Both the position numbers and the translations under genes were made by a program. A stretch of 64,000 nt of DNA from Desulfobacterales bacterium (GTDB taxonomy: Bacteria; Desulfobacterota; Desulfobacteria; Desulfobacterales; JARGFK01), in contig JARGFK010000002.1 in assembly GCA_029211065.1 (NCBI GenBank), positions 1-64,000 on the forward strand. Reading direction: 5' to 3'. Shown one piece after another: positions 1 to 64,000 of the stretch. Positions within the stretch are counted from its first letter, which is position 1. Each line of letters begins with the position of its first letter. The notes under the pieces are model-generated. The model had not been told where the DNA came from, made no database searches, and saw only the letters and a list, made by a program, of their open reading frames with translations.

Positions 1-72
1 AGCAAGCTCAAAAACCACCCCCCTGGGCCTTAAAGGTTAATCGTAGACTTGAACCATTTTAAAGGAGGAAGC

Positions 73-1245
73 ATGGATTTTTCCCGACACCCCATGTTCG
101 CTTGGTTAAAAGATCTTCGCCGGGAGTTTCATCGCCGCCCGGAAACGGCCTTTAATGAGATAGAGACAACCGCCAGGATTAAAGAAACCTTGAAGGCGCT
201 AGGGCTTGAGCTGAAGAAGCTGGATGGCCTTGAGGTCGGCGCGGTGGGTGTTTTAAAAGGAAGGCCCGGCAAAAAGGTGCTGGGGCTAAGGGCCGACATA
301 GACGCCCTTCCCATCCAGGAATTAAATAACGTGCCGTATAAATCGCAATACCGGGGCCGGATGCACGCCTGTGGGCATGACGCCCATGCGGCGATCATGC
401 TGGGCGTGGCCAAGAATTTAATTGAATCCGGCCAGGCGCAAACAATCAGCGGCAAGGTCAAGTTTATTTTTCAGCCCGCCGAGGAAACATTAAAGGGCGC
501 ACGGGCCATGATCAAGGCGGGGGTGCTGAAGGAACCTGCGATGAACCGCATCCTGGCGTGCCACATGTGGACCGAGGGCAAGGTGGGACAGGTGGGGCTA
601 TACAGGGGGTTCAGTCATGCGGCAACGGATTTTTTTAATTTGACCATTACCGGCAAAAGTACGCACGGCGCCCGTCCCCACAAAGGTAACGATCCGGTGG
701 TGGCCGGGGCGCACTTTGTGACGGCGCTCCAGACCATCGTCAGCCGAAACATCAATCCCATCGATACCGGCGTTGTGACAATCGGTAAATTCGCCGGAGG
801 CACGGTCGCCAACATCATTCCGGACAAGGTTGAACTGGCGGGGACCATTCGCACATTTACCGGCGAGGGACGGGATTTGGTCATCAGCCGGCTCAAGGAA
901 ATGATCGCCGGTATGAAAAAAGCATTTCGGGTAAAGACCCAATTCAGGTTTGTCGAAGGGGTCGCCGCCTGCAACAATACCGAAGCGGTTTCCGAGACCC
1001 TCTATGACGCCGCCATAAAGGTGGTGGGTAAAAAAAATGTGTCCTTTATCAGTCGCACGACGGGTGGCGAAGATTTTGCCCTGTTTACCGAAAAAATCCC
1101 CGGCGCCCTGGTGCGCCTGGGCTGTATGAACCCTGCCAAGGAAATCGTCCATCCTTTACACGCTTCCAGGTTCGATATAGACGAAAGCGTTATGCCTCTC
1201 GGGGTTGAAATTATTTCGCGGGCGGTTGTGGATTATCTGGGCTGA
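73..1245 (+). CDS. M20 family amidohydrolase (metal-dependent peptidase/N-acyl amino acid hydrolase)
   Basis: Cytosolic M20D-type amidohydrolase that probably hydrolyses an N-acyl amino acid or similar amide. About 390 residues, normal for the family. Visible metal-site motifs are RADIDALP (about residues 73-80), HACGHDAH (98-105), QPAEE (134-138), a His in CHMWTEG (about 164) and VHPLHASRFDID near the C-terminus; the dimerisation/lid domain lies between. The start at 73 is chosen because AGGAGG stands five to six bases upstream; an in-frame start at 49 lacks such a site. It converges on the remnant of an MFS gene just downstream. The exact substrate (hippurate, IAA-amino acid, N-acetyl amino acid) cannot be told from sequence. 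Confidence 0.9.
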   Translation: MDFSRHPMFAWLKDLRREFHRRPETAFNEIETTARIKETLKALGLELKKLDGLEVGAVGVLKGRPGKKVLGLRADIDALPIQELNNVPYKSQYRGRMHACGHDAHAAIMLGVAKNLIESGQAQTISGKVKFIFQPAEETLKGARAMIKAGVLKEPAMNRILACHMWTEGKVGQVGLYRGFSHAATDFFNLTITGKSTHGARPHKGNDPVVAGAHFVTALQTIVSRNINPIDTGVVTIGKFAGGTVANIIPDKVELAGTIRTFTGEGRDLVISRLKEMIAGMKKAFRVKTQFRFVEGVAACNNTEAVSETLYDAAIKVVGKKNVSFISRTTGGEDFALFTEKIPGALVRLGCMNPAKEIVHPLHASRFDIDESVMPLGVEIISRAVVDYLG

Positions 1246-1261
1246 AAATGCTTTAAAACCT

Positions 1262-1411
1262 TTAAATGTATTTTCGAAAAACCAGCGCAAAGATCAGAAT
1301 AATGCATAACCCGACTGCCACACCGGTAAAGGTGAGATTGATCCCATATATATCGATCAAATAGCCGATAAGTGGAGTGGTTATGCCGGCAAATTCGTCT
1401 CCTATCAAATA
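1262..1411 (-). pseudogene. C-terminal remnant of a second MFS permease
   Basis: Reads on the minus strand as about 49 residues plus stop, including LIGDEFAGITTPLIG and ending in FRKYI. This is nearly the same as the C-terminus of the intact MFS permease that ends at 6886, which has LIGEEIAGITTPLIG and FRKYI. The nucleotide match is diverged and mostly synonymous, so the two were once separate coding copies and this is not a recent duplication. There is no upstream part: homology stops at about 1411, where the transposase-derived repeat begins. Confidence 0.75.
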
Positions 1412-1420
1412 AAAAGACCG

Positions 1421-1655
1421 CAGCGATAATCAGCAAGAATTGTCAAACACGTAATATGAATATTGAAATACTTCGTTCCGGTAGTCGTATCAAGGAAGTT
1501 TCAAAGCTGCGAACGACTCCGGCGTTACAGTTGGTAAACGATCTGGTTTTATCTTTAGCTAAAAGCGTACGGCAATTAGCGTTTCCACTTCGGCAATTGC
1601 CCAGATTCTGCGACGTCATGGTTAGTACAATTAGTAAACAATGTCCCCCCTTTTA
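1421..1655 (+). repeat. Direct repeat copy 1 (transposase-derived), left flank of the CoA-transferase block
   Basis: About 235 bases matching 6564-6797 in the same orientation with scattered substitutions and small indels. Both begin CAGCGATAATCAGCA and run through the transposase remnant to an ACAATTAGTA stretch. The two copies bracket the CoA-transferase A/B and Pat-like genes. Confidence 0.8.
1456..1625 (+). pseudogene. Decayed C-terminal end of a Y1 (REP-associated tyrosine type) transposase, copy 1
   Basis: Starts MNIEILRSGSRIKE and continues to LQLVNDLVLSLAKSVRQ; then one lost base (relative to copy 2) breaks the frame. Restoring it gives a helix-turn-helix-like tail close to VSTSAIAQILRR, as read in copy 2. 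The layout SGSR-(K/R), then LVND, LSLAESARQ and xGVSTSAIAxIL is what I recognise from the C-terminal end of IS200-like Y1_Tnp proteins associated with REP elements. The catalytic HUH domain is absent, so it is inert. The family assignment rests on motif recognition only. Confidence 0.55.
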
Positions 1656-1775
1656 TTTTTTTCGCTTTGCGCAATAAATTTTACAATCTGTAAAATAAAA
1701 TGACGCTTTTTTCCGCCAATTTGTCGCAGTCAATCCTATAAAGTTGTTTTTATTTGTTTTTTTATTATTTAACCG

Positions 1776-1792
1776 TTGGCATGTTTCTTGAT
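1776..1792 (+). promoter_or_regulatory. Possible sigma-54 (-24/-12) promoter upstream of the CoA-transferase genes
   Basis: TTGGCATGTTTCTTGAT resembles the TGGCAC-N5-TTGC consensus, with GG to the -12 dinucleotide at the right ten-base spacing, although the -12 element reads GA, not GC. It lies about 97 bases before the first CoA-transferase start, in an AT-rich leader. No sigma-54 activator gene is seen nearby. Confidence 0.3.
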
Positions 1793-1888
1793 TTAAAAAA
1801 ATAGAGTTGGCTTTTATTCCTTGAGACCTTTAAATTAGAGTCAGGAACAATCCATCAACAATTTTTCAATCTCTTGGAAGGATCACGT

Positions 1889-2893
1889 ATGAAAATACTT
1901 ACGGAAGGCAGAAACCCCCTGTTCATGGATCCCGACCCGGACAAGGCGCGGGCGTTTTTCGAAACCAAATCCCGGGCGATGACCGACAAGCGTATGACCG
2001 TAAAGGAGGCTGTGGAGAAATTCATACCGGATGGCTGCTATCTGGCGATCGGCGGATTCGGCTCGAATCGCATCCCGACGGCGGTCATCCATGAAATCCT
2101 CCGGGCCCGCCGCAAAAACCTTGGCTTCCTTGGACATACCTCGACCCATGACTTTCAGCTGCTATGCGCCGGCCGCTGCATCAACCGCGTGGATGCGGCC
2201 TATATTGTCGGTCTGGAGGCACGGGGGCTGTCGCTGAACGCGCGGCGGATTATGCAATCCGGTGAGGTTCAGGTGTGCGAGTGGACCAATTACGCGTTGG
2301 CGGCCCGTTTAAAAGCCGCCGCTGAAGGCGTTTCTTTCGCGATCATTCGCTGTATGCTGGGAACTGACACCTTCGAAATGTCCGGCGCTAAAATCGTTGT
2401 GTGCCCTTTCACCGGCAAAAAGTTTGCCGCTGTACCGGCGCTATGGCCGGATGTGGCCGTCATTCACGTACACCAGGCGGATATTTACGGCAATTGTCAG
2501 ATCAGGGGGATTTCCGCCGCCGATCTGGAGCTGGCCCGCGCTACCAAGCACTTAATCGTCACCGCCGAACGATTTGTGGACAACCTGAGCATCCGAATGC
2601 GGCCGACCCAGACATCCATCCCTTACTATCTGGTGGACGGTGTTATCGAGGTGCCTTATGGAAGTTATCCGGGGAATATGCCCTACCACTACTTTTCGGA
2701 TGAAAAACATCTCGCTGAATGGCTCCGGGTCGAAAAAGATCCGGCTGAATTTGCCAAATTCCTGGACGACCACATCTATGGGGTTTCCAGTTTCCAGGAA
2801 TATCTGGACCTGTGCGGCGGTCTGGCCCGGCTCAAGGAACTTCAGGAACTTGAAAACCTGGTTGACAAACAGGAAAGGAGAAACCTGCCTTGA
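1889..2893 (+). CDS. CoA-transferase subunit A, glutaconate CoA-transferase-like
   Basis: Class I CoA-transferase alpha subunit (about 334 residues), expected to form a heteromer with the next gene and move CoA between an acyl-CoA and a carboxylic acid. The N-terminal half carries the family glycine-rich segment GGFGSNRIPTAVIHE, and the central part has KKFAAVPALWPDVAVIHVHQAD, split here as KKFAAVPALWPDV and AVIHVHQAD, typical of the glutaconate-CoA-transferase A group. Start chosen at the ATG preceded by GGAAGGATCACGT; a TTG five codons earlier is possible. Its stop overlaps the start of subunit B by four bases, so the two are translationally coupled. The acid substrate is not evident. Confidence 0.85.
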   Translation: MKILTEGRNPLFMDPDPDKARAFFETKSRAMTDKRMTVKEAVEKFIPDGCYLAIGGFGSNRIPTAVIHEILRARRKNLGFLGHTSTHDFQLLCAGRCINRVDAAYIVGLEARGLSLNARRIMQSGEVQVCEWTNYALAARLKAAAEGVSFAIIRCMLGTDTFEMSGAKIVVCPFTGKKFAAVPALWPDVAVIHVHQADIYGNCQIRGISAADLELARATKHLIVTAERFVDNLSIRMRPTQTSIPYYLVDGVIEVPYGSYPGNMPYHYFSDEKHLAEWLRVEKDPAEFAKFLDDHIYGVSSFQEYLDLCGGLARLKELQELENLVDKQERRNLP

Positions 2894-3660
2894 AAGATGA
2901 ATACAACAAGACAGAAATGATGATTTGTGCGTCTTCCCGCTATCTGGAGGACGGCAAAACGGTTGCCGTCGGAACCGGTGCGCCCTGTGCCGCGGCCATG
3001 CTGGCCCAGAAGACGGCTTCACCGAACCTGGTGATCCTATTTGAGGCCGGCGGCTTCGCTCCCCTGCTGCCGCAAATGCCGATCTCGGTCGGTGATTCAC
3101 GAACCTTTTTCAGAGGAATAATGGCGGCCGGAATGATCGAAATGATGACGACCTGCAGCCGCGGTCTGGTAGACTATGGTTTTTTGGGCGGTGCCCAGAT
3201 CGACCGGTACGGCAACATCAATTCGACGGTTATCGGTGATTATTACCGGCCTAAGGTCCGTTTTCCCGGCAGTGGCGGGGCCAATGACTTTGCCTCCTTA
3301 TGCTGGAAAACACTGATCATGACCGTCCACAGCAAAGCACGCTTCGTGGAGAAATTGGATTTTATCACCAGCCCGGGATATCTTTCCGGCCCCGGCGCCC
3401 GGGAAGCGGCCGGCCTCCCCCCGGGAAGCGGGCCCTACAAGATCATTACCGATCTGGCTGTTCTCGGATTTGATCAAGAAACCAAACGGCTGAAAATTGA
3501 ATCCGTTCACCCGGGGGTAACGCTGGAGCAGATTAAAGAAGAAACCGGCTTCGATTTGCCCGAAGCTGATTTTATCCGAATGACACCGCCCCCCACCAAA
3601 GAGGAATTAAGAATTTTAAGAGGAGAAGTGGATCCCTTGCGACTGATTATCGGCCGATAA
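2890..3660 (+). CDS. CoA-transferase subunit B, glutaconate CoA-transferase-like
   Basis: Beta subunit partner of the preceding gene, 256 residues. It starts with TTG inside the TTGA overlap with subunit A, behind AGGAAAGGAG. It carries GTGAPCAAAMLAQ near the N-terminus, FEAGGFAPLLP, FLGGAQIDRYGNINST, and FPGSGGANDFASLC, which is the glycine-rich SGGANDFA segment usual for this subunit. The C-terminus has SVHPGVTLEQIKEETGFDL, typical of ketoacid and glutaconate CoA-transferase beta chains. In these enzymes a glutamate forms the glutamyl-CoA thioester; I did not place it with certainty here. A hairpin terminator follows. Confidence 0.85.
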   Translation: MKDEYNKTEMMICASSRYLEDGKTVAVGTGAPCAAAMLAQKTASPNLVILFEAGGFAPLLPQMPISVGDSRTFFRGIMAAGMIEMMTTCSRGLVDYGFLGGAQIDRYGNINSTVIGDYYRPKVRFPGSGGANDFASLCWKTLIMTVHSKARFVEKLDFITSPGYLSGPGAREAAGLPPGSGPYKIITDLAVLGFDQETKRLKIESVHPGVTLEQIKEETGFDLPEADFIRMTPPPTKEELRILRGEVDPLRLIIGR

Positions 3661-3661
3661 C

Positions 3662-3698
3662 CCGAGCCGCAAGCTGCAACCGGCTCGGCTATATTTTT
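3662..3698 (+). terminator. Hairpin terminator after the CoA-transferase pair
   Basis: CCGAGCCG (3662-3669) pairs perfectly with CGGCTCGG (3681-3688), an 8-bp GC-rich stem, followed by CTATATTTTT. It could end or attenuate the transcript before the Pat-like gene 190 bases downstream. Confidence 0.65.
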
Positions 3699-3880
3699 GC
3701 GAAATGTTTGGCTTGAAACGGACAGCAGGATTTCCATTTGGGGGTCGCTTCGAGCGTAAGGCCTCCGGGCAGGGGGAAAGCGCTGTCCGCTGACACACAC
3801 GGGCGCATAAAGATGCCGGTTCAGCACCCAACGCGGCGACCGGGTGTTCGATATGTTTTTAAAAGCGAAGAGATAGATTC

Positions 3881-6508
3881 ATGAGCATTCGAGGGCTGTC
3901 CAAGCTGTTTTTCCCTTCTGCCCTAGCGGTGCTAGGTATTGATGAGGGGACGGAAAATCCCGGGCGCCGTGTTTTAGCAAACATCGTCGCGGGCGGATAT
4001 CAAGGCGCCGTCTACCCGATTTCTAAAAACGTCGGCCAGGTAAATGGACTGCCGGTGTACGCAAACCTTGCGGCCGTCAAGAAGCCGATTGATCTGGCGA
4101 TTCTTTCCCTGGCGCCGGAATATATACCGACCGCTATCGAGGCTTGCGGACAGGCCGGCGTGAGCGGCGTCCTCATCCCCTCTTTGAAGGCGACGCCGGA
4201 AGAGGCGATCGCGCCTATCCGGGAACAAGCCCGCAAAACAGGCGTTCGTGTGATCGGCCCGCACGCCTGGGGGATTTGCAGCCCCTGGACTAGCCTCAAC
4301 GCCGGTTTCGGACGACAACTTCCTCCGGCCGGCGAGCTGGCCGTCATATCTCAAAGCAACGCGATCTGTTCCAATCTTCTTGATTTATCCATTTCCAGGC
4401 ACATCGGCCTGAGTTTGCTGGTTGATTTGGGAGACATGGTTGAGGTTGACTGTGCGGACCTTTTGGATTACAGCGCCACTCATTTCAGGGTCGGCGCTAT
4501 CCTGCTGTATGTCGAACATATTGGCGACATGCGCAAATTCATGTCCGCCGCTCGTTCCGCCGCCCGCCTCAAGCCAGTTGTCGTACTTAAGTCCGGTAGA
4601 TGTTCCAGCATTTCGCAGACAACGAAAACACCTTCAGGAAAACTCATCGACGAAGATATCGTCTACGATGCCGCCTTCGCGCGGGCAGGCATCGTTCGAG
4701 TGGCAACCGTCGAGCAGCTGTTCGATTGCGGCGATTTGCTCAGCAAACATCCGCGACCCCGGGGGTCAGGCCTTTCTATCGTCAGCAATGCTCGGGGACC
4801 GGCAGTGATGGCCGTGGACGCGCTGCAGAAGCACGGTCTGAAACCGCTGCCCCTGAGCAGCGAAATCCTGGCGGCGCTTGCCCCGCTTGTCGAAACGTCT
4901 GCCGACCGGCCGCATACCGCCCTGACGTTACCGGCCGATATACCGGCCCGGCCCTTGGGCCAGCTCGTTTCCCGCTGTCTTGACGCCAAAGAAGTACAGA
5001 CGCTTCTCGTCATTCTCGTTCCCCGATTTCTAACAGACCCGGACGCAGTGGCCCGTGCAATCACTGGTGCCGCTGATAAAAAAAGCGCCCCGCTCATTGC
5101 CGTGTGGATGGGTGAAAACGGCTGTGAAAACGGGCGCCGGATTCTTTGTGAAGCAGGCATCCCGACCTACGATGTCCCCGAGCGGGCTGTGGAAGCATTC
5201 TTAAATCTAACCACCTACGCCCACAATATTCAACAGCTGCAGGAAATTCCACCGCGGCTTTCCGGACGTTTTGCCACCCATCGCGCCCGCGCCCAGGCCG
5301 TTATGAGAATCGCCCTGCAGACAAACGACTGCGTTCTCGAAGGCAGGCGTGCGCTGATGTTCCTTCAGGCGTATGATATTCCGGCAGACTGTTTTCCGGC
5401 CGTTCATGCCTGGGGAACCGCAGAGGAGTCGGAACTGTTGTCCGCAACAAATTGTCCGGCGTCTGCTTCTGCCGACGACGGCTCTTCCATGGCCACGGTG
5501 AAAGTGCCGGAGGGTCGTGAATCGGCGGATGAGACAGCTATCAGCCCCGAAAGCCGCCAGGCGGACGCAACCATCTGCCTGGTGAGCCGGCAGCTGCCTC
5601 CTTTCGGACCCGTCATCCTGTTCGGTACAGGCAGCTTGCCGCCGGAGCTGTCCACGGACTTTGCCGTGGGGCTGCCGCCCTTGAACCGGTTGCTGGCCCG
5701 TCAGCTCATGGAGCGTACGATGCTCTACCGCTTCCTCTGTACGAAATCCCCGTCCGCTGTCCCCTTCCTGGAAGAACTGCTGGTCAACTTCTCGCATCTC
5801 GTTACCGATTTGCCTGAAATCCTCGAACTGGAAATAAATCCCTTGGCGGTCTGCGGAAGCCAGGCCCGGGCCTGTAACGCCCGGATCTTCATCCAACCGT
5901 CGGACAAACGCTCGCCCCTGCACCTGGTCATCAGCCCTTATCCGGATGAATATGAAGTCAACACGGTCACCTCCGGCGGTATTTCACTCTTCCTTCGGCC
6001 GATCAAACCGGAGGATGCCCCGCTGCTGCAGGAGTTGTGGTCGGAGCTTTCACCCCGCACCCTGTATTACCGATTCGCCAAACCGGTTACGGATTTAACG
6101 CCGGCGCTGCTGGCTCGATTCACCCAGATCGATTATGACCGGGAAATTGCGCTGGTGGCGCTTCAGCCAAGCGCCGCCGGCCAGCGGATGCTCGGGGTGG
6201 CACGTCTGATAAGCGCTCCGGGGTCCGATACGGTCGAATTTGCTATTATTGTCGGAGACCCCTGGCAGGGTCAGGGGGTCGGCGCCGAGCTGCTGCGGCG
6301 CCTGGCGGTCATTGCCGTTCGCCGCGGATTCAAGACCCTCTGGGGGCTCGTGCTGCGGGAAAACCGGGCCATGATTGACTTGGCACACAAACTGAGATGG
6401 CCGGCCTTCTCCGACGCCGACTTCTCCGAAGTTGAGGTTCGCCTGGATCTGACCACTGTAAAAGAGTCTGAAATTCTGGAGGCAACCGGCGGCAAAAGTC
6501 GATTCTAA
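3881..6508 (+). CDS. Pat-like protein: acyl-CoA synthetase (NDP-forming) domains fused to GNAT acetyltransferase
   Basis: An 875-residue protein with the domain order of bacterial protein lysine acetyltransferases (Pat/YfiQ): CoA-binding Rossmann domain (about 5-135), succinyl-CoA-ligase-like domain (about 150-290), a further ligase-like domain (about 295-465), an ATP-grasp-like region (about 480-700) and a C-terminal GNAT domain (about 712-860) with VGDPWQGQGVGAELL as acetyl-CoA-binding motif. The active-site SHTGA motif of true ADP-forming synthetases is replaced by SQTTKTPSGKLI (245-256), so no histidine is present, as in known Pat proteins. The ATP-grasp part contains a low-complexity Ser/Glu/Ala stretch (about 515-560) and looks atrophied. 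Best read as a regulatory lysine acetyltransferase sensing acyl-CoA or nucleotide; catalysis of acyl-CoA formation is unlikely. Confidence 0.8.
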   Translation: MSIRGLSKLFFPSALAVLGIDEGTENPGRRVLANIVAGGYQGAVYPISKNVGQVNGLPVYANLAAVKKPIDLAILSLAPEYIPTAIEACGQAGVSGVLIPSLKATPEEAIAPIREQARKTGVRVIGPHAWGICSPWTSLNAGFGRQLPPAGELAVISQSNAICSNLLDLSISRHIGLSLLVDLGDMVEVDCADLLDYSATHFRVGAILLYVEHIGDMRKFMSAARSAARLKPVVVLKSGRCSSISQTTKTPSGKLIDEDIVYDAAFARAGIVRVATVEQLFDCGDLLSKHPRPRGSGLSIVSNARGPAVMAVDALQKHGLKPLPLSSEILAALAPLVETSADRPHTALTLPADIPARPLGQLVSRCLDAKEVQTLLVILVPRFLTDPDAVARAITGAADKKSAPLIAVWMGENGCENGRRILCEAGIPTYDVPERAVEAFLNLTTYAHNIQQLQEIPPRLSGRFATHRARAQAVMRIALQTNDCVLEGRRALMFLQAYDIPADCFPAVHAWGTAEESELLSATNCPASASADDGSSMATVKVPEGRESADETAISPESRQADATICLVSRQLPPFGPVILFGTGSLPPELSTDFAVGLPPLNRLLARQLMERTMLYRFLCTKSPSAVPFLEELLVNFSHLVTDLPEILELEINPLAVCGSQARACNARIFIQPSDKRSPLHLVISPYPDEYEVNTVTSGGISLFLRPIKPEDAPLLQELWSELSPRTLYYRFAKPVTDLTPALLARFTQIDYDREIALVALQPSAAGQRMLGVARLISAPGSDTVEFAIIVGDPWQGQGVGAELLRRLAVIAVRRGFKTLWGLVLRENRAMIDLAHKLRWPAFSDADFSEVEVRLDLTTVKESEILEATGGKSRF

Positions 6509-6563
6509 ATTTTTTTAAAATATAAAAAGCAGTTGTCCGTAAAAGACCTAAATAAAGAAGCTG

Positions 6564-6797
6564 CAGCGATAATCAGCATGGGATTTTAAATTGAAATATG
6601 AATATTGAAATACTTCGTTCCGGTAGTCGTATCAAGAAAATTACAACGCTGCGAACGCTTCCGGCTTTGCAACTGGTGAACGATCCGGTTTTTATCGTTA
6701 GCTGAAAGTGCACGACAAATAGGCGTTTCCACTTCGGCGATTGCCCAAATTCTGCGGCGCCAAAGTTAGCACAATTAGTAGAATGTCTCCCTTTTTC
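6564..6797 (+). repeat. Direct repeat copy 2 (transposase-derived), right flank of the CoA-transferase block
   Basis: Partner of 1421-1655, same orientation. It lies between the Pat-like gene and the convergent intact MFS permease. Confidence 0.8.
6598..6769 (+). pseudogene. Decayed C-terminal end of a Y1 (REP-associated tyrosine type) transposase, copy 2
   Basis: Begins MNIEILRSGSRIKK as in copy 1. An extra T in a poly-T run after the LVND segment shifts the frame; in the corrected frame it ends LSLAESARQIGVSTSAIAQI then LRRQS and a TAG stop at 6767. The frameshift differs from that of copy 1, so the copies decayed independently. No HUH catalytic part precedes it. Confidence 0.55.
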
Positions 6798-6835
6798 CAA
6801 CAATGATTTAAAAAAACCTCTTGACATTTAAACTC

Positions 6836-6860
6836 CCGGTATCAGATCGGCCAATACCGG
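6836..6860. other. Inverted repeat between the repeat copy and the MFS 3' end
   Basis: CCGGTAT (6836-6842) and ATACCGG (6854-6860) form a 7-bp stem with an 11-base loop. There is no U-tract on either side, so it is only a weak terminator candidate for the convergent MFS gene. Confidence 0.35.
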
Positions 6861-6885
6861 TGTGCCTGTTTGAGAGGAGACTTAA

Positions 6886-8163
6886 TTAAATGTATTTTCG
6901 AAAAATCAATGCAATGGTCGGGATTATACATAACCCCACGGCCACGCCGGTAAAGGTGAGATTGATGCCATAGATATCTATCAAATGGCCGATGAGGGGG
7001 GTTGTGATGCCGGCAATTTCCTCTCCTATCAAATAATAAATCCCCAGAACCGTTGTCCGCCGGCCGACCGGAACCACATCTGCGATCAGGGACAACATAC
7101 TGGGCATCCTTACGCTCATGGTCATTCCATACAGCAGCAGCAACACCAGGAGCGGAATGCCGTAGGGGGCTCTCGTAACCGCAAGGAGCAGCGGGCCGGA
7201 AAGGGAAAGGGAGAACAGGATCACTTTTTTTCGCCCAAACCGGTCCGATAAAGCGCCCCCCAGCGGCGCCCCGATAATCCCCGAACCGGCAATCAGGCTG
7301 ATCACCAATCCGGCCAACTGTGGTGATATGCCGTGGCGATCCACCATGTATAACGGCAAATAAGACCGCACCCCTGCAGAAAATAGCTGAATCGTCACCG
7401 ACAGAAAGGCTACGATTCCGAGGGAAACAATAATCTGCGACCAGCTTATCTGCTGCGCCCCCTTGCCGGTAGATTCGTTGCTGCGGCTGCCGGTTTCCGA
7501 CCGTTCTGGTTTTGTGTCCGGCGCTTCAATATCTCCTTTAATTTCAGTCGTTGTGAGCAGCAGGATAACCCCGACCAGGAGGGCCGGCAGGGCCAGTATG
7601 AAAAAAGGAGCCCGCCAGGTACTGAAAAGGTATGCGACCCCCAGGGCCATGGCCGGCGTCAACAAAAAGCTGGCGCTACCACCGGTATTATGAAAGCCCA
7701 AAGCCCGGCCTCTTTTTTGCGCAAGAAAAACCTGGGAAATAAAGGATGTGGCAGGCGCATGGTAGGATGCGCTGATGACGCCCATGGCAACAAAAAAAGG
7801 TACCATCTGGCCGTAGGACTGGGTGAAGCTCACGCCGATGCCGGTCAGGGATATACAGATCATGCCCCAGATGATGATAAGGCGGCTGCTGAATCTGTCT
7901 GCAAGCATGGCCATGGGAAGTTGGGCAAGCCCGTAAGAAATCGTGTAGCAGGATACCAGGAGGCCTGATTGAAAATAATTCAGCCCTAAACTTTCACGCA
8001 TCAACGGAAGCAGCGGAATCAAGACGCCGGTGCATACATGGTAACTGAAATGAGCCAGCATGAATTGAGGGATAAGATATTTGGAAGCTGCTTTTGGCAT
8101 CTGTTCAAGCTGAGTTCGAATTTTTTTACACTGTAAGCCCCATCTCCGTGGGGTGCAACGCAT
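6886..8163 (-). CDS. MFS permease
   Basis: Major facilitator family permease of about 425 residues, with hydrophobic segments throughout and the loop 2-3 signature region LADRFSSRLIIIWG plus its repeat GALSDRFGRKKVILFSLSL in the second half, consistent with 12 helices. A charged central loop (TKPERSETGSRSNESTGKG) separates the halves. The start is unsure: the first Met lies at 8163, but the hydrophobic region begins after MPKAASKYLIP (Met at about 8100), and neither has a convincing ribosome-binding site. Its C-terminal 49 residues are duplicated as a remnant at 1262-1411. Substrate unknown; it may import an acid used by the adjacent CoA-transferase block. Confidence 0.85.
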   Translation of the reverse strand: MRCTPRRWGLQCKKIRTQLEQMPKAASKYLIPQFMLAHFSYHVCTGVLIPLLPLMRESLGLNYFQSGLLVSCYTISYGLAQLPMAMLADRFSSRLIIIWGMICISLTGIGVSFTQSYGQMVPFFVAMGVISASYHAPATSFISQVFLAQKRGRALGFHNTGGSASFLLTPAMALGVAYLFSTWRAPFFILALPALLVGVILLLTTTEIKGDIEAPDTKPERSETGSRSNESTGKGAQQISWSQIIVSLGIVAFLSVTIQLFSAGVRSYLPLYMVDRHGISPQLAGLVISLIAGSGIIGAPLGGALSDRFGRKKVILFSLSLSGPLLLAVTRAPYGIPLLVLLLLYGMTMSVRMPSMLSLIADVVPVGRRTTVLGIYYLIGEEIAGITTPLIGHLIDIYGINLTFTGVAVGLCIIPTIALIFRKYI

Positions 8164-8398
8164 GAAAGGCGCTATTGGCTAACATATTGAAGAACAGAAG
8201 TCAATCAGACGGCAAACAGGATAGCGTCTCTTTTAAAGTTGTAATTATTTCAGGATTAATTTAAAATCTGGATGAATATTCCTTTACAAACAAATTTGCT
8301 ATGTCCCCTGCCAGGGGCAAGCACAAGACCAAAGCCTGTCCCCTATCAACGGGTTGTCAATCGTTCCCTGTTAAAAATCATGCAGCACGGGAGGAGAT

Positions 8399-9289
8399 AT
8401 GTTTGATGGTTTTAAGACTAAGGACATAAAGACCGGCGGGGCCGTGATTCATCTACGCCATGGCGGCAACGGTCCGCCGCTGCTCCTACTGCACGGCAAT
8501 CCCCTGACCCACGTATCCTGGCATAAAATCGCAAACCGCCTGGCCGAAAACTTTCATGTGGTTGCCGCTGACCTGCGCGGGTACGGAGACAGCTCGGCGC
8601 CCGATCCCGGTGAAAACAATATAAATTTCTCTTTCCGTTCCATGGCGCTGGACCAGGTCGAGGTAATGGAGGTGTTAGGATATAAACGGTTTTTTGTGGC
8701 AGGGATTGACCGCGGGGCGCGCACCGTGCATCGCATGTGTCTGGATCATCCCCCTCGCGTAAAGAAAGCCGCCATTATCGATATTTTACCCAATTACCAT
8801 GTCTGGACCCACGCCTCTAAAGCATGGGCCACAAAGTCCTGGCACTGGCTGTTCATGATACAGCCCTATGATTTACCCGAAAGGATGCTGTCCGCCGTCC
8901 CGCCGGAATGGTATATGGAGAAAAAGATCTCAAAGTCCGGGATCGGGTTAAAACCGTTCACAAAGGAAGCTTTTGCCGAATATGTGCGCTGTTTCAATGA
9001 AAAGACCATCCGGGGCTCCTGCGCCGACTACCGGGCCTGCGCCACCTGCGATTTTGAGATGGACACGGCCGACAGAGACAAAAAGGCAAGGTGTCCCCTG
9101 CTGGTGATTTGGGGGGCCAACAGCCATACCGGCAAAGTACACGGAGATGTCCTCGCCGTCTGGAAAAACTATGCAATCGATGTCATCGGCGGGCCCATTA
9201 ACTGCGGCCACTACGTGACCGAGGAAGCCCCGGACGAAGCCTATGAATGGTTCATGAGGTTTTTTATGGAAGAACCCGATTGTCGTTAG
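8399..9289 (+). CDS. Alpha/beta hydrolase, fluoroacetate dehalogenase-like
   Basis: 296-residue alpha/beta hydrolase resembling fluoroacetate/haloacetate dehalogenases. The nucleophile elbow is GIDRGARTVHR with Asp104 in place of Ser; Arg105 and Arg108 match the arginines that bind the carboxylate in this group. HGNP (32-35) gives the oxyanion hole, DILPN the acid (about Asp128), SWHWLF (His149/Trp150) and the ADYRA tyrosine match halide-stabilising positions, and GHYVTEEAPDE holds the catalytic His. Start has GGGAGGAG seven to eight bases upstream. It stands alone. Epoxide hydrolase or another ester substrate is possible, but the Asp nucleophile plus the two arginines favour a 2-haloacid. 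Confidence 0.8.
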   Translation: MFDGFKTKDIKTGGAVIHLRHGGNGPPLLLLHGNPLTHVSWHKIANRLAENFHVVAADLRGYGDSSAPDPGENNINFSFRSMALDQVEVMEVLGYKRFFVAGIDRGARTVHRMCLDHPPRVKKAAIIDILPNYHVWTHASKAWATKSWHWLFMIQPYDLPERMLSAVPPEWYMEKKISKSGIGLKPFTKEAFAEYVRCFNEKTIRGSCADYRACATCDFEMDTADRDKKARCPLLVIWGANSHTGKVHGDVLAVWKNYAIDVIGGPINCGHYVTEEAPDEAYEWFMRFFMEEPDCR

Positions 9290-9795
9290 AAATTATTCCC
9301 CATAAAAAAATCCTCAAAAAGCAGTGCTGTTATTGCGGCAATAAAAGGCAAAATGACCGAAGACAGCAGCCGGATCATTGCAAACCGCGGGCCCATCATG
9401 GGAAGTTCAAATGCAAACAGGCGGTGAAGCGCGAACACGGACCAGGAAGTCAAATAGGCGACCAACGGACCAATGCCTGCGCCCGCCTTAAAAATAATGG
9501 CGACAATGGGAAAACAGATGATCGGCCCTCCCGGCGTCAATCCGCCCGCCATAGAACCGATAAGTATTCCCTTCATTCCGGAATCCTTACCCAGCCAGTT
9601 AGCCACCAGCTCCGTTGGAACAATGACGGAAAAAAAACCGGAAACCAGAATCGCCATGAAAATTCGCGGTATCATAATCAGGAGGTTGTCACCAGCAATT
9701 TTGGCCCCCTGAAGATGGAGCCGTCCTGGTCGGAAAAACGCAATGCCGCCCATTATCAAAGCCAGAATCCACATGCCGATAGAGATCGCATCCAT
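9286..9795 (-). CDS. Half-size permease, COG0701 (ArsP_1/DUF318) family, second of a pair
   Basis: About 169 residues with four or five hydrophobic helices. It carries the family motif GGLTPGGPIICFPIVA and GPLVAYLTSWSVFALHR, nearly the same as in the upstream paralogue. Full-length members have two such units in one chain; here the units are two genes, so they probably assemble as a heterodimer in the inner membrane. Start at 9795 chosen because AGGAATAATATT precedes it and because it begins four bases after the upstream stop. Transported solute unknown; some relatives move organoarsenicals. The 3' end overlaps the end of the dehalogenase gene by four bases. Confidence 0.75.
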   Translation of the reverse strand: MDAISIGMWILALIMGGIAFFRPGRLHLQGAKIAGDNLLIMIPRIFMAILVSGFFSVIVPTELVANWLGKDSGMKGILIGSMAGGLTPGGPIICFPIVAIIFKAGAGIGPLVAYLTSWSVFALHRLFAFELPMMGPRFAMIRLLSSVILPFIAAITALLFEDFFMGNNF

Positions 9796-9799
9796 AATA

Positions 9800-10339
9800 T
9801 TATTCCTGTCCCTCTGCGAGGGGGTCTTCAAAAAACCGCGACAGTTTTTGAGCGCTCAGCCCCGCCACTAACGGGAGTATCAAAGAGACAAAAAATCTTA
9901 ACGCGGTAAACTTCACCCCCATAAAAGGAATTTCCCATATGGCAATACGATAAATACTCAGAACACTCCAAGATGTCAGATAGGCAACCAGAGGGCCATA
10001 GCCGGCCCCGAGTTTAAAAAGGGCTGCCACCAGCGGGAAAGAAATCATGGGCCCGCCCGGCGTGATCACACCAACGAAAGTAGCGATTAAAATTCCGCGC
10101 AGGCCTGATTTGGCTCCCACCCATTTTATGATCAGGCCCTTGGGCAGGAGCACCTGAACAAATCCTGCCAGGATAAAGGCTGCCAGCAGCCTGGGACCCA
10201 CCAGAACCACCATGGACCAGGCAGCTTTCAGCCCTTTTAAAACCGCTTCGTTTCCCCCCTTGGCATAACAGCCATAACCGGAAAGAAGTGCGATCCCGGT
10301 AAAAACCAAAAAGGATTTGTCGGTAAAAATTTTTTTCAT
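9800..10339 (-). CDS. Half-size permease, COG0701 (ArsP_1/DUF318) family, first of a pair
   Basis: 179 residues, several membrane helices, with GVITPGGPMISFPLVAALF and GPLVAYLTSWSVLSIYR matching the downstream paralogue, with which it forms a two-gene operon. The first helix could act as signal anchor. No ArsR-type regulator, redox-active Cys pair or metal chaperone lies beside it, so arsenic is not specifically supported. Confidence 0.75.
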   Translation of the reverse strand: MKKIFTDKSFLVFTGIALLSGYGCYAKGGNEAVLKGLKAAWSMVVLVGPRLLAAFILAGFVQVLLPKGLIIKWVGAKSGLRGILIATFVGVITPGGPMISFPLVAALFKLGAGYGPLVAYLTSWSVLSIYRIAIWEIPFMGVKFTALRFFVSLILPLVAGLSAQKLSRFFEDPLAEGQE

Positions 10340-10713
10340 CTTTTCGATAGTGAATCGTATTAAAATTTGTGGCTGAAGAGGTGAAACGGTTATGATAGCC
10401 GGATGTAGCTAAAAATAAGGCCTCCCCGTTATGAGAAGTTCCCGGCACACAACGGAGGTGGCCACCAGTGATTTGTATTTGGAAGCCATTTCAAAACCCG
10501 ACCAGAGGCCTGGTCTGGTGTTTTAAAATGACTTCTAAACAGTGTCATTGACGCTTATATGCCACACATGCTCATATTACAAGTCTCAAATGATGACCGC
10601 AGCGTCACAGTTGTGTTTGCTATTTAGGGCAGGAATCCCACACCGGTTGCCTTTTCCGGCAACCGGCCGGTTCATCGAATGGTAACGAAATTTCCTGTTT
10701 GTGTTTCTGCCTT
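10340..10713. other. Intergenic region with two hairpins
   Basis: No coding potential recognised over 374 bases. It contains GACCAG-AGGC-CTGGTC near 10500 and a strong stem CCGGTTGCC (10643-10651) with GGCAACCGG (10658-10666). The second lies 48 bases past the end of the minus-strand cysteine-cluster gene and is probably its transcript end, although a U-tract is lacking. Confidence 0.5.
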
Positions 10714-11088
10714 TCAGGCGGCTTTATCAAGGCAATCCGGCTGGTACCAGGTGGCAGGCGCCAGCGGTTTCAGATTCCAGGCGGCTCTGGCCTTGTCGCA
10801 ACGCTCATTGGGGATGCCGCTTTCCCAGGAAGGCGTGAAATTTCGGCAAACCGAAGCGCGGTGCTCATAAATGCTGCAGCATACTGCAATTCCGATCTGG
10901 CCCTCCAGGGCGATACAACGCGGCCGGGGACTATGGGTGCCCTTCATTACCACATAGAAATCATTTAACTTTTCGGTGAGATCCGGCGGTACCCCGCTGA
11001 GATCATTGCTTTCAGCCCAGTAAAAGGAAGCCCGGTAATAGGCGCAGCAGGCCCCGCACCTCAGGCAGGGATTTACGTGATGCATCAT
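10714..11088 (-). CDS. YkgJ-type cysteine-cluster protein
   Basis: Small (124 residues) protein of the YkgJ/CxxCxxCC family, thought to chelate zinc or iron. The N-terminus has [12 protein letters not shown], and two later groups (RPRCIALEG and [15 protein letters not shown]) supply further cysteines, the usual C-rich pattern. It ends in a WYQPDCL segment. Met1 and Met2 are adjacent possible starts. Isolated, with no operon partner. Biochemical role of the family is not established. Confidence 0.75.
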
Positions 11089-11255
11089 GACTTTTAAAGC
11101 CTTTATTATGGCTGTTACATACGAATATTTAAAGAGATATTAACCCGATGACGGCGCGGGAATATGCACCAAAAAGATGATTTTGGCAAGAAGAAAATGA
11201 ATGCTGAGAAGCAGAGCTCTCCGGAGGTGAAAGGCAATCTCTAAACCCAATCGGG

Positions 11256-12041
11256 TTAATCGGAATAACCCTTGGGTCCGAATAAGGGCGGTTCATCGTT
11301 TTCCGGCGCAATTTCGGCCTTGGGTTGCGTCGGTTTTTTTTCCACATTGGGTTGGGAAGACGGAACCGTGGGCAGTGGCTGGTCAGACGGTCCGGTCGGC
11401 CGGTTTGTTTGGGACGGGTTCTGTTTTTTTTCACGCTGCAGGGGGGGCGCCGTTAAAGGAAGGGATTCCTTTTCCGGCAAAACCGGCTTTTCCCCCTTAA
11501 CAGCAGGACCTGGTTTTATTGCCGGCCCGGCGGGTGGAATAACCGCAGTCGGGATCTCTAGATCCGAAGCATCAGCCGGTCGGCTTTTATCGGGCGGCAC
11601 CGCTCTTTTGTCCGGTTCCGTTTGGGGTTGCGTCTTGGCAGGCGCGGGACTGCCCGCGGGTTCCGGCCGGACAATTGTCTCGGGCGTCGGCAGCTTGGCT
11701 TTTTTTTCCATACCGAAGCCGGCCAGAAAACTTTTCGGCATCGGATTACGGGTTATCAGCAACTTGGCCGGAATCCGGATGTCATTTCCAATAATGATCC
11801 TGTTGGGATCCAGCGTCGGGTTGGCATTGGCAATGGCCATCCAGCTATCCAGGCTCCCGGTGTACCACTTGGCAAGAATGGATAGGGTTTCACCCTCCCA
11901 TCTGACCTGATGCACGTAATAACCCTCGTCCCAAAAAATCAGCTTGTTTAGCTTGTTTAAATAGGTGCAACTGCTGCAAACCAGCGCCAGCAGGAGCCCG
12001 ATCATCCCCAAACGAAGAATATGAATAAAGGATTTTTTCAA
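11256..12041 (-). CDS. LysM-domain lipoprotein-like envelope protein
   Basis: 261 residues. N-terminal signal with LLLALVCSSC suggests a lipoprotein attached at Cys25, although the lipobox is not ideal. One LysM domain (about 42-95; YYVHQVRWEGETLSILAKWY through GNDIRIPAKLL) should bind peptidoglycan. The rest is a long Pro/Lys/Glu-rich, probably unstructured tail, which could span the periplasm or cell wall. It begins 12 bases after the Ser/Thr kinase gene in the same direction, so both are probably co-transcribed, suggesting an envelope partner or target of that kinase (inference). An AACCC/GGGTT hairpin lies just past the stop. Confidence 0.75.
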   Translation of the reverse strand: MKKSFIHILRLGMIGLLLALVCSSCTYLNKLNKLIFWDEGYYVHQVRWEGETLSILAKWYTGSLDSWMAIANANPTLDPNRIIIGNDIRIPAKLLITRNPMPKSFLAGFGMEKKAKLPTPETIVRPEPAGSPAPAKTQPQTEPDKRAVPPDKSRPADASDLEIPTAVIPPAGPAIKPGPAVKGEKPVLPEKESLPLTAPPLQREKKQNPSQTNRPTGPSDQPLPTVPSSQPNVEKKPTQPKAEIAPENDEPPLFGPKGYSD

Positions 12042-12053
12042 ATAAATTCCTGT

Positions 12054-13898
12054 CTATTTCCTTTTTACACGGTCAATTCGATCCAGGTATTCTTTGGCAA
12101 GTTTATTGTTCGGATTTGCTTCTATGGCCAGTTTAAGGTTTTTGACAAATGGTTCCCGCTTGCCAAGCCGCTGCTGAACAATTGCAAGATTAAACAAGGC
12201 CTCATCCATAAAAGGCGGAGAAAGTTTAACCGTGCGTTCGAACATTTCCTCGGCCTTCCCGTAATTTTTTATTTTGGCATAAATATAACCGAGATTGTAG
12301 AAGGTGTTGGGATGCTGCGGGTTTAATTCGGCTGCCTTGCTGTATGCTGCGATGGCTTTTTGATATTGTTCCCGGTGCGTATAAAAAAGCCCAAGTTGAA
12401 AAAGTGCTTCGGGGTCTCCCGGATTCAACTCAACCGCCCTGATAATTAACCCTTCTGCCTTTTCGGGATCTGCCCCAGCCAGCTCTGATGCCTGTCCCAG
12501 CAATGCTTTGGTATAGTACGGCAACAGTTCCCCTTTTCGAGAGGGGCTTTCCGAAACAGCCTTTTGTAACAATTCAGCTGCTTTTGAATACTGCTTTTCT
12601 TCAAAAGCGGTCACGGCGGCGGCCCTTAATTTGTCCGAACCTGCAGGGCTTAAGCCGCCACCGCTGTCGCCGGACAAGAACACCTTTCGGTAAACAAATA
12701 AAGACCATAGCACAAGTATCCCCACAAAAAAAACCGCAGCCGCATACTTTACGCCGCGCCTTTCGCTCCAATTGGATTTTTCGGCAGTGGTTGATACTGC
12801 GGCTTTTTCTTCGGCCGGCCCCGGGTCCGGCTCGATCACCTCGGTTATGTTTGAAGCTGCGTCTTCGAAACCTGTTAATGTGTCTGCCGTGTCGTATCCT
12901 GCGCCCGGGAGCTCCGTCGGCGCCTGAACCTGCATTGCGGCACGCATCGCCAGATCTTCATCTGAAATCTCTTTCTCAAAGAGACGATGCATATACTGAG
13001 AAATACCCTGGGTAGACGGCCGGTTCGGCAGCTTATTTAACAGCCCTTCAATGTCCGCCTGCATTTCACCGCTGGAAGGGTAGCGGTCGTCCGGATTTTT
13101 GGCAAGTATCCGGTTGAGAATTCTAAAAAGCTCGGGATATCGATAACCAATCACATTTTCAGGCGGCTCAAACCGGGCTTCACGCACCCGGGAAAGCACC
13201 TGGAGGGTGTCTTCGCCGGTATACATCCGCCGGCGCGACAGCATTTCATAAAGGAGTATACCCGTCGCAAAAATATCGGAACGATGATCAATCACCTTGC
13301 CATCGGCCTGTTCCGGTGACATATAAGCGACTTTTCCCTTGATAATCCCCACCTGGGTGTCTTTGCTCTGGTTCCTGGCTTTGGCAATGCCAAAATCAAT
13401 AATTTTCACCTGCCCGCTGAACGTTATCAAAATATTCGGCGGGCTGATATCCCGGTGGATAATTCCCAACGGTTTTCCCTGAAAATCGCGCAGCTTATGA
13501 GCGTATTCCAGCCCGTCACAGATCTGGGCGGTGATGTAAAGCGCTGTTTCCAGATCCATCGGCATGTTTTTTTGTTTGGACTTATTTGTCGACAGGCGCA
13601 GGTCTTTGCCGGCCAGCAATTCCATGGCAATGAAATAGCTGTTTGCCATGGTGCCGAAATCATAAATCTGGACAATATTCTGGTGCTGCAGCAGGGCCGC
13701 GAGCTTGGCCTCATCAATAAAAGAAGATACCAGAACATCATCGAAAGCAAGGTACGGAAGGATTTTTTTAACGGCGACAATCTTCTCAAAACCCCGATCG
13801 CCGATGATTTTGGCCCGGTACAACTCGGCCATACCGCCGGAAGCGATTTTGTCCATCAGCAGATATTTTCCATATTGTCTGGGTTGAAAAGGTGTCAT
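12054..13898 (-). CDS. Transmembrane Ser/Thr protein kinase with C-terminal TPR repeats
   Basis: 614 residues. Hanks-type kinase domain at about 10-285: glycine loop IASGGMAELYRA, VAVKK (Lys44), HRDISPPN (Asp150), DFG (168-170), YMSPEQ as the APE-like motif. A disordered acidic linker (about 320-375) leads to one membrane helix (about 385-405), then several TPRs outside the membrane (about 425-610, e.g. DPEALFQLGLFYTHREQYQK and HPNTFYNLGYIYAKIKNYGK). All key catalytic residues are present, so it should be active. External TPRs could sense or scaffold an envelope protein; the LysM gene immediately downstream is the best candidate. Confidence 0.88.
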   Translation of the reverse strand: MTPFQPRQYGKYLLMDKIASGGMAELYRAKIIGDRGFEKIVAVKKILPYLAFDDVLVSSFIDEAKLAALLQHQNIVQIYDFGTMANSYFIAMELLAGKDLRLSTNKSKQKNMPMDLETALYITAQICDGLEYAHKLRDFQGKPLGIIHRDISPPNILITFSGQVKIIDFGIAKARNQSKDTQVGIIKGKVAYMSPEQADGKVIDHRSDIFATGILLYEMLSRRRMYTGEDTLQVLSRVREARFEPPENVIGYRYPELFRILNRILAKNPDDRYPSSGEMQADIEGLLNKLPNRPSTQGISQYMHRLFEKEISDEDLAMRAAMQVQAPTELPGAGYDTADTLTGFEDAASNITEVIEPDPGPAEEKAAVSTTAEKSNWSERRGVKYAAAVFFVGILVLWSLFVYRKVFLSGDSGGGLSPAGSDKLRAAAVTAFEEKQYSKAAELLQKAVSESPSRKGELLPYYTKALLGQASELAGADPEKAEGLIIRAVELNPGDPEALFQLGLFYTHREQYQKAIAAYSKAAELNPQHPNTFYNLGYIYAKIKNYGKAEEMFERTVKLSPPFMDEALFNLAIVQQRLGKREPFVKNLKLAIEANPNNKLAKEYLDRIDRVKRK

Positions 13899-14025
13899 AT
13901 CCCGTGGTCAGAATGCCTGGATACTGTAAAGCGTCTATATAGATTTTCCATAAAAGCCCGTTATAGCCAGATTATCCTATCAATACGCCGATCGTCAAGG
14001 GGATTGCTTCAGGGTTTTACCCAAA

Positions 14026-14529
14026 TTATTCTTTAAACATCAAATGGATATATCCATACTGATTGTTCAGGGGTAACGATAAAATCAATTTTTGGTTTTT
14101 GCTGTCCCAGACCTTCTGGGTTTTTGTGGAATCGGTGGGAGGCGTGATGGATTCTGTAATTCTTTTTTCAAGTTCTTCAAAAATGGTTACGGCTACAAAC
14201 GCCGCATTTTGTACGATCTGGAAACCAAACTTTGAAAGCCTGTTCTCTTTGTACCACAAATAAGCGATGGTCCCGAACCGGGTCTTCTTTTTATCATTTT
14301 GATCCACGACCGGCATGATCGTGTAGTCGTCACCGGAAAGATAGTTTAATACGGAATTTTTGGACAAATACGGCATCTCACCCTTTTCCGGCCTTAAAAT
14401 CAGCCGGGCAAAAAAACCGACTTTTTCGATGCCGTGAGATTGCAATTGGGGGACATCCAACGCTTTTCCCAGAATGATCGGGTAATTATTGACGCTAAAG
14501 TTTAAATTTTCACACAATGAATCCTTCAT
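14026..14529 (-). CDS. Hypothetical protein, 167 residues
   Basis: I do not recognise a family. It has no signal peptide or membrane helix, and mixed alpha/beta composition (GFFARLILRPEKGEMPYLSK, TRFGTIAYLWYKENRLSKFG) suggests a folded cytoplasmic domain. A phosphate-like or PilZ-like fold is possible but not supported by a motif. AAAGGATTG lies about 12 bases before the ATG. It lies 127 bases upstream of the kinase gene on the same strand and could belong to its transcript. Confidence 0.55.
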   Translation of the reverse strand: MKDSLCENLNFSVNNYPIILGKALDVPQLQSHGIEKVGFFARLILRPEKGEMPYLSKNSVLNYLSGDDYTIMPVVDQNDKKKTRFGTIAYLWYKENRLSKFGFQIVQNAAFVAVTIFEELEKRITESITPPTDSTKTQKVWDSKNQKLILSLPLNNQYGYIHLMFKE

Positions 14530-14945
14530 GCTTCATCACAATCCTTTTATGAATAAATATTGATAACCACATGGATATACACGATCCCGCTGAAAATTAC
14601 CCTCTTGGCGCTGAATCGCAGTTTTCGTGATCCTTTACCACAACACTCCGGGTTAAACAACCCGAGACTCTTTAAAAGGGTTTTTTGCGAGCGAATTCAG
14701 CCGCAGGCACGACTGCGGGCCTACCGCGGGGTATGTTCCCATCATTTCAAAACAACTATATTCCGAGTTTTATTTAATTTTATCTTTGTTCTATCGTCTC
14801 TGCCAAAAATATGATATTAACCTGCTTACGGAAGTGTCCCAAGCACAGCCCGCAGGTTTATTTCCGGAAAATTGCCTACAGGAAGGCCGGATTTCATCCG
14901 TCTTTCCGTTGCAGCTAAACACATATCTTTAAAAATTCGGCAGCG
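14530..14945. other. Intergenic region between divergent genes, with hairpins
   Basis: 416 bases with no recognised gene. CGGGTT (14649-14654) pairs with AACCCG (14659-14664), followed some bases later by a T6 run, and CCGCAG (14701-14706) pairs with CTGCGG (14713-14718). No clear promoter consensus picked out. Confidence 0.4.
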
Positions 14946-15779
14946 ATGACAGACACCTTGACATATGAGGAGCTTGAATACCGCGTAAGGATACTGGAAA
15001 ACGAGGCTCGCTGGCGCAAGCAGGCGGAACAAGCCCTGCAGGAGAGCGAAAAGCGATTTAAGCTGTTGTTTGAGTACGCACCGGATATGTTCTTCATCTG
15101 TGATGAAAGCGGTGTATTGATTGACGCAAACCGCGCGGCTGAAAAGTTGACTGGGTATGAACGCCATGAGGTGGTTGGAAAAAGCCTCCTGTCTCTCGGT
15201 ATTTTGCCTAAAAATCAGACCCAGAAGGCTGCCGAGCTGCTTTACAAGATTTCACGAAAAATACCCACCGATCCGGAAGAAATTACCATCATTAGAAAAG
15301 ACGGCCAGTCCATCAATGTTGAACTGCGGTCCTACCCGGTTGATCTGGGGGGACGTCCGTTGGTCTTATCCACCGCCAGAGATATTGACATTCATAAACA
15401 GACCATCGAGCTCATCAAAAAACGCGAAGAAAAATATCGGAAGAGTTTCGAATCCGCTCCGGCGCCGTTCGTTCTCATAAACGCCGCAACCGCCGAAATT
15501 GAAGATGCCAATCATGATGCGCGGGCGCTTATGGGCTACTCCCGGGAAGAGTTGCAGAAAAGCAATTTGCAGGACCTGCTGACCGATCTGGAAAATGCCC
15601 CCCTGCACCTGCCGGACTTACTGAATGAAAAGCCAGACGGTCCTAATTTCTTTTTCTGTAGTTTCAAAACAAAGCACAAGGGTATTAAAGAAGGAACATT
15701 TCTTTTCAGTAGATTTAAGTCCGATGATCAGAACCTTATTGTCGGAAGAATCAGTACCAAGGATAATGCCGACCGATAA
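14946..15779 (+). CDS. Tandem PAS-domain protein without output domain
   Basis: 277 residues. An N-terminal coiled coil (about 5-35, EELEYRVRILENEARW) leads into a PAS domain (about 38-150; FEYAPDMFFICDESGVLIDA, GYERHEVVGKSL) ending in the typical ARDIDIHK junction. A second helix then enters another PAS (about 165-270; ESAPAPFVLINAATAEIEDA, GYSREELQKSNLQ). No kinase, GGDEF, EAL or HTH domain follows. It may be a stand-alone sensor acting by protein contact, or the relic of a longer kinase. Ligand unknown. The start lacks a convincing ribosome-binding site. Confidence 0.75.
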   Translation: MTDTLTYEELEYRVRILENEARWRKQAEQALQESEKRFKLLFEYAPDMFFICDESGVLIDANRAAEKLTGYERHEVVGKSLLSLGILPKNQTQKAAELLYKISRKIPTDPEEITIIRKDGQSINVELRSYPVDLGGRPLVLSTARDIDIHKQTIELIKKREEKYRKSFESAPAPFVLINAATAEIEDANHDARALMGYSREELQKSNLQDLLTDLENAPLHLPDLLNEKPDGPNFFFCSFKTKHKGIKEGTFLFSRFKSDDQNLIVGRISTKDNADR

Positions 15780-15988
15780 TCCAAACCCTTCAGATTTGTT
15801 CCGGCCGTTCCGCCTCGGGCGAAACTGTAGGTAATCTTTTTTTAAACAGTGAATTACCATAAAAACTATTAAATTTATAAACATCCCACCATAGTCACGG
15901 GACCAATACGATTTTATCGGAAAACCTATACCCAACACCCACTTGCAAGTCCGACTGTCATCTTGAACCTATCCGTGGAGTATAGTTC

Positions 15989-17035
15989 ATGGTCCGACGC
16001 AACAGGATCTTTTTAGGACTGCTGGCATTTTTTGCAGTTGCGTTTACGACCGCCCCTTACAGCTTCAGTCAGGATACAACGATATCCTCCGGCTTTAGCG
16101 TCATCCTTGTACCGGATACCCAGTATTATACAAAATATTATCCCCAGATTTACCGCCAACAGACCCGCTGGATCGCCGACAACCGCGACAGGCTCAATAT
16201 CAAATTTGTTATTCACATGGGCGATATCACCCAGGACAACACCACGAGGCAGTGGCAAGTTGCCGATAAGGCCCATCAGATACTCGACCAGGCCGGTATC
16301 CCCTTCAGCGTGGTTCCGGGAAATCATGACATGCCAAGCGATGGACTGGGCCGAAAGCGCGACACTTCTCTGTTCAACCGCTATTTCGGTCCTCATCGGT
16401 TTGCGGGAAAAACCTGGTATGGCGGGCATTTGGGCCCCGGCAATGAAAACAATTACAGTTTTTTTGACAGCGGCGGTCTGAAATTCATGGTGCTCGGCCT
16501 TGAATTTGCGCCAACCCGGGCAGCCCTTGCGTGGGCCAATGACATCGTCCGTAAATTCAAGGATCATCGCGTCATTGTTGTTATGCACTGCTATCTGGCC
16601 AAATCGCCCGCAGGCGACACCGGTGCGGGCGGCTATCAAAAAAATTGCGCCGAAAGATATCATCTTGACGGCAGCGGCGGTGATACGGTCTGGAAAAATC
16701 TTATCCGTCGGCATCAAAACATATTTATGGTTTTATCCGGCCATGTGCATGATGTTGAACATAAGAAGCGCATCGGTCTATCCGGCAATCCGATCCATGA
16801 AATTTTAACCGATTACCAGAGCGAGCATCCGGGGGGAGATATTGAAAAACCCAAAAGCGGAAACGGCTGGCTGAGAAGCCTGTTGTTCTTTCCGGATGAA
16901 AACAGGATCGATGTCCGGCCCCATTCGGTTATCGGTGAAAAAGGGTTTTATCTGATTTCGCAATACGATCCCGATCCCCGGCATAACGACCACGCTTTTT
17001 CAATTGAATACCGCATGAAAAACCGGACGCCTTAA
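15989..17035 (+). CDS. Secreted calcineurin-like metallophosphoesterase
   Basis: 348 residues with a signal peptide (RRNRIFLGLLAFFAVAF, cleavage near the SFSQD segment), so periplasmic or secreted. The metallophosphatase motifs are in order: LVPDTQYY (DTQ variant of DxH), HMGDITQDN (GDxxD-like), VPGNHDM (GNH[DE]), MHCYLA and SGHVHDVEH (GHxH). Two metal ions and a phosphoester substrate are expected. GGAG lies about eight bases before the ATG. No adjacent transporter or nucleotide gene, so the natural substrate is open. Confidence 0.85.
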   Translation: MVRRNRIFLGLLAFFAVAFTTAPYSFSQDTTISSGFSVILVPDTQYYTKYYPQIYRQQTRWIADNRDRLNIKFVIHMGDITQDNTTRQWQVADKAHQILDQAGIPFSVVPGNHDMPSDGLGRKRDTSLFNRYFGPHRFAGKTWYGGHLGPGNENNYSFFDSGGLKFMVLGLEFAPTRAALAWANDIVRKFKDHRVIVVMHCYLAKSPAGDTGAGGYQKNCAERYHLDGSGGDTVWKNLIRRHQNIFMVLSGHVHDVEHKKRIGLSGNPIHEILTDYQSEHPGGDIEKPKSGNGWLRSLLFFPDENRIDVRPHSVIGEKGFYLISQYDPDPRHNDHAFSIEYRMKNRTP

Positions 17036-17054
17036 GACGCTTTATACCCGAACC

Positions 17055-18285
17055 CTATAATTTACACTCCGTGTAAGGTGTGGCAACCTGTATCAGCAGG
17101 GCGGAGATAAACATCAGACCGCCCAGATAGAGAAACACCAGGGTAAAGTTCCCACCGGAGCTATCCAGCAGATAGCCGCTCAGCCAAGGCCCCAGGGCTC
17201 CTGAAAAAAAACCAAAGGCGGTAAAAACCAGTCCGAAGATGGATCCGAAGTGCGCCATTCCGAAGCAGTCGCTCACAAACGGGGCGGATACGGCAAACAG
17301 GGTTCCAAACGCAAACCCCACGACGGCGGCCAGAACCGCCCAGCCAGCGAGACCATCCACGTGTGGAAACAGAAGATAGGCACAACCTGCCAGGAAAAAA
17401 GCGCTGCTCATGACCCGTTTCCGGCCGACCTTGTCCGAAAGAAAACCACTCACCAGGCGACTCGTGCCATTGGTGATATTAAATGCCATCAGCAGGACCA
17501 CCGCCTCTGCGCCGCCCAGCCCGCGGGCCATGCCGAAAGGTATCGACAAGGGTCACCATTGCAATACCGGCGGCGCCCACAAACGCATTGGTAAACCACA
17601 GCAGCCAGAACGAACGGGTCCCCAGGCTCTGCCGGATGGATAATGAAAGTGTACCGTCACCATGGGTGGGGGCGCCGGCGGCAGCGACCGGAGATGACGC
17701 AGCGGGCAGGCCAATGCCGGCTGCGGCGGCCAAACCCGCCAGCAGCAAGCTGATCCCCGCCAGCCGTGTCATGGTCATGTAGCCAAGGGATTGAAGCATA
17801 TGGCTGTAAACCGGCGCCATGAGGGCTCCGGACAGGCCGAACGACATGCTGACCAGGCCGGAGACAAGACCCTTTCGACCGGGAAACAGACGCTGCACGA
17901 CCATCAGCGGGGGTAGATAACAAAAGGCCGATGAAGCGCCCGTTAAAAAAGCCCAAAGATATACACCGTTCATGTGTGACGCCCGGCCGAGCATCATGAG
18001 GCTGGTCCCGTATATGATCGCGCCCATCCCCGCGATCCAGAATGGCCGCAGCCGTTCCTGCAGGCGCCCGATCAGGAACATATGCAGACCGGCTGCAGCC
18101 AAAACATAAAACAGAATTTGACCGGTTTCAGCCCTGCCGGCGTTAAAGGTCTTCTGCCAATAAGGCCCCATAACCCCCGGAAAACCGAAAATCAGAGAGC
18201 CGGGAATAAACGCCGTCAGGCAGGCTGCCAATAACACCCAATATGCCCGGTATTGCCGGTCCGGTTTAGAAGTCTGTAGGTTCAT
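17055..18285 (-). pseudogene. MFS transporter (oxalate/formate or monocarboxylate type) interrupted by a frameshift
   Basis: The N-terminal part (18285 down to about 17540) begins MNLQTSKPDRQYRAYWVLLA and contains ERLRPFWIAGMG, six or seven helices and the start of the second half, reaching VTLVDTF. From there the protein continues in the next frame as GMARGLGGAEAVVLLMAFN through VSGFLSDKVGRKRVMSS (the loop 8-9 signature) to the C-terminus at 17055. Removing one base of the AAA/TTT run near 17536-17538 joins the halves exactly (DTF-GMARG). Together about 410 residues, a full-length MFS protein. Either a real recent frameshift or a sequencing error. Confidence 0.8.
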
Positions 18286-18358
18286 CCCTCACCTCTGGTT
18301 CTGATCCGACCGATCCACTCCTTATTTGACCAAACCATGGAATCGAAAACCCAACGCG

Positions 18359-19399
18359 CTAAGGCTTCCCAAACAGATCCCCAAACATCGCTTCCAGTTC
18401 GTCCAGTGGAACCGGTTCGATTACGGCTCGGCCGATTTCCTGCAGCAAAACAAAATGGACCTTGTCTCCTTCTCTTTTTTTATCCCGTCGCAGGGCGTCC
18501 AGCAGTGCGTTCCCGTCAACCCCAATGCGGGCCGGCAGGTGGAGGTTGCCGGCCAGGCGGATCACCCTTTCAGCGGCCTCATCGGAAAGCAGCCCTTTTT
18601 TCTGTGAGAGTCTGCAGGCGGCCGCCATTCCCAACCCGACGGCTTCCCCATGGGTTACGCCGGTTATCTTTTCGATGGCATGGCCGAAGGTGTGCCCGAA
18701 ATTCAATATTCGCCGCTCGCCCCTTTCGGTTTCATCACGGTTCACGATGGCAGCCTTGAGAACGACAGACGCGTATACCAGTTGTTCGATCACCGCGGGA
18801 TCCAGTTTCAATGCTTTTTCATAAGCATTTTCAAGAAATTCGAAACAGGCCTCATCGCCGATGGCTGCGTGTTTGACGATTTCACCAAATCCGCTCAGGC
18901 GTTCTTTTTCCGGAAGCGTGGTTAAAAGCGCCGGATCACAGAGCACAAACTCGGGTTGCCGAAAAACCCCGATCATGTTCTTGTACCCCCGGAAATTAAC
19001 ACCGTTTTTACCCCCCACGCTGGCATCCACCTGGGCCAAAAGGGTGGTCGCTGCAAACCCGAACCGGACTCCGCGCAGATAGGTAGACGCCACGAACCCG
19101 GCAATATCACAGACCACCCCGCCACCGATGCCGACAATAAAAACGGCCCGGTCGGCTTCAAGCGCCACCAGCTGTTCATATATCTGTTGAACGGTGTTCA
19201 GGTTCTTAATGGCTTCGCCGGTTCCGATGCGGATGGTTTCACCCCGGGGAAACTGCTCCTGGTAAAGTTTCCCGACATGGGTATCGGTAATCACCACCAC
19301 TTTTTCAGACGGCGGAATATATTGGGAAAGATTTGCCAGCTTTTCTCCCACCATTATGGTGGATTTTCCGGTTTTTCCGCTGATCTCCAACTGCTTCAT
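18359..19399 (-). CDS. aroB: 3-dehydroquinate synthase
   Basis: Second step of the shikimate pathway: converts DAHP to 3-dehydroquinate using NAD and a divalent metal. 346 residues, normal length. The NAD-binding glycine motif is VGIGGGVVCDIAGFVAS, the substrate region ATTLLAQVDASVGGKNGVNF, and the metal ligands lie in SGFGEIVKHAAI, NFGHTFGHAIE and THGEAVGLGM. A GAGGG ribosome-binding site precedes the ATG. It lies 98 bases after aroF on the same strand and so probably falls under the same attenuator. Confidence 0.95.
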   Translation of the reverse strand: MKQLEISGKTGKSTIMVGEKLANLSQYIPPSEKVVVITDTHVGKLYQEQFPRGETIRIGTGEAIKNLNTVQQIYEQLVALEADRAVFIVGIGGGVVCDIAGFVASTYLRGVRFGFAATTLLAQVDASVGGKNGVNFRGYKNMIGVFRQPEFVLCDPALLTTLPEKERLSGFGEIVKHAAIGDEACFEFLENAYEKALKLDPAVIEQLVYASVVLKAAIVNRDETERGERRILNFGHTFGHAIEKITGVTHGEAVGLGMAAACRLSQKKGLLSDEAAERVIRLAGNLHLPARIGVDGNALLDALRRDKKREGDKVHFVLLQEIGRAVIEPVPLDELEAMFGDLFGKP

Positions 19400-19497
19400 G
19401 ATACCCTCACGGATGTATTGTGTGGTTGTCCAAATAATGTTCCCAAATAGCCGCCGTGTCGTTCCGGTTCAACCGGCACCTGTTTTTGACGATTGCT

Positions 19498-20535
19498 CTA
19501 CAAAGATGGTGCCGCTGTGTCTTGATGCTGGGTCTGCAGCAGTTTGTAAATCTGTTCCACCCGGCGGCATAACCTTTCAAACTGATCCGGGTAAAGAGAC
19601 TGCGCCCCGTCACTCAGTGCCTTGTCCGGCTCATGGTGAACTTCCACCATCAGCCCCTGGGCTTCAACCGCCACAGCCGCCTGGCTGAGGGGGATGACCT
19701 GGTCTCTGCGGCCGGCGGCATGACTGGGATCAACGATGATGGGAAGATGGCTTTCTTTTCTCACAAAAGGGACGGCCGAAAGATCCAGTGTGTTTCGGCT
19801 GTGGTGAACAAAGGTGCGAACGCCTCTTTCACATAATATAACCTGTGAGTTACCCCTTTCCAGGATATATTCGGCTGCCATCAGCCATTCTTCTATCGTT
19901 GCCGCCAGCCCCCTTTTCAGCATTACCGGTTTTCGGGACTGTCCGGCGCGGCGCAGCAGGCTGAAATTTTGCATATTGCGTGCGCCGAGTTGAATGACAT
20001 CCGTGTATGACTCGACCATATCAAAATTTTCATAATCCATAACCTCTGTAACGATCGGCATGCCTGTCAAATCCCTTGCCCGCGCCAGGATTTTAAGCCC
20101 CTCTTCTCCCAACCCCTGAAAGGAATAGGGCGAAGTCCGCGGCTTGAAGGCGCCGCCCCGGAACATGTGTGCACCGCATTTTTTCACCAGTTTGGCTATC
20201 GTCAGGGCTTGGGTTTCGCTTTCCACCGCGCACGGCCCGGCAATGATGCATAAATGACCTTTTCCAACGGTCACATCGCCAATGCGGACAATGGTATCGT
20301 CAGGCTGAAACTCACGGCTGACCAGCTTATACGGCCGGGTAACGGGGATCACGTCCTTGACCCCTGCCAGCCCCATAAACAGAGAAGCATCCACTGCGCC
20401 TTTGTTGTACAAAATGCCGATGGCAACCCGTTCTCCCCCGGGAATCGTTCGGGCCTGATACCCACGGGCTTCAGCAGCCGTAACAACGGCGTGAACTTCC
20501 CCGGTTGTTGCCGTTTTCTCCATTACAACCAACAT
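19498..20535 (-). CDS. aroF: 3-deoxy-7-phosphoheptulonate (DAHP) synthase, class I-beta with N-terminal regulatory domain
   Basis: Entry step of aromatic amino acid synthesis: phosphoenolpyruvate plus erythrose 4-phosphate to DAHP. 345 residues: a ferredoxin-like regulatory domain at about 1-70 (MLVVMEKTATTGEVHAV...), as in Thermotoga-type enzymes where it mediates Tyr/Phe feedback, followed by the TIM barrel. Active-site segments: IIAGPCAVES, MFRGGAFKPRTSPYSFQGLG, VIQLGARNMQNFSLLR, KPVMLKRG, VILCERGVRTF and IIVDPSHAAGRRD. The start has a strong AAGGAGGTGGT site. Its leader contains a Phe/Trp-rich reading frame and a terminator, so it is probably controlled by attenuation in addition to allostery. 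Confidence 0.95.
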   Translation of the reverse strand: MLVVMEKTATTGEVHAVVTAAEARGYQARTIPGGERVAIGILYNKGAVDASLFMGLAGVKDVIPVTRPYKLVSREFQPDDTIVRIGDVTVGKGHLCIIAGPCAVESETQALTIAKLVKKCGAHMFRGGAFKPRTSPYSFQGLGEEGLKILARARDLTGMPIVTEVMDYENFDMVESYTDVIQLGARNMQNFSLLRRAGQSRKPVMLKRGLAATIEEWLMAAEYILERGNSQVILCERGVRTFVHHSRNTLDLSAVPFVRKESHLPIIVDPSHAAGRRDQVIPLSQAAVAVEAQGLMVEVHHEPDKALSDGAQSLYPDQFERLCRRVEQIYKLLQTQHQDTAAPSL

Positions 20536-20607
20536 GATACCACCTCCTTGAGACTCAATTAATGATCAGAATAAAAAAGGCTCCGGCACCATCCACAGCC
20601 CTTAAAA

Positions 20608-20648
20608 AAAAAGAACCGTGGGAGTTGGGAGTTCCCACGGTTCTTTTT
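20608..20648 (-). terminator. Attenuator terminator in the aroF leader
   Basis: A perfect 16-bp stem (20608-20623 with 20633-20648) and a nine-base loop. Read on the minus strand it is followed by a run of U from the A-tract at 20604-20612. It lies between the leader peptide stop (20670) and the aroF start (20535), the position expected for a regulated intrinsic terminator. On the plus strand it also has a short T-run. Confidence 0.8.
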
Positions 20649-20669
20649 AAAATTTTTTGCTTTATTTGT

Positions 20670-20759
20670 CTATGTCGAAAAAAAACCGATGGCGCTCCCC
20701 GCGTTTTCAGAGATCCACCACCAGCGCCAAAAAAAACCTCTTGTTTTCGACCGAATCAT
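20670..20759 (-). CDS. aroF leader peptide (Phe/Trp attenuator peptide)
   Basis: A 29-codon reading frame starting MIRSKTRG, then FFWRWWW, and ending AIGFFST with a TAG stop at 20670-20672. Four of five consecutive codons around position 11-15 are Trp and two Phe pairs flank them, which chance would rarely give. AAGGAA lies about nine bases before the ATG. The Trp codons fall in the loop between GGCGCT and AGCGCC, so a stalled ribosome would break that stem. GGGGAG in segment 2 can pair with CTCCC in the terminator loop region, a possible antiterminator. Function is inferred by analogy with trp and phe leader peptides; no such peptide is known to me for this exact gene. Confidence 0.75.
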   Translation of the reverse strand: MIRSKTRGFFWRWWWISENAGSAIGFFST

Positions 20760-20801
20760 TTTCAAAATTTCCTTTTTTACGACGAATGACCGTCTTTGTA
20801 C

Positions 20802-20828
20802 TTATTAGAGTCGCTTCTTATTTGTCAA
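20802..20828 (-). promoter_or_regulatory. Probable promoter of the aroF-aroB transcript
   Basis: On the minus strand a perfect TTGACA (-35, at 20823-20828) is followed by TAATAA (20802-20807) at 15 bases, or ATAAGT at 17 bases. This lies about 40 bases before the leader peptide start, as expected for an attenuator-controlled operon. Confidence 0.5.
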
Positions 20829-20893
20829 GATAATTATGGCTTATTCCGAAACAGTTACCCTTCTGTTGCGGGGTAGACGCAGATCGCACATGT

Positions 20894-22468
20894 CTATTGA
20901 AACTCATTGATATGCTTTTTAATGCGCTCCCTTCTGATTTCAGGAATAAGTACCCAGGGACCCTGGCGATTCTCGATGTCCTGCAGCAAGTCCTCAAGGC
21001 CCATTTTTATTTGGTCCCGGTCGTTGTTGCTCTTTTTGCGGATCCGTTCAAACTCAATCAGAAAAATTATCTCCGCCCTATATTTCGGGGGCAGCGACAG
21101 CAATCCTTTAATCTGCCTTTGATCACGCTGCTGGAGGTTGCTGATCTGACTGCTGTAGACGGCTGCGAAATGGTTTAAAGCTTCTGTATAATTTTTTTCA
21201 TCAAAACGGCCAAGGGCCTGTTGGATTTCAGCGCCACTATCAACAACGCGCGGTGGCGGCGCAGATACGACGGGCGCTGGTGGTGCGGCCGGTTCAGCTG
21301 CAGGCTTTTGCGCCGCCGCCAGCGCCTGTTGCTGCTGTGTCTTTAGCGCCGCCTGAAGCTCGGTCGCTGCCGCGGTCTTCTCCGCTACGATAAACCCGAC
21401 TTCGATCCCGGGCGAAAGACCGGCGGCCTGCTGACCCGCTCGACTGTAAGCCGCCAGCGCCTCATCGATTCCCGCGACTGTCTGGGGCGCTTTTCCCAGC
21501 GCAAGGTCGCCTTCTTCCACCGTTTTAAAAAATGCCGTCAGACCCGTCGCCTGCGACTGCTGCGGACCCGATAGGCTCGCTGTTAACAGTCCCCGGCTGT
21601 CGTACAACCGGCTGCGGGCAGCCTCCCACTGCCCCGGCTTTAACCCTGACAATACTTGGGCAAACATCGTTGCCGCCAACCGCTCCTGTTCTATTTCAAC
21701 CCTGGTGATCGTATCCTGAAGCGGCGGTGATGCATCCGATTCTATCCGACCTTTTCCATGTGAATAGACCGCACGAACGCGATATGTGTCCACCTGCCCG
21801 CTTCTTATCGGAACAGCGACCGTTGTCTCTTCAACGGTTTGATAGGGTTTGTCATTAATAAAAACGTTATACTCGGTTGGCTGCTGAGCGGTTTGGGGTT
21901 GGCGCCAGCCGATCCGGTTCTTGTCGTTTTCCCGTTTAAGAGACAATTCCTCTGGTCTTGCGATCAGAAAGCTTGTTTCAACTTTATAAACGCGATTATC
22001 AAGCGTATAAACCACAGCGGCGTATCGCCCGATATTTTGGTCGCTGACATTATATTTGTTCGGATTTTGCAGGGGTACCCGGTCCATGCCAACATGGAAC
22101 TCAACATCCTTTCCGGTGTCAGCCGAATAAATCTTCAGCTTTTCATTATCAAGTGTTTTGATGATACCGTAGGTACGCTGGTAGGTGATCACTCCGGCCG
22201 CCTCTTTGGTCTGCATGGTCGGATCAAAAATTTGTTTTAAAATAATCAAATTCTTTATCAGTTGTTTTTCGACGCCGCTGCTTTCGGCCAGCTTTTTAAA
22301 CAGGAGATGAAATGGATAATCTTTATAGGCGCCCTTTTCGGCTTCAAAGGTTTCCCGGGTAATCAGCTCAATCCCCACCGCCGGTGAAAACGACAACCCC
22401 ACGAGGAAAAAGGCGGCAACAACGGCACGACCTGAAATACTTCGTATCCATGTTTTCATTTTTTTCAA
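20894..22468 (-). CDS. Secreted protein of unknown family, fifth gene of the vWA-ABC cluster
   Basis: 524 residues; no family recognised. N-terminal signal sequence (GRAVVAAFFLVGLSFSPAVG) points to export. The region after about residue 190 (IGWRQPQTAQQPTEYNVFIN, TYRVRAVYSHGKGR, then SDASPP) looks like a fibronectin type III-like beta domain. An alanine/glutamine/proline-rich linker follows (about 385-425), and the end has a TPR-like helix pair (FDEKNYTEALNHFAAVYSS) and a basic coiled segment. A TTG start at 22468 has AAGGAT six bases before it; the ATG three codons later is possible. It begins 25 bases after the ABC ATPase stop, so it belongs to that operon. Confidence 0.65.
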   Translation of the reverse strand: MKKMKTWIRSISGRAVVAAFFLVGLSFSPAVGIELITRETFEAEKGAYKDYPFHLLFKKLAESSGVEKQLIKNLIILKQIFDPTMQTKEAAGVITYQRTYGIIKTLDNEKLKIYSADTGKDVEFHVGMDRVPLQNPNKYNVSDQNIGRYAAVVYTLDNRVYKVETSFLIARPEELSLKRENDKNRIGWRQPQTAQQPTEYNVFINDKPYQTVEETTVAVPIRSGQVDTYRVRAVYSHGKGRIESDASPPLQDTITRVEIEQERLAATMFAQVLSGLKPGQWEAARSRLYDSRGLLTASLSGPQQSQATGLTAFFKTVEEGDLALGKAPQTVAGIDEALAAYSRAGQQAAGLSPGIEVGFIVAEKTAAATELQAALKTQQQQALAAAQKPAAEPAAPPAPVVSAPPPRVVDSGAEIQQALGRFDEKNYTEALNHFAAVYSSQISNLQQRDQRQIKGLLSLPPKYRAEIIFLIEFERIRKKSNNDRDQIKMGLEDLLQDIENRQGPWVLIPEIRRERIKKHINEFQ

Positions 22469-22493
22469 TTGTTATCCTTTTAATAAGTTGGGT

Positions 22494-23309
22494 TCAAATG
22501 GTAACGGCCGCTGCATTATCCAGTTCCCTGATCTTTTTTTTAAAAAAATTTTGGGGTGAATCGTTCGCATATATCTCAATGTGTCGGCGGCCAATCTCCG
22601 GCGGTCTGTTTTTCTGGCGGTTCTCCGTAACCGCACAAAGGGTGTCGACGAAACGAAACTGTGGATCGTTTTTGATTTCATTTCCCATTCCATGATCGAT
22701 AAAAAAAACGGTTTGCAGTTTCTGCCGATAGGCTTTCTCCAGAATTTCCCAAAAATAGTGCCGCCGTTCCGCGTCCAGATTTGAAAGCGGCTCATCCAGA
22801 AACCATACCGGTTTTTTTTCATCCAAAATGATATCCATCAGTATTTTCTGCTGCTGCCCGCCCGACAGCAAATCCGGATACTCCTGATATGAAAAACCGG
22901 CCTCTTTGCTAAGATCCGAGCCGTTTAAAATGGTATAATTGTCGCGGGTCGATACCGGCAGAAAAAAAGCCTTCTGTGGGAAAATACAAAATTGCCCTTC
23001 ACGTATCTTGGCAGCCTGAATATGATTAAATCCCGGCCGGTTGTACGCTTCCGCGTTGTAGGCGATGCGGCCGTTGTCGCCGGCGGCTTTTTTTCCGATA
23101 TTTCCGGCGGTCAGGGCCAGCATATTCAAAAAGGTGGTTTTGCCGGACCCGTTATCGCCGCAGAGGAAGTAGAACCCGCTTTTAAACTCCAGCTGGGGCG
23201 ATTGTGATGATGTAAACGTAATCGTAAACGCATCATCCCATTTTAAAACCAGTGGGAATTTAACGCTGAAACAGCTTTGCACGGCGCTATCGTCCTTTGT
23301 GAAGAGCAT
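22494..23309 (-). CDS. ABC transporter ATP-binding protein of the vWA-FtsX-like cluster
   Basis: 271-residue cytoplasmic ATPase subunit with all ABC motifs: Walker A GDNGSGKTT (51-59), Q-loop FPQK (Gln112), signature LSGGQ (148-152), Walker B VWFLDE (168-173), D-loop SNLD and H-loop FFIDHG (His206). It should therefore hydrolyse ATP. The N-terminus (about 45 residues before Walker A) is diverged. The gene overlaps the membrane-protein gene by 23 bases and probably powers it. Resemblance is closest to small export or LolD/MacB-type ATPases, but I cannot place it in a named subfamily. Confidence 0.85.
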   Translation of the reverse strand: MLFTKDDSAVQSCFSVKFPLVLKWDDAFTITFTSSQSPQLEFKSGFYFLCGDNGSGKTTFLNMLALTAGNIGKKAAGDNGRIAYNAEAYNRPGFNHIQAAKIREGQFCIFPQKAFFLPVSTRDNYTILNGSDLSKEAGFSYQEYPDLLSGGQQQKILMDIILDEKKPVWFLDEPLSNLDAERRHYFWEILEKAYRQKLQTVFFIDHGMGNEIKNDPQFRFVDTLCAVTENRQKNRPPEIGRRHIEIYANDSPQNFFKKKIRELDNAAAVTI

Positions 23310-24741
23310 ATAAATTCAGGGTATCTCCGGTAAACTGATTAAAACACCATTTATTAATCGGATAAAACCCCGCCGCCACCGCGATAAATGAAGCCAGCAG
23401 AGGCAGCAGCAGCGTAAGTCCGCCGCCGCTGCTATAGAGGTAAAAGAAATATCCTGTCAGAATCCCGCTTTTCACCATGAGCATGAGGCTCAACGGCAGC
23501 AGCCAGAATATGAACAATATCTCCTGCACGCGATTCTTGAACATGAGCAGGAAAGCGATTTCTGTTTTTAAATGAATAAAGGCAAACAGGGAAATCATAA
23601 AAGGAAACGCAATTCCCATGGATAGATCCGTCAGATAAAAATGAATGTGGTTGGCTTGAATATCATCATTTAGATTCTTGACCTTGTCCTGGAGGATTTG
23701 TGACTTTTCATAAGAAAACAGGTAGTGCCCGTTAAAATGCAGCTGGTTCAGATAGTCCATAAAGTCTTTTTTTATCCGGATATTCTGATACAAGAGCCAG
23801 TTCCAGTGCGGTTTAAGCAAACCGGGTATATATAAAGGCACATACCGGGGATAGATGTCGATGTCTTTGTACAGAGCCTTGCCGGTATATATCTCCGGAA
23901 CCTGCAAAAAAGCATTATCGGTTTCAATGGTGCCGTCAGGATTGGATAGGACGGAATGGAGCAGATCCATAATATCGGTGGTGTTGTCCTGCTGGATATG
24001 CGCCCAGATGTGCAGAAAGTTCATCGGGACAACGATCTCAACCCGGCTCAGATACAGATTGGGTTCATCCGCTTTATTCCCGGCCGTCCGCTTCAGGCTG
24101 TCAACCATTGTCTTTCTCACCGAATAGATAACGTCCTTTCTCTTATCGCGTGAAAGGGATCGAATCATATCGGCGATATCCACCAAGTCCGCCTTAAGGG
24201 TATCGTGCCGGTTTCGGACGGTGTCTTCATCCAGGCGGTTTCCATTATAATCCATATATTGATTTCTGACCCTGGATCGATAACCGTCCACGTGGTCCAC
24301 CGTATAAAATTCGGCAACCGCTTGGCGGAGGTTAAACATGCCATAGAGCAACAACATGGCCTCTTTTTCATCCGTGTCCGAACCGCTTTCCTGTACAGAA
24401 GGCAATAAAAAATGAATATACAGATTATTTTGATAAATAAAGGCTTTCTGAACGATATTCGCGCCAAGGTCCAGCAGCGGCTGGCGATGATTGTATAGAA
24501 ACCGTTCAAAATCGTTTACGCTGCGCATTCTTGTGAAAAAAACCTTAAAGGCTTTCTCTGCCAGAACTTCCGTTTTCAACGTTTCGGTTTTATGAAACTT
24601 CATGAGATAACTGCAGGTATTAAAGCCCATCATGAACAAAAAGGTAAAAACCAGAAAAACGAATCGTTTCCGCGTGGACTTTCGGAAAAGCATTTTCAGA
24701 CAAACGACCTGTAGTTTAAGAAAGTCCCTGCTGAAAAACAT
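23287..24741 (-). CDS. Divergent FtsX/MacB-topology membrane protein of the vWA-ABC cluster
   Basis: About 484 residues. A basic N-terminus (FRKSTRKR) precedes one membrane helix (about 27-46); a long hydrophilic, presumably periplasmic domain (about 47-365) follows, then three helices (roughly 370-390, 410-435, 440-462). Between the first two of these lies TEIAFLLMFKNRVQEILFIF, which recalls the cytoplasmic loop of FtsX/MacB/LolC proteins (EIGxLRAxGxxxxxI). With the ABC ATPase downstream this is the layout of a mechanotransmission (type VII) ABC complex. Start at 24741 is preferred; a TTG nine codons upstream gives 493 residues. Sequence of the external domain is not recognised. Confidence 0.65.
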   Translation of the reverse strand: MFFSRDFLKLQVVCLKMLFRKSTRKRFVFLVFTFLFMMGFNTCSYLMKFHKTETLKTEVLAEKAFKVFFTRMRSVNDFERFLYNHRQPLLDLGANIVQKAFIYQNNLYIHFLLPSVQESGSDTDEKEAMLLLYGMFNLRQAVAEFYTVDHVDGYRSRVRNQYMDYNGNRLDEDTVRNRHDTLKADLVDIADMIRSLSRDKRKDVIYSVRKTMVDSLKRTAGNKADEPNLYLSRVEIVVPMNFLHIWAHIQQDNTTDIMDLLHSVLSNPDGTIETDNAFLQVPEIYTGKALYKDIDIYPRYVPLYIPGLLKPHWNWLLYQNIRIKKDFMDYLNQLHFNGHYLFSYEKSQILQDKVKNLNDDIQANHIHFYLTDLSMGIAFPFMISLFAFIHLKTEIAFLLMFKNRVQEILFIFWLLPLSLMLMVKSGILTGYFFYLYSSGGGLTLLLPLLASFIAVAAGFYPINKWCFNQFTGDTLNLYALHKGR

Positions 24742-24812
24742 TTTCAGGTCTCGATGGGAAGTTGGCAACCGGCTGAGCGTCCGTCAAAAGCCCCCCCGGC
24801 CGGCACCGGGGT

Positions 24813-25688
24813 TTACCGGATGTCGTCATAGGACCATAGGGTTATCACTATCTTCCGGTTCATTCCGATTTCATATGCATAGCGCTTTATTTCTTCTGAA
24901 AATTTCTTGCCGAACCGCGACACGATGATGATCTGATCTGCAAAATCGGTGCCCAGGCGGGATTTAAGATTGTCCAGCACTTTTTGGTAATACGTCAGTG
25001 TTCCGTCTTCCAGGGAAAGCCCCATTTTATCGATGTCCAGCCCTTCGGCGGTCTGCAACGTTTTGAAATAGTAACTGTTGTAATGACCGGCTTCATAATA
25101 ATAAAAATGGGGGGTGTAGTCCGGATTTTTCAGCAGCACCTTCACGCTGCCGTAATACTTTCTTAAATCCACATCAAAACTGTTAAAGTCCAAAAACAAA
25201 AACCGTCTGGCCCCGCTTGGCAGACGGTCCGCTTCCAGCACGGGTTTTACCGGGACAACACTGGTGATGATCAAGAGGGGATAATATTCGTTGGGATCCA
25301 GTCGAACGTCCACCGCCCCTTCAACAATGCGATAATTGATGTTCTGCCGCTGCCGGTCATATTCAAATTCCAGTTTAAACCGGCCCGTGGCCTGATTTTT
25401 TACAATCAACTGAAGATCGTAGTTTCGCAGGTAGGACGGCGGATCCGCCACCCGCTCCCAATAGCCCAGTTCCCCCAGAGAGATGGACTCCTGTTTGGCG
25501 TTTTCAACCAGGGCGATATAGTTATATCCGGCGGTGGTGCCGGTTACCCCGACGCTGAAGGTTTTATTTTTATCGTTGCTTAAATTGATCTGCCGGTCTT
25601 TAAACAGGCCCTCGGCGCAAACATTTTCGGTGAGACCCCAGCAGGCAATTAAAAGGATCCAGAACCATTGAATCGGCTGCCTTTTCAT
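24813..25688 (-). CDS. Secreted protein of unknown family, second gene of the vWA-ABC cluster
   Basis: 291 residues with an N-terminal signal (IQWFWILLIACWGLTENVCA, cleavage near AEGLF) and no other membrane helix. The middle is rich in beta-strand-like stretches (YDLQLIVKNQATGRFKLEFE, LLIITSVVPVKPVL, ARRFLFLDFNSFDVDLRKYY). The C-terminus (FADQIIIVSRFGKKFSEEIK) resembles an alpha/beta fold. AAGGAAG precedes the ATG by six bases. It lies between the vWA gene and the membrane gene on the same strand. No function can be assigned beyond membership of the envelope complex. Confidence 0.6.
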   Translation of the reverse strand: MKRQPIQWFWILLIACWGLTENVCAEGLFKDRQINLSNDKNKTFSVGVTGTTAGYNYIALVENAKQESISLGELGYWERVADPPSYLRNYDLQLIVKNQATGRFKLEFEYDRQRQNINYRIVEGAVDVRLDPNEYYPLLIITSVVPVKPVLEADRLPSGARRFLFLDFNSFDVDLRKYYGSVKVLLKNPDYTPHFYYYEAGHYNSYYFKTLQTAEGLDIDKMGLSLEDGTLTYYQKVLDNLKSRLGTDFADQIIIVSRFGKKFSEEIKRYAYEIGMNRKIVITLWSYDDIR

Positions 25689-25809
25689 TTTCGTCTTCCT
25701 TTTATGCTGCTTAACGGATTTATCCGGCGGCTGAAACCAGACGTTATTTTATGAACAACCCGCGCCTTTCCCGGACGATGGTATACCAGACAACCCGATA
25801 CAATTACTG

Positions 25810-28134
25810 TCACTGACCGTAAAGCTCTTCAACTTTTAAATACATGAATTTACTTTGAACGGCCTGATTGAAAGAATTGAGATGGAATCCCCGCCCGGCC
25901 AGGTAGTCGCCCAGTTTTTCATTGGTTTCTCCCAGGGATTTATTCCATTGGATGTTCTGACCCGCCTCTCTATTGGTCAGCGCAGTGTAGAAGACCTCAT
26001 CAGCAGTTTTAAAGGTCTTTTTTTCGATGAGCGGTTTAATATGATCATAAAGTTTTCGGCTCTTTTCCACATCGTCCACACTGACCAGAGAGTTGATAAT
26101 GATCAGTTTCTTGAGGTCCGATAAGGTCACATCGTCCTGGGTTCTAATCGCCCGCAAATAGGATTCCACCGGTTTGGCGGGGATTGCGATCCTTTCTTCC
26201 CATACCGCCGGGTTGTCAACCGAATGAATGAACTTGACCACATGGTTTAACACCTGAATTTTGCGGTCGCTCCATTTCCGCATCTTTTCCATAAGATTTT
26301 CATCAGAAAAATACAGGATGACATCCTTTGACAGTTCATTTCCCCGGGCGTTTTTAAATACGTGATCAATATAGGCTTCAATTCCTTCCAAAAGGCGGCG
26401 GTGCTGCCTATTAAAATCCTCCTGGCGTTGGGCCTGAGATTGCAGCGCTGCCGTTTCAAACTGAAACCGCCGGAAGCTGACCGCCTGGCCAGGCAAGCTG
26501 CTTTTTTCAAAACGGGCAATCATGTCTTCCAGTCCTTTATATACGTCGGCGGGGGTGTCTTCCAGCCGTGAGCTGGGATTTCTGACACCGTGTCGGCTGG
26601 GATAAACAAAGTATATCCGCAGATTCAGGAGCTGAGCCCTGGCAACGATGTCGCTGAAGGCCCCATCCGTCATGTCATTGGGGCCTGCGTCGGTTATGAT
26701 AAACAGCAACTTTTCATGCAGCGGCAGCATCAGCTTTTCTTTTTGCAGCGACTCGATTTCATCCAGCACTTTTATAAACGCTCTTGTCAAAGGTTCGGCA
26801 TAGTTTCGATCCCCGGTTTTGTGGGCGAACTCGATACTTTCCGGTCTTTTGACCCTCATAAATTGGGGCTCGCCCGTCATGTCACGGTCACTCGCCGGGG
26901 TATCCCAGTAGGCATAAACCCGGTTCATTCTGAGCCCGATCCCTTTTTCTTTCATTGCGCTGACGCTCTTGTTAAAAGACTTCACATAATCCGCAAAAGG
27001 GCGCATACTTTCTGACACGTCGATTAAAAAGAAAGTGTTCAGATTTTTTTTGATGGATTCTCCCAGGAGCCGCATCAGGCGGGGAGTAAACGCGCCGGGA
27101 ATGAATACTTTGGCGATTTGATTTTCGGCCACATCTTCCGGATGGGTTAACTGGGGAAAGCCGAAATGGGAATAAAATTTATGCAGGCTTTCCTGGTCCA
27201 GTTTTTCAACAATATCATTAAAAAGCCTTTCCTTTAAATAAATATGATCCACATAAAAATTGTTTATTTCGGTAGATTCCCTGGCAGGCTCACGATCATT
27301 CTTATCATTGAAAAACGGAACGGTTTGAAGCGGATGATAATACAGCCGCGAACGCCAGAGGGTTATGTATTTTTTTTCGACCCAGCCAATGATGCCAAAT
27401 TCCTCGATGTTATTGCGGTAGTCGAGCTCGTTAAAATCTTTGCCAAGCAAATAATACCCTTCGCGATAATCGAGGATTTTATAAAAATCATAATCCACCA
27501 GACTCTCCGGGGGGGTGGCGGTGTCTTTTTTACTGCCCTGCCAGCTGTTCCAGATGGTGGGGAACTCATCGGCCTCTCCCGGAAGGCTCAAAAAACCATA
27601 TATGGGAATATACGCCCGTTGTTTATCCAGCAGGGCATTATACCATAAAAAGGCTTTCTCAAAATCCGGCAGATCCATGCGGAATGTTTTTTTATCTTTT
27701 TGCCGCACCATTGTCAGCTGCAGGGTGTCCCAGTTTATTTCAGTGATGTAAAAAACTTCCTGAAATTGAAGCGGGTCTTGGGGGACCAGGCTGGTTAGGC
27801 TGTTTGCCGGAAGAAAGGCCTTGGCGTGCGCAATAAAGAAGGCGCCGTGATTGGGATCGGAACTGAAAACATACCGCTGTCCGCCGCCGCTTTCAGCTCC
27901 TTTTTTTTCAGCCGTCTGCAGATTTTGATCCAGTTCGCGATAAAGCCGCCGGACGGTCTGGATGAATCCGTCCGGTTCAAATTGACCTTCCCGGTCTCTA
28001 TCAATGGTGGTGGGACATTTGATATTTACCCGTCTGTCGGCATTAAAATCCGGGGAAACAGCTAGGGCAGCGTTGAGGGAAAGTAAAAAAGCAGCGCCCA
28101 TAAAATACAGTATCATTTTCCGCAAACAAACCAT
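25810..28134 (-). CDS. Secreted von Willebrand factor A protein with SH3-like N-terminal region, first gene of the cluster
   Basis: 774 residues. Signal peptide (MILYFMGAAFLLSLNAALA). An SH3-like stretch lies at about 220-262 (YYLLGKD ... GWVEKKYITLW). The vWA domain starts at about 365 with the complete MIDAS motif DVSES (Asp372, Ser374, Ser376) and continues through LLFIITDAGPND, so it should bind a divalent metal and a protein ligand. A helical C-terminal part of about 200 residues follows. GGAGG six bases before the ATG. First gene of the five-gene minus-strand set. The SH3 plus vWA order recalls TssR of Bacteroidetes type VI secretion, but no other secretion genes are present. Confidence 0.75.
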   Translation of the reverse strand: MVCLRKMILYFMGAAFLLSLNAALAVSPDFNADRRVNIKCPTTIDRDREGQFEPDGFIQTVRRLYRELDQNLQTAEKKGAESGGGQRYVFSSDPNHGAFFIAHAKAFLPANSLTSLVPQDPLQFQEVFYITEINWDTLQLTMVRQKDKKTFRMDLPDFEKAFLWYNALLDKQRAYIPIYGFLSLPGEADEFPTIWNSWQGSKKDTATPPESLVDYDFYKILDYREGYYLLGKDFNELDYRNNIEEFGIIGWVEKKYITLWRSRLYYHPLQTVPFFNDKNDREPARESTEINNFYVDHIYLKERLFNDIVEKLDQESLHKFYSHFGFPQLTHPEDVAENQIAKVFIPGAFTPRLMRLLGESIKKNLNTFFLIDVSESMRPFADYVKSFNKSVSAMKEKGIGLRMNRVYAYWDTPASDRDMTGEPQFMRVKRPESIEFAHKTGDRNYAEPLTRAFIKVLDEIESLQKEKLMLPLHEKLLFIITDAGPNDMTDGAFSDIVARAQLLNLRIYFVYPSRHGVRNPSSRLEDTPADVYKGLEDMIARFEKSSLPGQAVSFRRFQFETAALQSQAQRQEDFNRQHRRLLEGIEAYIDHVFKNARGNELSKDVILYFSDENLMEKMRKWSDRKIQVLNHVVKFIHSVDNPAVWEERIAIPAKPVESYLRAIRTQDDVTLSDLKKLIIINSLVSVDDVEKSRKLYDHIKPLIEKKTFKTADEVFYTALTNREAGQNIQWNKSLGETNEKLGDYLAGRGFHLNSFNQAVQSKFMYLKVEELYGQ

Positions 28135-28469
28135 TCGTCACCTCCACTTACCAGAAGCATTTCGCCTTAATGTCGGCAAATTTATTATCCGTCCCGGTGT
28201 TGTCGAAGCTTATATTGATTTAGGACTGAAGGATTTTACCGGGCCTATCAAAAAGTCGTGTTCAACCGGGCGCCTGCAAATCGGTTATCGCATCCGGTTT
28301 CAATAATGCTTGGAATTCCATCGGTGTTGTCTGAAACGGTTTACACCTGACTCGGATGCCCCCGCCGTGAAGACAGAAATGACAAGAATTTGTTTTTTGT
28401 TAGAGGAGTATAGTGAATTGAGACGTTTGTGTCAAATAAATTGCTGTTTTTTAAAACAGACCGTGGATA
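28135..28469. other. Intergenic region upstream of the vWA cluster
   Basis: 335 bases between the vWA gene start and the end of the Na/phosphate cotransporter gene, both on the minus strand. It must hold the promoter of the five-gene cluster, but no clear -35/-10 pair stood out. A small CTGTTTT/AAAACAG palindrome near 28443-28460 could end the cotransporter transcript. Confidence 0.35.
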
Positions 28470-30143
28470 TCATTTAACGCCGGCTACGGCCTGGGCGACG
28501 TTGAAGCAGTAGCCGCCCATTTTTTCAAAGTGCGCCAGCATATCGATGTAGAGCAGGCCGGGATCAATAGAGCAATCCCCGCAGCGAAGCCGGCTGATAT
28601 GATTCTGACGCATGCTTTCCCTCATGTCGTTGATGGAAGTTTCAATGACCAGCGCTTGTTCCATAATGTCTGGGTTCCCCTCTCTGATTCCGCTGGTAAT
28701 CAGGTCCAGAAACATCAGCACCCGACCGGTTATTTTTTTTAAATCTTCCTGGGCCATGGCGGTAAACTGCATATTATTTTCAATAAAACCTTCGATCAGT
28801 TGCGCGACATCTTCAGTGGAGTCTCCGATTCTTTCGATATTATTTGCCATGCGCATCAGGCTGGAAATTTCTTTGGCTTCGGATTCGCTCACTTCGCTTT
28901 GATACAATCGGGTCAAATACGTGGTGATTTCTTTTCGCATGGCGTCCAGAAAGCCTTCAACACTTCTCCAGCGTTCTAATTTTTTAATATCCCTTTCTTC
29001 GATACAGGATATCATATGTTTAAACATCTCTGCGGCGGTCTGCGACATGCGCACGATTTCACTGCGCACGGCTGTCAGGGCTGCGATGGGGCTGTCGATA
29101 AGTCGGAGGCTAAAGTCCGGAAGCCGGTAGATGTCTTCCTCCCCTTTCGGCTTGGGCGACAGCAGGATGCTTAACTTCACCAGCAACGGCATGAAGATTA
29201 AAAAGATGACGGCGTTTATGACATTAAACAGGGTATGCCCATTGGCGATATAGCGGGCAACATTGACGGCTTCGCCGTTCACGACCGTTTCAGCGGATCC
29301 GGTCCCCATGTGCCGGGTGATAAACCCGACCACATCAAGAAAATATGGGAAAATAAATATCATTATGATTACACCCATGACATTGAAAATGGTATGGGCA
29401 TTGGCGGCTCTATGGGCGTTTATGTTTGTGGAGCCCAGCCGGGCCAGCTGGGCCGTAATGGTGGTACCGATATTTTCCCCCAAGACCAGCGCCATGGCCG
29501 CCGGAAAGGTTACCAGTCCCTGAGTCGCCAGGGCCATGGTCAACCCGATGGTGGCAGACGAGGATTGAACCAGCACCGTCAAGACCGTACCGACAAACAC
29601 ACACAGCAGAATGCCGCCGATGTCGTCTGCGTTAAAGCGGGTAAAAAAAGCGATAAAAACAGGATCTTTTTTGATCGGCCCCAGGCCGTGACTCATGACC
29701 GTCAGGCCGAAAAACAGCAGGCCGAATCCCAGGACGAATTCACCCACATATCGGTATTTCTTTTTCTGGGTGAAAAATTTTAGAAAAACCCCGATGGCGA
29801 TGGCCGGCAATGCCGCATCGCTCAATTTAAATGCAATCAGTTGGGCCGTCATCGTAGTACCGATATTGGCCCCCAGAATCACCCCGACCGCCTGCTCAAG
29901 GGACATCAACCCGGCGCTGACAAACCCGATCAGCATCACGGTGGTGGCTGATGAAGACTGAATGATGGCGGTAACACCGGTTCCGGTGAGACAGCCGATC
30001 ACCCGGTTGGATGAGACAGCCCCCAGGATGCGCCTAATTTTATCGCCGGCGGACATCTGCAGGCCGTCCGTCATCATCCGCATTCCCAGAATAAAAATGC
30101 CCAACCCGCCGATTGTCTGAATCAGAACATTTATTAAATTCAT
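28470..30143 (-). CDS. Na/phosphate cotransporter family protein with PhoU-like domain
   Basis: 557 residues. Two repeated Na/Pi-cotransporter units fill the first two thirds, each with the QSSSA motif (AIIQSSSATTVML and VLVQSSSATIGLT), preceded by GGLGIFILGMRMMTDGLQ. The remaining part (about 345-555) is a helical PhoU-like domain that in this family is thought to modulate transport. Inner-membrane phosphate export or uptake driven by sodium is the usual assignment. AGAAGG precedes the start. No pho regulon genes are nearby. Confidence 0.88.
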   Translation of the reverse strand: MNLINVLIQTIGGLGIFILGMRMMTDGLQMSAGDKIRRILGAVSSNRVIGCLTGTGVTAIIQSSSATTVMLIGFVSAGLMSLEQAVGVILGANIGTTMTAQLIAFKLSDAALPAIAIGVFLKFFTQKKKYRYVGEFVLGFGLLFFGLTVMSHGLGPIKKDPVFIAFFTRFNADDIGGILLCVFVGTVLTVLVQSSSATIGLTMALATQGLVTFPAAMALVLGENIGTTITAQLARLGSTNINAHRAANAHTIFNVMGVIIMIFIFPYFLDVVGFITRHMGTGSAETVVNGEAVNVARYIANGHTLFNVINAVIFLIFMPLLVKLSILLSPKPKGEEDIYRLPDFSLRLIDSPIAALTAVRSEIVRMSQTAAEMFKHMISCIEERDIKKLERWRSVEGFLDAMRKEITTYLTRLYQSEVSESEAKEISSLMRMANNIERIGDSTEDVAQLIEGFIENNMQFTAMAQEDLKKITGRVLMFLDLITSGIREGNPDIMEQALVIETSINDMRESMRQNHISRLRCGDCSIDPGLLYIDMLAHFEKMGGYCFNVAQAVAGVK

Positions 30144-30505
30144 TGGGTAACCTTCTTAAATGGCCATTTGGTCATATGGTGCCGGAATCTGAAAAAGTTT
30201 TCGTCAGAAATTGAAAAAATATTTGCCAAACAATTATTCTTTCTTGGCAACATGTCAAGCTAAAATGCCCCTCTTCTTTTTGTCTTTTGGGTAATATTTT
30301 TGTTTTATTGAATTTTTTTTGAATCTTTTGTATGAAGCAACAAAAGCGCTTATCATCAATTTTCATGCAATATTCAGGTATTAAATAGGGTAAATATCCA
30401 TCTTTTATGCCATCAGCTTTACATTCCGGAAGCTGGGCGGTTGATATGGTTTTGAATTCGATGAAACCATAGATCCGTGAAACCCTGAAAAAGAGCTTCT
30501 TTAAA
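30144..30505. other. Intergenic region, AT-rich, no gene recognised
   Basis: 362 bases between the divergent cotransporter gene and the broken PLP-enzyme gene. Nothing recognisable as RNA gene or coding sequence; it should contain promoters for both sides. Confidence 0.4.
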
Positions 30506-31439
30506 ATGTCTGCTCCGACTGAACCTTCTAAAAACAAATCCGTTCTCCGTGACCGCTGCGGTCACCCCATGGATCCGGATGTCGGATATGCCCGGGGCAA
30601 CCTCTTGTCTTCTTCGCTGGATGAGTTCCGGCGCTATCAGCATGCGCTTCGCCTCATCCAAACAAGAGCAGCCAAGCATGGACGGGACAGCTTTTACAAT
30701 TTCACCGGCCTTCAGCGGCATTGCATTCTGGGTGATTCCGGGCTGGCGGCTCAGGATGAATGGCGTTCCGTCTTTATTGGACGACGCTTATGGCGCCCGC
30801 CTGCGACCCATAGTGTATCATCAGCCCAAAACCCTTGAAACCGGTATCGATATAGGTATTACCAGCTGCGACAAGGCCGGTTTGGGCGGCCCCCGGGCGG
30901 GGCTGATGGCCGGGCGGCCGGACCTGGTGACTCGGGTCCTGGCGCGTGCAGCCGAGCTGGGCCTGGAGGCAAGGCCGACTTTGGCGGTCGACGTTTGTCA
31001 CTCGCTGCAGAATTTCGACCCCCGGCAGCTTCAGCAGGAAGTTGTTCTCGGACAAAAAATATACCATCGCCTTTGCAGGCAGTATGGTGCCGAAGCCGTC
31101 CGTCAAACCGGTCTGGGTGCAACCATTACCGAAGAAGATGCCTGGTATCTGGTCCGGTCTTTAGGCATGAGCCAAAAACCCCTGCCGCTTGTCCCGGCTG
31201 AAGTCACCGCGGGTATCGGCATGTACTGGCTGCTGCATCATGGTATGATCACCGTAAATGCCCTGGGGCAGCCGGGCTCCCGGGTGTCGCTTCGGTTTAA
31301 GCCAAAACCGCAGGAGGTGGAGCGGTTCGGCGGACTGTCCGCGCTGGTGGCGGCCATCGATGACGGCATTCACTGGGTCGCCCGGCATTCAGCGTCCGTT
31401 GCGGATCTGCGCCGCCTGCTGTTCGGGACCATCGGGTAA
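30506..31439 (+). pseudogene. Broken SelA-like PLP enzyme (MJ0158-type), internal deletion and frame change
   Basis: Two frames are needed. The first begins at 30506 and runs through YQHALRLIQTRAAKHGRDSF then YNFTGLQ, like the N-terminus of MJ0158-type, SelA-related PLP proteins. From about 30710 the adjacent frame carries SLLDDAYGARLRPIVYHQPK, ITSCDKAGLGGPRAGLMAGR (with the expected PLP lysine) and a normal C-terminal domain ending at 31439. Between them I expect about 100-150 residues, including the nucleotide/cofactor phosphate part, that are missing. The downstream frame is open for 296 codons and may still be translated, but as an enzyme it looks dead. Family assignment is by motif recall. 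Confidence 0.5.
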
Positions 31440-31589
31440 TTGTCAAAAAAGCGTTTCAAGCGTATTTTTATCAATTGCCGATATAGCGGTTGTCAAAAAA
31501 ACGTTCCATTATCCCAACGTTTTTTTCTACAACCGCTTATACCGCAATTCATTGTTTTGGAACTTTATTATGGAAAGCGGTATAGCGGC
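31440..31589. repeat. Cluster of direct and inverted repeats forming a large palindrome
   Basis: TTGTCAAAAAAGCGTT (31440-31455) recurs as TTGTCAAAAAAACGTT (31490-31505). AGCGGTTGT (31485-31493) plus the A7CGTT run (31495-31505) pair with AACGTT7 (31516-31526) plus ACAACCGCT (31529-31537), giving arms of about 20 bp around a 10-base loop. TATACCGC (31538-31545) pairs with GCGGTATA (31577-31584), and TATAGCGG occurs at both 31482 and 31581. It could fold as a cruciform, act as a terminator for the upstream gene, or be a decayed small mobile element. Confidence 0.65.
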
Positions 31590-31753
31590 AAGTCTCCGGC
31601 GAAATTCTATTTTTCTGATGCATTTCTCATCCGTCCGGATTAAAATCTTTTTTGACATAAAAATTTTTTTATTATAATATTCAGCAACTATACAAACGGG
31701 ATAGGGACACTTTTTAAGCATTCACAGCGGTTAACACGGATGGGAGCAAAGCG

Positions 31754-32056
31754 ATGAATGAAAAAAACGGCAACATCTTTTCGGACAACCTGCTGGTATT
31801 TGTAGGAATCGGCCTTGCGGTTCTATACTGGTTCGTTGAGTCCCTTTTATATGTCTTTTCCCATGGCCAAAGTTTTTTTCAGCAGCTATTTCAGCCGGAT
31901 TTACTCGGTCTATACAGGCGCCTGATGGTTTTCAGCGTCTTTCTGCTTTTCGGTTCCCATGCCCAGGCTGCCATCAAAAAGCTCAAAGAAACCGAAGCGG
32001 ATTTAAGAGATTACAGCAAACGCCTTGAACAGGAAGTGAAAAAAAAGCTTTCATAA
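31754..32056 (+). CDS. Small two-helix membrane protein with C-terminal coiled coil
   Basis: 100 residues: two membrane helices (about 11-33 and 55-75) and then a charged coiled coil (AIKKLKETEADLRDYSKRLE). I recognise this pattern from the N-terminus of deltaproteobacterial sensor kinases, where the coiled coil leads into PAS and kinase domains; here the frame stops right after it. GGGAG precedes the ATG. Either a truncated sensor kinase or a real small membrane protein. It converges on the DUF1989 gene. Confidence 0.55.
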   Translation: MNEKNGNIFSDNLLVFVGIGLAVLYWFVESLLYVFSHGQSFFQQLFQPDLLGLYRRLMVFSVFLLFGSHAQAAIKKLKETEADLRDYSKRLEQEVKKKLS

Positions 32057-32071
32057 CGTTTGCCATAGTTA

Positions 32072-32722
32072 TTAGAACCCCTCACCAAAAACCTTCACAT
32101 CGATACCTTGGCTGCCGCCGGCCCACAGGTCCGGACAGGAGCTGATGCCCACCAGAGAATCCATTTCTATTCTAAAGTCTACATACGTTCCGGGTTCCGG
32201 ACGGGTCAGCCGATTGATCATCAGACCGGTTATGGGATTAATTTCGACATTCTGATATAGGTTAAACGGGCTGGGTATGTCACAGGGCGGAATTTTCCAT
32301 GGCTTGAGCGCTCTGATCAGATTCTCAAAGCAGCCATGGTCCGGAATTTCATCAGCCGGTATGTCTCGAAAGTAATATTCCGCCAGGCGGCCCTCTTTGG
32401 CAGCCAACTCGAAACGAGACCGGCTGCACATGCCGTGTTGCAGGTCATGGGTGCCCGTCTTGAACGTATCTTCCAAAATCGTCATGAGGGCATGGTTTGA
32501 CTTTGTCATGAGCACATCGCCGGTACTGATGAAAATTTTCCGATTATAGACTTTTGTGCGGGCCTGATCAAAGCGTTCTGTCTGGTCCTTCTGAGAAAAG
32601 GCAACCAGGTCGGCAATGGAGGTGCCCATGACGCGCAGGACTTGCCCCCTTTTCAGCTCGTAAGCCCATCCACTGTTTCTCTGAATCGCATGTTCGTAAA
32701 CCAAGTCTTTCTGCGTAACCAT
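32072..32722 (-). CDS. DUF1989 / urea carboxylase-associated family protein
   Basis: 216 residues. The DUF1989 domain spans nearly the whole protein; family landmarks are GTSIADLVAFSQKDQTERF, STGDVLMTKSNHALMTI, HGMCSRSRFELA and SCPDLW. Start at 32722 is chosen because AGGAGG lies five bases before it; seven extra upstream codons are possible. Members are found with urea or amidine catabolism genes, and several are amidohydrolase-like metalloproteins of unproven activity. Divergent from the GntR-controlled cluster, with about 470 bases between the two starts, so it may share its control. Confidence 0.75.
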   Translation of the reverse strand: MVTQKDLVYEHAIQRNSGWAYELKRGQVLRVMGTSIADLVAFSQKDQTERFDQARTKVYNRKIFISTGDVLMTKSNHALMTILEDTFKTGTHDLQHGMCSRSRFELAAKEGRLAEYYFRDIPADEIPDHGCFENLIRALKPWKIPPCDIPSPFNLYQNVEINPITGLMINRLTRPEPGTYVDFRIEMDSLVGISSCPDLWAGGSQGIDVKVFGEGF

Positions 32723-32901
32723 ACGAACCTCCTGAAGTCTCATTGAAATGCGACCGTTTCCCGTCGCAGCAGATTCTATTTCTGATCGTCGAACGGGTTA
32801 TCCACTGCTCACGGGCTAACCCTTTTCTGCTTAAAAGGCAACCTTTTAGCTTGTCAAACAGGCAACTATCGGAATAAGAGTTGTTTGTATAATTCTTATA
32901 T

Positions 32902-32918
32902 GTGTTATGGGTCAACAC
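32902..32918. promoter_or_regulatory. Inverted repeat upstream of the DUF1989 gene, possible operator
   Basis: GTGTT-ATGGGTC-AACAC, with a further AACAC three bases on, between the divergent DUF1989 and GntR genes. A dimeric regulator could bind; which one is not known. Confidence 0.3.
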
Positions 32919-33114
32919 TTAACACAATTGCATCCGGAATTAAGATGAAACCGATACAAGACCCTGATTTGATATTGCTGAACGGGCTTCCCCGCCATGC
33001 CGGTCAAGCTGTTGATGTCGAACCCCATATCCAGGTAAAACTGGTTTTGTCGCTTCTATGCACCACCGCGGTCGTCAAAGAAAGAACATGTATGACCGGT
33101 TTAATATTTTCGAC

Positions 33115-33143
33115 TTGACAGCAACACCCCCAGAACGTATATA
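33115..33143 (+). promoter_or_regulatory. Sigma-70 type promoter of the GntR gene
   Basis: A perfect TTGACA (33115-33120), 17-base spacer and TATATA (33138-33143). It drives the regulator gene, about 50 bases before its start codon. Confidence 0.75.
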
Positions 33144-33156
33144 GTCGACCGTCGAC
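33144..33156. promoter_or_regulatory. Probable GntR operator at the transcription start
   Basis: GTCGAC-C-GTCGAC is both a direct and an inverted repeat of a palindromic half-site. It begins right after the -10 box, where a bound repressor would block initiation. The FadR/FCD branch typically binds short palindromes of this sort (N-GT-N-AC-N form), so autoregulation is likely. Confidence 0.55.
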
Positions 33157-33195
33157 AAAAAAACATGGTGATCTTTTTGGGCGAAAAACACCCCG

Positions 33196-33876
33196 ATGCT
33201 GAGCAAAAAAATTAAACAACATGACTTTCGACCCGATGTTCTGGCCGGGCAGGTATCAAAAATTCTCACCGAAGCTATCCTGGAGGATGTATTAAAGGGC
33301 GGCGACAAGCTGGTGGAATCAGAGCTGCAAAAACAGTTCGGCATCAGCCGTTCTCCCCTTCGCGAAGCGTTCCGTGAGCTTGAAAAAAAAGGCCTGGTGA
33401 CCATTACCCCCCGGAAAGGAACATTTGTAAAGCGTATTGCCAGCAAAGACATCCAGGAAAATTTTCCGGTTCGTGCAACCCTGGAAGGACTTGCCGCCAA
33501 AGAAGCCTTTCATAAAATGGATGCCAAAGACCGTTCCCGCATAGAGCAGGTGCTGCTGAAAATGGAACAGGCTGTAAAGGAAAATGATCCCAAGGCATAT
33601 TGGAAACAGCATATTCTTTTCCACGAAATCTTTATCACGGCATGCGCCAATGACGTTCTCATCCATATCCTGAAGACATTGCGGATGCACAGCCTGTGGT
33701 ACCGGTTTTCCTATAAATATTATCGCGAAGATCTGCCCGGGTCTCTGGCGGTACACCGGAAAATTCTGAATCTTTTTAATGACCCGCAGACAGACCCGGC
33801 CATGCTGGCTGGACTGGTGCAACACCACATCGAAACGGCTTCTGAAAAATTTCTGGCCTATCTGGAAGAGCCTTGA
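33196..33876 (+). CDS. GntR family transcriptional regulator, FadR/FCD branch
   Basis: 226 residues. The N-terminal winged helix (about 10-80) has LVESELQKQFGISRSPLREA as the recognition region followed by ITPRKGTFV. The C-terminal FCD domain (about 90-215) is helical and shows the His pattern used to bind metal and a carboxylate ligand (KQHILFHEIF, LAVHRKIL, LVQHHIETA). FCD regulators usually sense small organic acids. It lies directly upstream of the cytochrome b/SdhA/SdhB/fumarase set, so it probably controls that operon and itself. Confidence 0.88.
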   Translation: MLSKKIKQHDFRPDVLAGQVSKILTEAILEDVLKGGDKLVESELQKQFGISRSPLREAFRELEKKGLVTITPRKGTFVKRIASKDIQENFPVRATLEGLAAKEAFHKMDAKDRSRIEQVLLKMEQAVKENDPKAYWKQHILFHEIFITACANDVLIHILKTLRMHSLWYRFSYKYYREDLPGSLAVHRKILNLFNDPQTDPAMLAGLVQHHIETASEKFLAYLEEP

Positions 33877-33941
33877 AATTTTTCAGATCCCCTTGCGGGA
33901 ACCTTCCGGCTGCTCTATGGGCCTGTTAGAGGAGAATGTTA

Positions 33942-34772
33942 ATGGAAACGACCCTTTTCGATTATAACCATATGGAGCAGCGCATATTGAAAAAACTGGA
34001 AACACTTCCCCTGATCGGTTTTTACGCCAAAACCCGGGGGTGGCATTTTGTCCTTTCCTGGACCCATCGCGCCACCGGACTTTTGCTGGTCCTGTATGTC
34101 TGGTTCCATATTTATACCCTTACAGCGCTGGCAACACCGGATGTTTTCGCTCTAAAAATGAAGCTTTTTCAGGGAGCCTTTTTTGTGCTTCTGGAATGGG
34201 CGCTGGCTGTGCCGGTGATCTTTCATGCACTCAACGGGGGCCGTTTGATTCTTTACGAAGTCTTTTACAGCCGGGCGGATGCAGCCATCACCCGGGGGGT
34301 TCTGATATTTTCAGTGCTGTATGTCGGTCTGCTGGGGTTGATGATGATCAGGGGGGATCAGGCGGTATCCCCATTTCTGTTCTGGCTTTGCCTGCTGGCC
34401 ATGAGCGTCTGCCTGTCCTATGTCGTTGCTTTAAAAACATGGCCCGGCGAAAATTCCTTGGGCTGGAAACTGCAGCGCATCAGCGGCAGTTTTTTGCTGC
34501 CGATGATACCGGCGCACCTCTTGTTTATGCATTTGCAGCCCGCAATCGGTCATGATGCCGGCGTTATTATTGCCAGAATGCAGCATGTTTTTATTAAAAC
34601 CGTAGCCGTTGCGCTGCTCAGCGCAGGTCTCTATCACGGCGGCTACGGCCTGTTGTCCATTATCAAGGACTATCTCCCCGCCAGGTTTTTACACTATTGT
34701 TGCGCCATGCTTATCCTCATCATCATGGGTTTCTTTTTCTTGGCCGGCGTTCAATTAACGCTTTTTATATAG
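33942..34772 (+). CDS. Succinate dehydrogenase/fumarate reductase cytochrome b subunit, fused SdhC-SdhD-like
   Basis: About 276 residues and at least six membrane helices. The first half resembles SdhC (LSWTHRATGLLLVLYVWFHI; two histidines suitable for haem b). The second half starts with a similar motif LQRISGSFLLPMIPAHLLFM and ends with FIKTVAVALLSAGLYHGGYG like SdhD. Thus one protein seems to replace the two small anchors. Start at 33942 has GAGGAG eight bases before it. It would anchor SdhA/SdhB, encoded next, and exchange electrons with quinone. Confidence 0.8.
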   Translation: METTLFDYNHMEQRILKKLETLPLIGFYAKTRGWHFVLSWTHRATGLLLVLYVWFHIYTLTALATPDVFALKMKLFQGAFFVLLEWALAVPVIFHALNGGRLILYEVFYSRADAAITRGVLIFSVLYVGLLGLMMIRGDQAVSPFLFWLCLLAMSVCLSYVVALKTWPGENSLGWKLQRISGSFLLPMIPAHLLFMHLQPAIGHDAGVIIARMQHVFIKTVAVALLSAGLYHGGYGLLSIIKDYLPARFLHYCCAMLILIIMGFFFLAGVQLTLFI

Positions 34773-34784
34773 AGGAGTATGTGA

Positions 34785-36581
34785 ATGAACAGGGCCCTGC
34801 AAACATCGGCAACCCTTCTTTGCGACCTGCTGATCATCGGCGCGGGCGGCGCTGGAATGCGTTGCGCGGCCGAGGTGCTGGGAAAAAGACCGAACAGCCG
34901 GGTGATTGCCTTGACCAAGGTCCCGCACCCGCAGAAATCCCACACTTCCACCGCCCAGGGGGGGCTGGCGTCTGTTGATCCGGCCGATCCGGCCGACAAA
35001 ATCATTTACCATATGTTTGACACCTGGAAGGGCTCCGACTGCATGGCCGACCAGAATGTCGTCAAAAAAATATGTGAAGCCGCCTGGGAGCAGGTTATCT
35101 GGCTGGAAAACCGCGGCATGCATTTTTCCCGGAACCAGGATGGAAAACTCAGCAAGCGGACCTTTGGCGGCCACACCTTGAATTTTGGTGAACGTTCCGC
35201 GTTTCGGGCTGTTTTCGAGGCCGACCGTACCGGAAAAGGAATCATGGATACGGCCTGGGGAGAATCCATGAAACAGGGGGTTTCCTTTTTAAACCAGTCT
35301 ATTGCCGCCGAGCTGCTGTTTAGTGACGACCAGTGTGTCGGCGCAATGGTTTTTCTCCAAAAAGAAGGTAAATTCGCCCGGATTTTATCCCGGGCAACCG
35401 TCCTTGCCACCGGCGGCAGCGGTCAGGTCTTCAAAGTCACCACCAACTGCCGCCAAAATACCGGAGACGGCCTGGCCATTGCCCTCCAGGCAGGCCTCCC
35501 GATCCTGGATCCGGAAGCTGTCCAGTTTCACCCCACCGGCATCGTGGGTCCCGGCATACTGGCCAGCGAAACCCTGCGTTCGGTGGGCGGCATTCTGCGC
35601 AACAAGGATTTGGAGCCGTTCATGGAACACTATGCGCCCAAAATGAAAGACCTGGCCCCACGGGACCTGGTGTCCCGGGCCATCGAAACGGAAATCCGCC
35701 AAGGCCGGGGCGTATTGAATCCCGATCACCATATCGAGCATGTCTGGATCGATCTGCGGCATCTGTCTCAAAAGGTCCATGAAGAGCAAATTCCTGAAGT
35801 TTCCGGATTTTTTAAACAATATGTAAACCTGGATGCCCGGACAGAACTCTGCCCGGTGCGCCCCAGCAACCACTATCATATGGGCGGCATCCCGACGAAC
35901 CTGTCCGGTCAGGTTCTCAACAGCAGCCAAAACCCCGTTCCGGGCCTGTATGCCGTGGGCGAATGTGCGGCGGCCAGTTTTCACGGCTTTAACCGCCTGG
36001 GCACCAATTCCATCCTGGAACTCATCACCATGGGAAAATTTGTCGGTGAGAGCGTCCTGGAATTTTTAAAGGAGGCCCCGCAAAAACCGGCCGAAGCGTC
36101 TGCTGTAAAAACTTTCAGCCGGTTTTCCGAGTATCTGGAAGGACGGGGCACAGACAGCATCGGGCAAATTCGCGATGCCTTGAGAACGCTGATGACCGCC
36201 AATGTCGGCGTTTTCCGCACGGAATCCGGCATATCGGAAGCCATTGGCGCCCTAAAAGAACTGAATGAGCGGGCTCAAAAAGTTTCCCTGTCAAACAAAA
36301 GCCTGGCCATGAATCAAGAGCTTATGCAGCGCTGGGAGATGGATGCGCTTCTGGCGGTCTCCATGGTCATCGCCCGGGCGGCATTGGCGCGCAAAGAATC
36401 CCGCGGGGCCCATTTCCGCGAAGATTTTCCCGAGCGCCGCGACGAATTTAACCACCACACCCTGGCTTCCATGACCGTTTTCGGCGATGTCGCGCTTGCC
36501 CGGCGGACGGTTGATATGAGCGTTTTCAACGCCGGCGGCGCACATCATGAAAATTTCAACCTGATTGAGAGAAAATATTAA
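34785..36581 (+). CDS. sdhA: Succinate dehydrogenase/fumarate reductase flavoprotein subunit
   Basis: 598 residues. FAD domain: GAGGAGMRCAAEVLG; KSHTSTAQGGLASV with the His expected to carry covalent FAD; VLATGGSGQVFK; then the catalytic region QFHPTGIVGPGIL, and RPSNHYHMGGIPTNLSGQV with catalytic Arg/His. AVGECAAASFHGFNRLGTNS is the second FAD-binding segment. Oxidises succinate or reduces fumarate; direction cannot be told. Related flavoproteins that act on other dicarboxylates exist, and the context (MmgE/PrpD, CaiB) leaves room for a substituted succinate. AGAGGAG site before the ATG. Confidence 0.9.
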   Translation: MNRALQTSATLLCDLLIIGAGGAGMRCAAEVLGKRPNSRVIALTKVPHPQKSHTSTAQGGLASVDPADPADKIIYHMFDTWKGSDCMADQNVVKKICEAAWEQVIWLENRGMHFSRNQDGKLSKRTFGGHTLNFGERSAFRAVFEADRTGKGIMDTAWGESMKQGVSFLNQSIAAELLFSDDQCVGAMVFLQKEGKFARILSRATVLATGGSGQVFKVTTNCRQNTGDGLAIALQAGLPILDPEAVQFHPTGIVGPGILASETLRSVGGILRNKDLEPFMEHYAPKMKDLAPRDLVSRAIETEIRQGRGVLNPDHHIEHVWIDLRHLSQKVHEEQIPEVSGFFKQYVNLDARTELCPVRPSNHYHMGGIPTNLSGQVLNSSQNPVPGLYAVGECAAASFHGFNRLGTNSILELITMGKFVGESVLEFLKEAPQKPAEASAVKTFSRFSEYLEGRGTDSIGQIRDALRTLMTANVGVFRTESGISEAIGALKELNERAQKVSLSNKSLAMNQELMQRWEMDALLAVSMVIARAALARKESRGAHFREDFPERRDEFNHHTLASMTVFGDVALARRTVDMSVFNAGGAHHENFNLIERKY

Positions 36582-36589
36582 GGACCCGT

Positions 36590-37312
36590 ATGGAAAAAAT
36601 CTACAAGATTACCTTAAGAATCCATCGCTACGATCCGGATATCGAGCGTTCCTGGATCCAGGAATACCGGGTAGATGCCGGCCGCATCCTGCGCTTTGTC
36701 GATCTGTTTCGCAAAATAAACGATGAACAGGACCCGTCTTTAACCTGGAATTCATCCTGTGAACACGGCCAGTGCGGTTCCTGTGCGGTCCGGATCAACG
36801 GCAAACCGATGCTGTCCTGCGAACTTTTGGTGGAAAACGCCGTGGCTTATTTTAACACCACGCTTTTTGATATAGAACCCCTTACCATTGCCCCGGTGGT
36901 TCGCGACCTGGTCGTCGATATTGAAAAGGCCTATGAAAAAGTCAACCGGGCCAAGCCCTATATCATTGCCCCCAAACCGGCCGCTGAAAAGGCTGCTGAA
37001 TATTGCATCACGCCCCAGGAGCTTGAAAAATACGTCGCCGCCACCCGCTGCATCAACTGCTTTTGCTGTGCTGAGGCCTGTATCAGCAGTCCCAAAGCTT
37101 TTCTGGGGCCCAACGCCCTGCTGGCCAGCATCGTCCGGGTAATGGACCCCCGCGAACAGGAAAAAACCGACCGCCTGGCGTTGCTTTACAGCGACCAGGG
37201 GGTCCGGCGCTGTCATACTTCTAAGGCCTGCTCCTTTGTCTGTCCCAAGGAAATCGATGTGGCCTATTTTATCGCGCTGGCTAAATCCGGCCGGTTTGAC
37301 CCGAACCCCTAA
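36590..37312 (+). CDS. sdhB: Succinate dehydrogenase/fumarate reductase iron-sulfur subunit
   Basis: 240 residues. The N-terminal 2Fe-2S ferredoxin domain carries CEHGQCGSCAV and LSCELL; the C-terminal helical domain carries CINCFCCAEACISS and CHTSKACSFVCPKEID for the 4Fe-4S and 3Fe-4S clusters. The first motif has CGSCA rather than the CGSDA/CGSCG seen elsewhere, fully compatible with cluster binding. AAGGACC before the ATG. Eight bases after sdhA. Confidence 0.9.
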   Translation: MEKIYKITLRIHRYDPDIERSWIQEYRVDAGRILRFVDLFRKINDEQDPSLTWNSSCEHGQCGSCAVRINGKPMLSCELLVENAVAYFNTTLFDIEPLTIAPVVRDLVVDIEKAYEKVNRAKPYIIAPKPAAEKAAEYCITPQELEKYVAATRCINCFCCAEACISSPKAFLGPNALLASIVRVMDPREQEKTDRLALLYSDQGVRRCHTSKACSFVCPKEIDVAYFIALAKSGRFDPNP

Positions 37313-37330
37313 TTCAGCAGGAGATGCAAC

Positions 37331-38005
37331 ATGAAAACGGAAATTCCGGGCTGCGCCCGCTGTTCATTTCAACCATCGGAGAGAATTTGTCAGAACGAAG
37401 ACGGCAAAGCGCCGCCTTACTGCACCACCGTCATTAAAGCCGGCGTCATTGAGAAAGCGCTCAAGGAATTCCAAAACCCCGACATCCAAGAATTTGCAAA
37501 ACAGGCTTCCATCCAGGAAGGCTGCGGTTATGCCGAAAAGGAGCGCGGTTATGATCACGTTCGGCCGCTTAAGCCCCGCATTATGGAAATCATCGAGTTT
37601 GCCGAACGTATGACTTACCGACGCCTGGGGCTTGCGTTTTGCATCGGTCTTCGCAAAGAAGCCCGGGAGGTCGAAAAACTCTTCGTTTCCAAAGGCTTTG
37701 AGGTGGTGTCGTCTTTATGTAAAATCGGACGAACCGCAAAAGAATCCATCGGGGTCCGGGACGATCAAAAAATACGCATCGGCAGCTTTGAGTCCATGTG
37801 CAATCCCATCGCCCAGGCATATGTCCTGAACGAAGCCCAAACGGACTTCAATGTTCTCATGGGGCTGTGCGTCGGTCATGACTCGCTTTTTTTTAAATAC
37901 AGCCAGGCGCCCTGCACTGTCTTTGCGGTCAAAGACCGCGTTTTGGGCCATAACCCCCTGGCCGCCATTTATACCCTTGACAGCTACTATCGCTCAATTA
38001 AATGA
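37331..38005 (+). CDS. DUF1847 protein (cysteine-rich, probable metal-binding)
   Basis: 224 residues of the DUF1847 family. N-terminus has CARCSFQPSERIC and PPYCTT; a further GCGYAEKERG group, and a C-terminal domain with CIGLRKEAREVEK, MGLCVGHDSLFFKYSQAP and TVFAVKDRVLGHNPL are characteristic. Metal or cluster binding is suggested by the cysteines, but no activity is known. Its place between sdhB and the fumarase genes implies a helper or redox role in that pathway. A CAGGAG site precedes the ATG. Confidence 0.8.
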   Translation: MKTEIPGCARCSFQPSERICQNEDGKAPPYCTTVIKAGVIEKALKEFQNPDIQEFAKQASIQEGCGYAEKERGYDHVRPLKPRIMEIIEFAERMTYRRLGLAFCIGLRKEAREVEKLFVSKGFEVVSSLCKIGRTAKESIGVRDDQKIRIGSFESMCNPIAQAYVLNEAQTDFNVLMGLCVGHDSLFFKYSQAPCTVFAVKDRVLGHNPLAAIYTLDSYYRSIK

Positions 38006-38020
38006 AAGGAAACCGTACGC

Positions 38021-38860
38021 ATGCGGGAAATCCCTGTGGAAAACATCACCCGGGCCATTCGCGACCTGTCCATCCGGGCCAATACGGATCTTGGGGCGGA
38101 CGTGCTGGACGCTTTCCATCGATCCCTGGAGACGGAAACCTCACCGGTGGGAAAAGAAATCCTGGAGCGCCTGATTGAAAACGCCGCCATCGCCCATCAG
38201 GAAAAAATACCCATTTGCCAGGATACCGGCATGGCGGTGGTCTTTGTGGAAATGGGCCAGGATGTTCATGTGGTCGGGGGGGATCTGAAAGAAGCCATCC
38301 ACGAGGGGGTCCGCCAGGGTTACCGGGACGGGTATTTGCGCAAAAGTGTCTGCCACCCCCTGAGCCGGCAAAACACCGGGGACAACACCCCCGCCATCAT
38401 TCATTTTGATGTGGTTGCGGGCGACGGCTTTAAACTCGTTGTGACCCCCAAGGGCTTCGGCAGCGAAAACATGAGCCGGGTCACCATGCTGGCGCCGGCG
38501 GAAGGGTTTAGCGGCATCAGAAATTATGTGGTAAACCGGGTAAAAGCGGCCGGCCCCAATCCGTGTCCCCCCACCACCATCGGGGTGGGCATCGGCGGAA
38601 CACTGGAGCGGGCGGCTTTTCTGGCCAAAAAAGCGCTGCTGCGTCCGCTGGGAAGTGAAAATCCCGACCCCGAACTGGCGGCACTCGAAAAGGACTGGTT
38701 GCAGGAAATCAACCGGCTGGGAATCGGCCCCCAGGGACTGGGCGGCAGAACCACGGCCCTGGGCGTACACATCATTGCAGCGCCCTGCCACATTGCCAGC
38801 ATTTCTTTGGCGGTCAATATTCAATGTCATGCCTCGCGCCACAAGGAAATAGCGCTGTAA
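38021..38860 (+). CDS. Class I fumarate hydratase (or related dicarboxylate hydratase), alpha subunit
   Basis: 279 residues. Class I [4Fe-4S] hydratase alpha chain: IPICQDTGMAVVF, PLSRQNTGDNTPAIIHF, TPKGFGSENMSRVTM, NPCPPTTIGVGIGGT and APCHIASISLAVNIQCHASR, with three cysteines placed to hold the cluster. Pairs with the next gene. Acts on fumarate/malate; tartrate or mesaconate dehydratases share the fold, and the catabolic context makes these alternatives. AAAGGAA site upstream. Confidence 0.88.
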   Translation: MREIPVENITRAIRDLSIRANTDLGADVLDAFHRSLETETSPVGKEILERLIENAAIAHQEKIPICQDTGMAVVFVEMGQDVHVVGGDLKEAIHEGVRQGYRDGYLRKSVCHPLSRQNTGDNTPAIIHFDVVAGDGFKLVVTPKGFGSENMSRVTMLAPAEGFSGIRNYVVNRVKAAGPNPCPPTTIGVGIGGTLERAAFLAKKALLRPLGSENPDPELAALEKDWLQEINRLGIGPQGLGGRTTALGVHIIAAPCHIASISLAVNIQCHASRHKEIAL

Positions 38861-38899
38861 AGCGCCGCATGACCTTCTCTTGTGAAAGGAAATGTAAAA

Positions 38900-39454
38900 A
38901 TGACCGAAAGCATCCGGCTGACCACCCCGCTCAAAACAAGCGATCTTGAAAAGCTCCATATCGGCGACCGGGTTTTCATCAGCGGCATGCTCTACAGCAC
39001 CCGGGATGCCGCCCATCTGCGCCTGTTTCAGCTGCTGGCCGAAAACAAGCCCCTGCCCTTTGATATACAGGGACACATCATCTACTATATGGGTCCATCT
39101 CCGGCAAGGCCCGGAAAACCCATCGGCGCCGCAGGCCCCACCTCCAGCTACCGCATGGATGCGTACGCGCCGGCCCTGATCGCCCGGGGATTAAAGGGTA
39201 TGATCGGCAAGGGGGCCCGCAACCAGGCGGTTAAAGACGCCATGAAGCGTTACCGGGCGGTCTATTTTGCCGCCATCGGCGGCGCCGGCGCCCTGATTTC
39301 AAAATGCATCCTGTCGTCAGAGGTCATCGCTTATCCGGAACTGGGGACAGAGGCTGTCCGGCGGCTGAAGGTCGAATCGTTTCCGGTTCTTGTTGCCAAT
39401 GACGTCCATGGCCGGGATCTTTACGAGGAAGGGATAAAGGCTTATGCTTGCTGA
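38900..39454 (+). CDS. Class I fumarate hydratase (or related dicarboxylate hydratase), beta subunit
   Basis: About 184 residues. Family motifs: LHIGDRVFISGMLYSTRDAA, IYYMGPSPARPGKPIGAAGP, TSSYRMDAYAP and GMIGKGA. Start at 38900 is chosen with AAAGGAAAT just before it; a GTG six codons earlier is possible. Forms a heterodimer with the alpha chain. Confidence 0.87.
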   Translation: MTESIRLTTPLKTSDLEKLHIGDRVFISGMLYSTRDAAHLRLFQLLAENKPLPFDIQGHIIYYMGPSPARPGKPIGAAGPTSSYRMDAYAPALIARGLKGMIGKGARNQAVKDAMKRYRAVYFAAIGGAGALISKCILSSEVIAYPELGTEAVRRLKVESFPVLVANDVHGRDLYEEGIKAYAC

Positions 39455-39484
39455 AAAGTGCATTCATGGATATGATTCAAAAAC

Positions 39485-39515
39485 CCGCCGGATTGAAAAG
39501 GGGATGGTCCGGCGG
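39485..39515 (+). terminator. Hairpin between the fumarase and MmgE/PrpD genes
   Basis: CCGCCGGA (39485-39492) pairs with TCCGGCGG (39508-39515); a T-run appears some 14 bases later. It may lower read-through into the MmgE/PrpD and CaiB genes, splitting the cluster in two units. Confidence 0.5.
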
Positions 39516-39566
39516 TTAGGACAGATAACTTTTTTTCAACTGCTATCGTTATAAAGGAAGGACGTC

Positions 39567-40946
39567 ATGAAAGAAACCGCCGAACTGATCCAGCGCTGCC
39601 AGGCGCTCGATTTTCAAAACCTGCCGCCGGAAATCGTCGATCGGGCTAAATATTTACTGCTGGATTACCTGGGGGTTGCCGGCCGCGGTGCTTTGAGCGA
39701 CTCCGCTGTTGCCGCCCGGAAAATGGTCGCTAATCTGGAATCCGCCCCAAAAGGAGCGGTTGTCATTGGAACGAAGCAGTCGGCCAGCCCCCCTTATGCC
39801 GCCCTTCTAAACGGAATCGCCGCACATTCCATCGAGCTCGATGATGTGGTCAATGAGGCCTCCCTCCATCCGGGGGTAACCGTCATGTCGGCGGCACTGG
39901 CCGCCGGTCACCTGGCAAACCGCAGCGGCAAAGAACTCATTACGGGAATTGTCGCCGGCTACGAGGTCGTAATCCGCCTCGGCATCGGGTTGGATCCCTC
40001 CGCCCATTATGCCCGGGGATTTCATCCCACCGCTACCTGCGGTGCGCTGGGGTCGGCCATAACGGCCGCAAAGATTTTAGGCTTAAGTGCTGTTGAAATG
40101 AAAAACGCGCTGGGAATCGCCGGCAGCCAGGCAGCCGGCTTGATGGAGTTTTTAAGTGACGGCGCTTTTACCAAGCGTTTCCATGCCGGCTGGGCCGCCC
40201 ATAGCGGCCTGCTGGCAGCCCTGCTGGCCAGAGAGGGTTTTACAGGACCCGGCACGGTTATCGAGGGTAAATTCGGTTTTTTAAAATCCTATTCCGACAG
40301 GCCGGATCCCGATCGCGTTCTGGCCGCCTGGGGAAACCCCTACCAGGTCATGAAAACCAGTATTAAACCCCATGCCTGCTGCCGCTACAAACAGGGCCCG
40401 ATTGACGGAATCCTCACGATCATGCGGAAACACGGGCTCACGGCCGCAGATATTGAGTCGGTCGAACTCGCCGTTTTAAAAACAGGCTTTGCGCTGGTGG
40501 TGGAGCCCGAAACCCAAAAGCAAAATCCGCAATCCATCGTGGATGCCCAGTTCAGCATGCCCTTTGGCGCGGCGGTTGCCATCCTGTTCGGAAAGGCTTC
40601 ACTGGATGAATATTCTCAGGAAAACCTGAGTTCCCCCGAGGTCCGGAAAATGATGAGCCGGATCCGCTGTGTTGCGGATGCCGAGCTGGAGAAGGACTTT
40701 CCCAGAAAATGGCCTGCCCGGGTGGCGATAACAACGGGCCGCGGACAGGAATTTTCTATTAAAATTGATTTTCCCAAGGGGGATCCGGAAAATCCATTGA
40801 CATGGGAAGAGCTGATCGCCAAATATAAGGAACTCGTCCAGCCGGTCTATTCTGTTGATCGCATTTCCAAATTAATTGAAACCATAAAGCGCCTCGAACA
40901 TGTTGACACATTAAAATCACTATCTGAACTATTGCCTGCCGGATAG
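39567..40946 (+). CDS. MmgE/PrpD family protein (2-methylcitrate dehydratase/aconitate decarboxylase superfamily)
   Basis: 459 residues of the MmgE/PrpD fold. Visible family segments are GIAAHSIELDDVVNEASLHP, GYEVVIRLGIGL, GFHPTATCGALGSAI, SDGAFTKRFHAGWAAHSGLL and KPHACCRYKQGPIDG. Known members dehydrate 2-methylcitrate or decarboxylate cis-aconitate to itaconate; others isomerise iminodisuccinate. The exact reaction is open. AAGGAAGGACGTC precedes the ATG. Followed by a CoA-transferase gene, suggesting that its product, or an acid related to it, is activated as a CoA ester. Confidence 0.82.
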   Translation: MKETAELIQRCQALDFQNLPPEIVDRAKYLLLDYLGVAGRGALSDSAVAARKMVANLESAPKGAVVIGTKQSASPPYAALLNGIAAHSIELDDVVNEASLHPGVTVMSAALAAGHLANRSGKELITGIVAGYEVVIRLGIGLDPSAHYARGFHPTATCGALGSAITAAKILGLSAVEMKNALGIAGSQAAGLMEFLSDGAFTKRFHAGWAAHSGLLAALLAREGFTGPGTVIEGKFGFLKSYSDRPDPDRVLAAWGNPYQVMKTSIKPHACCRYKQGPIDGILTIMRKHGLTAADIESVELAVLKTGFALVVEPETQKQNPQSIVDAQFSMPFGAAVAILFGKASLDEYSQENLSSPEVRKMMSRIRCVADAELEKDFPRKWPARVAITTGRGQEFSIKIDFPKGDPENPLTWEELIAKYKELVQPVYSVDRISKLIETIKRLEHVDTLKSLSELLPAG

Positions 40947-41003
40947 TTTAATTGGTTTTCTTAAAATGAATTAAGCAAAAATAATGATGAAAAGGAGACA
41001 GGA

Positions 41004-42272
41004 ATGGCGAAATCTAAAGAAGAATTGATCCGGTTTATCGGGCAGCAGCGGGATGGAAAAAATTACACTGGCCTCCCCCTTGAAGGGGTGCGGGTGCTGG
41101 ACATGTCCACCATTGTGGCCGCACCCTCGGCAGCCATGTTGTTGGGAGATGCCGGTGCGGAGGTGATTAAAATAGAAAACCCGAAGGTGCCGGACGGCCT
41201 GCGGGCCTGGAGTGTCGTTGAAGAAAACGGTATTCAACCTTATTATGCCATGATCGGGCGCAATAAATTTCCGGTCACCATCAACCTGAAAGCCGAAGAC
41301 GGCAAAGAGATATTTTTTAAGCTGATCCAGCAGGCGGATGTTTTCATTGAAAACCTGCGGCCCGGATCCATGGAAAAGATGGGCCTGGGGGCCGACCGGC
41401 TGCTGGCGTTAAACCCGGGGCTGCTCATCGGAAAGGTATCCGGCTACGGACAAACCGGGCCCTACAGCATGAAACCCGGGTTTGGTACACTGGCCGAAGC
41501 TTTCAGCGGATTCACTTTTCTTAACGCCCATCCCGGCGGCCCGCCCACCAGTCCGCCCATGGCCCTGGCGGACTTTATCGCCGGGCTTCATTTGGCTTTT
41601 GCGGTGGTCGTTTCCCTGCGGGCTCAAAAACGGATGAAATCGGGCGGCCAGGTGATTGATATATCCCTTTTTGAGCCGCTTTTCAGCCTGCTGGGCGCTG
41701 ATTTTTTATCCTATTATCTCACCGGCGAAGTTCCCCGGCCCATCGGCAATGAACTTCGCGGAGCAGCCCCCAGAAACAATTACCGCACCAAGGAAGGCGA
41801 TTGGGTGGCATTGTCCTGTTCTTCCCAGGGAACCTGGGAAAGGTTGGCCGAAGCCATGGACCGGCAGGATATGATCAAAGACCCCCGTTTTCTGACCAAC
41901 GAACAGCGCATCTCAACGGAAAGCCGCCGCATTCTGAATGAAACCATACAGGAATGGATCGGAAGCAAGGACACCGAAGAGTTTCTCGACATCTGCACGA
42001 AACTGGGCCTTACGGCCGGGCCGATACCCGATATGAAGGATATCGATGCCGATAAACATTACCGGGAAAGAAAAACGCTGGTGGAAATAGAAGACCCGGC
42101 CACCGGCATTATGATGAAAATGCCGGATATTGCCTACCGAATGCTGGGCGCACCTGCTAAAATCCGGTTTGCCGGCCTGCCCGTCGGTTCGGCCAATGAA
42201 GTCATTTATCAGGATCTTTTAGGTTTCTCTGCTGAAGAAGTCGAAAAGTTTAAAAGAGAAGGCGCCATATAA
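41004..42272 (+). CDS. CaiB/BaiF (family III) CoA-transferase
   Basis: 422 residues. Family III CoA-transferase: GVRVLDMSTIVAAPSAAMLL, AEVIKIENP, FPVTINLKAEDG and the segment PPMALADFIAGLHLAF with the aspartate (in ADFIAG) expected to form the aspartyl-CoA intermediate. These enzymes form interlocked dimers and transfer CoA between an acyl-CoA donor such as succinyl-CoA and an acid. AAAGGAGACAGG before the ATG. Together with MmgE/PrpD it points to a dicarboxylic or aromatic-derived acid; the donor could come from the SDH/fumarase pathway. Confidence 0.85.
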   Translation: MAKSKEELIRFIGQQRDGKNYTGLPLEGVRVLDMSTIVAAPSAAMLLGDAGAEVIKIENPKVPDGLRAWSVVEENGIQPYYAMIGRNKFPVTINLKAEDGKEIFFKLIQQADVFIENLRPGSMEKMGLGADRLLALNPGLLIGKVSGYGQTGPYSMKPGFGTLAEAFSGFTFLNAHPGGPPTSPPMALADFIAGLHLAFAVVVSLRAQKRMKSGGQVIDISLFEPLFSLLGADFLSYYLTGEVPRPIGNELRGAAPRNNYRTKEGDWVALSCSSQGTWERLAEAMDRQDMIKDPRFLTNEQRISTESRRILNETIQEWIGSKDTEEFLDICTKLGLTAGPIPDMKDIDADKHYRERKTLVEIEDPATGIMMKMPDIAYRMLGAPAKIRFAGLPVGSANEVIYQDLLGFSAEEVEKFKREGAI

Positions 42273-42276
42273 ATTT

Positions 42277-44685
42277 TTACATCCCCTGCTTGTAAAAGTC
42301 TTCCGGTTCGGTGACCGTATTCGGTTTTTTGGTGTATTCGGTGGGCGCTGTTCCTTCTTTAAAGCACTCAAAAATAACTTTTTTCGATTCACGAATCGGC
42401 AGCAGGCCGGTTTCGGCATCGATTTTTGAAAAGACAACGCCTTCCGGCACCTGAAATACCCGGATGGGTTTATCCGCCAGAATTTTTTTCATAAAACCCA
42501 GCCAGATCGGGCTGGCCGCCCTGGAGCCGGTTTCTCCCTTGCCCAGAGATCCTTCCTCATCAAACCCCACCCATGTCCCGGTGATATACCGGGGCGTATA
42601 CCCGACGAACCAGGCATCATACAGGTTGTTGGTGGTGCCTGTTTTGCCGGCCACGGGCCGGTTCAACGCCCGAACCCGTCGTCCCGTGCCCTGCTTGACC
42701 ACCCCCTCCAGCAGGCTGGTGATGATATAAGCGGTGCTTTTCTCGATTACTTTCTCCCGGGCGGGTACCGCCTCTTCCAGGACATTTCCGTCCCGGTCTA
42801 GAATTTTTACCACAAAAACCGGTTCGATGAGGTATCCGGCGTTGTCAAACACGGAATATGCCGTGACGAGCTCCAGCAAAGAAACACCGGACGAACCCAG
42901 CGCAATGGAGAGGTCCCGATTCAACTCCGATGTAATTCCCAGTTTGTGGGCATACTCGATGGCATAATCGATACCGATATCTTTTAAAATCTTGATGGTG
43001 ATCACGTTGCGGGACTTTTCCAGGGCATTACGCAGGAGAGTCGGCCCGTGAAATTTTTCTTCATAGTTTTGCGGCTTCCACTTTAAATCATTTTCCAAAT
43101 CCTGAAAAACGATCGGCGAGTCGATCAAGACGGTGGCGGGGGTATAGCCTTTGTCGATGGCGGCGGCATATACCAGCGGTTTAAACGCTGAGCCCGGCTG
43201 GCGCCGGGACTGAGTGGCGCGGTTAAACTGGCTGCGCTTAAAATCATTTCCCCCCACCATCACCTTGACGTGGCCTGTTTCAGCCTCCAGGGTCAACAAG
43301 GCGGACTGGGCTTTCGGAATTTGCTCCAGGGCCAGCTCCCAGGGTTCCGGCTCTATCTTTTTCTTTTTGATCCTGACCAGAATGACATCCCCAACCGTTA
43401 CTGCTTCCGAGGGATGTTTCAAGCGGGTTTCATAGAAGGCAACTTCCGGATCCGGTCTTCGCGCCCAGCGCATATCGGCGACTTCAATCATTCCGATCAT
43501 TTTTCCCATTCGAACGGTTACTGAACCCTGGGCGTCGCCAACGGCAATGACGACCCCCTCAACCGTCTGCCCCTCCTGTGGAACCGATTCTTCCCGTTTT
43601 GTCTGGATTTCTTTTGAATACGCTTCGATTTCTTCGGCTGCCAGGTGTCGGACCGGCCCGCGATATCCCTGGCGTTTATCCAGCGCTAATAAGCCTTTTC
43701 CGATTTCCTCGATAGCGATCTTTTGCATTTCAATATTAACGGCCGTGTAAACCTGCAGTCCGCCGTTATATAACATATCCACACCATATTTGCTCTCGAT
43801 GTACTGGCGCACATATTCGGTGTAAAACGGCACTTCTTCGATATACCAATTGCGCCGATCCTTAATTTCCAATTGTGTGTTGATGGCTTCGGTGGCCTGG
43901 ATATTTGAAATATATTCTTCCGCAACCATACGGTTTAGCACATAAATTTGTCTTTCCTGGGCCCGTTCCGGATATCGGAAGGGTGAGTATCGACTGGGGG
44001 CCTGGGGTAATCCGGCTAAAATGGCACATTCGGCAAGGTTTAGCTCCGAAACGGATTTGCCAAAATAATTCTCGGCCGCCGCCTGAACGCCATAAGCGCC
44101 ATGACCCAGATATATCTGGTTTAAATATAAAAACAGAATTTCCTCTTTTTTAAACGCCCGGTCAATTCGATAGGCCAGTATGGCCTCCTTGATTTTACGG
44201 GTATAGCTTTTTTCCGGGGTCAGAAAAAAAGATTTTGTCACTTGCTGGGTAATGGTGCTGCCCCCCTGGACAATGGTTCCGGCTTCGATATTTTTAAAAA
44301 AAGCTCTAATAATACTGAAAAAATCAATCCCTTGGTGCTTATAAAAGCGTGAGTCTTCAGCCGCTACAAACGCCTGTTTCAGCAACAGGGGCATTTCATC
44401 CAGGGAAATAACGATGCGGCGTTCTTTAAAAAATTCAGCAATTTTTCGATTATCATCCGAATAAACGGTCGTGATGATGGGGGGCCGGTAATCGGCCAGG
44501 GTTGCAATCCGTGGAAGGTCTTTACTCAGGTAGAAATACACGCCCAAAATGGCGAGGGTCGTGCAGACCGTTATGACGGCGATGAGTCCGAAAACCCATC
44601 GAAAAATTCTGGATAACCGTTTCGCCGCACGGCGGCGCAGGTCTGTTTTTAGATTATCTGATGATTCGTTTTTTTGTTCAGTCAT
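42277..44685 (-). CDS. Penicillin-binding protein 1A, bifunctional transglycosylase/transpeptidase
   Basis: 802 residues, class A PBP anchored by one N-terminal helix (about 28-55). Glycosyltransferase GT51 motifs: AFVAAEDSRFYKHQGIDFFS, GGSTITQQVTKSFFL, RKIKEAILAYRID. Transpeptidase motifs: PGSAFKPLVYA (SxxK), a SRN-type region (KSRNVI) and KTGTTNN (KTG). An OB-like insertion lies between (about 360-460). Builds peptidoglycan in the periplasm. Convergent with the CaiB gene, four bases apart. N-terminal signal has a weak ribosome-binding site. Confidence 0.92.
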   Translation of the reverse strand: MTEQKNESSDNLKTDLRRRAAKRLSRIFRWVFGLIAVITVCTTLAILGVYFYLSKDLPRIATLADYRPPIITTVYSDDNRKIAEFFKERRIVISLDEMPLLLKQAFVAAEDSRFYKHQGIDFFSIIRAFFKNIEAGTIVQGGSTITQQVTKSFFLTPEKSYTRKIKEAILAYRIDRAFKKEEILFLYLNQIYLGHGAYGVQAAAENYFGKSVSELNLAECAILAGLPQAPSRYSPFRYPERAQERQIYVLNRMVAEEYISNIQATEAINTQLEIKDRRNWYIEEVPFYTEYVRQYIESKYGVDMLYNGGLQVYTAVNIEMQKIAIEEIGKGLLALDKRQGYRGPVRHLAAEEIEAYSKEIQTKREESVPQEGQTVEGVVIAVGDAQGSVTVRMGKMIGMIEVADMRWARRPDPEVAFYETRLKHPSEAVTVGDVILVRIKKKKIEPEPWELALEQIPKAQSALLTLEAETGHVKVMVGGNDFKRSQFNRATQSRRQPGSAFKPLVYAAAIDKGYTPATVLIDSPIVFQDLENDLKWKPQNYEEKFHGPTLLRNALEKSRNVITIKILKDIGIDYAIEYAHKLGITSELNRDLSIALGSSGVSLLELVTAYSVFDNAGYLIEPVFVVKILDRDGNVLEEAVPAREKVIEKSTAYIITSLLEGVVKQGTGRRVRALNRPVAGKTGTTNNLYDAWFVGYTPRYITGTWVGFDEEGSLGKGETGSRAASPIWLGFMKKILADKPIRVFQVPEGVVFSKIDAETGLLPIRESKKVIFECFKEGTAPTEYTKKPNTVTEPEDFYKQGM

Positions 44686-45019
44686 GATTCAGCCGTATTA
44701 TTGCCATTGTCATAATTATGTTGCGATTCAGCCGTCGGACAATTCCGTTTCAATCGGCAAAAACTCGCAAACAAAAGCGCATACCAATTGAACACAACCC
44801 AGCTTTAACCGGTCACTTTTTTTATCAAACCGCAGGGTTTCAGAAGCTACCAGATATTGAGGGTTTGAGCAAGCCACTCATTTGTGGGAAATTCGTCCGG
44901 ACTGAGAAGGCTTTGTTACAGATGGTGTCTTTAGCGGTTTTACACTCCGGCATACCGATAATATTTTATTTTATCCCGACAGGACGGCGGGTGTATTGGA
45001 TTTTGAAGCACTTTCCAAA
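44686..45019. other. Intergenic region between PBP1A and thymidylate synthase genes
   Basis: 334 bases on which I recognise no gene. It should hold the PBP1A promoter on the minus strand. A GATTCAGCCGT direct repeat occurs near 44686 and 44724. Confidence 0.4.
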
Positions 45020-45682
45020 TTATTTATCTGTCCGCATGGTTCTTAATTTTGCCAGCTCCCAAATATAATCATACAAATGAAGTCCTTTGCTGGCAGCAAC
45101 AAGTTCACCGTCACCCACTCCGATCTCATGGGCCATGTATTCTTTTAAGAGCTGAATGGCCGCCAGGTTGGCCGGAAAGCCGTTCCACAGATCCCAGGAC
45201 CTGAAGTAAACCATAAAATGAAGTTTGCCGTATCGGATACGGGTATCGATCCCGCGCAGACAGGGCGGATCGTTTAAATATAAAGCCTCCGGGTCCCCTA
45301 CGGTCATGTATGCCTGGTTGGTGCCGTAACCGTCTTCTGTATACATCCGAATGACCTCGGAAATTTGCGACTCAAGATACTGGCCGTAGGTATAGTCCTC
45401 ATTGGGTTGTTTGGCGGATGTCATCAGATAGGGCAGGTATTCCTCCACATATCCATCCGCAACAGGGTTGGGAATACCCAGGGCGGGGGGAATGTCCGGG
45501 ATAAGGGGTTGAACGCCGGGATATTGAATGTGCACGGTTACATAATCAAACTCAAGCCGCTCCTGACCCTCACAACTTCCTCTTTCGATCACATAGGTAT
45601 GGCCGAAGTCTAAAATCTTGTAAACACACTGGAACCAGGCGTCCGGAATATCTCTGGCTTGAATGGATATGATATTGAGCAT
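45020..45682 (-). CDS. thyA: Thymidylate synthase, methanogen-type (ThyA superfamily)
   Basis: 220 residues. ThyA-like catalytic region: NDPPCLRGID with the nucleophile Cys141, KLHFMVYFRSWDLWNGFPAN (the RSxDLxxGxPxN motif, 161-172) and DGELVAASKGLHLYDYIW. The short length and the sequence resemble archaeal thymidylate synthases rather than the 264-residue bacterial ThyA. Converts dUMP to dTMP, or, in some short relatives, hydroxymethylates; cofactor could be a pterin. It lies six bases past gyrB and probably is the last gene of dnaN-gyrB-thyA. Start has no strong ribosome-binding site of its own. Confidence 0.75.
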   Translation of the reverse strand: MLNIISIQARDIPDAWFQCVYKILDFGHTYVIERGSCEGQERLEFDYVTVHIQYPGVQPLIPDIPPALGIPNPVADGYVEEYLPYLMTSAKQPNEDYTYGQYLESQISEVIRMYTEDGYGTNQAYMTVGDPEALYLNDPPCLRGIDTRIRYGKLHFMVYFRSWDLWNGFPANLAAIQLLKEYMAHEIGVGDGELVAASKGLHLYDYIWELAKLRTMRTDK

Positions 45683-45688
45683 TTTGTA

Positions 45689-49277
<3,589 letters not shown>

Positions 49278-49607
49278 TTGTATTCCCTATTATTATATAT
49301 TTATAGTAATATTAATAAGGGGTGTTAATAAATATAATAACATTATAAATTACTTATTTTATTTTAAAAAATATATAATTTTATTATTAATAAAGTTAAA
49401 TTTTATATAAAAAATTTCAACCTTATATACCATTACGATTCGTCTTTCTCATAAGTAGAAAGTTATAAACAATTTATTAAATTATTTTTTATATTATAAT
49501 ATGTTTAAACTGAAAAATATCCATATATTGTATTCAATTTTATTTGGAATAAATATATAGCGTGTTTTACTTGATTTTACAACAAAATTATCATTTTAAA
49601 GGTCTTT
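49278..49607. other. Very AT-rich divergent intergenic region upstream of dnaN, possible unwinding element
   Basis: 330 bases composed almost wholly of A and T, between dnaN (minus) and the EndoQ gene (plus). One TTATAAACA (near 49464) and a TGTTAATAA (near 49323) loosely resemble DnaA boxes, with two mismatches each. Sits where an origin often lies, but dnaA is not here and boxes are poor, so oriC is only a possibility. Confidence 0.35.
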
Positions 49608-50870
49608 ATGAAATTTATCGCAGATTTTCATGTTCATTCACGATTTTCCAGAGCAACCTCTCAAAAACTTGACCTTGAAAATTTATATATTGCCGCACAA
49701 TTGAAAGGTATTACCGTTGTCGGGACCGGCGATTTTACCCATCCCCAATGGTTTTTGGAAATAAGTGAAAAACTTGTCCCGGCTGAAGACGGGCTCTATC
49801 GCTTAAAAAAAAATATCGCTGCCGTTTGCGATAAAGCGGTCCCCATATCCTGCCGGTCAAAGGTACGTTTTGTTTTAACAACTGAAATCAGCAATATTTA
49901 TAAAAAAGGGGATAAAACGCGCAAGAATCATAATTTGGTTGTTGTACCCGATATAGAGACGGCGGCCCGGTTCAGCGAACGGCTGGGTGCTATCGGTAAT
50001 ATTCATTCAGACGGCAGACCCATACTGGGTTTGGATGCCAAAAAACTGTTGGAAATATTGATTGAAACGTCAGAAGAATCCTTTTTGATTCCTGCGCATA
50101 TATGGACGCCCTGGTTTTCGGTAATGGGTTCAAAATCCGGTTTTGACTCCATTGAGGAATGTTTTGAAGAACTCAGCGAATACATTTTTGCAGTTGAAAC
50201 CGGGCTTTCTTCAGACCCGGCCATGAACTGGCGGGTGTCTTGTCTGGATAAATACACATTAATATCAAACTCGGATGCGCATTCACCGATGAATCTGGGC
50301 CGAGAAGCCAATATTTTCAACACCGATCTTTCCTATCGGCAAATATTTTTGGCCATCAAAAACAGAAACCCAGAAAAATTTTTAGGAACGTATGAGTTTT
50401 ATCCGGAAGAAGGCAAGTATCATTTTGACGGGCATCGAAATTGCAGAGTTCGTTTCTCTCCAAAAGAATCCATCCAAAACAAAGGAATATGTCCTCAATG
50501 TGAAAAACCGTTGACGCTTGGGGTGTTATATCGGGTTGAAGAATTGGCGGACAGGCCGCTAAATGGTATGCCTGAAAAACATCCGCCCTTTTACAGCGCT
50601 ATTCCCTTAACGGATATTTTAGCGGAAATTTTACAGGTAGGTCCCAAAAGCAAGACCGTTCAAAACCATTACCGCATCCTTCTCGACAAATTCGGTTCCG
50701 AATATAACATTTTACACGGCATATCGACGGAAACCATAGAGCGGTCCGGCGCGACCCGCCTGGCAGAAGCCATCTCCCGGATGCGGCGCGGAGAATTGTC
50801 TATATATTCTGGGTATGACGGAGAATTCGGCAAAATTCAAATTTTTAATCCCGGCGAGAGGGAAAAATAA
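49608..50870 (+). CDS. Endonuclease Q-type PHP-family nuclease
   Basis: 420 residues. PHP metal site: ADFHVHSRFSRATSQ, GTGDFTHPQW, a further LIPAHIWTPWFSV and ISNSDAHSPMNLGREAN. A zinc-ribbon-like region (CPQCEKPLTLGVLYRVEEL, about 292-312) and a C-terminal helical part with ADRPLNGMPE match EndoQ, which nicks DNA 5' to deaminated bases (uracil, hypoxanthine, xanthine) and abasic sites. In many bacteria this module is fused to a UvrD-type helicase. Here it ends at a TAA, and the helicase reading frame continues in the same phase directly after it. AAAGGT before the ATG. Confidence 0.8.
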   Translation: MKFIADFHVHSRFSRATSQKLDLENLYIAAQLKGITVVGTGDFTHPQWFLEISEKLVPAEDGLYRLKKNIAAVCDKAVPISCRSKVRFVLTTEISNIYKKGDKTRKNHNLVVVPDIETAARFSERLGAIGNIHSDGRPILGLDAKKLLEILIETSEESFLIPAHIWTPWFSVMGSKSGFDSIEECFEELSEYIFAVETGLSSDPAMNWRVSCLDKYTLISNSDAHSPMNLGREANIFNTDLSYRQIFLAIKNRNPEKFLGTYEFYPEEGKYHFDGHRNCRVRFSPKESIQNKGICPQCEKPLTLGVLYRVEELADRPLNGMPEKHPPFYSAIPLTDILAEILQVGPKSKTVQNHYRILLDKFGSEYNILHGISTETIERSGATRLAEAISRMRRGELSIYSGYDGEFGKIQIFNPGEREK

Positions 50871-50957
50871 ATAGGACAAAAAACACTTTTTGAATTACCC
50901 GAAAAAAACAAACCGGATCCCCCAAAAACAATAGCGGATGTCCCGCAAATAGGGACG

Positions 50958-53084
50958 ATGATAAGAACGGATGTTTCAAAAACGCCGGCTTTGAATTCTG
51001 AAATTAAAAACATGGAAACAAAGGAATTAAACCCGGAACAGCTACAGGCGATTCAGGTTAATAAAAGGGCCGTATTAATCGTTGCAGGACCGGGCACCGG
51101 CAAAACCCTCACCCTTACGCACCGCATCGTTCATCTGATGAAAACCCAAAAAGTTTTACCTGAAAACATTCTGGCGGTCACATTCACCAACAAGGCGGCC
51201 CAGGAAATGCACGAGAGAATAGCGGTATTGAATAGCGCCGCTTCTAAGATGCCCCTGATAACGACGTTTCATGGGCTCTGTTATAAAATTTTAAGCGAGC
51301 TGAACGGACCCTGTGTAGACGGCTCGGCCACCGCCTCCTCCCATACCATCATCGATGAATCCGGGCAGGTGTTTTATTTCAACGCAGACGTCGACCTCTT
51401 TAAGGGTCAGGGGGGAAAGGTTTCCGCGAATCCCGCAAGGGGATTGGAATATATACGGCTTGCCAAACAGGTATTAATGGAGCCGGACGACATTGGGGGC
51501 GTGGACGCGCCTGGTTTCGACACCGGCCTTGGGGTTGACGCGTTGTCCGGGCTTTACGGTCTATACCAGCAGTTGTTATCTCACCAGCGCCTCTATGACT
51601 TTGAAGATCTGATTCTTAAAGCCGTTAAAAGATTGGAATCCGATCCGGTGGCCCGAAAAATATATCAGGATAGATTCCTATTTATCTTTGTTGACGAGTT
51701 TCAGGATATTAATCTGGGTCAGCACCGCCTGTTGCAACTCTTATCACATCCCGCCACCCAATTATGTGTTATCGGTGATCCGGACCAATCCATATATGGC
51801 TTCAGGGGATCCGATGTAAAATATTTTCATGGGTTTATTTCCGATTTTGCCGATACCGAGGTCATCAAACTGACGCGAAACTACCGCTCAACCCGGACAA
51901 TCGTCGACGCAGCCCAACAGATCATCGTGCGCCACCCTGCCGGGACGAAGCGTGATTCGGATCGGTTTGCCCCTCTTTTGACGGATGAATCTTGCAGGCG
52001 AAATTATTCAACAAAAGAGGGATTTAAGACCATTGTGACAATAGCGACCGCAACCGAACGGGCCGAAGCAGTCGCCGTGGGCAAGATCATTGAAACCATG
52101 ATCGGCGGCACCGGATTTCACTTTATCGATTTTAACACCCCAAAAACGGAAACGACTGAAAGGGACCGAAGCTTTTCCGATTTTGCAGTCTTGTATCGAA
52201 CCGGGAGCCAGGGGAAAATATTTTCGGACGTTTTCAGCGCGGCAGGCATACCGCACCAGCTCGTCCATCGGGGCAGCGCATATGCCGATAAGAAGGTTTG
52301 CGAGACCCTCTCTTTATTGAGGATCTTGGCCAAAGCGGGTTCCTTGCTGGATATGGAACGGCTAAAAAACATCATATCTCCCAGGTTAACCCCGGGAATT
52401 TTGAATACGTTCAGCAAGTGGTCGTTTGAGAACAAAACGAACCTGCACGAATCCCTTAACAATGTACGCCGTTTTCCGATTTCCGGCATGAGCAAAAAAG
52501 ACCAGAAGCAGTTGAATCGATTTTTAGATCGCCTCGATCAATTACGGCAGGAAACAGAGAACATGACCGTCCGGGAAACCATACGCCATATCTTCGAACA
52601 AAACCGTCCGGATCCGGATGCTCAAAAAAAAGAACAATCAATTTTGGCTTTACGCAGGCTCATGGTCCTTTCAGAAAACTACGGCCGGCGGCTTATGGAC
52701 TTTATCACCGCCCTGGCGCTGCAAACCGATACCGACACGTATTTGCCTCAGTCGGAAAGGGTTGCCCTGATGACAATGCATGCCGCCAAAGGACTGGAGT
52801 TTCCGGTGGTTTTTATTTGCGGTTGTGAGAACGGATATATCCCCCTGCGCCGGGCCGGGAAAGCCCAAACGGATATCGCCGAAGAAAGAAGGCTTTTTTA
52901 CGTGGCCATGACCCGGGCGAAAGAAAGGCTTTTTTTTACCCATGCCAGAAAGCGTCGGATTTATGGTAAAAATGAAATACGAACGGTATCGCCCTTTGTC
53001 GAACAGATCGATTCCGCCCTGAAAGAGGCACAGGCGTCCTTTGATCAAAAGAAAAAAGCCCAGCGCCAGCTGGAACTTTTCTGA
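50958..53084 (+). CDS. UvrD/Rep-type superfamily 1 DNA helicase, in phase with the upstream EndoQ gene
   Basis: About 708 residues from the ATG at 50958. Complete SF1 motifs: AGPGTGKTLTLTHRI (Walker A), AVTFTNKAAQEMHER (Ia), VDEFQDINLGQ (II), IGDPDQSIYGFRGSD (III), LTRNYRSTRTIVDAAQ (IV), MTMHAAKGLEFPVVFI (V) and LFYVAMTRAKERL (VI). Thus an active 3'-5' helicase. The frame is open back to 50871, directly behind the TAA of the EndoQ gene, and those codons read IGQKTLFELPEKNK, like the linker of fused EndoQ-helicase proteins. AGGG lies three bases before the ATG, closer than usual; another Met is at 51012. The two parts probably act together in repair. Confidence 0.88.
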   Translation: MIRTDVSKTPALNSEIKNMETKELNPEQLQAIQVNKRAVLIVAGPGTGKTLTLTHRIVHLMKTQKVLPENILAVTFTNKAAQEMHERIAVLNSAASKMPLITTFHGLCYKILSELNGPCVDGSATASSHTIIDESGQVFYFNADVDLFKGQGGKVSANPARGLEYIRLAKQVLMEPDDIGGVDAPGFDTGLGVDALSGLYGLYQQLLSHQRLYDFEDLILKAVKRLESDPVARKIYQDRFLFIFVDEFQDINLGQHRLLQLLSHPATQLCVIGDPDQSIYGFRGSDVKYFHGFISDFADTEVIKLTRNYRSTRTIVDAAQQIIVRHPAGTKRDSDRFAPLLTDESCRRNYSTKEGFKTIVTIATATERAEAVAVGKIIETMIGGTGFHFIDFNTPKTETTERDRSFSDFAVLYRTGSQGKIFSDVFSAAGIPHQLVHRGSAYADKKVCETLSLLRILAKAGSLLDMERLKNIISPRLTPGILNTFSKWSFENKTNLHESLNNVRRFPISGMSKKDQKQLNRFLDRLDQLRQETENMTVRETIRHIFEQNRPDPDAQKKEQSILALRRLMVLSENYGRRLMDFITALALQTDTDTYLPQSERVALMTMHAAKGLEFPVVFICGCENGYIPLRRAGKAQTDIAEERRLFYVAMTRAKERLFFTHARKRRIYGKNEIRTVSPFVEQIDSALKEAQASFDQKKKAQRQLELF

Positions 53085-53112
53085 TACATCATACGATAAC
53101 CTGTTTTGGAGT

Positions 53113-54030
53113 TTATGCTTTAGCGCCTTCGAAAAAACGGGGCGATACCTTTTTTCGCCCGGTCGTCCGCATATACGTTTCATCGGGATATCCCAGGGCA
53201 ATCACGGAATAGATTTTTTCGTTTTCAGGTATATTCATAAAGCGAGCGATGGAGGGATCGTTTTTCAGTTCGGCAACGGCAAATCCGATCAGGCAGGTTC
53301 CCAGCCCCATGCTGTGGGCGCCCAGCAGTATATTCTGGGTCGCCAGAAGGGCGTCTTCCATGGGACAGGAGGCGCCCGGTCCGGAACCCACCAGTATGGC
53401 CGCCGGCGCCCCGTGAAACAGAGGGTCGCGGCCGGTTTTTTCCCATTCTTCCAGCGCTTCTTTCACCGAGCGGTAATATTCCCGGTAATAATGATCCAGG
53501 TCGGTTTTTCCCGCCAGCTTCAGCAGCCGGCGCAGCCAGGTTCTTTGGGCCATTTGATTCATGCGCCGGAAAAATCCGGCGATGCGAAGACTAACATCCA
53601 TAACGGCGGAACGGGTCGGTAAAACGGCAAATGTCCATTTCTGGCTGTTGGTCCCGGACGGGGCGGTGATGCCGACTTTAACCAGATCTTCCAGCACGGG
53701 GCGGTCTATCGGCCGGTCGAGATAATTCCGGCAGGAGCGGCGCGAGCGCATCAGCCTCACCAGACCGGCGGTATCAAACGCTCCGTGGGGCAGCCAGCGA
53801 TCTTCAGCGGGAAACGTTTTAAAACGGGATACGTTCTCATCCATAGCGGTTACTTTAACGGCATCTGCGGGACAAACCGCCGCGCAGTGACCGCAGGAGA
53901 GCGACTGGTCGCCGCTGACAACCGCTTTATCCGCCGCCATGGTAATCGTCTGGGAGGGGCACACCCGCACACACGCCCCACAGCCGACACAGAGATCCGC
54001 GTCAATTCGTGTATATACGGTTCGGTCCAT
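53113..54030 (-). CDS. Nitroreductase family protein with N-terminal 4Fe-4S ferredoxin domain
   Basis: 305 residues. Two 4Fe-4S motifs (CVGCGACVRVCPS and CGHCAAVCPADA) occupy the first 60 residues; a nitroreductase fold follows with RSCRNYLDRPID, APSGTNSQKWTFAVL (FMN-binding) and LGTCLIGFAVAE. Ferredoxin domain would feed electrons to FMN; the substrate (a nitro compound, quinone or flavin) is not evident. Start at 54030, with GAGG six bases before; a TTG four codons upstream is possible. Convergent to the helicase gene. Confidence 0.85.
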   Translation of the reverse strand: MDRTVYTRIDADLCVGCGACVRVCPSQTITMAADKAVVSGDQSLSCGHCAAVCPADAVKVTAMDENVSRFKTFPAEDRWLPHGAFDTAGLVRLMRSRRSCRNYLDRPIDRPVLEDLVKVGITAPSGTNSQKWTFAVLPTRSAVMDVSLRIAGFFRRMNQMAQRTWLRRLLKLAGKTDLDHYYREYYRSVKEALEEWEKTGRDPLFHGAPAAILVGSGPGASCPMEDALLATQNILLGAHSMGLGTCLIGFAVAELKNDPSIARFMNIPENEKIYSVIALGYPDETYMRTTGRKKVSPRFFEGAKA

Positions 54031-54119
54031 CACGATCCTCAAGTTTTGAAAAGTTAATAGAACCTATCTCATAATCCGCCCGCAGAGAGCGCATTTCGGG
54101 CGGGGATAAACTCATGAAA

Positions 54120-54800
54120 TCAAGCCGGGAACAGATAATTAAGCGAACATAAATCCGTATCGATTTCCGTGGACAGCAGTTGCGAAAGTGAATGGAAGAT
54201 GCAGATGGCGTTTCTGTCCGCGTCGCTCTGGTGAAGCCCCCGGATTCTTTCCAGCAGTCCGGTGTTTAAGTTTTGAATCGTTTCGTAATGATTCTGCAGT
54301 TTTTTCAGATCCAGATCAACGACCCGTTTGCTTTTATGTATGAAATATTGTCTAAGAAGATACAGCGAAACTGCGCGAACGGTCGTTTCCTCAACCGATG
54401 AAAACGGCAAATGAAAACGCGCCATCGGTCGGAAGAGCGCCATTATCGGGCAGCTGCTGGCGGCCATGATGAGTCCCAGCAAAGAGGAAAGCCCTTCCAT
54501 CAGGGACGTATTTTTAAGATAGATTCTTTCCGGCGTTACGCATCGGACCGCGCAGGTTTCATAAGAGAGCGTGTTTTTAAAAGAATCCACCACCGAGGCA
54601 ATGTTCAGTGCAATGGGACAGTGGGGGTGTTTTTCTTTTTGGAGCGGACAGCAGGGGCACGGCTTGAAATCCAGCCGCGTCCAGCCCGGCGCATTCGTTG
54701 GATCCGGCGCTGCAATGATCAGCGTGTCGGCATCCAGATCGGCATGAAAGTGTTTACTGTCGCCGGATTCAAAGCAAAACTCGTATGAGATTCTGTACAT
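54120..54800 (-). CDS. Hypothetical protein with CxCC motif, 226 residues
   Basis: Family not securely recognised; it may belong to a proteobacterial domain of unknown function that starts MYRISYEF. It has PCPCCPLQKEKHPHCPIA (cysteine/histidine cluster at about 48-62) and a helical C-terminal half with hydrophobic LLGLIMAASSCPIMALF. No signal peptide. Metal binding at the cluster is plausible. It lies between the nitroreductase and the rhomboid gene but is transcribed away from the latter. Confidence 0.55.
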   Translation of the reverse strand: MYRISYEFCFESGDSKHFHADLDADTLIIAAPDPTNAPGWTRLDFKPCPCCPLQKEKHPHCPIALNIASVVDSFKNTLSYETCAVRCVTPERIYLKNTSLMEGLSSLLGLIMAASSCPIMALFRPMARFHLPFSSVEETTVRAVSLYLLRQYFIHKSKRVVDLDLKKLQNHYETIQNLNTGLLERIRGLHQSDADRNAICIFHSLSQLLSTEIDTDLCSLNYLFPA

Positions 54801-54975
54801 GGTATTTCGTTTTTAAGCTTTCGTTAAAGCAAATCGGATATATCCGAAATTAAAGGAAGCGAATAAACAAAAGCAAAAAACCACAAGTCGACTGGTATTA
54901 CAAGCAAGATTTTAGGGCGTGGTACCCATGGTGTCGGATGGTTCGCCCGGCGAGAGGCGTCAAACCCCATGCACC

Positions 54976-54993
54976 GGCCGGTGATTACCGGCC
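54976..54993 (+). promoter_or_regulatory. Stable hairpin in the leader of the rhomboid gene
   Basis: GGCCGGT (54976-54982) pairs with ACCGGCC (54987-54993) within a GC-rich leader that also contains CCCC and GGGG runs able to close around it. The hairpin ends about 27 bases before the GGAGG of the rhomboid start. It may affect mRNA or translation; not matched to a known riboswitch. Confidence 0.35.
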
Positions 54994-55031
54994 CGGCTGC
55001 GAGGGGAAAGGATGGAAGTCCGGAGGATCCA

Positions 55032-55898
55032 GTGAGCTTTATGTTTGAAAATCTAAAGGAAGAAGAGGCCCGGACGTATGCCGTGGTGTTGTCCGCCGCC
55101 GGAATTGAATTTGATTTTATCAGGGGGTCCAGGGGCTGGAACCTTCGGGTCGATTCCGAAGATTACGAGCGCGCCTGCAAGGCGATCACATCGTATCTGT
55201 CGGAAAATGAGGGTCATCACCAGAAAGCGACAGCCCCCCCGGAGGCACATCAAAAAACAATGGCCGGCGTGTGGGCCGCGCTGCTGCTGCTGCTGGTTCA
55301 TATCTTTATAACACAGACGGTCGGTGACCGGGCGTTTATCGTCCGGTACGGCGCCTCTGCCCAAGACATTATAAACGGCCAGTATTACCGGGCCGTGACG
55401 GCCCTGATGCTGCACCTCGACAGCGTTCATTTAACAGGAAACATGGTGGGCATCGCCCTGTTTGGAACGGCCGTTTGCGCTGTGACCGGGTGGGGCGTGG
55501 GGGGGCTGATAATCCTCATGAGCGGCGCTGCGGGCAATTTATTGACAGCGGTATTTTTTCAAACAGACCATCTGTCCATCGGGGCTTCCACGGCCGTATT
55601 TGGCGCCGTGGGATTTCTGGCGACAGCGCAGTTTCTGAAACGGTACCGTGCGCCGGGGCGTCGAATCAGGGCCTGGGTTCCGCTGGGCGGCGGTCTTGCT
55701 CTTTTGGGTATATTGGGGACGGCGCCGCATGCGGATCTGGCGGCGCACCTGTTTGGTTTTGGAAGCGGGTTGGTGTCAGGTTTTTTTTATGGCTATTTTC
55801 CTAAGCGGCCGGCGTCAACGCCTTATCAAATCGTCTGCTTGTTGATTGCTTCCGGAGTGCTGACGGTCTGCTGGTGGGCGGGTGCCGGCGGACGCTGA
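55032..55898 (+). CDS. Rhomboid family intramembrane serine protease
   Basis: 288 residues from a GTG at 55032 with GGAGG six bases upstream. The N-terminal cytoplasmic part (about 1-75) is a small alpha/beta domain (DUF-like, seen in some bacterial rhomboids). The membrane domain then has HLTGN (first His/Asn group), SIGASTAVFG with catalytic Ser186, and LAAHLFGFGSG with catalytic His239. The Ser is followed by Thr (GASTAVFG) where GASGAVFG is more common. Cleaves membrane proteins within the bilayer; no candidate substrate nearby. Confidence 0.82.
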   Translation: MSFMFENLKEEEARTYAVVLSAAGIEFDFIRGSRGWNLRVDSEDYERACKAITSYLSENEGHHQKATAPPEAHQKTMAGVWAALLLLLVHIFITQTVGDRAFIVRYGASAQDIINGQYYRAVTALMLHLDSVHLTGNMVGIALFGTAVCAVTGWGVGGLIILMSGAAGNLLTAVFFQTDHLSIGASTAVFGAVGFLATAQFLKRYRAPGRRIRAWVPLGGGLALLGILGTAPHADLAAHLFGFGSGLVSGFFYGYFPKRPASTPYQIVCLLIASGVLTVCWWAGAGGR

Positions 55899-55964
55899 TT
55901 GAACCGCAATAGCAAGCGAATATAAAAATTAGATTAATAGTCCTTACGGTCGAATTCCGCCTCA

Positions 55965-56008
55965 GCGGGACTGTCCCGCCATTGCGGGACTGCAGGGTTC
56001 TTCAAAAA
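55965..56008. repeat. GCGGGAC inverted-repeat cluster between convergent genes
   Basis: GCGGGAC (55965-55971), GTCCCGC (55973-55979), GCGGGAC (55984-55990) and GGCGGGACC near 56012 alternate in orientation and can form competing hairpins, REP-like. A further AGACCC (56074) and GGGTCT (56092-56097) hairpin follows. They sit between the rhomboid gene and the convergent OsmC gene and probably act as terminators. Confidence 0.45.
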
Positions 56009-56141
56009 AAGCCTGCTGATCGGCGGGACCAAGCAGAACAACCCATGTGAAATGCCTGTCGGCGCGCAAGCTTAGACCCTTTAGGGTGAACGGGTCTCTT
56101 TTGACAATTTGGGCATTCACAGCGATAAGCCCAAAAAACCG

Positions 56142-56615
56142 TTATTCTATTTCATAGCGAATATCGATTTTTAGATCTTTTCGCAGGGAATGATATACCG
56201 AACAGTAGGTATCACGGGACAGCGCGATGGAGCGCTCTATTTTTTGGGGTGTGATGTCTTTTCCGCAGACGTGGATCATGAGTGTGATGTCGGTATAATA
56301 TTGGGGCGGCGTTAATTTTCGAATCCCTTCAACATCAACGCGAAAAGAGGCCACGGTACAGCGCATTTTTCGTAATATGGTCACCACGTCGATGGCCAGG
56401 CAGCCCGCAACGCTCAGCAGAAGCGTTTCCGTGGGCGAACAGCCCTCTTCATACTTGGGATCATATTCCACCTCATAGCCCCGCTGGGTCGTACCGATAA
56501 AATAGAGATCCCTTTCAAGGGTGAGGGATCCTTTGTTGACCGGCAGAATTTTTTTCTTGTATCCGCTCATGTCTTTTGCCGTAACAGTCTCGGGTCGATC
56601 TTTTTTCCGGGTCAT
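56142..56615 (-). CDS. OsmC/YhfA-type family protein
   Basis: 157 residues of the OsmC/Ohr fold. It carries EGCSPTETLLLSVAGCLAIDVVTIL, here split as EGCSPTETLLLSVAGC and LAIDVVTIL, and a second cysteine in IHVCGKD; typical Ohr enzymes have one Cys in the AAxCf motif and a second later. The central segment LRKMRCTVASF matches the YhfA subgroup. Possible thiol peroxidase or redox helper; it may lack peroxidase function. CAGGAG site upstream of the ATG. Confidence 0.78.
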   Translation of the reverse strand: MTRKKDRPETVTAKDMSGYKKKILPVNKGSLTLERDLYFIGTTQRGYEVEYDPKYEEGCSPTETLLLSVAGCLAIDVVTILRKMRCTVASFRVDVEGIRKLTPPQYYTDITLMIHVCGKDITPQKIERSIALSRDTYCSVYHSLRKDLKIDIRYEIE

Positions 56616-56977
56616 TTGATGCTCCTGAGGTTTATTTCAAACGGCTGCTCGTGTTTGAAAGATTATTTTCAAATTCTGTCGATGTCGTCAGCGTGAATAA
56701 CAGTGACCATTATATCACCCTCAGCCCCTATCCGCAATAGCGGGCGACGGCGAGCAAGGTCGCCTGCAGCGCATGGACTTCCGGATCTTATTGTTGCACG
56801 GCAGAAGCAGCCCTATGTTGACAGGTTGTACCGCCAGGATTTATATTGTAATTGAAACGGCGAAAATTGGAAAAAGCTTGGCGGCGGGCACAGAATACCC
56901 CCGGGCAGGGTTCAGTTTTCAATCGGCGACACCCGGGTTGTTAGAATGCGCGGGCAGCGCCCAAGGCGGTCAAAAAA
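56616..56977. other. Divergent intergenic region upstream of the protease-TPR gene
   Basis: 362 bases with no recognised gene. GGCGAC (56743-56748) and GTCGCC (56759-56764) form a hairpin. It should contain promoters for the OsmC and protease genes; none clear. Confidence 0.4.
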
Positions 56978-58453
56978 ATGAATGTAAAAAACAATAACGG
57001 CTGGATGGTCTGCGTCGGTATACTTTTATTTCTGTTCGGTTGTGCGGATTTTACCATAAAGCGCGGACAGGCGTCAGCGGATCTGATCGGGCTGGTTCAA
57101 AAAGTTCAGCCCGCGGTCGTCACTGTCGTTACCTACGATATAAACGGCGTCGCAGCAGACCTGGGCAGTGCTTTCTTTATGGATGCAAAGGGCCACCTGA
57201 TTACCAACTATCATGTGCTCAAAGGCGCCTACAGTGCCGAAGTAAAGACCCGTGACGGCAGAAAATATTCCATCGAATCGGTTGTTGCCGAAAACGAAGA
57301 GGCGGATATTATCAAGGTCAAAGTCTCAATCGGCGAAAAAGAATTTCACTGGGTAAAGCTCACGGAACAGGAACCGGTTATCGGAGAACGGATCCTGGTT
57401 GTGGGCAGCCCGTTGGGCCTTGAGCAGACCGTCAGTGAAGGGATTGAGTCGGCGGTTCGGGATCTGCCGCTCGTGGGAAAGGTATTTCAGCTGTCAGCTC
57501 CGATTTCACCGGGTTCGAGCGGCGGACCGGTTGTGAACATGAAGGGCAAGGTGGTCGGGGTGGTTTCATTTCAAGCAATGATGGGGCAAAATTTAAATTT
57601 TGCAGTGGCCAGCCAGGGGGTCCTTAATTTAAAGAATACGGACAAGGCCCAGTCCCTATCGGAATGGACCTATGACACCGGCCGCAAGACCCCACGGCTT
57701 GCCGAGGAACTGTGTAAAAAGGGCTTTAACTTTTCTATCCGGGGGGAGTTCAAAGAAGCGCTCAATTATTATAAGGAAGCCGCTGAAAAAAGCCCGGGAG
57801 ATGCCCTGGCCTGGTATGGCCTCGGAAGCTGTTATGTGGGGCTGGACAACCCCGAAGCGGCCATCGCAGCTTTCCTGCAGGCGGTTCGGGTAGACCCGCA
57901 GAACCCAACCCCCTACTATAACCTGGGCCGCTTCTACAGCTCGCTGGAACGTTACGACGAGGCCATTTCGTTTTATAAAAAAGCCGTTGAAGTGGATCCG
58001 GATCACGCCATGTCGTACTTTGATTTGGGAATCATATACAGCAAACAGGAAGCGTTTGGTGCGGGCGAACAGGCGTTTAAAGAGGTTCTGCGGATAGAAC
58101 CGTGGCATGCGCTTTCATACTATTTTATCGGGCTGGGCTACAGCGAACGCGGCCGCTATGACGCCGCCGTACAGGCCTATCAACAGGCCCTTAAGATCGA
58201 TCCGGAGTCGCTGCCGACGCTGTATCGGCTCGGCATTGCGTTTGGGAAACTCGGTAATGTTGCCGATGAAATTGCCTCCTATACGGCGGCCATACGGATT
58301 GATCCGGATTATGCGCCGCCCCATTTTAACATGGGGATTATCTATTTAAAAAATGGCGATAAGGCCGCCGCGCTCGGGGAATATAAGATTTTAAAGGGCC
58401 TGAATGCGGAGATGGCGGATATGCTGTTTGGTAATATTTACCGGAGTCCATGA
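56978..58453 (+). CDS. Lipoprotein with trypsin-like (Do/HtrA-type) protease domain and TPR repeats
   Basis: 491 residues. Signal and lipobox LLFLFGC (Cys22). Serine protease domain (about 35-215): TNYHVL with His79, EEADII with Asp110, PISPGSSGGPV with Ser181, so the triad is complete. No PDZ domain; instead six or so TPRs (about 235-480; e.g. DALAWYGLGSCYVGLDNPEA and NPTPYYNLGRFYSSLERYDE) take the C-terminal half. Probably an envelope quality-control protease whose TPRs bind substrate or partner. Start has a weak site. The next gene starts seven bases on. Confidence 0.85.
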   Translation: MNVKNNNGWMVCVGILLFLFGCADFTIKRGQASADLIGLVQKVQPAVVTVVTYDINGVAADLGSAFFMDAKGHLITNYHVLKGAYSAEVKTRDGRKYSIESVVAENEEADIIKVKVSIGEKEFHWVKLTEQEPVIGERILVVGSPLGLEQTVSEGIESAVRDLPLVGKVFQLSAPISPGSSGGPVVNMKGKVVGVVSFQAMMGQNLNFAVASQGVLNLKNTDKAQSLSEWTYDTGRKTPRLAEELCKKGFNFSIRGEFKEALNYYKEAAEKSPGDALAWYGLGSCYVGLDNPEAAIAAFLQAVRVDPQNPTPYYNLGRFYSSLERYDEAISFYKKAVEVDPDHAMSYFDLGIIYSKQEAFGAGEQAFKEVLRIEPWHALSYYFIGLGYSERGRYDAAVQAYQQALKIDPESLPTLYRLGIAFGKLGNVADEIASYTAAIRIDPDYAPPHFNMGIIYLKNGDKAAALGEYKILKGLNAEMADMLFGNIYRSP

Positions 58454-58459
58454 TACCCG

Positions 58460-59029
58460 ATGATCGTGCGCAGCGAAACAGCGGAAACCCCCGCCGACGT
58501 CCCCCTGATTGAGGTCAGCGGCCTGATCAAGCAATTCGGCAATATAGCGGCCGTTGACGATATCCGGTTTTCCGTTCAAAGGGGAGAAATACTGGGGTTG
58601 CTCGGACCGAACGGGGCTGGAAAAACAACCACCATTCAACTCCTGCTGGGGGTAACCACGCCCACATCCGGGCAGATTCTCATTTTTGGCCTGGATCTGA
58701 ACCGGGATCGCAGGCGCATCCTGCAGCGGGTAAATTTTTCTTCAACCTATACAAATCTGCCCACCAATCTGACGGTATGGGAAAATCCGAATGTCTTTGC
58801 AAAGTGCTACGGTCTCAGAAAACCGGAGCGCAAGATCAAGGAGCTGCTGGAGCTTTTCAGCATCCAGAACACGCTCCGTACGCGGACCGGACAACTGTCC
58901 ACCGGCCAGATGACAAGGCTGAACCTTGCCAAAGCCCTTATCAACGATCCTGAAATTATCTTTCTGGACGAGCCCACGGCCGGTCTGGACCTATATGGAA
59001 TAAATTCATCGAAACAAAGGGAGTATAAA
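58460..59029 (+). pseudogene. Truncated ABC ATP-binding protein, running in frame into the next gene
   Basis: About 190 codons. Walker A GPNGAGKTTT, signature LSTGQMTRLNLAKAL and Walker B IIFLDEPTAGLD are present, and ATP binding could occur. After AGLD the ABC sequence stops (DLYGINSSKQREYK) and lacks the H-loop and the last part of the domain. The frame continues without a stop to the ATG of the following gene (59030). Looks like the 5' part of a transport ATPase left after a deletion that joined it to the next gene. No permease partner is near. Confidence 0.7.
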
Positions 59030-59419
59030 ATGACAGCACAGCAGGGTGACAGAACACCGCCCATGACGCTCCGGCAAGCCGTCATGGCGTTTTCTCAAAG
59101 CGAAAAAATAAAAGCCGGTCTGATCTGGGTTTCCCAGGCCGTCAACCAAAGCGTCACCCTGCCGGATCTTGAAAAAAAAGGAGCGGCCGGCGTGATCCGG
59201 TCGACGCTGGCGATGATCTATCACGAGCTGCACCTTGCCGGGAAATTGGGCGGCGGGGATTCCTGGCGCGAAATTGAAAAGCATTTGGATATGGCCCTGG
59301 TGATGATTGATTCACAGGTCCTGCCGGAAGCGACTTTTCATCTGACACGGGCGCTCAGCCGGGTGACCACCATCGGCCAGCGCGCCATGACGGTGTTAAA
59401 ACAGCAGGGACTGATCTGA
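59030..59419 (+). CDS. Small helical protein of unknown function, paired with the RNase H-fold gene
   Basis: 129 residues starting MTAQQGDRTPPMTLRQAVMA at an ATG that has AGGGAG about eight bases upstream, so it is a gene of its own despite the frame joining with the truncated ABC ATPase. Mostly amphipathic helix, no signal peptide, no motif recognised. Its stop overlaps the next start (TGATG), so translation is coupled with the nuclease. Confidence 0.6.
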   Translation: MTAQQGDRTPPMTLRQAVMAFSQSEKIKAGLIWVSQAVNQSVTLPDLEKKGAAGVIRSTLAMIYHELHLAGKLGGGDSWREIEKHLDMALVMIDSQVLPEATFHLTRALSRVTTIGQRAMTVLKQQGLI

Positions 59420-60291
59420 TGCTGAAAAACACGTTTCATCATCTGCCGGGAATCGGCGCACTCACCGAGCGGCAAATCTGGTCGGCCGGCATTCTTGCCT
59501 GGGATGATTTTAAGGAACCCAACCCCTTAAAATGGTCTTCGGCCCGAACGGCGGCCTGTAGGGTCGGGCTGCAAACATCGCAAAAATATCTTCTAGACAA
59601 CCATCCGGGTTACTTTACCGGTCATTTGCCTTCAAGCCAGCACTGGCGTATTTTTCCCGAGTTCAGAAACACGACGGCGTATCTGGATATCGAAACCACC
59701 GGCATGGACCCCTATGATCAGTCCATCACGACCATCGCCCTCTACGATGGACGATCGGTGTTTTATTACATCGCGGGACAAAACCTGGAGAGGTTTAAAT
59801 CCGATATTACCCGTTACGGCCTGATCGTCACCTACAACGGGAAATGTTTCGATATTCCGTTTGTCGAAAAGGATCTGAATATACGGCTCCCCCAGGCCCA
59901 TATTGATTTGCGCTATGTACTGGCCGGCCTTGGGATTACGGGGGGCCTCAAACGCTGTGAAGCCAAGCTGGGTCTTGCGCGGGGGGATCTGGCCGGGGTG
60001 GATGGTTTTTTTGCCGTCTTGCTGTGGAACGAGTATCGGCAATATAAAAATACAAAAGCCCTGCAAACGCTCCTGGCCTACAATATCCAGGATGCGGTCA
60101 ACCTTGAGACCCTGATGGTGATGGCTTACAACCTGAAAATCAAGGAAACCCCGTTTGCCAGCAGCCACCGGATGGATTTGACGCCAATCCCTACCGTGCC
60201 GTTTAACCCCGACCCCCCAACCATCGCACAAATAAAACAGCGCTATACTTTCGGAAATCATTTTCAGGGCTATAATCCGACACGGGGCTGA
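59419..60291 (+). CDS. RNase H-fold (YprB-type) DEDD exonuclease domain protein
   Basis: 290 residues. DEDDy-type exonuclease motifs: LDIETTGMD (Asp/Glu), VTYNGKCFDIPF (second Asp), QAHIDLRYVL and AYNIQDAVNL (Tyr/Asp). The N-terminus may hold a helix-hairpin-helix-like segment (HLPGIGALTERQIWSAGI). Probably degrades or processes DNA or RNA ends. TGATG overlap with the upstream gene. Start is one base into the preceding stop. Confidence 0.75.
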   Translation: MLKNTFHHLPGIGALTERQIWSAGILAWDDFKEPNPLKWSSARTAACRVGLQTSQKYLLDNHPGYFTGHLPSSQHWRIFPEFRNTTAYLDIETTGMDPYDQSITTIALYDGRSVFYYIAGQNLERFKSDITRYGLIVTYNGKCFDIPFVEKDLNIRLPQAHIDLRYVLAGLGITGGLKRCEAKLGLARGDLAGVDGFFAVLLWNEYRQYKNTKALQTLLAYNIQDAVNLETLMVMAYNLKIKETPFASSHRMDLTPIPTVPFNPDPPTIAQIKQRYTFGNHFQGYNPTRG

Positions 60292-60441
60292 TCTTTTGAC
60301 CGGTCAAACGACCCGCCGACGCGAACAAGTCCTCCTGATCCGGGTTGATCGTATCGCAAGAATCTTTTGCGAAATATACCCTGATGGGTTATATCCATCC
60401 TAGCGGGTTTTTGAAAAAATTTTTTGGAAGGAAAAATTTAG

Positions 60442-61635
60442 ATGCGGCCATGGCGCAGAAATCTTTATATCATGTTTGCAGTACAGCTGGTTTCCATGTC
60501 GGGGTTCAGTCTGGTGTTTCCGTTTCTGCCGCTTTATATAAAACAGCTGGGCATATCAACGGGAGGCTCGACGGAATTCTGGTCGGGTTTGGTCTTTTCC
60601 GCCCAGGCCCTCACCATGATGATTTCCGCACCCATCTGGGGCGCGGTGGCGGACCGTTTCGGCCGAAAGTTGATGCTGGCGCGGGCCACATTCGGCGGCG
60701 CGGTGTTGCTGGCGGCCATGGGGTTTGCCCAAAGCGCCGAGCAGCTGGTCCTGCTGCGGGCGTTGCAGGGGCTGGTAACCGGCACCATTCCGGCTGCCAA
60801 TGCGCTGGTGGCGGCTTCAGCCCCCAGGGAACATTCCGGCGAAGCCCTTGGCCTGCTCCAGACCGGCGCCTGGATCGGCGTTGCCGTCGGCCCCCTGGTG
60901 GGGGGCGTTATCGGTGATGCCATTGGTTTCAGGGAAAGCTTCTGGATAACCGGCGCACTGCTGGCCATTTCCGGCGCCGCGGTGCTGTTATGGGTTCAGG
61001 AAGACTTTCATCCGGTGGATAAAGCTAAACGGCCGCGATTTATAGCCGGTTATCGCTGGCTGCTGCAGACGCCCGTCATGATCCAACTTTATGCCATTAC
61101 CTTCCTGCAGGCCCTTGGGCGCATGATCATCATGCCGGTCGCGGCGCTGTTTATCATGCAGTTGATGGGAACAACGGTTGGGGCTGCCACCGTAACCGGA
61201 ATCATGATGGGCGCCATGGCGGTGACCAGTTCTGTCAGCGGGGCTTTGATGGGACGGATGGGCGACCGTATCGGCCACGGCCGGATACTGCTGGTGTCGG
61301 CGCTGGCGGCCATCGTCTTTTACCTGCCCCAGTCTTTTGTCACCGCCCCGTGGCAGCTGGTGATGCTGCAGGCCCTGACGGGCCTGGCCAACGGCGGTAT
61401 GATTCCGGCAGTGGCGGCCCTGATGAATTTACAGGATACGTCCGGCAGCCAGGGCGCTATTTTCGGTCTGAACGCCAGTATTACCGCAGCCGGCCGCAGC
61501 CTGGCGCCGATGCTGGGGGCCTCGATGGCCATTTGGTTCGGGGTGCGAAGTGTTTTTCTGGCCGCCGCCTGCATATACGCCGTCGCTGCGATAGTGGCCA
61601 TTTACATTTATCGTGCCGGTTTGCGGCAGCGCTAG
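60442..61635 (+). CDS. MFS efflux-type transporter
   Basis: 397 residues, 12 predicted helices. Loop 2-3 signature [13 protein letters not shown] and motif C-like [14 protein letters not shown] place it among drug/proton antiporters; the second half repeats [28 protein letters not shown] lies upstream of the start. Substrate unknown; no local regulator is linked. Confidence 0.85.
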
Positions 61636-61720
61636 CCGGTATCCTCATATCAACCAAATTATAAAATTTCTATAAAGATCTCAAGGTGTGGATCCCCTTC
61701 CAGGGGATCTGCTAGATGCC

Positions 61721-61930
61721 TCAACCGCCGCCTGCGGGTTTGCAGGCCGGCTGCGTGAACCCACCGGCGCCGGTGGGGATTCCATTGGGACGGACGCATC
61801 CCGCCGACATAAGTTTTTGTACTTTTTTACCGCGGCACTGGGGGCAAAACGGCCCCGGGTCGCTGCTGGAAAACGTGAGATGTTCAAAGCAGTGATCGCA
61901 TTTTTCGCAAACATATTCAAAAATGGGCAT
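61721..61930 (-). CDS. FmdB-type zinc-ribbon protein
   Basis: 69 residues, beginning MPIFEYVCEKCDHCFEHL and continuing PFCPQCRGKKVQKLMSAG, a CxxC...CxxC zinc ribbon, the hallmark of FmdB-family small proteins. A glycine-rich tail follows. Start at 61930 with GGAG six bases upstream; the longer reading (61948) is unlikely. Probable regulatory or chaperone role; unknown. Confidence 0.75.
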   Translation of the reverse strand: MPIFEYVCEKCDHCFEHLTFSSSDPGPFCPQCRGKKVQKLMSAGCVRPNGIPTGAGGFTQPACKPAGGG

Positions 61931-62105
61931 ACCAAACTCCTGTTTCATAAAATTAACAAAACCATAAGACCCGGAAGCGGCAAGTCAAGCGGTGCCCCTG
62001 TCGAATTCCCCGCTTTGATACCCCGCAGCTTGTCGAAGATCCCGGTTTATCGGGGCTGCGGGGAGCTTCATTCTTAAGAACAGGTTTCTGATGCATCCGA
62101 ATCAA

Positions 62106-62810
62106 TTAGATGGACACGCTCTCGCCGCCAGCCGGGGCCATGATTTTCACGTTCGGCGCTTTTTGACCGCACAGCTTGATGAACTCATCGGCGGTTTTGG
62201 CAACGATGGGAAAGGATGCGTAATGGATCGGCATCGCTTTCTTGGGGCCGAGCATTTTAACCGCTTCGGCCGCCTGATAGGCATCCATGGTAAAAACGCC
62301 GCCCATGGGCACGATGGCGACATCCAAGGGATAGAGCCGGCTGTAAAGGGCCATTTCACTGAAAAGACTGGTGTCGCCGGCATGATAAACGGTGGTGCCG
62401 TCGGCCGCCTGGACAATATTGCCCAGGGCACAGGCCGTATCCGATGCATGAAATGCCGGCGTGGAGGTGACCTTGACCCAGTCCAGCTGGACCCCACCGC
62501 CGACCATGTACCCGAAGCCGAAGTTGACGACCTGTTTTTCATTAAAACCTTCCGCCACCAGCCGCTTGACGGTCTGGACCGGACCGCCCAGCAGCGCGCC
62601 GGTCTTGTTGCAGAGGTCCACGGCAGAACCCATGTGGTCAAAATGGTCGTGGCTCAGAAGCACCAGATCTGCCCGCTCTATTTCTTCGGTGTCGACGGGA
62701 CAACCCGGGTTGCCGTTATCCTTGGTCCAGGGATCGAAAAGAATCACCTTGTCGTCGGACGTGGTAAATTCAACAAATGAATGACCCAACCATCTAATTT
62801 TTCCTGCCAT
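62106..62810 (-). CDS. UPF0173 metal-dependent hydrolase (beta-lactamase fold)
   Basis: 234 residues. Metallo-beta-lactamase fold: WLGHSFVEF, LLSHDHFDHMGSA (HxHxDH), an AFHASDTACALG segment, TVYHAGDTSLF and PIHYASF. Length and motifs fit the YtkL/UPF0173 family, for which some members are acyl-homoserine lactone or lipid hydrolases, otherwise unknown. AGGAGGAGG site right before the ATG. Confidence 0.88.
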   Translation of the reverse strand: MAGKIRWLGHSFVEFTTSDDKVILFDPWTKDNGNPGCPVDTEEIERADLVLLSHDHFDHMGSAVDLCNKTGALLGGPVQTVKRLVAEGFNEKQVVNFGFGYMVGGGVQLDWVKVTSTPAFHASDTACALGNIVQAADGTTVYHAGDTSLFSEMALYSRLYPLDVAIVPMGGVFTMDAYQAAEAVKMLGPKKAMPIHYASFPIVAKTADEFIKLCGQKAPNVKIMAPAGGESVSI

Positions 62811-63131
62811 ATTGCCTCCTCCTGTGAATCGAAATGGGTGACGGACAATTCCGCCCGAACCGAATGTTTATAACAAACGTAAAAAGATAAAACCGTTATA
62901 GTTGTTGCAGTGTTAAGGATAATCGACATGTCCGAAAGTTGTCAAGCCGTTTTCAGGTCCTTTTCGGGAACGATCCGCCGGCTTGCATGAGCAATTTATG
63001 GCGGTTCATTTTATTTTCAGAGAAATGCCGATCCGACCGCTATTCGTTTGCGTTCCGGGGGTTGATCTGATAGAGGTGCAGGCGGCCGACAGGCTGAAAG
63101 CGTCTATTCATCACACAGGAGGCAACATCTC
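62811..63131. other. Divergent intergenic region
   Basis: 321 bases between the UPF0173 gene and the next gene; no gene or structured RNA recognised. Confidence 0.4.
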
Positions 63132-63476
63132 ATGGCAGACGAACAGAACGAATCTTTTAATTTAACGGTAAACCGAGCCAATCTGTTCAAGGAAGAATCC
63201 TATACCGATATGAGGGCCTGTACCGTCAGGCAACTGTCCCCGGTCAATCCGGACGGTTCACCGGACAAGGGCCGCAAAATTCTTTATGTGGGCCAGACCC
63301 ACGTGGTGACCCCGGCCGGACCGATCCCGATCCAGAGCATGATTCAGGCCAAAGACCTGCAGCAGGCGTTCAAGAAGTTCCCCGAAACCATGAAAGCGGC
63401 CATGGACCACCTCATCGAAGAGGCCAAAAAAGCCCAGCAGCAGGAACAGTCCCGTATTGTTGTCCCCGGGCGATAG
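63132..63476 (+). CDS. Hypothetical cytosolic protein, 114 residues
   Basis: Not recognised. Reads MADEQNESFNLTVNRANLF, followed by DMRACTVRQLSPVNPDGS and VVTPAGPIPIQSMIQAKDLQ, with a C-terminal helix rich in Lys/Gln (ALIEEAKKAQQQ-like). No signal peptide. AGGAGG lies about ten bases before the ATG, so it is expressed. Conserved small proteins of this style occur in sulfate reducers, but I do not know a function. Confidence 0.6.
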   Translation: MADEQNESFNLTVNRANLFKEESYTDMRACTVRQLSPVNPDGSPDKGRKILYVGQTHVVTPAGPIPIQSMIQAKDLQQAFKKFPETMKAAMDHLIEEAKKAQQQEQSRIVVPGR

Positions 63477-63615
63477 AGCGATTTTATTCTAACAAGAAAA
63501 ACCGGGTGAATATGGTCCGGTCAGCGTTAACCGGCTTGCCTTGGATTTTTGTGTTTAAAAATACAAAATCCAAAGACCAAATTACAAACAACGCCGACCT
63601 CTGCAGCGAAAAGAC

Positions 63616-64000
63616 ATGCGCGTCCTGCTCATTCAACCACCCCTTGAGGATTTTTATACCACCGCCATCCGCCTGTACCCCCTGGGGCTGGTGTATGCCG
63701 CCGCCGTGCTCCGCACGTTGGGTGTTGCGGTTGGGATACTGGACTGTCTCAACCCCTTAAGGAAAAAGCACCTGCCGCTGCCGCCGGAGTTTCGCTACCT
63801 GGAGCCGTTTTTAGAGCAGGACCCGTTATTATTCAAGCGCTTCTACCGCTTCGGCATTTCAGATGCGGCAACGCTCCGGCGCATTGATGCATTTGCCCCG
63901 GACATGGTGGGCATATCCTCCCAGTTTACCGCTTATTTCAGCAGCGTGGAAAAGCTGGCCAGCCTGATCAAGCTGCATTCGAACGTGCCTGTTTTTATCG
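63616..64000 (+). CDS. B12-binding radical SAM protein, N-terminal part (cut by window end)
   Basis: The reading frame starts MRVLLIQPPLEDFYTTAIRL, then PLGLVYAAAVLRTLGVAV with the Rossmann-like pattern of B12-binding domains, and reaches GISSQFTAYFSSVEKLASL at the window edge. About 128 residues visible. The radical SAM CxxxCxxC motif would lie downstream, so that part is inferred from the usual architecture. Confidence 0.65.
   Translation, partial: MRVLLIQPPLEDFYTTAIRLYPLGLVYAAAVLRTLGVAVGILDCLNPLRKKHLPLPPEFRYLEPFLEQDPLLFKRFYRFGISDAATLRRIDAFAPDMVGISSQFTAYFSSVEKLASLIKLHSNVPVFI

Follow-up and report, generated by a model that had tools for sequence, protein, structure and literature searches.

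A minority of Desulfobacterales carry a five-gene operon that, judged by its fixed order, the variation of its flanks and the broad agreement of its gene trees, is a co-inherited unit. Our best reading is that its membrane protein belongs to a new family of ABC permeases, type VII in topology, and that it would do mechanical work on a vWA complex in the periplasm. Because the operon supplies an ATPase, exported partners and a four-helix membrane protein whose external domain is large, a type VII-like mode of working seems the most likely; that the products form an ATP-driven inner-membrane machine of this kind, acting on a periplasmic complex centred on the vWA protein, is a proposition that we regard as evenly balanced. 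Type VII ABC systems spend ATP to set parts in motion across the membrane, and it is typically the periplasmic partner that defines the function (PMC12646458).

The window, a 64,000-nucleotide stretch of the Desulfobacterales contig JARGFK010000002.1, carries on its minus strand a compact operon of five open reading frames of 774, 291, 493, 271 and 524 amino acids (genes 1-5), with intergenic spacings, in that order, of 121 bp, 44 bp, -23 bp (an overlap) and 25 bp. Gene 1 (25810..28134) encodes an exported vWA protein recognised from its reading frame, its homologues and Foldseek, and gene 2 (24813..25688) an exported protein recognised from its frame and homologues. The membrane protein of gene 3 (23287..24768, 493 residues as listed) was assigned from frame, hydrophobicity and structural model, the ABC ATPase of gene 4 (22494..23309) from frame and ABC motifs, and the exported repeat protein of gene 5 (20894..22468, 524 residues as listed) from frame and homologues. 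Judged from the starts of the homologues, the likely initiation codons of genes 3 and 5 are ATGs at ~24741 and ~22459, in each case a few codons after the listed TTG. A near-consensus sigma-70-type promoter-like site, TTGACA-17-TATACT (11/12), lies ~270 bp upstream of gene 1 on the minus strand (28407..28435), and a terminator-like hairpin of 19 pairs with a T-rich tail lies 3' of gene 5 (20608..20648, no strand assigned), both identified purely by consensus match. They are the top-scoring sites of their kinds in the scanned region and bracket exactly genes 1-5; the hairpin, scored on the plus strand, has an A-rich opposite side and could therefore work on either strand. Third codon positions are the most variable in genes 1-4, the four genes tested (for gene 1, 0.50 at position 3 versus 0.20 and 0.12), and the five genes are genuine genes under purifying selection, not chance reading frames. 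Sec-type signal peptides can be read at the N-termini of the products of genes 1, 2 and 5, the same three that had been picked out in the preliminary description, and since none of the three has a conserved lipobox they look like plain Sec signal-peptide proteins. Four of the five proteins have no match in Pfam, NCBIfam or the PDB sequence families.

Tblastn and profile searches located all five genes, in unchanged order and orientation, in eight genomes that span several Desulfobacterales families: that of the window and seven others, namely G401 (the Olavius algarvensis Delta 4 endosymbiont), G406 (Desulfobacterales MAG8), G422 (ALSabin.42), G466, G576, G626 (bin.469) and G662 (Candidatus Desulfatibia vada). 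The five-gene, single-strand cluster first described from the window thus recurs in the same order in seven further genomes, and the 23-bp overlap of genes 3 and 4 is also present in G576, G466, G626 and G406. Contig ends cut gene 5 in G422 and G626, and gene 1 of G422 is split over two contigs. Identity to the window copy is 59-73% for gene 1, ~51-68% for gene 2, 43-65% for gene 3, 47-70% for gene 4 and, over the longest aligned stretch, ~34-51% for gene 5. The trees of genes 1-4 concur in pairing the window with G576, in joining G466 to the pair G662 and G626, and in placing G401, G406 and G422 together, with the branching inside this third group left unsettled by the trees (that of gene 2 is without G401). 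The genes that flank the cluster vary between families. In G232, from the genus of G576, gene order is kept up to the methyltransferase gene 3' of gene 5, where a vWA protein and an AAA ATPase of CbbQ type stand in place of the five genes, none of which is present; the other flank does not match, and we therefore regard this locus as a synteny break and not as a clean empty site.

The genes are rare. The vWA profile of gene 1 matched nine of 390 genomes of the order, that is, the eight with the gene and one remnant, a stretch of 44 residues in G426. Among 360 genomes of the class the gene 2 profile returned seven carriers and two weak, frame-broken matches from one genus; its strong matches are confined to genomes with the cluster, and the sequence libraries searched held no relatives of this protein. 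Profiles of genes 1 and 3 found nothing convincing elsewhere in evenly drawn phylum samples, a search that would miss very distant relatives; the sole extra match was a weak stretch broken by stops. A peptide-pattern scan of 84,980 species yielded five loci, each belonging to a MAG titled as Desulfobacterales or Desulfobacteraceae or else to the Olavius Delta 4 symbiont, and the plasmids and viral contigs searched contained no relatives of the cluster proteins. Within the reach of these searches, which very distant relatives would escape, the cluster was not found outside Desulfobacterales. A search for conserved co-occurrence across Desulfobacterota had been suggested as a check: the co-occurrence of the five genes stands, the phylum-wide breadth does not.

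Judging from its motifs, the product of gene 4 is a member of the ABC ATPase superfamily and not an AAA+ protein. The complete set noted at the outset is all there, comprising Walker A (51-58), Q-loop (Q112), LSGGQ (148-152), Walker B (D172/E173), D-loop (D179) and switch histidine (H206), and is invariant in eight homologues; Pfam ABC_tran matches above its cut-off (E 2.1e-12). The protein is distant from every named ABC subfamily and is not particularly close to the LolD/FtsE family, FtsE being ranked below AztA, ABC-F, ThiQ and ECF among the models, and the genome contains no close paralogue of it. In PADLOC gene 4 matches ATPase components, best mad3 (E 3.5e-17, stretch 142-206); these matches concern gene 4 alone, with none for the other four proteins, and a defence system was rejected.

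The gene 1 protein consists of a signal peptide (~1-25), an N-terminal region (26-360), a vWA domain (~364-590) and a conserved helical C-terminus. Outside the vWA domain its AlphaFold model is poor (mean pLDDT 41); it is better in the vWA region, where Foldseek matched many vWA and integrin I domains with probability 1.00 (best E 5.4e-05), bearing out the secreted vWA protein of the preliminary description; the modelled stretch ~364-590 thus has a Rossmann-like vWA fold, and Pfam VWA gives a sub-threshold match in two of the eight gene 1 homologues. The MIDAS had been called complete on the strength of DVSES at 372-376. The DxSxS residues D372, S374 and S376 and, in addition, D482 are indeed invariant, but completeness was overstated: no threonine is conserved at the usual third site, which reads D-[RH]-[ND]-[YF]-x-E-P in the homologues, and metal binding by the vWA domain is for that reason likely but not certain. 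Residues ~215-270 form a putative SH3b-like looking stretch.

Gene 3 has, by hydrophobicity and in its structural model, the topology of a type VII permease, with one N-terminal and three C-terminal transmembrane helices, a large external domain and cytoplasmic termini. Its four hydrophobic segments are centred near residues 46, 391, 423 and 462, and in every homologue the N-terminus carries a net charge of +5 to +10, the TM2-TM3 loop one of +1 to +3 and the C-terminus one of +1 to +5, a pattern that supports the one-plus-three arrangement proposed earlier. The AlphaFold model, of moderate quality (mean pLDDT 61.6, pTM 0.50), predicts an amphipathic N-terminal helix ahead of a long TM1 helix (30-70), a mixed external domain at ~76-352, a long stalk helix (353-407) that carries TM2, a cytoplasmic loop at ~400-415 and then TM3 and TM4. 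The external domain is thus large, as anticipated, at about 280 residues by the model in place of the ~320 first estimated. This layout is the one described for MacB (PMC5985334). The gene 3 product has an invariant C-terminal HKGR.

If the type VII-like reading holds, two gene 4 ATPases would sit beneath two gene 3 membrane proteins, and ATP binding and hydrolysis would push on the cytoplasmic TM2-TM3 loop of gene 3. The long TM1 and TM2 stalk helices would relay this motion to the external domain, so that work would be done in the periplasm instead of a substrate being passed across the membrane. The external domain would act on the gene 1 vWA protein together with the products of genes 2 and 5, the latter perhaps serving as a spacer or tether of variable length. 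It is from the topology and the linkage of the genes that we infer mechanical coupling and contact with the vWA protein; the 2:2 assembly, the contacts between the parts and their periplasmic placement are likewise inferred.

Similarity of layout is not matched by detectable homology to FtsX or MacB, which the preliminary description had assumed and which the comparisons do not support. No relevant sequence match of gene 3 was obtained in Pfam, NCBIfam or the PDB; hhalign against FtsX returned a probability of 0.3%, a score inside the range of shuffled controls, where FtsX domains from the same genome reach 96-99% against each other; the scores of gene 3 in a local FtsX HMM lie below the shuffle median, so that homology to the TM2-4 domain PF02687 was not found; and Foldseek matched the moderate-quality model to no fold, FtsX, MacB and LolC included. 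With the sequence controls working, we rejected gene 3 as a recognisable FtsX-family member and did not file it in the FtsX/MacB family. It could still be a true member that has diverged beyond sequence detection, since it shares topology, the position of the coupling loop and charge pattern with that family, and the best hhalign segment, below significance, falls on this very loop (EIAFLLMFKNRVQEI over EIGIFRAIGFRKSHV); against the score in the shuffled range, the low HMM score and the blank from Foldseek, we give this somewhat less than an even chance. It concerns ancestry only and is compatible with a type VII-like machine. That the operon represents an ABC permease family not described before, one that has either converged on FtsX/MacB or lies at a great distance from it and that drives an adjustable-length periplasmic complex of a free exported vWA protein, is in our view possible, though short of probable.

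Other modes of action compete with the type VII-like machine. Were the operon an ordinary ABC importer or exporter, gene 3 would carry a substrate across the inner membrane and an exported protein would be its binding or adaptor protein; gene 4 scores as close to importer ATPases (AztA, ThiQ, ECF, MalK) as to FtsE, and exported partners adjoining an ABC pair are common in importers. The four transmembrane helices per subunit, the large external insertion and the long stalk helices are unlike classical importers, however, and no cluster protein matches a solute-binding family, which leaves ordinary transport unlikely. The vWA protein might instead sense envelope damage or force, with the ABC pair relaying the signal across the membrane, as in TagQRST-PpkA, where periplasmic components and a vWA domain that serves as sensor likewise accompany an inner-membrane ABC pair (PMC11881912, PMC3224232). 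A sensor should have a cytoplasmic output; the operon encodes none and has no kinase gene, no T6SS was found in the genome of the window or in five of the seven other carriers, and the two T6SS loci examined lack homologues of the operon proteins, so that we hold a sensory role to be decidedly improbable. An accessory of a T6SS, of a gliding apparatus or of another named machine is hardly credible. Two carriers do possess a T6SS, on a different contig in both and, in the stretches examined, with no relatives of the cluster proteins, and the sheath protein TssC/VipB was sought without success in the genome of the window, for which completeness is given as 100%, and in five other carriers. A match to a T6SS, which had been named in advance as evidence against a separate system, did not emerge, with no TssC/VipB found in six of eight carriers; membership of a T6SS is largely refuted.

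The type VII-like machine that we favour resembles MacAB-TolC, LolCDE-LolA, FtsEX-EnvC and YbbAP-TesA in combining an ABC ATPase with periplasmic partner proteins, and shares with type VII systems the four transmembrane helices (ten in YbbAP), the large external domain flanked by TM1 and TM2, the cytoplasmic TM2-TM3 coupling loop and the amphipathic helix before TM1. It differs in that gene 3 has no detectable FtsX/MacB homology and an external domain unmatched by Foldseek (from a moderate model), that gene 4 is not close to LolD/FtsE, and that a vWA protein, accompanied by two exported orphans, is the likely partner. The H1-T6SS threonine phosphorylation pathway of P. aeruginosa, TagQRST-PpkA, is similar in its inner-membrane ABC pair, exported partners and external vWA domain, but there the vWA domain is on the kinase and here on a soluble exported protein; moreover, the operon has no kinase and no conserved lipobox, whereas TagQ is an outer-membrane lipoprotein, and most carriers are without a T6SS. 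The MoxR-vWA systems (CbbQ/CbbO, NorQ/NorD) also pair an ATPase with a vWA protein. These systems are cytoplasmic and use an AAA+ ATPase, in contrast to the ABC ATPase, membrane protein and exported vWA protein found here. We found no description of an ABC machine with an exported vWA protein as likely partner in the open-licence literature, in keeping with the earlier claim that no described system has this gene set. What defines a type VII ABC system is largely the periplasmic partner that it moves, and here the co-inheritance of three exported orphans with an ATPase and a four-helix membrane protein points to the machine and its candidate partners together. If gene 3 is truly unrelated to FtsX, the type VII design would have arisen twice.

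Gene 2 was considered as the carrier of a second, degenerate vWA domain in its C-terminal part (FLDFNSFD...DGTL); hhalign against gene 1 gave 0.3% and no useful alignment, and the idea stays a guess. Gene 5 of the window comprises a conserved N-terminal domain, one 119-residue repeat (matched at 261-369) and a C-terminal domain. The repeat occurs once in the window and G466, twice in G576, six times in G662, eight times in G401 and nine times in G406; such a variable length suits a spacer or tether, and with repeat number varying 1-to-9-fold a role as spacer or ruler can be tested directly. An FN3 domain in gene 5 is not claimed, the only beta-sandwich match being sub-threshold (RGI_lyase, E 0.017) with no PDB sequence match; residues ~180-255 are a putative, possible beta-sandwich. 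The C-terminal domain is a related part and looks TPR-like.

In the sequence of the operon from the Olavius algarvensis Delta 4 endosymbiont (genome G401, DNA stretch L009), gene 2 contains a frameshift (8238-9153) and gene 5 carries an in-frame TAA codon (4596-5975); the reading frames of genes 1, 3 and 4 are open. The two interrupted frames reflect either early decay in the symbiont or an assembly error. In Desulfobacterales genome G426, the vWA gene is represented by a remnant of 44 C-terminal residues (stretch L012, 2208-2339); no other operon genes lie near this remnant, and it is likely a relic of loss. Gene 5 of Candidatus Desulfatibia vada (G662, stretch L028, 3416-6763) encodes six of the 119-residue repeats, two of which are nearly identical, suggesting that the array recently underwent duplication or contraction.

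At the position that the five-gene operon occupies in the carrier G576, a genome of the same genus, G232, encodes a CbbQ/NorQ-type AAA ATPase together with a 925-amino acid vWA protein (stretch L070, 10220-13797). This is a second ATPase-vWA pairing at one synteny break, and its recurrence there is possibly a coincidence.

Within the window, gyrB and dnaN (45689-49608) adjoin a stretch of 33% GC (48-50 kb), and the cumulative GC skew reaches its minimum near 50-54 kb; this region is probably the chromosomal replication origin, approximately 20 kb from the operon. Beside this presumed origin lies a 420-amino acid ORF (49608-50870) without Pfam matches at an E-value of 1e-5. A gene flanked by gyrB and a penicillin-binding protein gene encodes a 220-amino acid protein (45020-45682) whose match to thymidylate synthase covers just the second half of that enzyme. 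A gene located 7 kb from the operon (12054-13898) codes for a Ser/Thr protein kinase whose C-terminal part carries TPR repeats.
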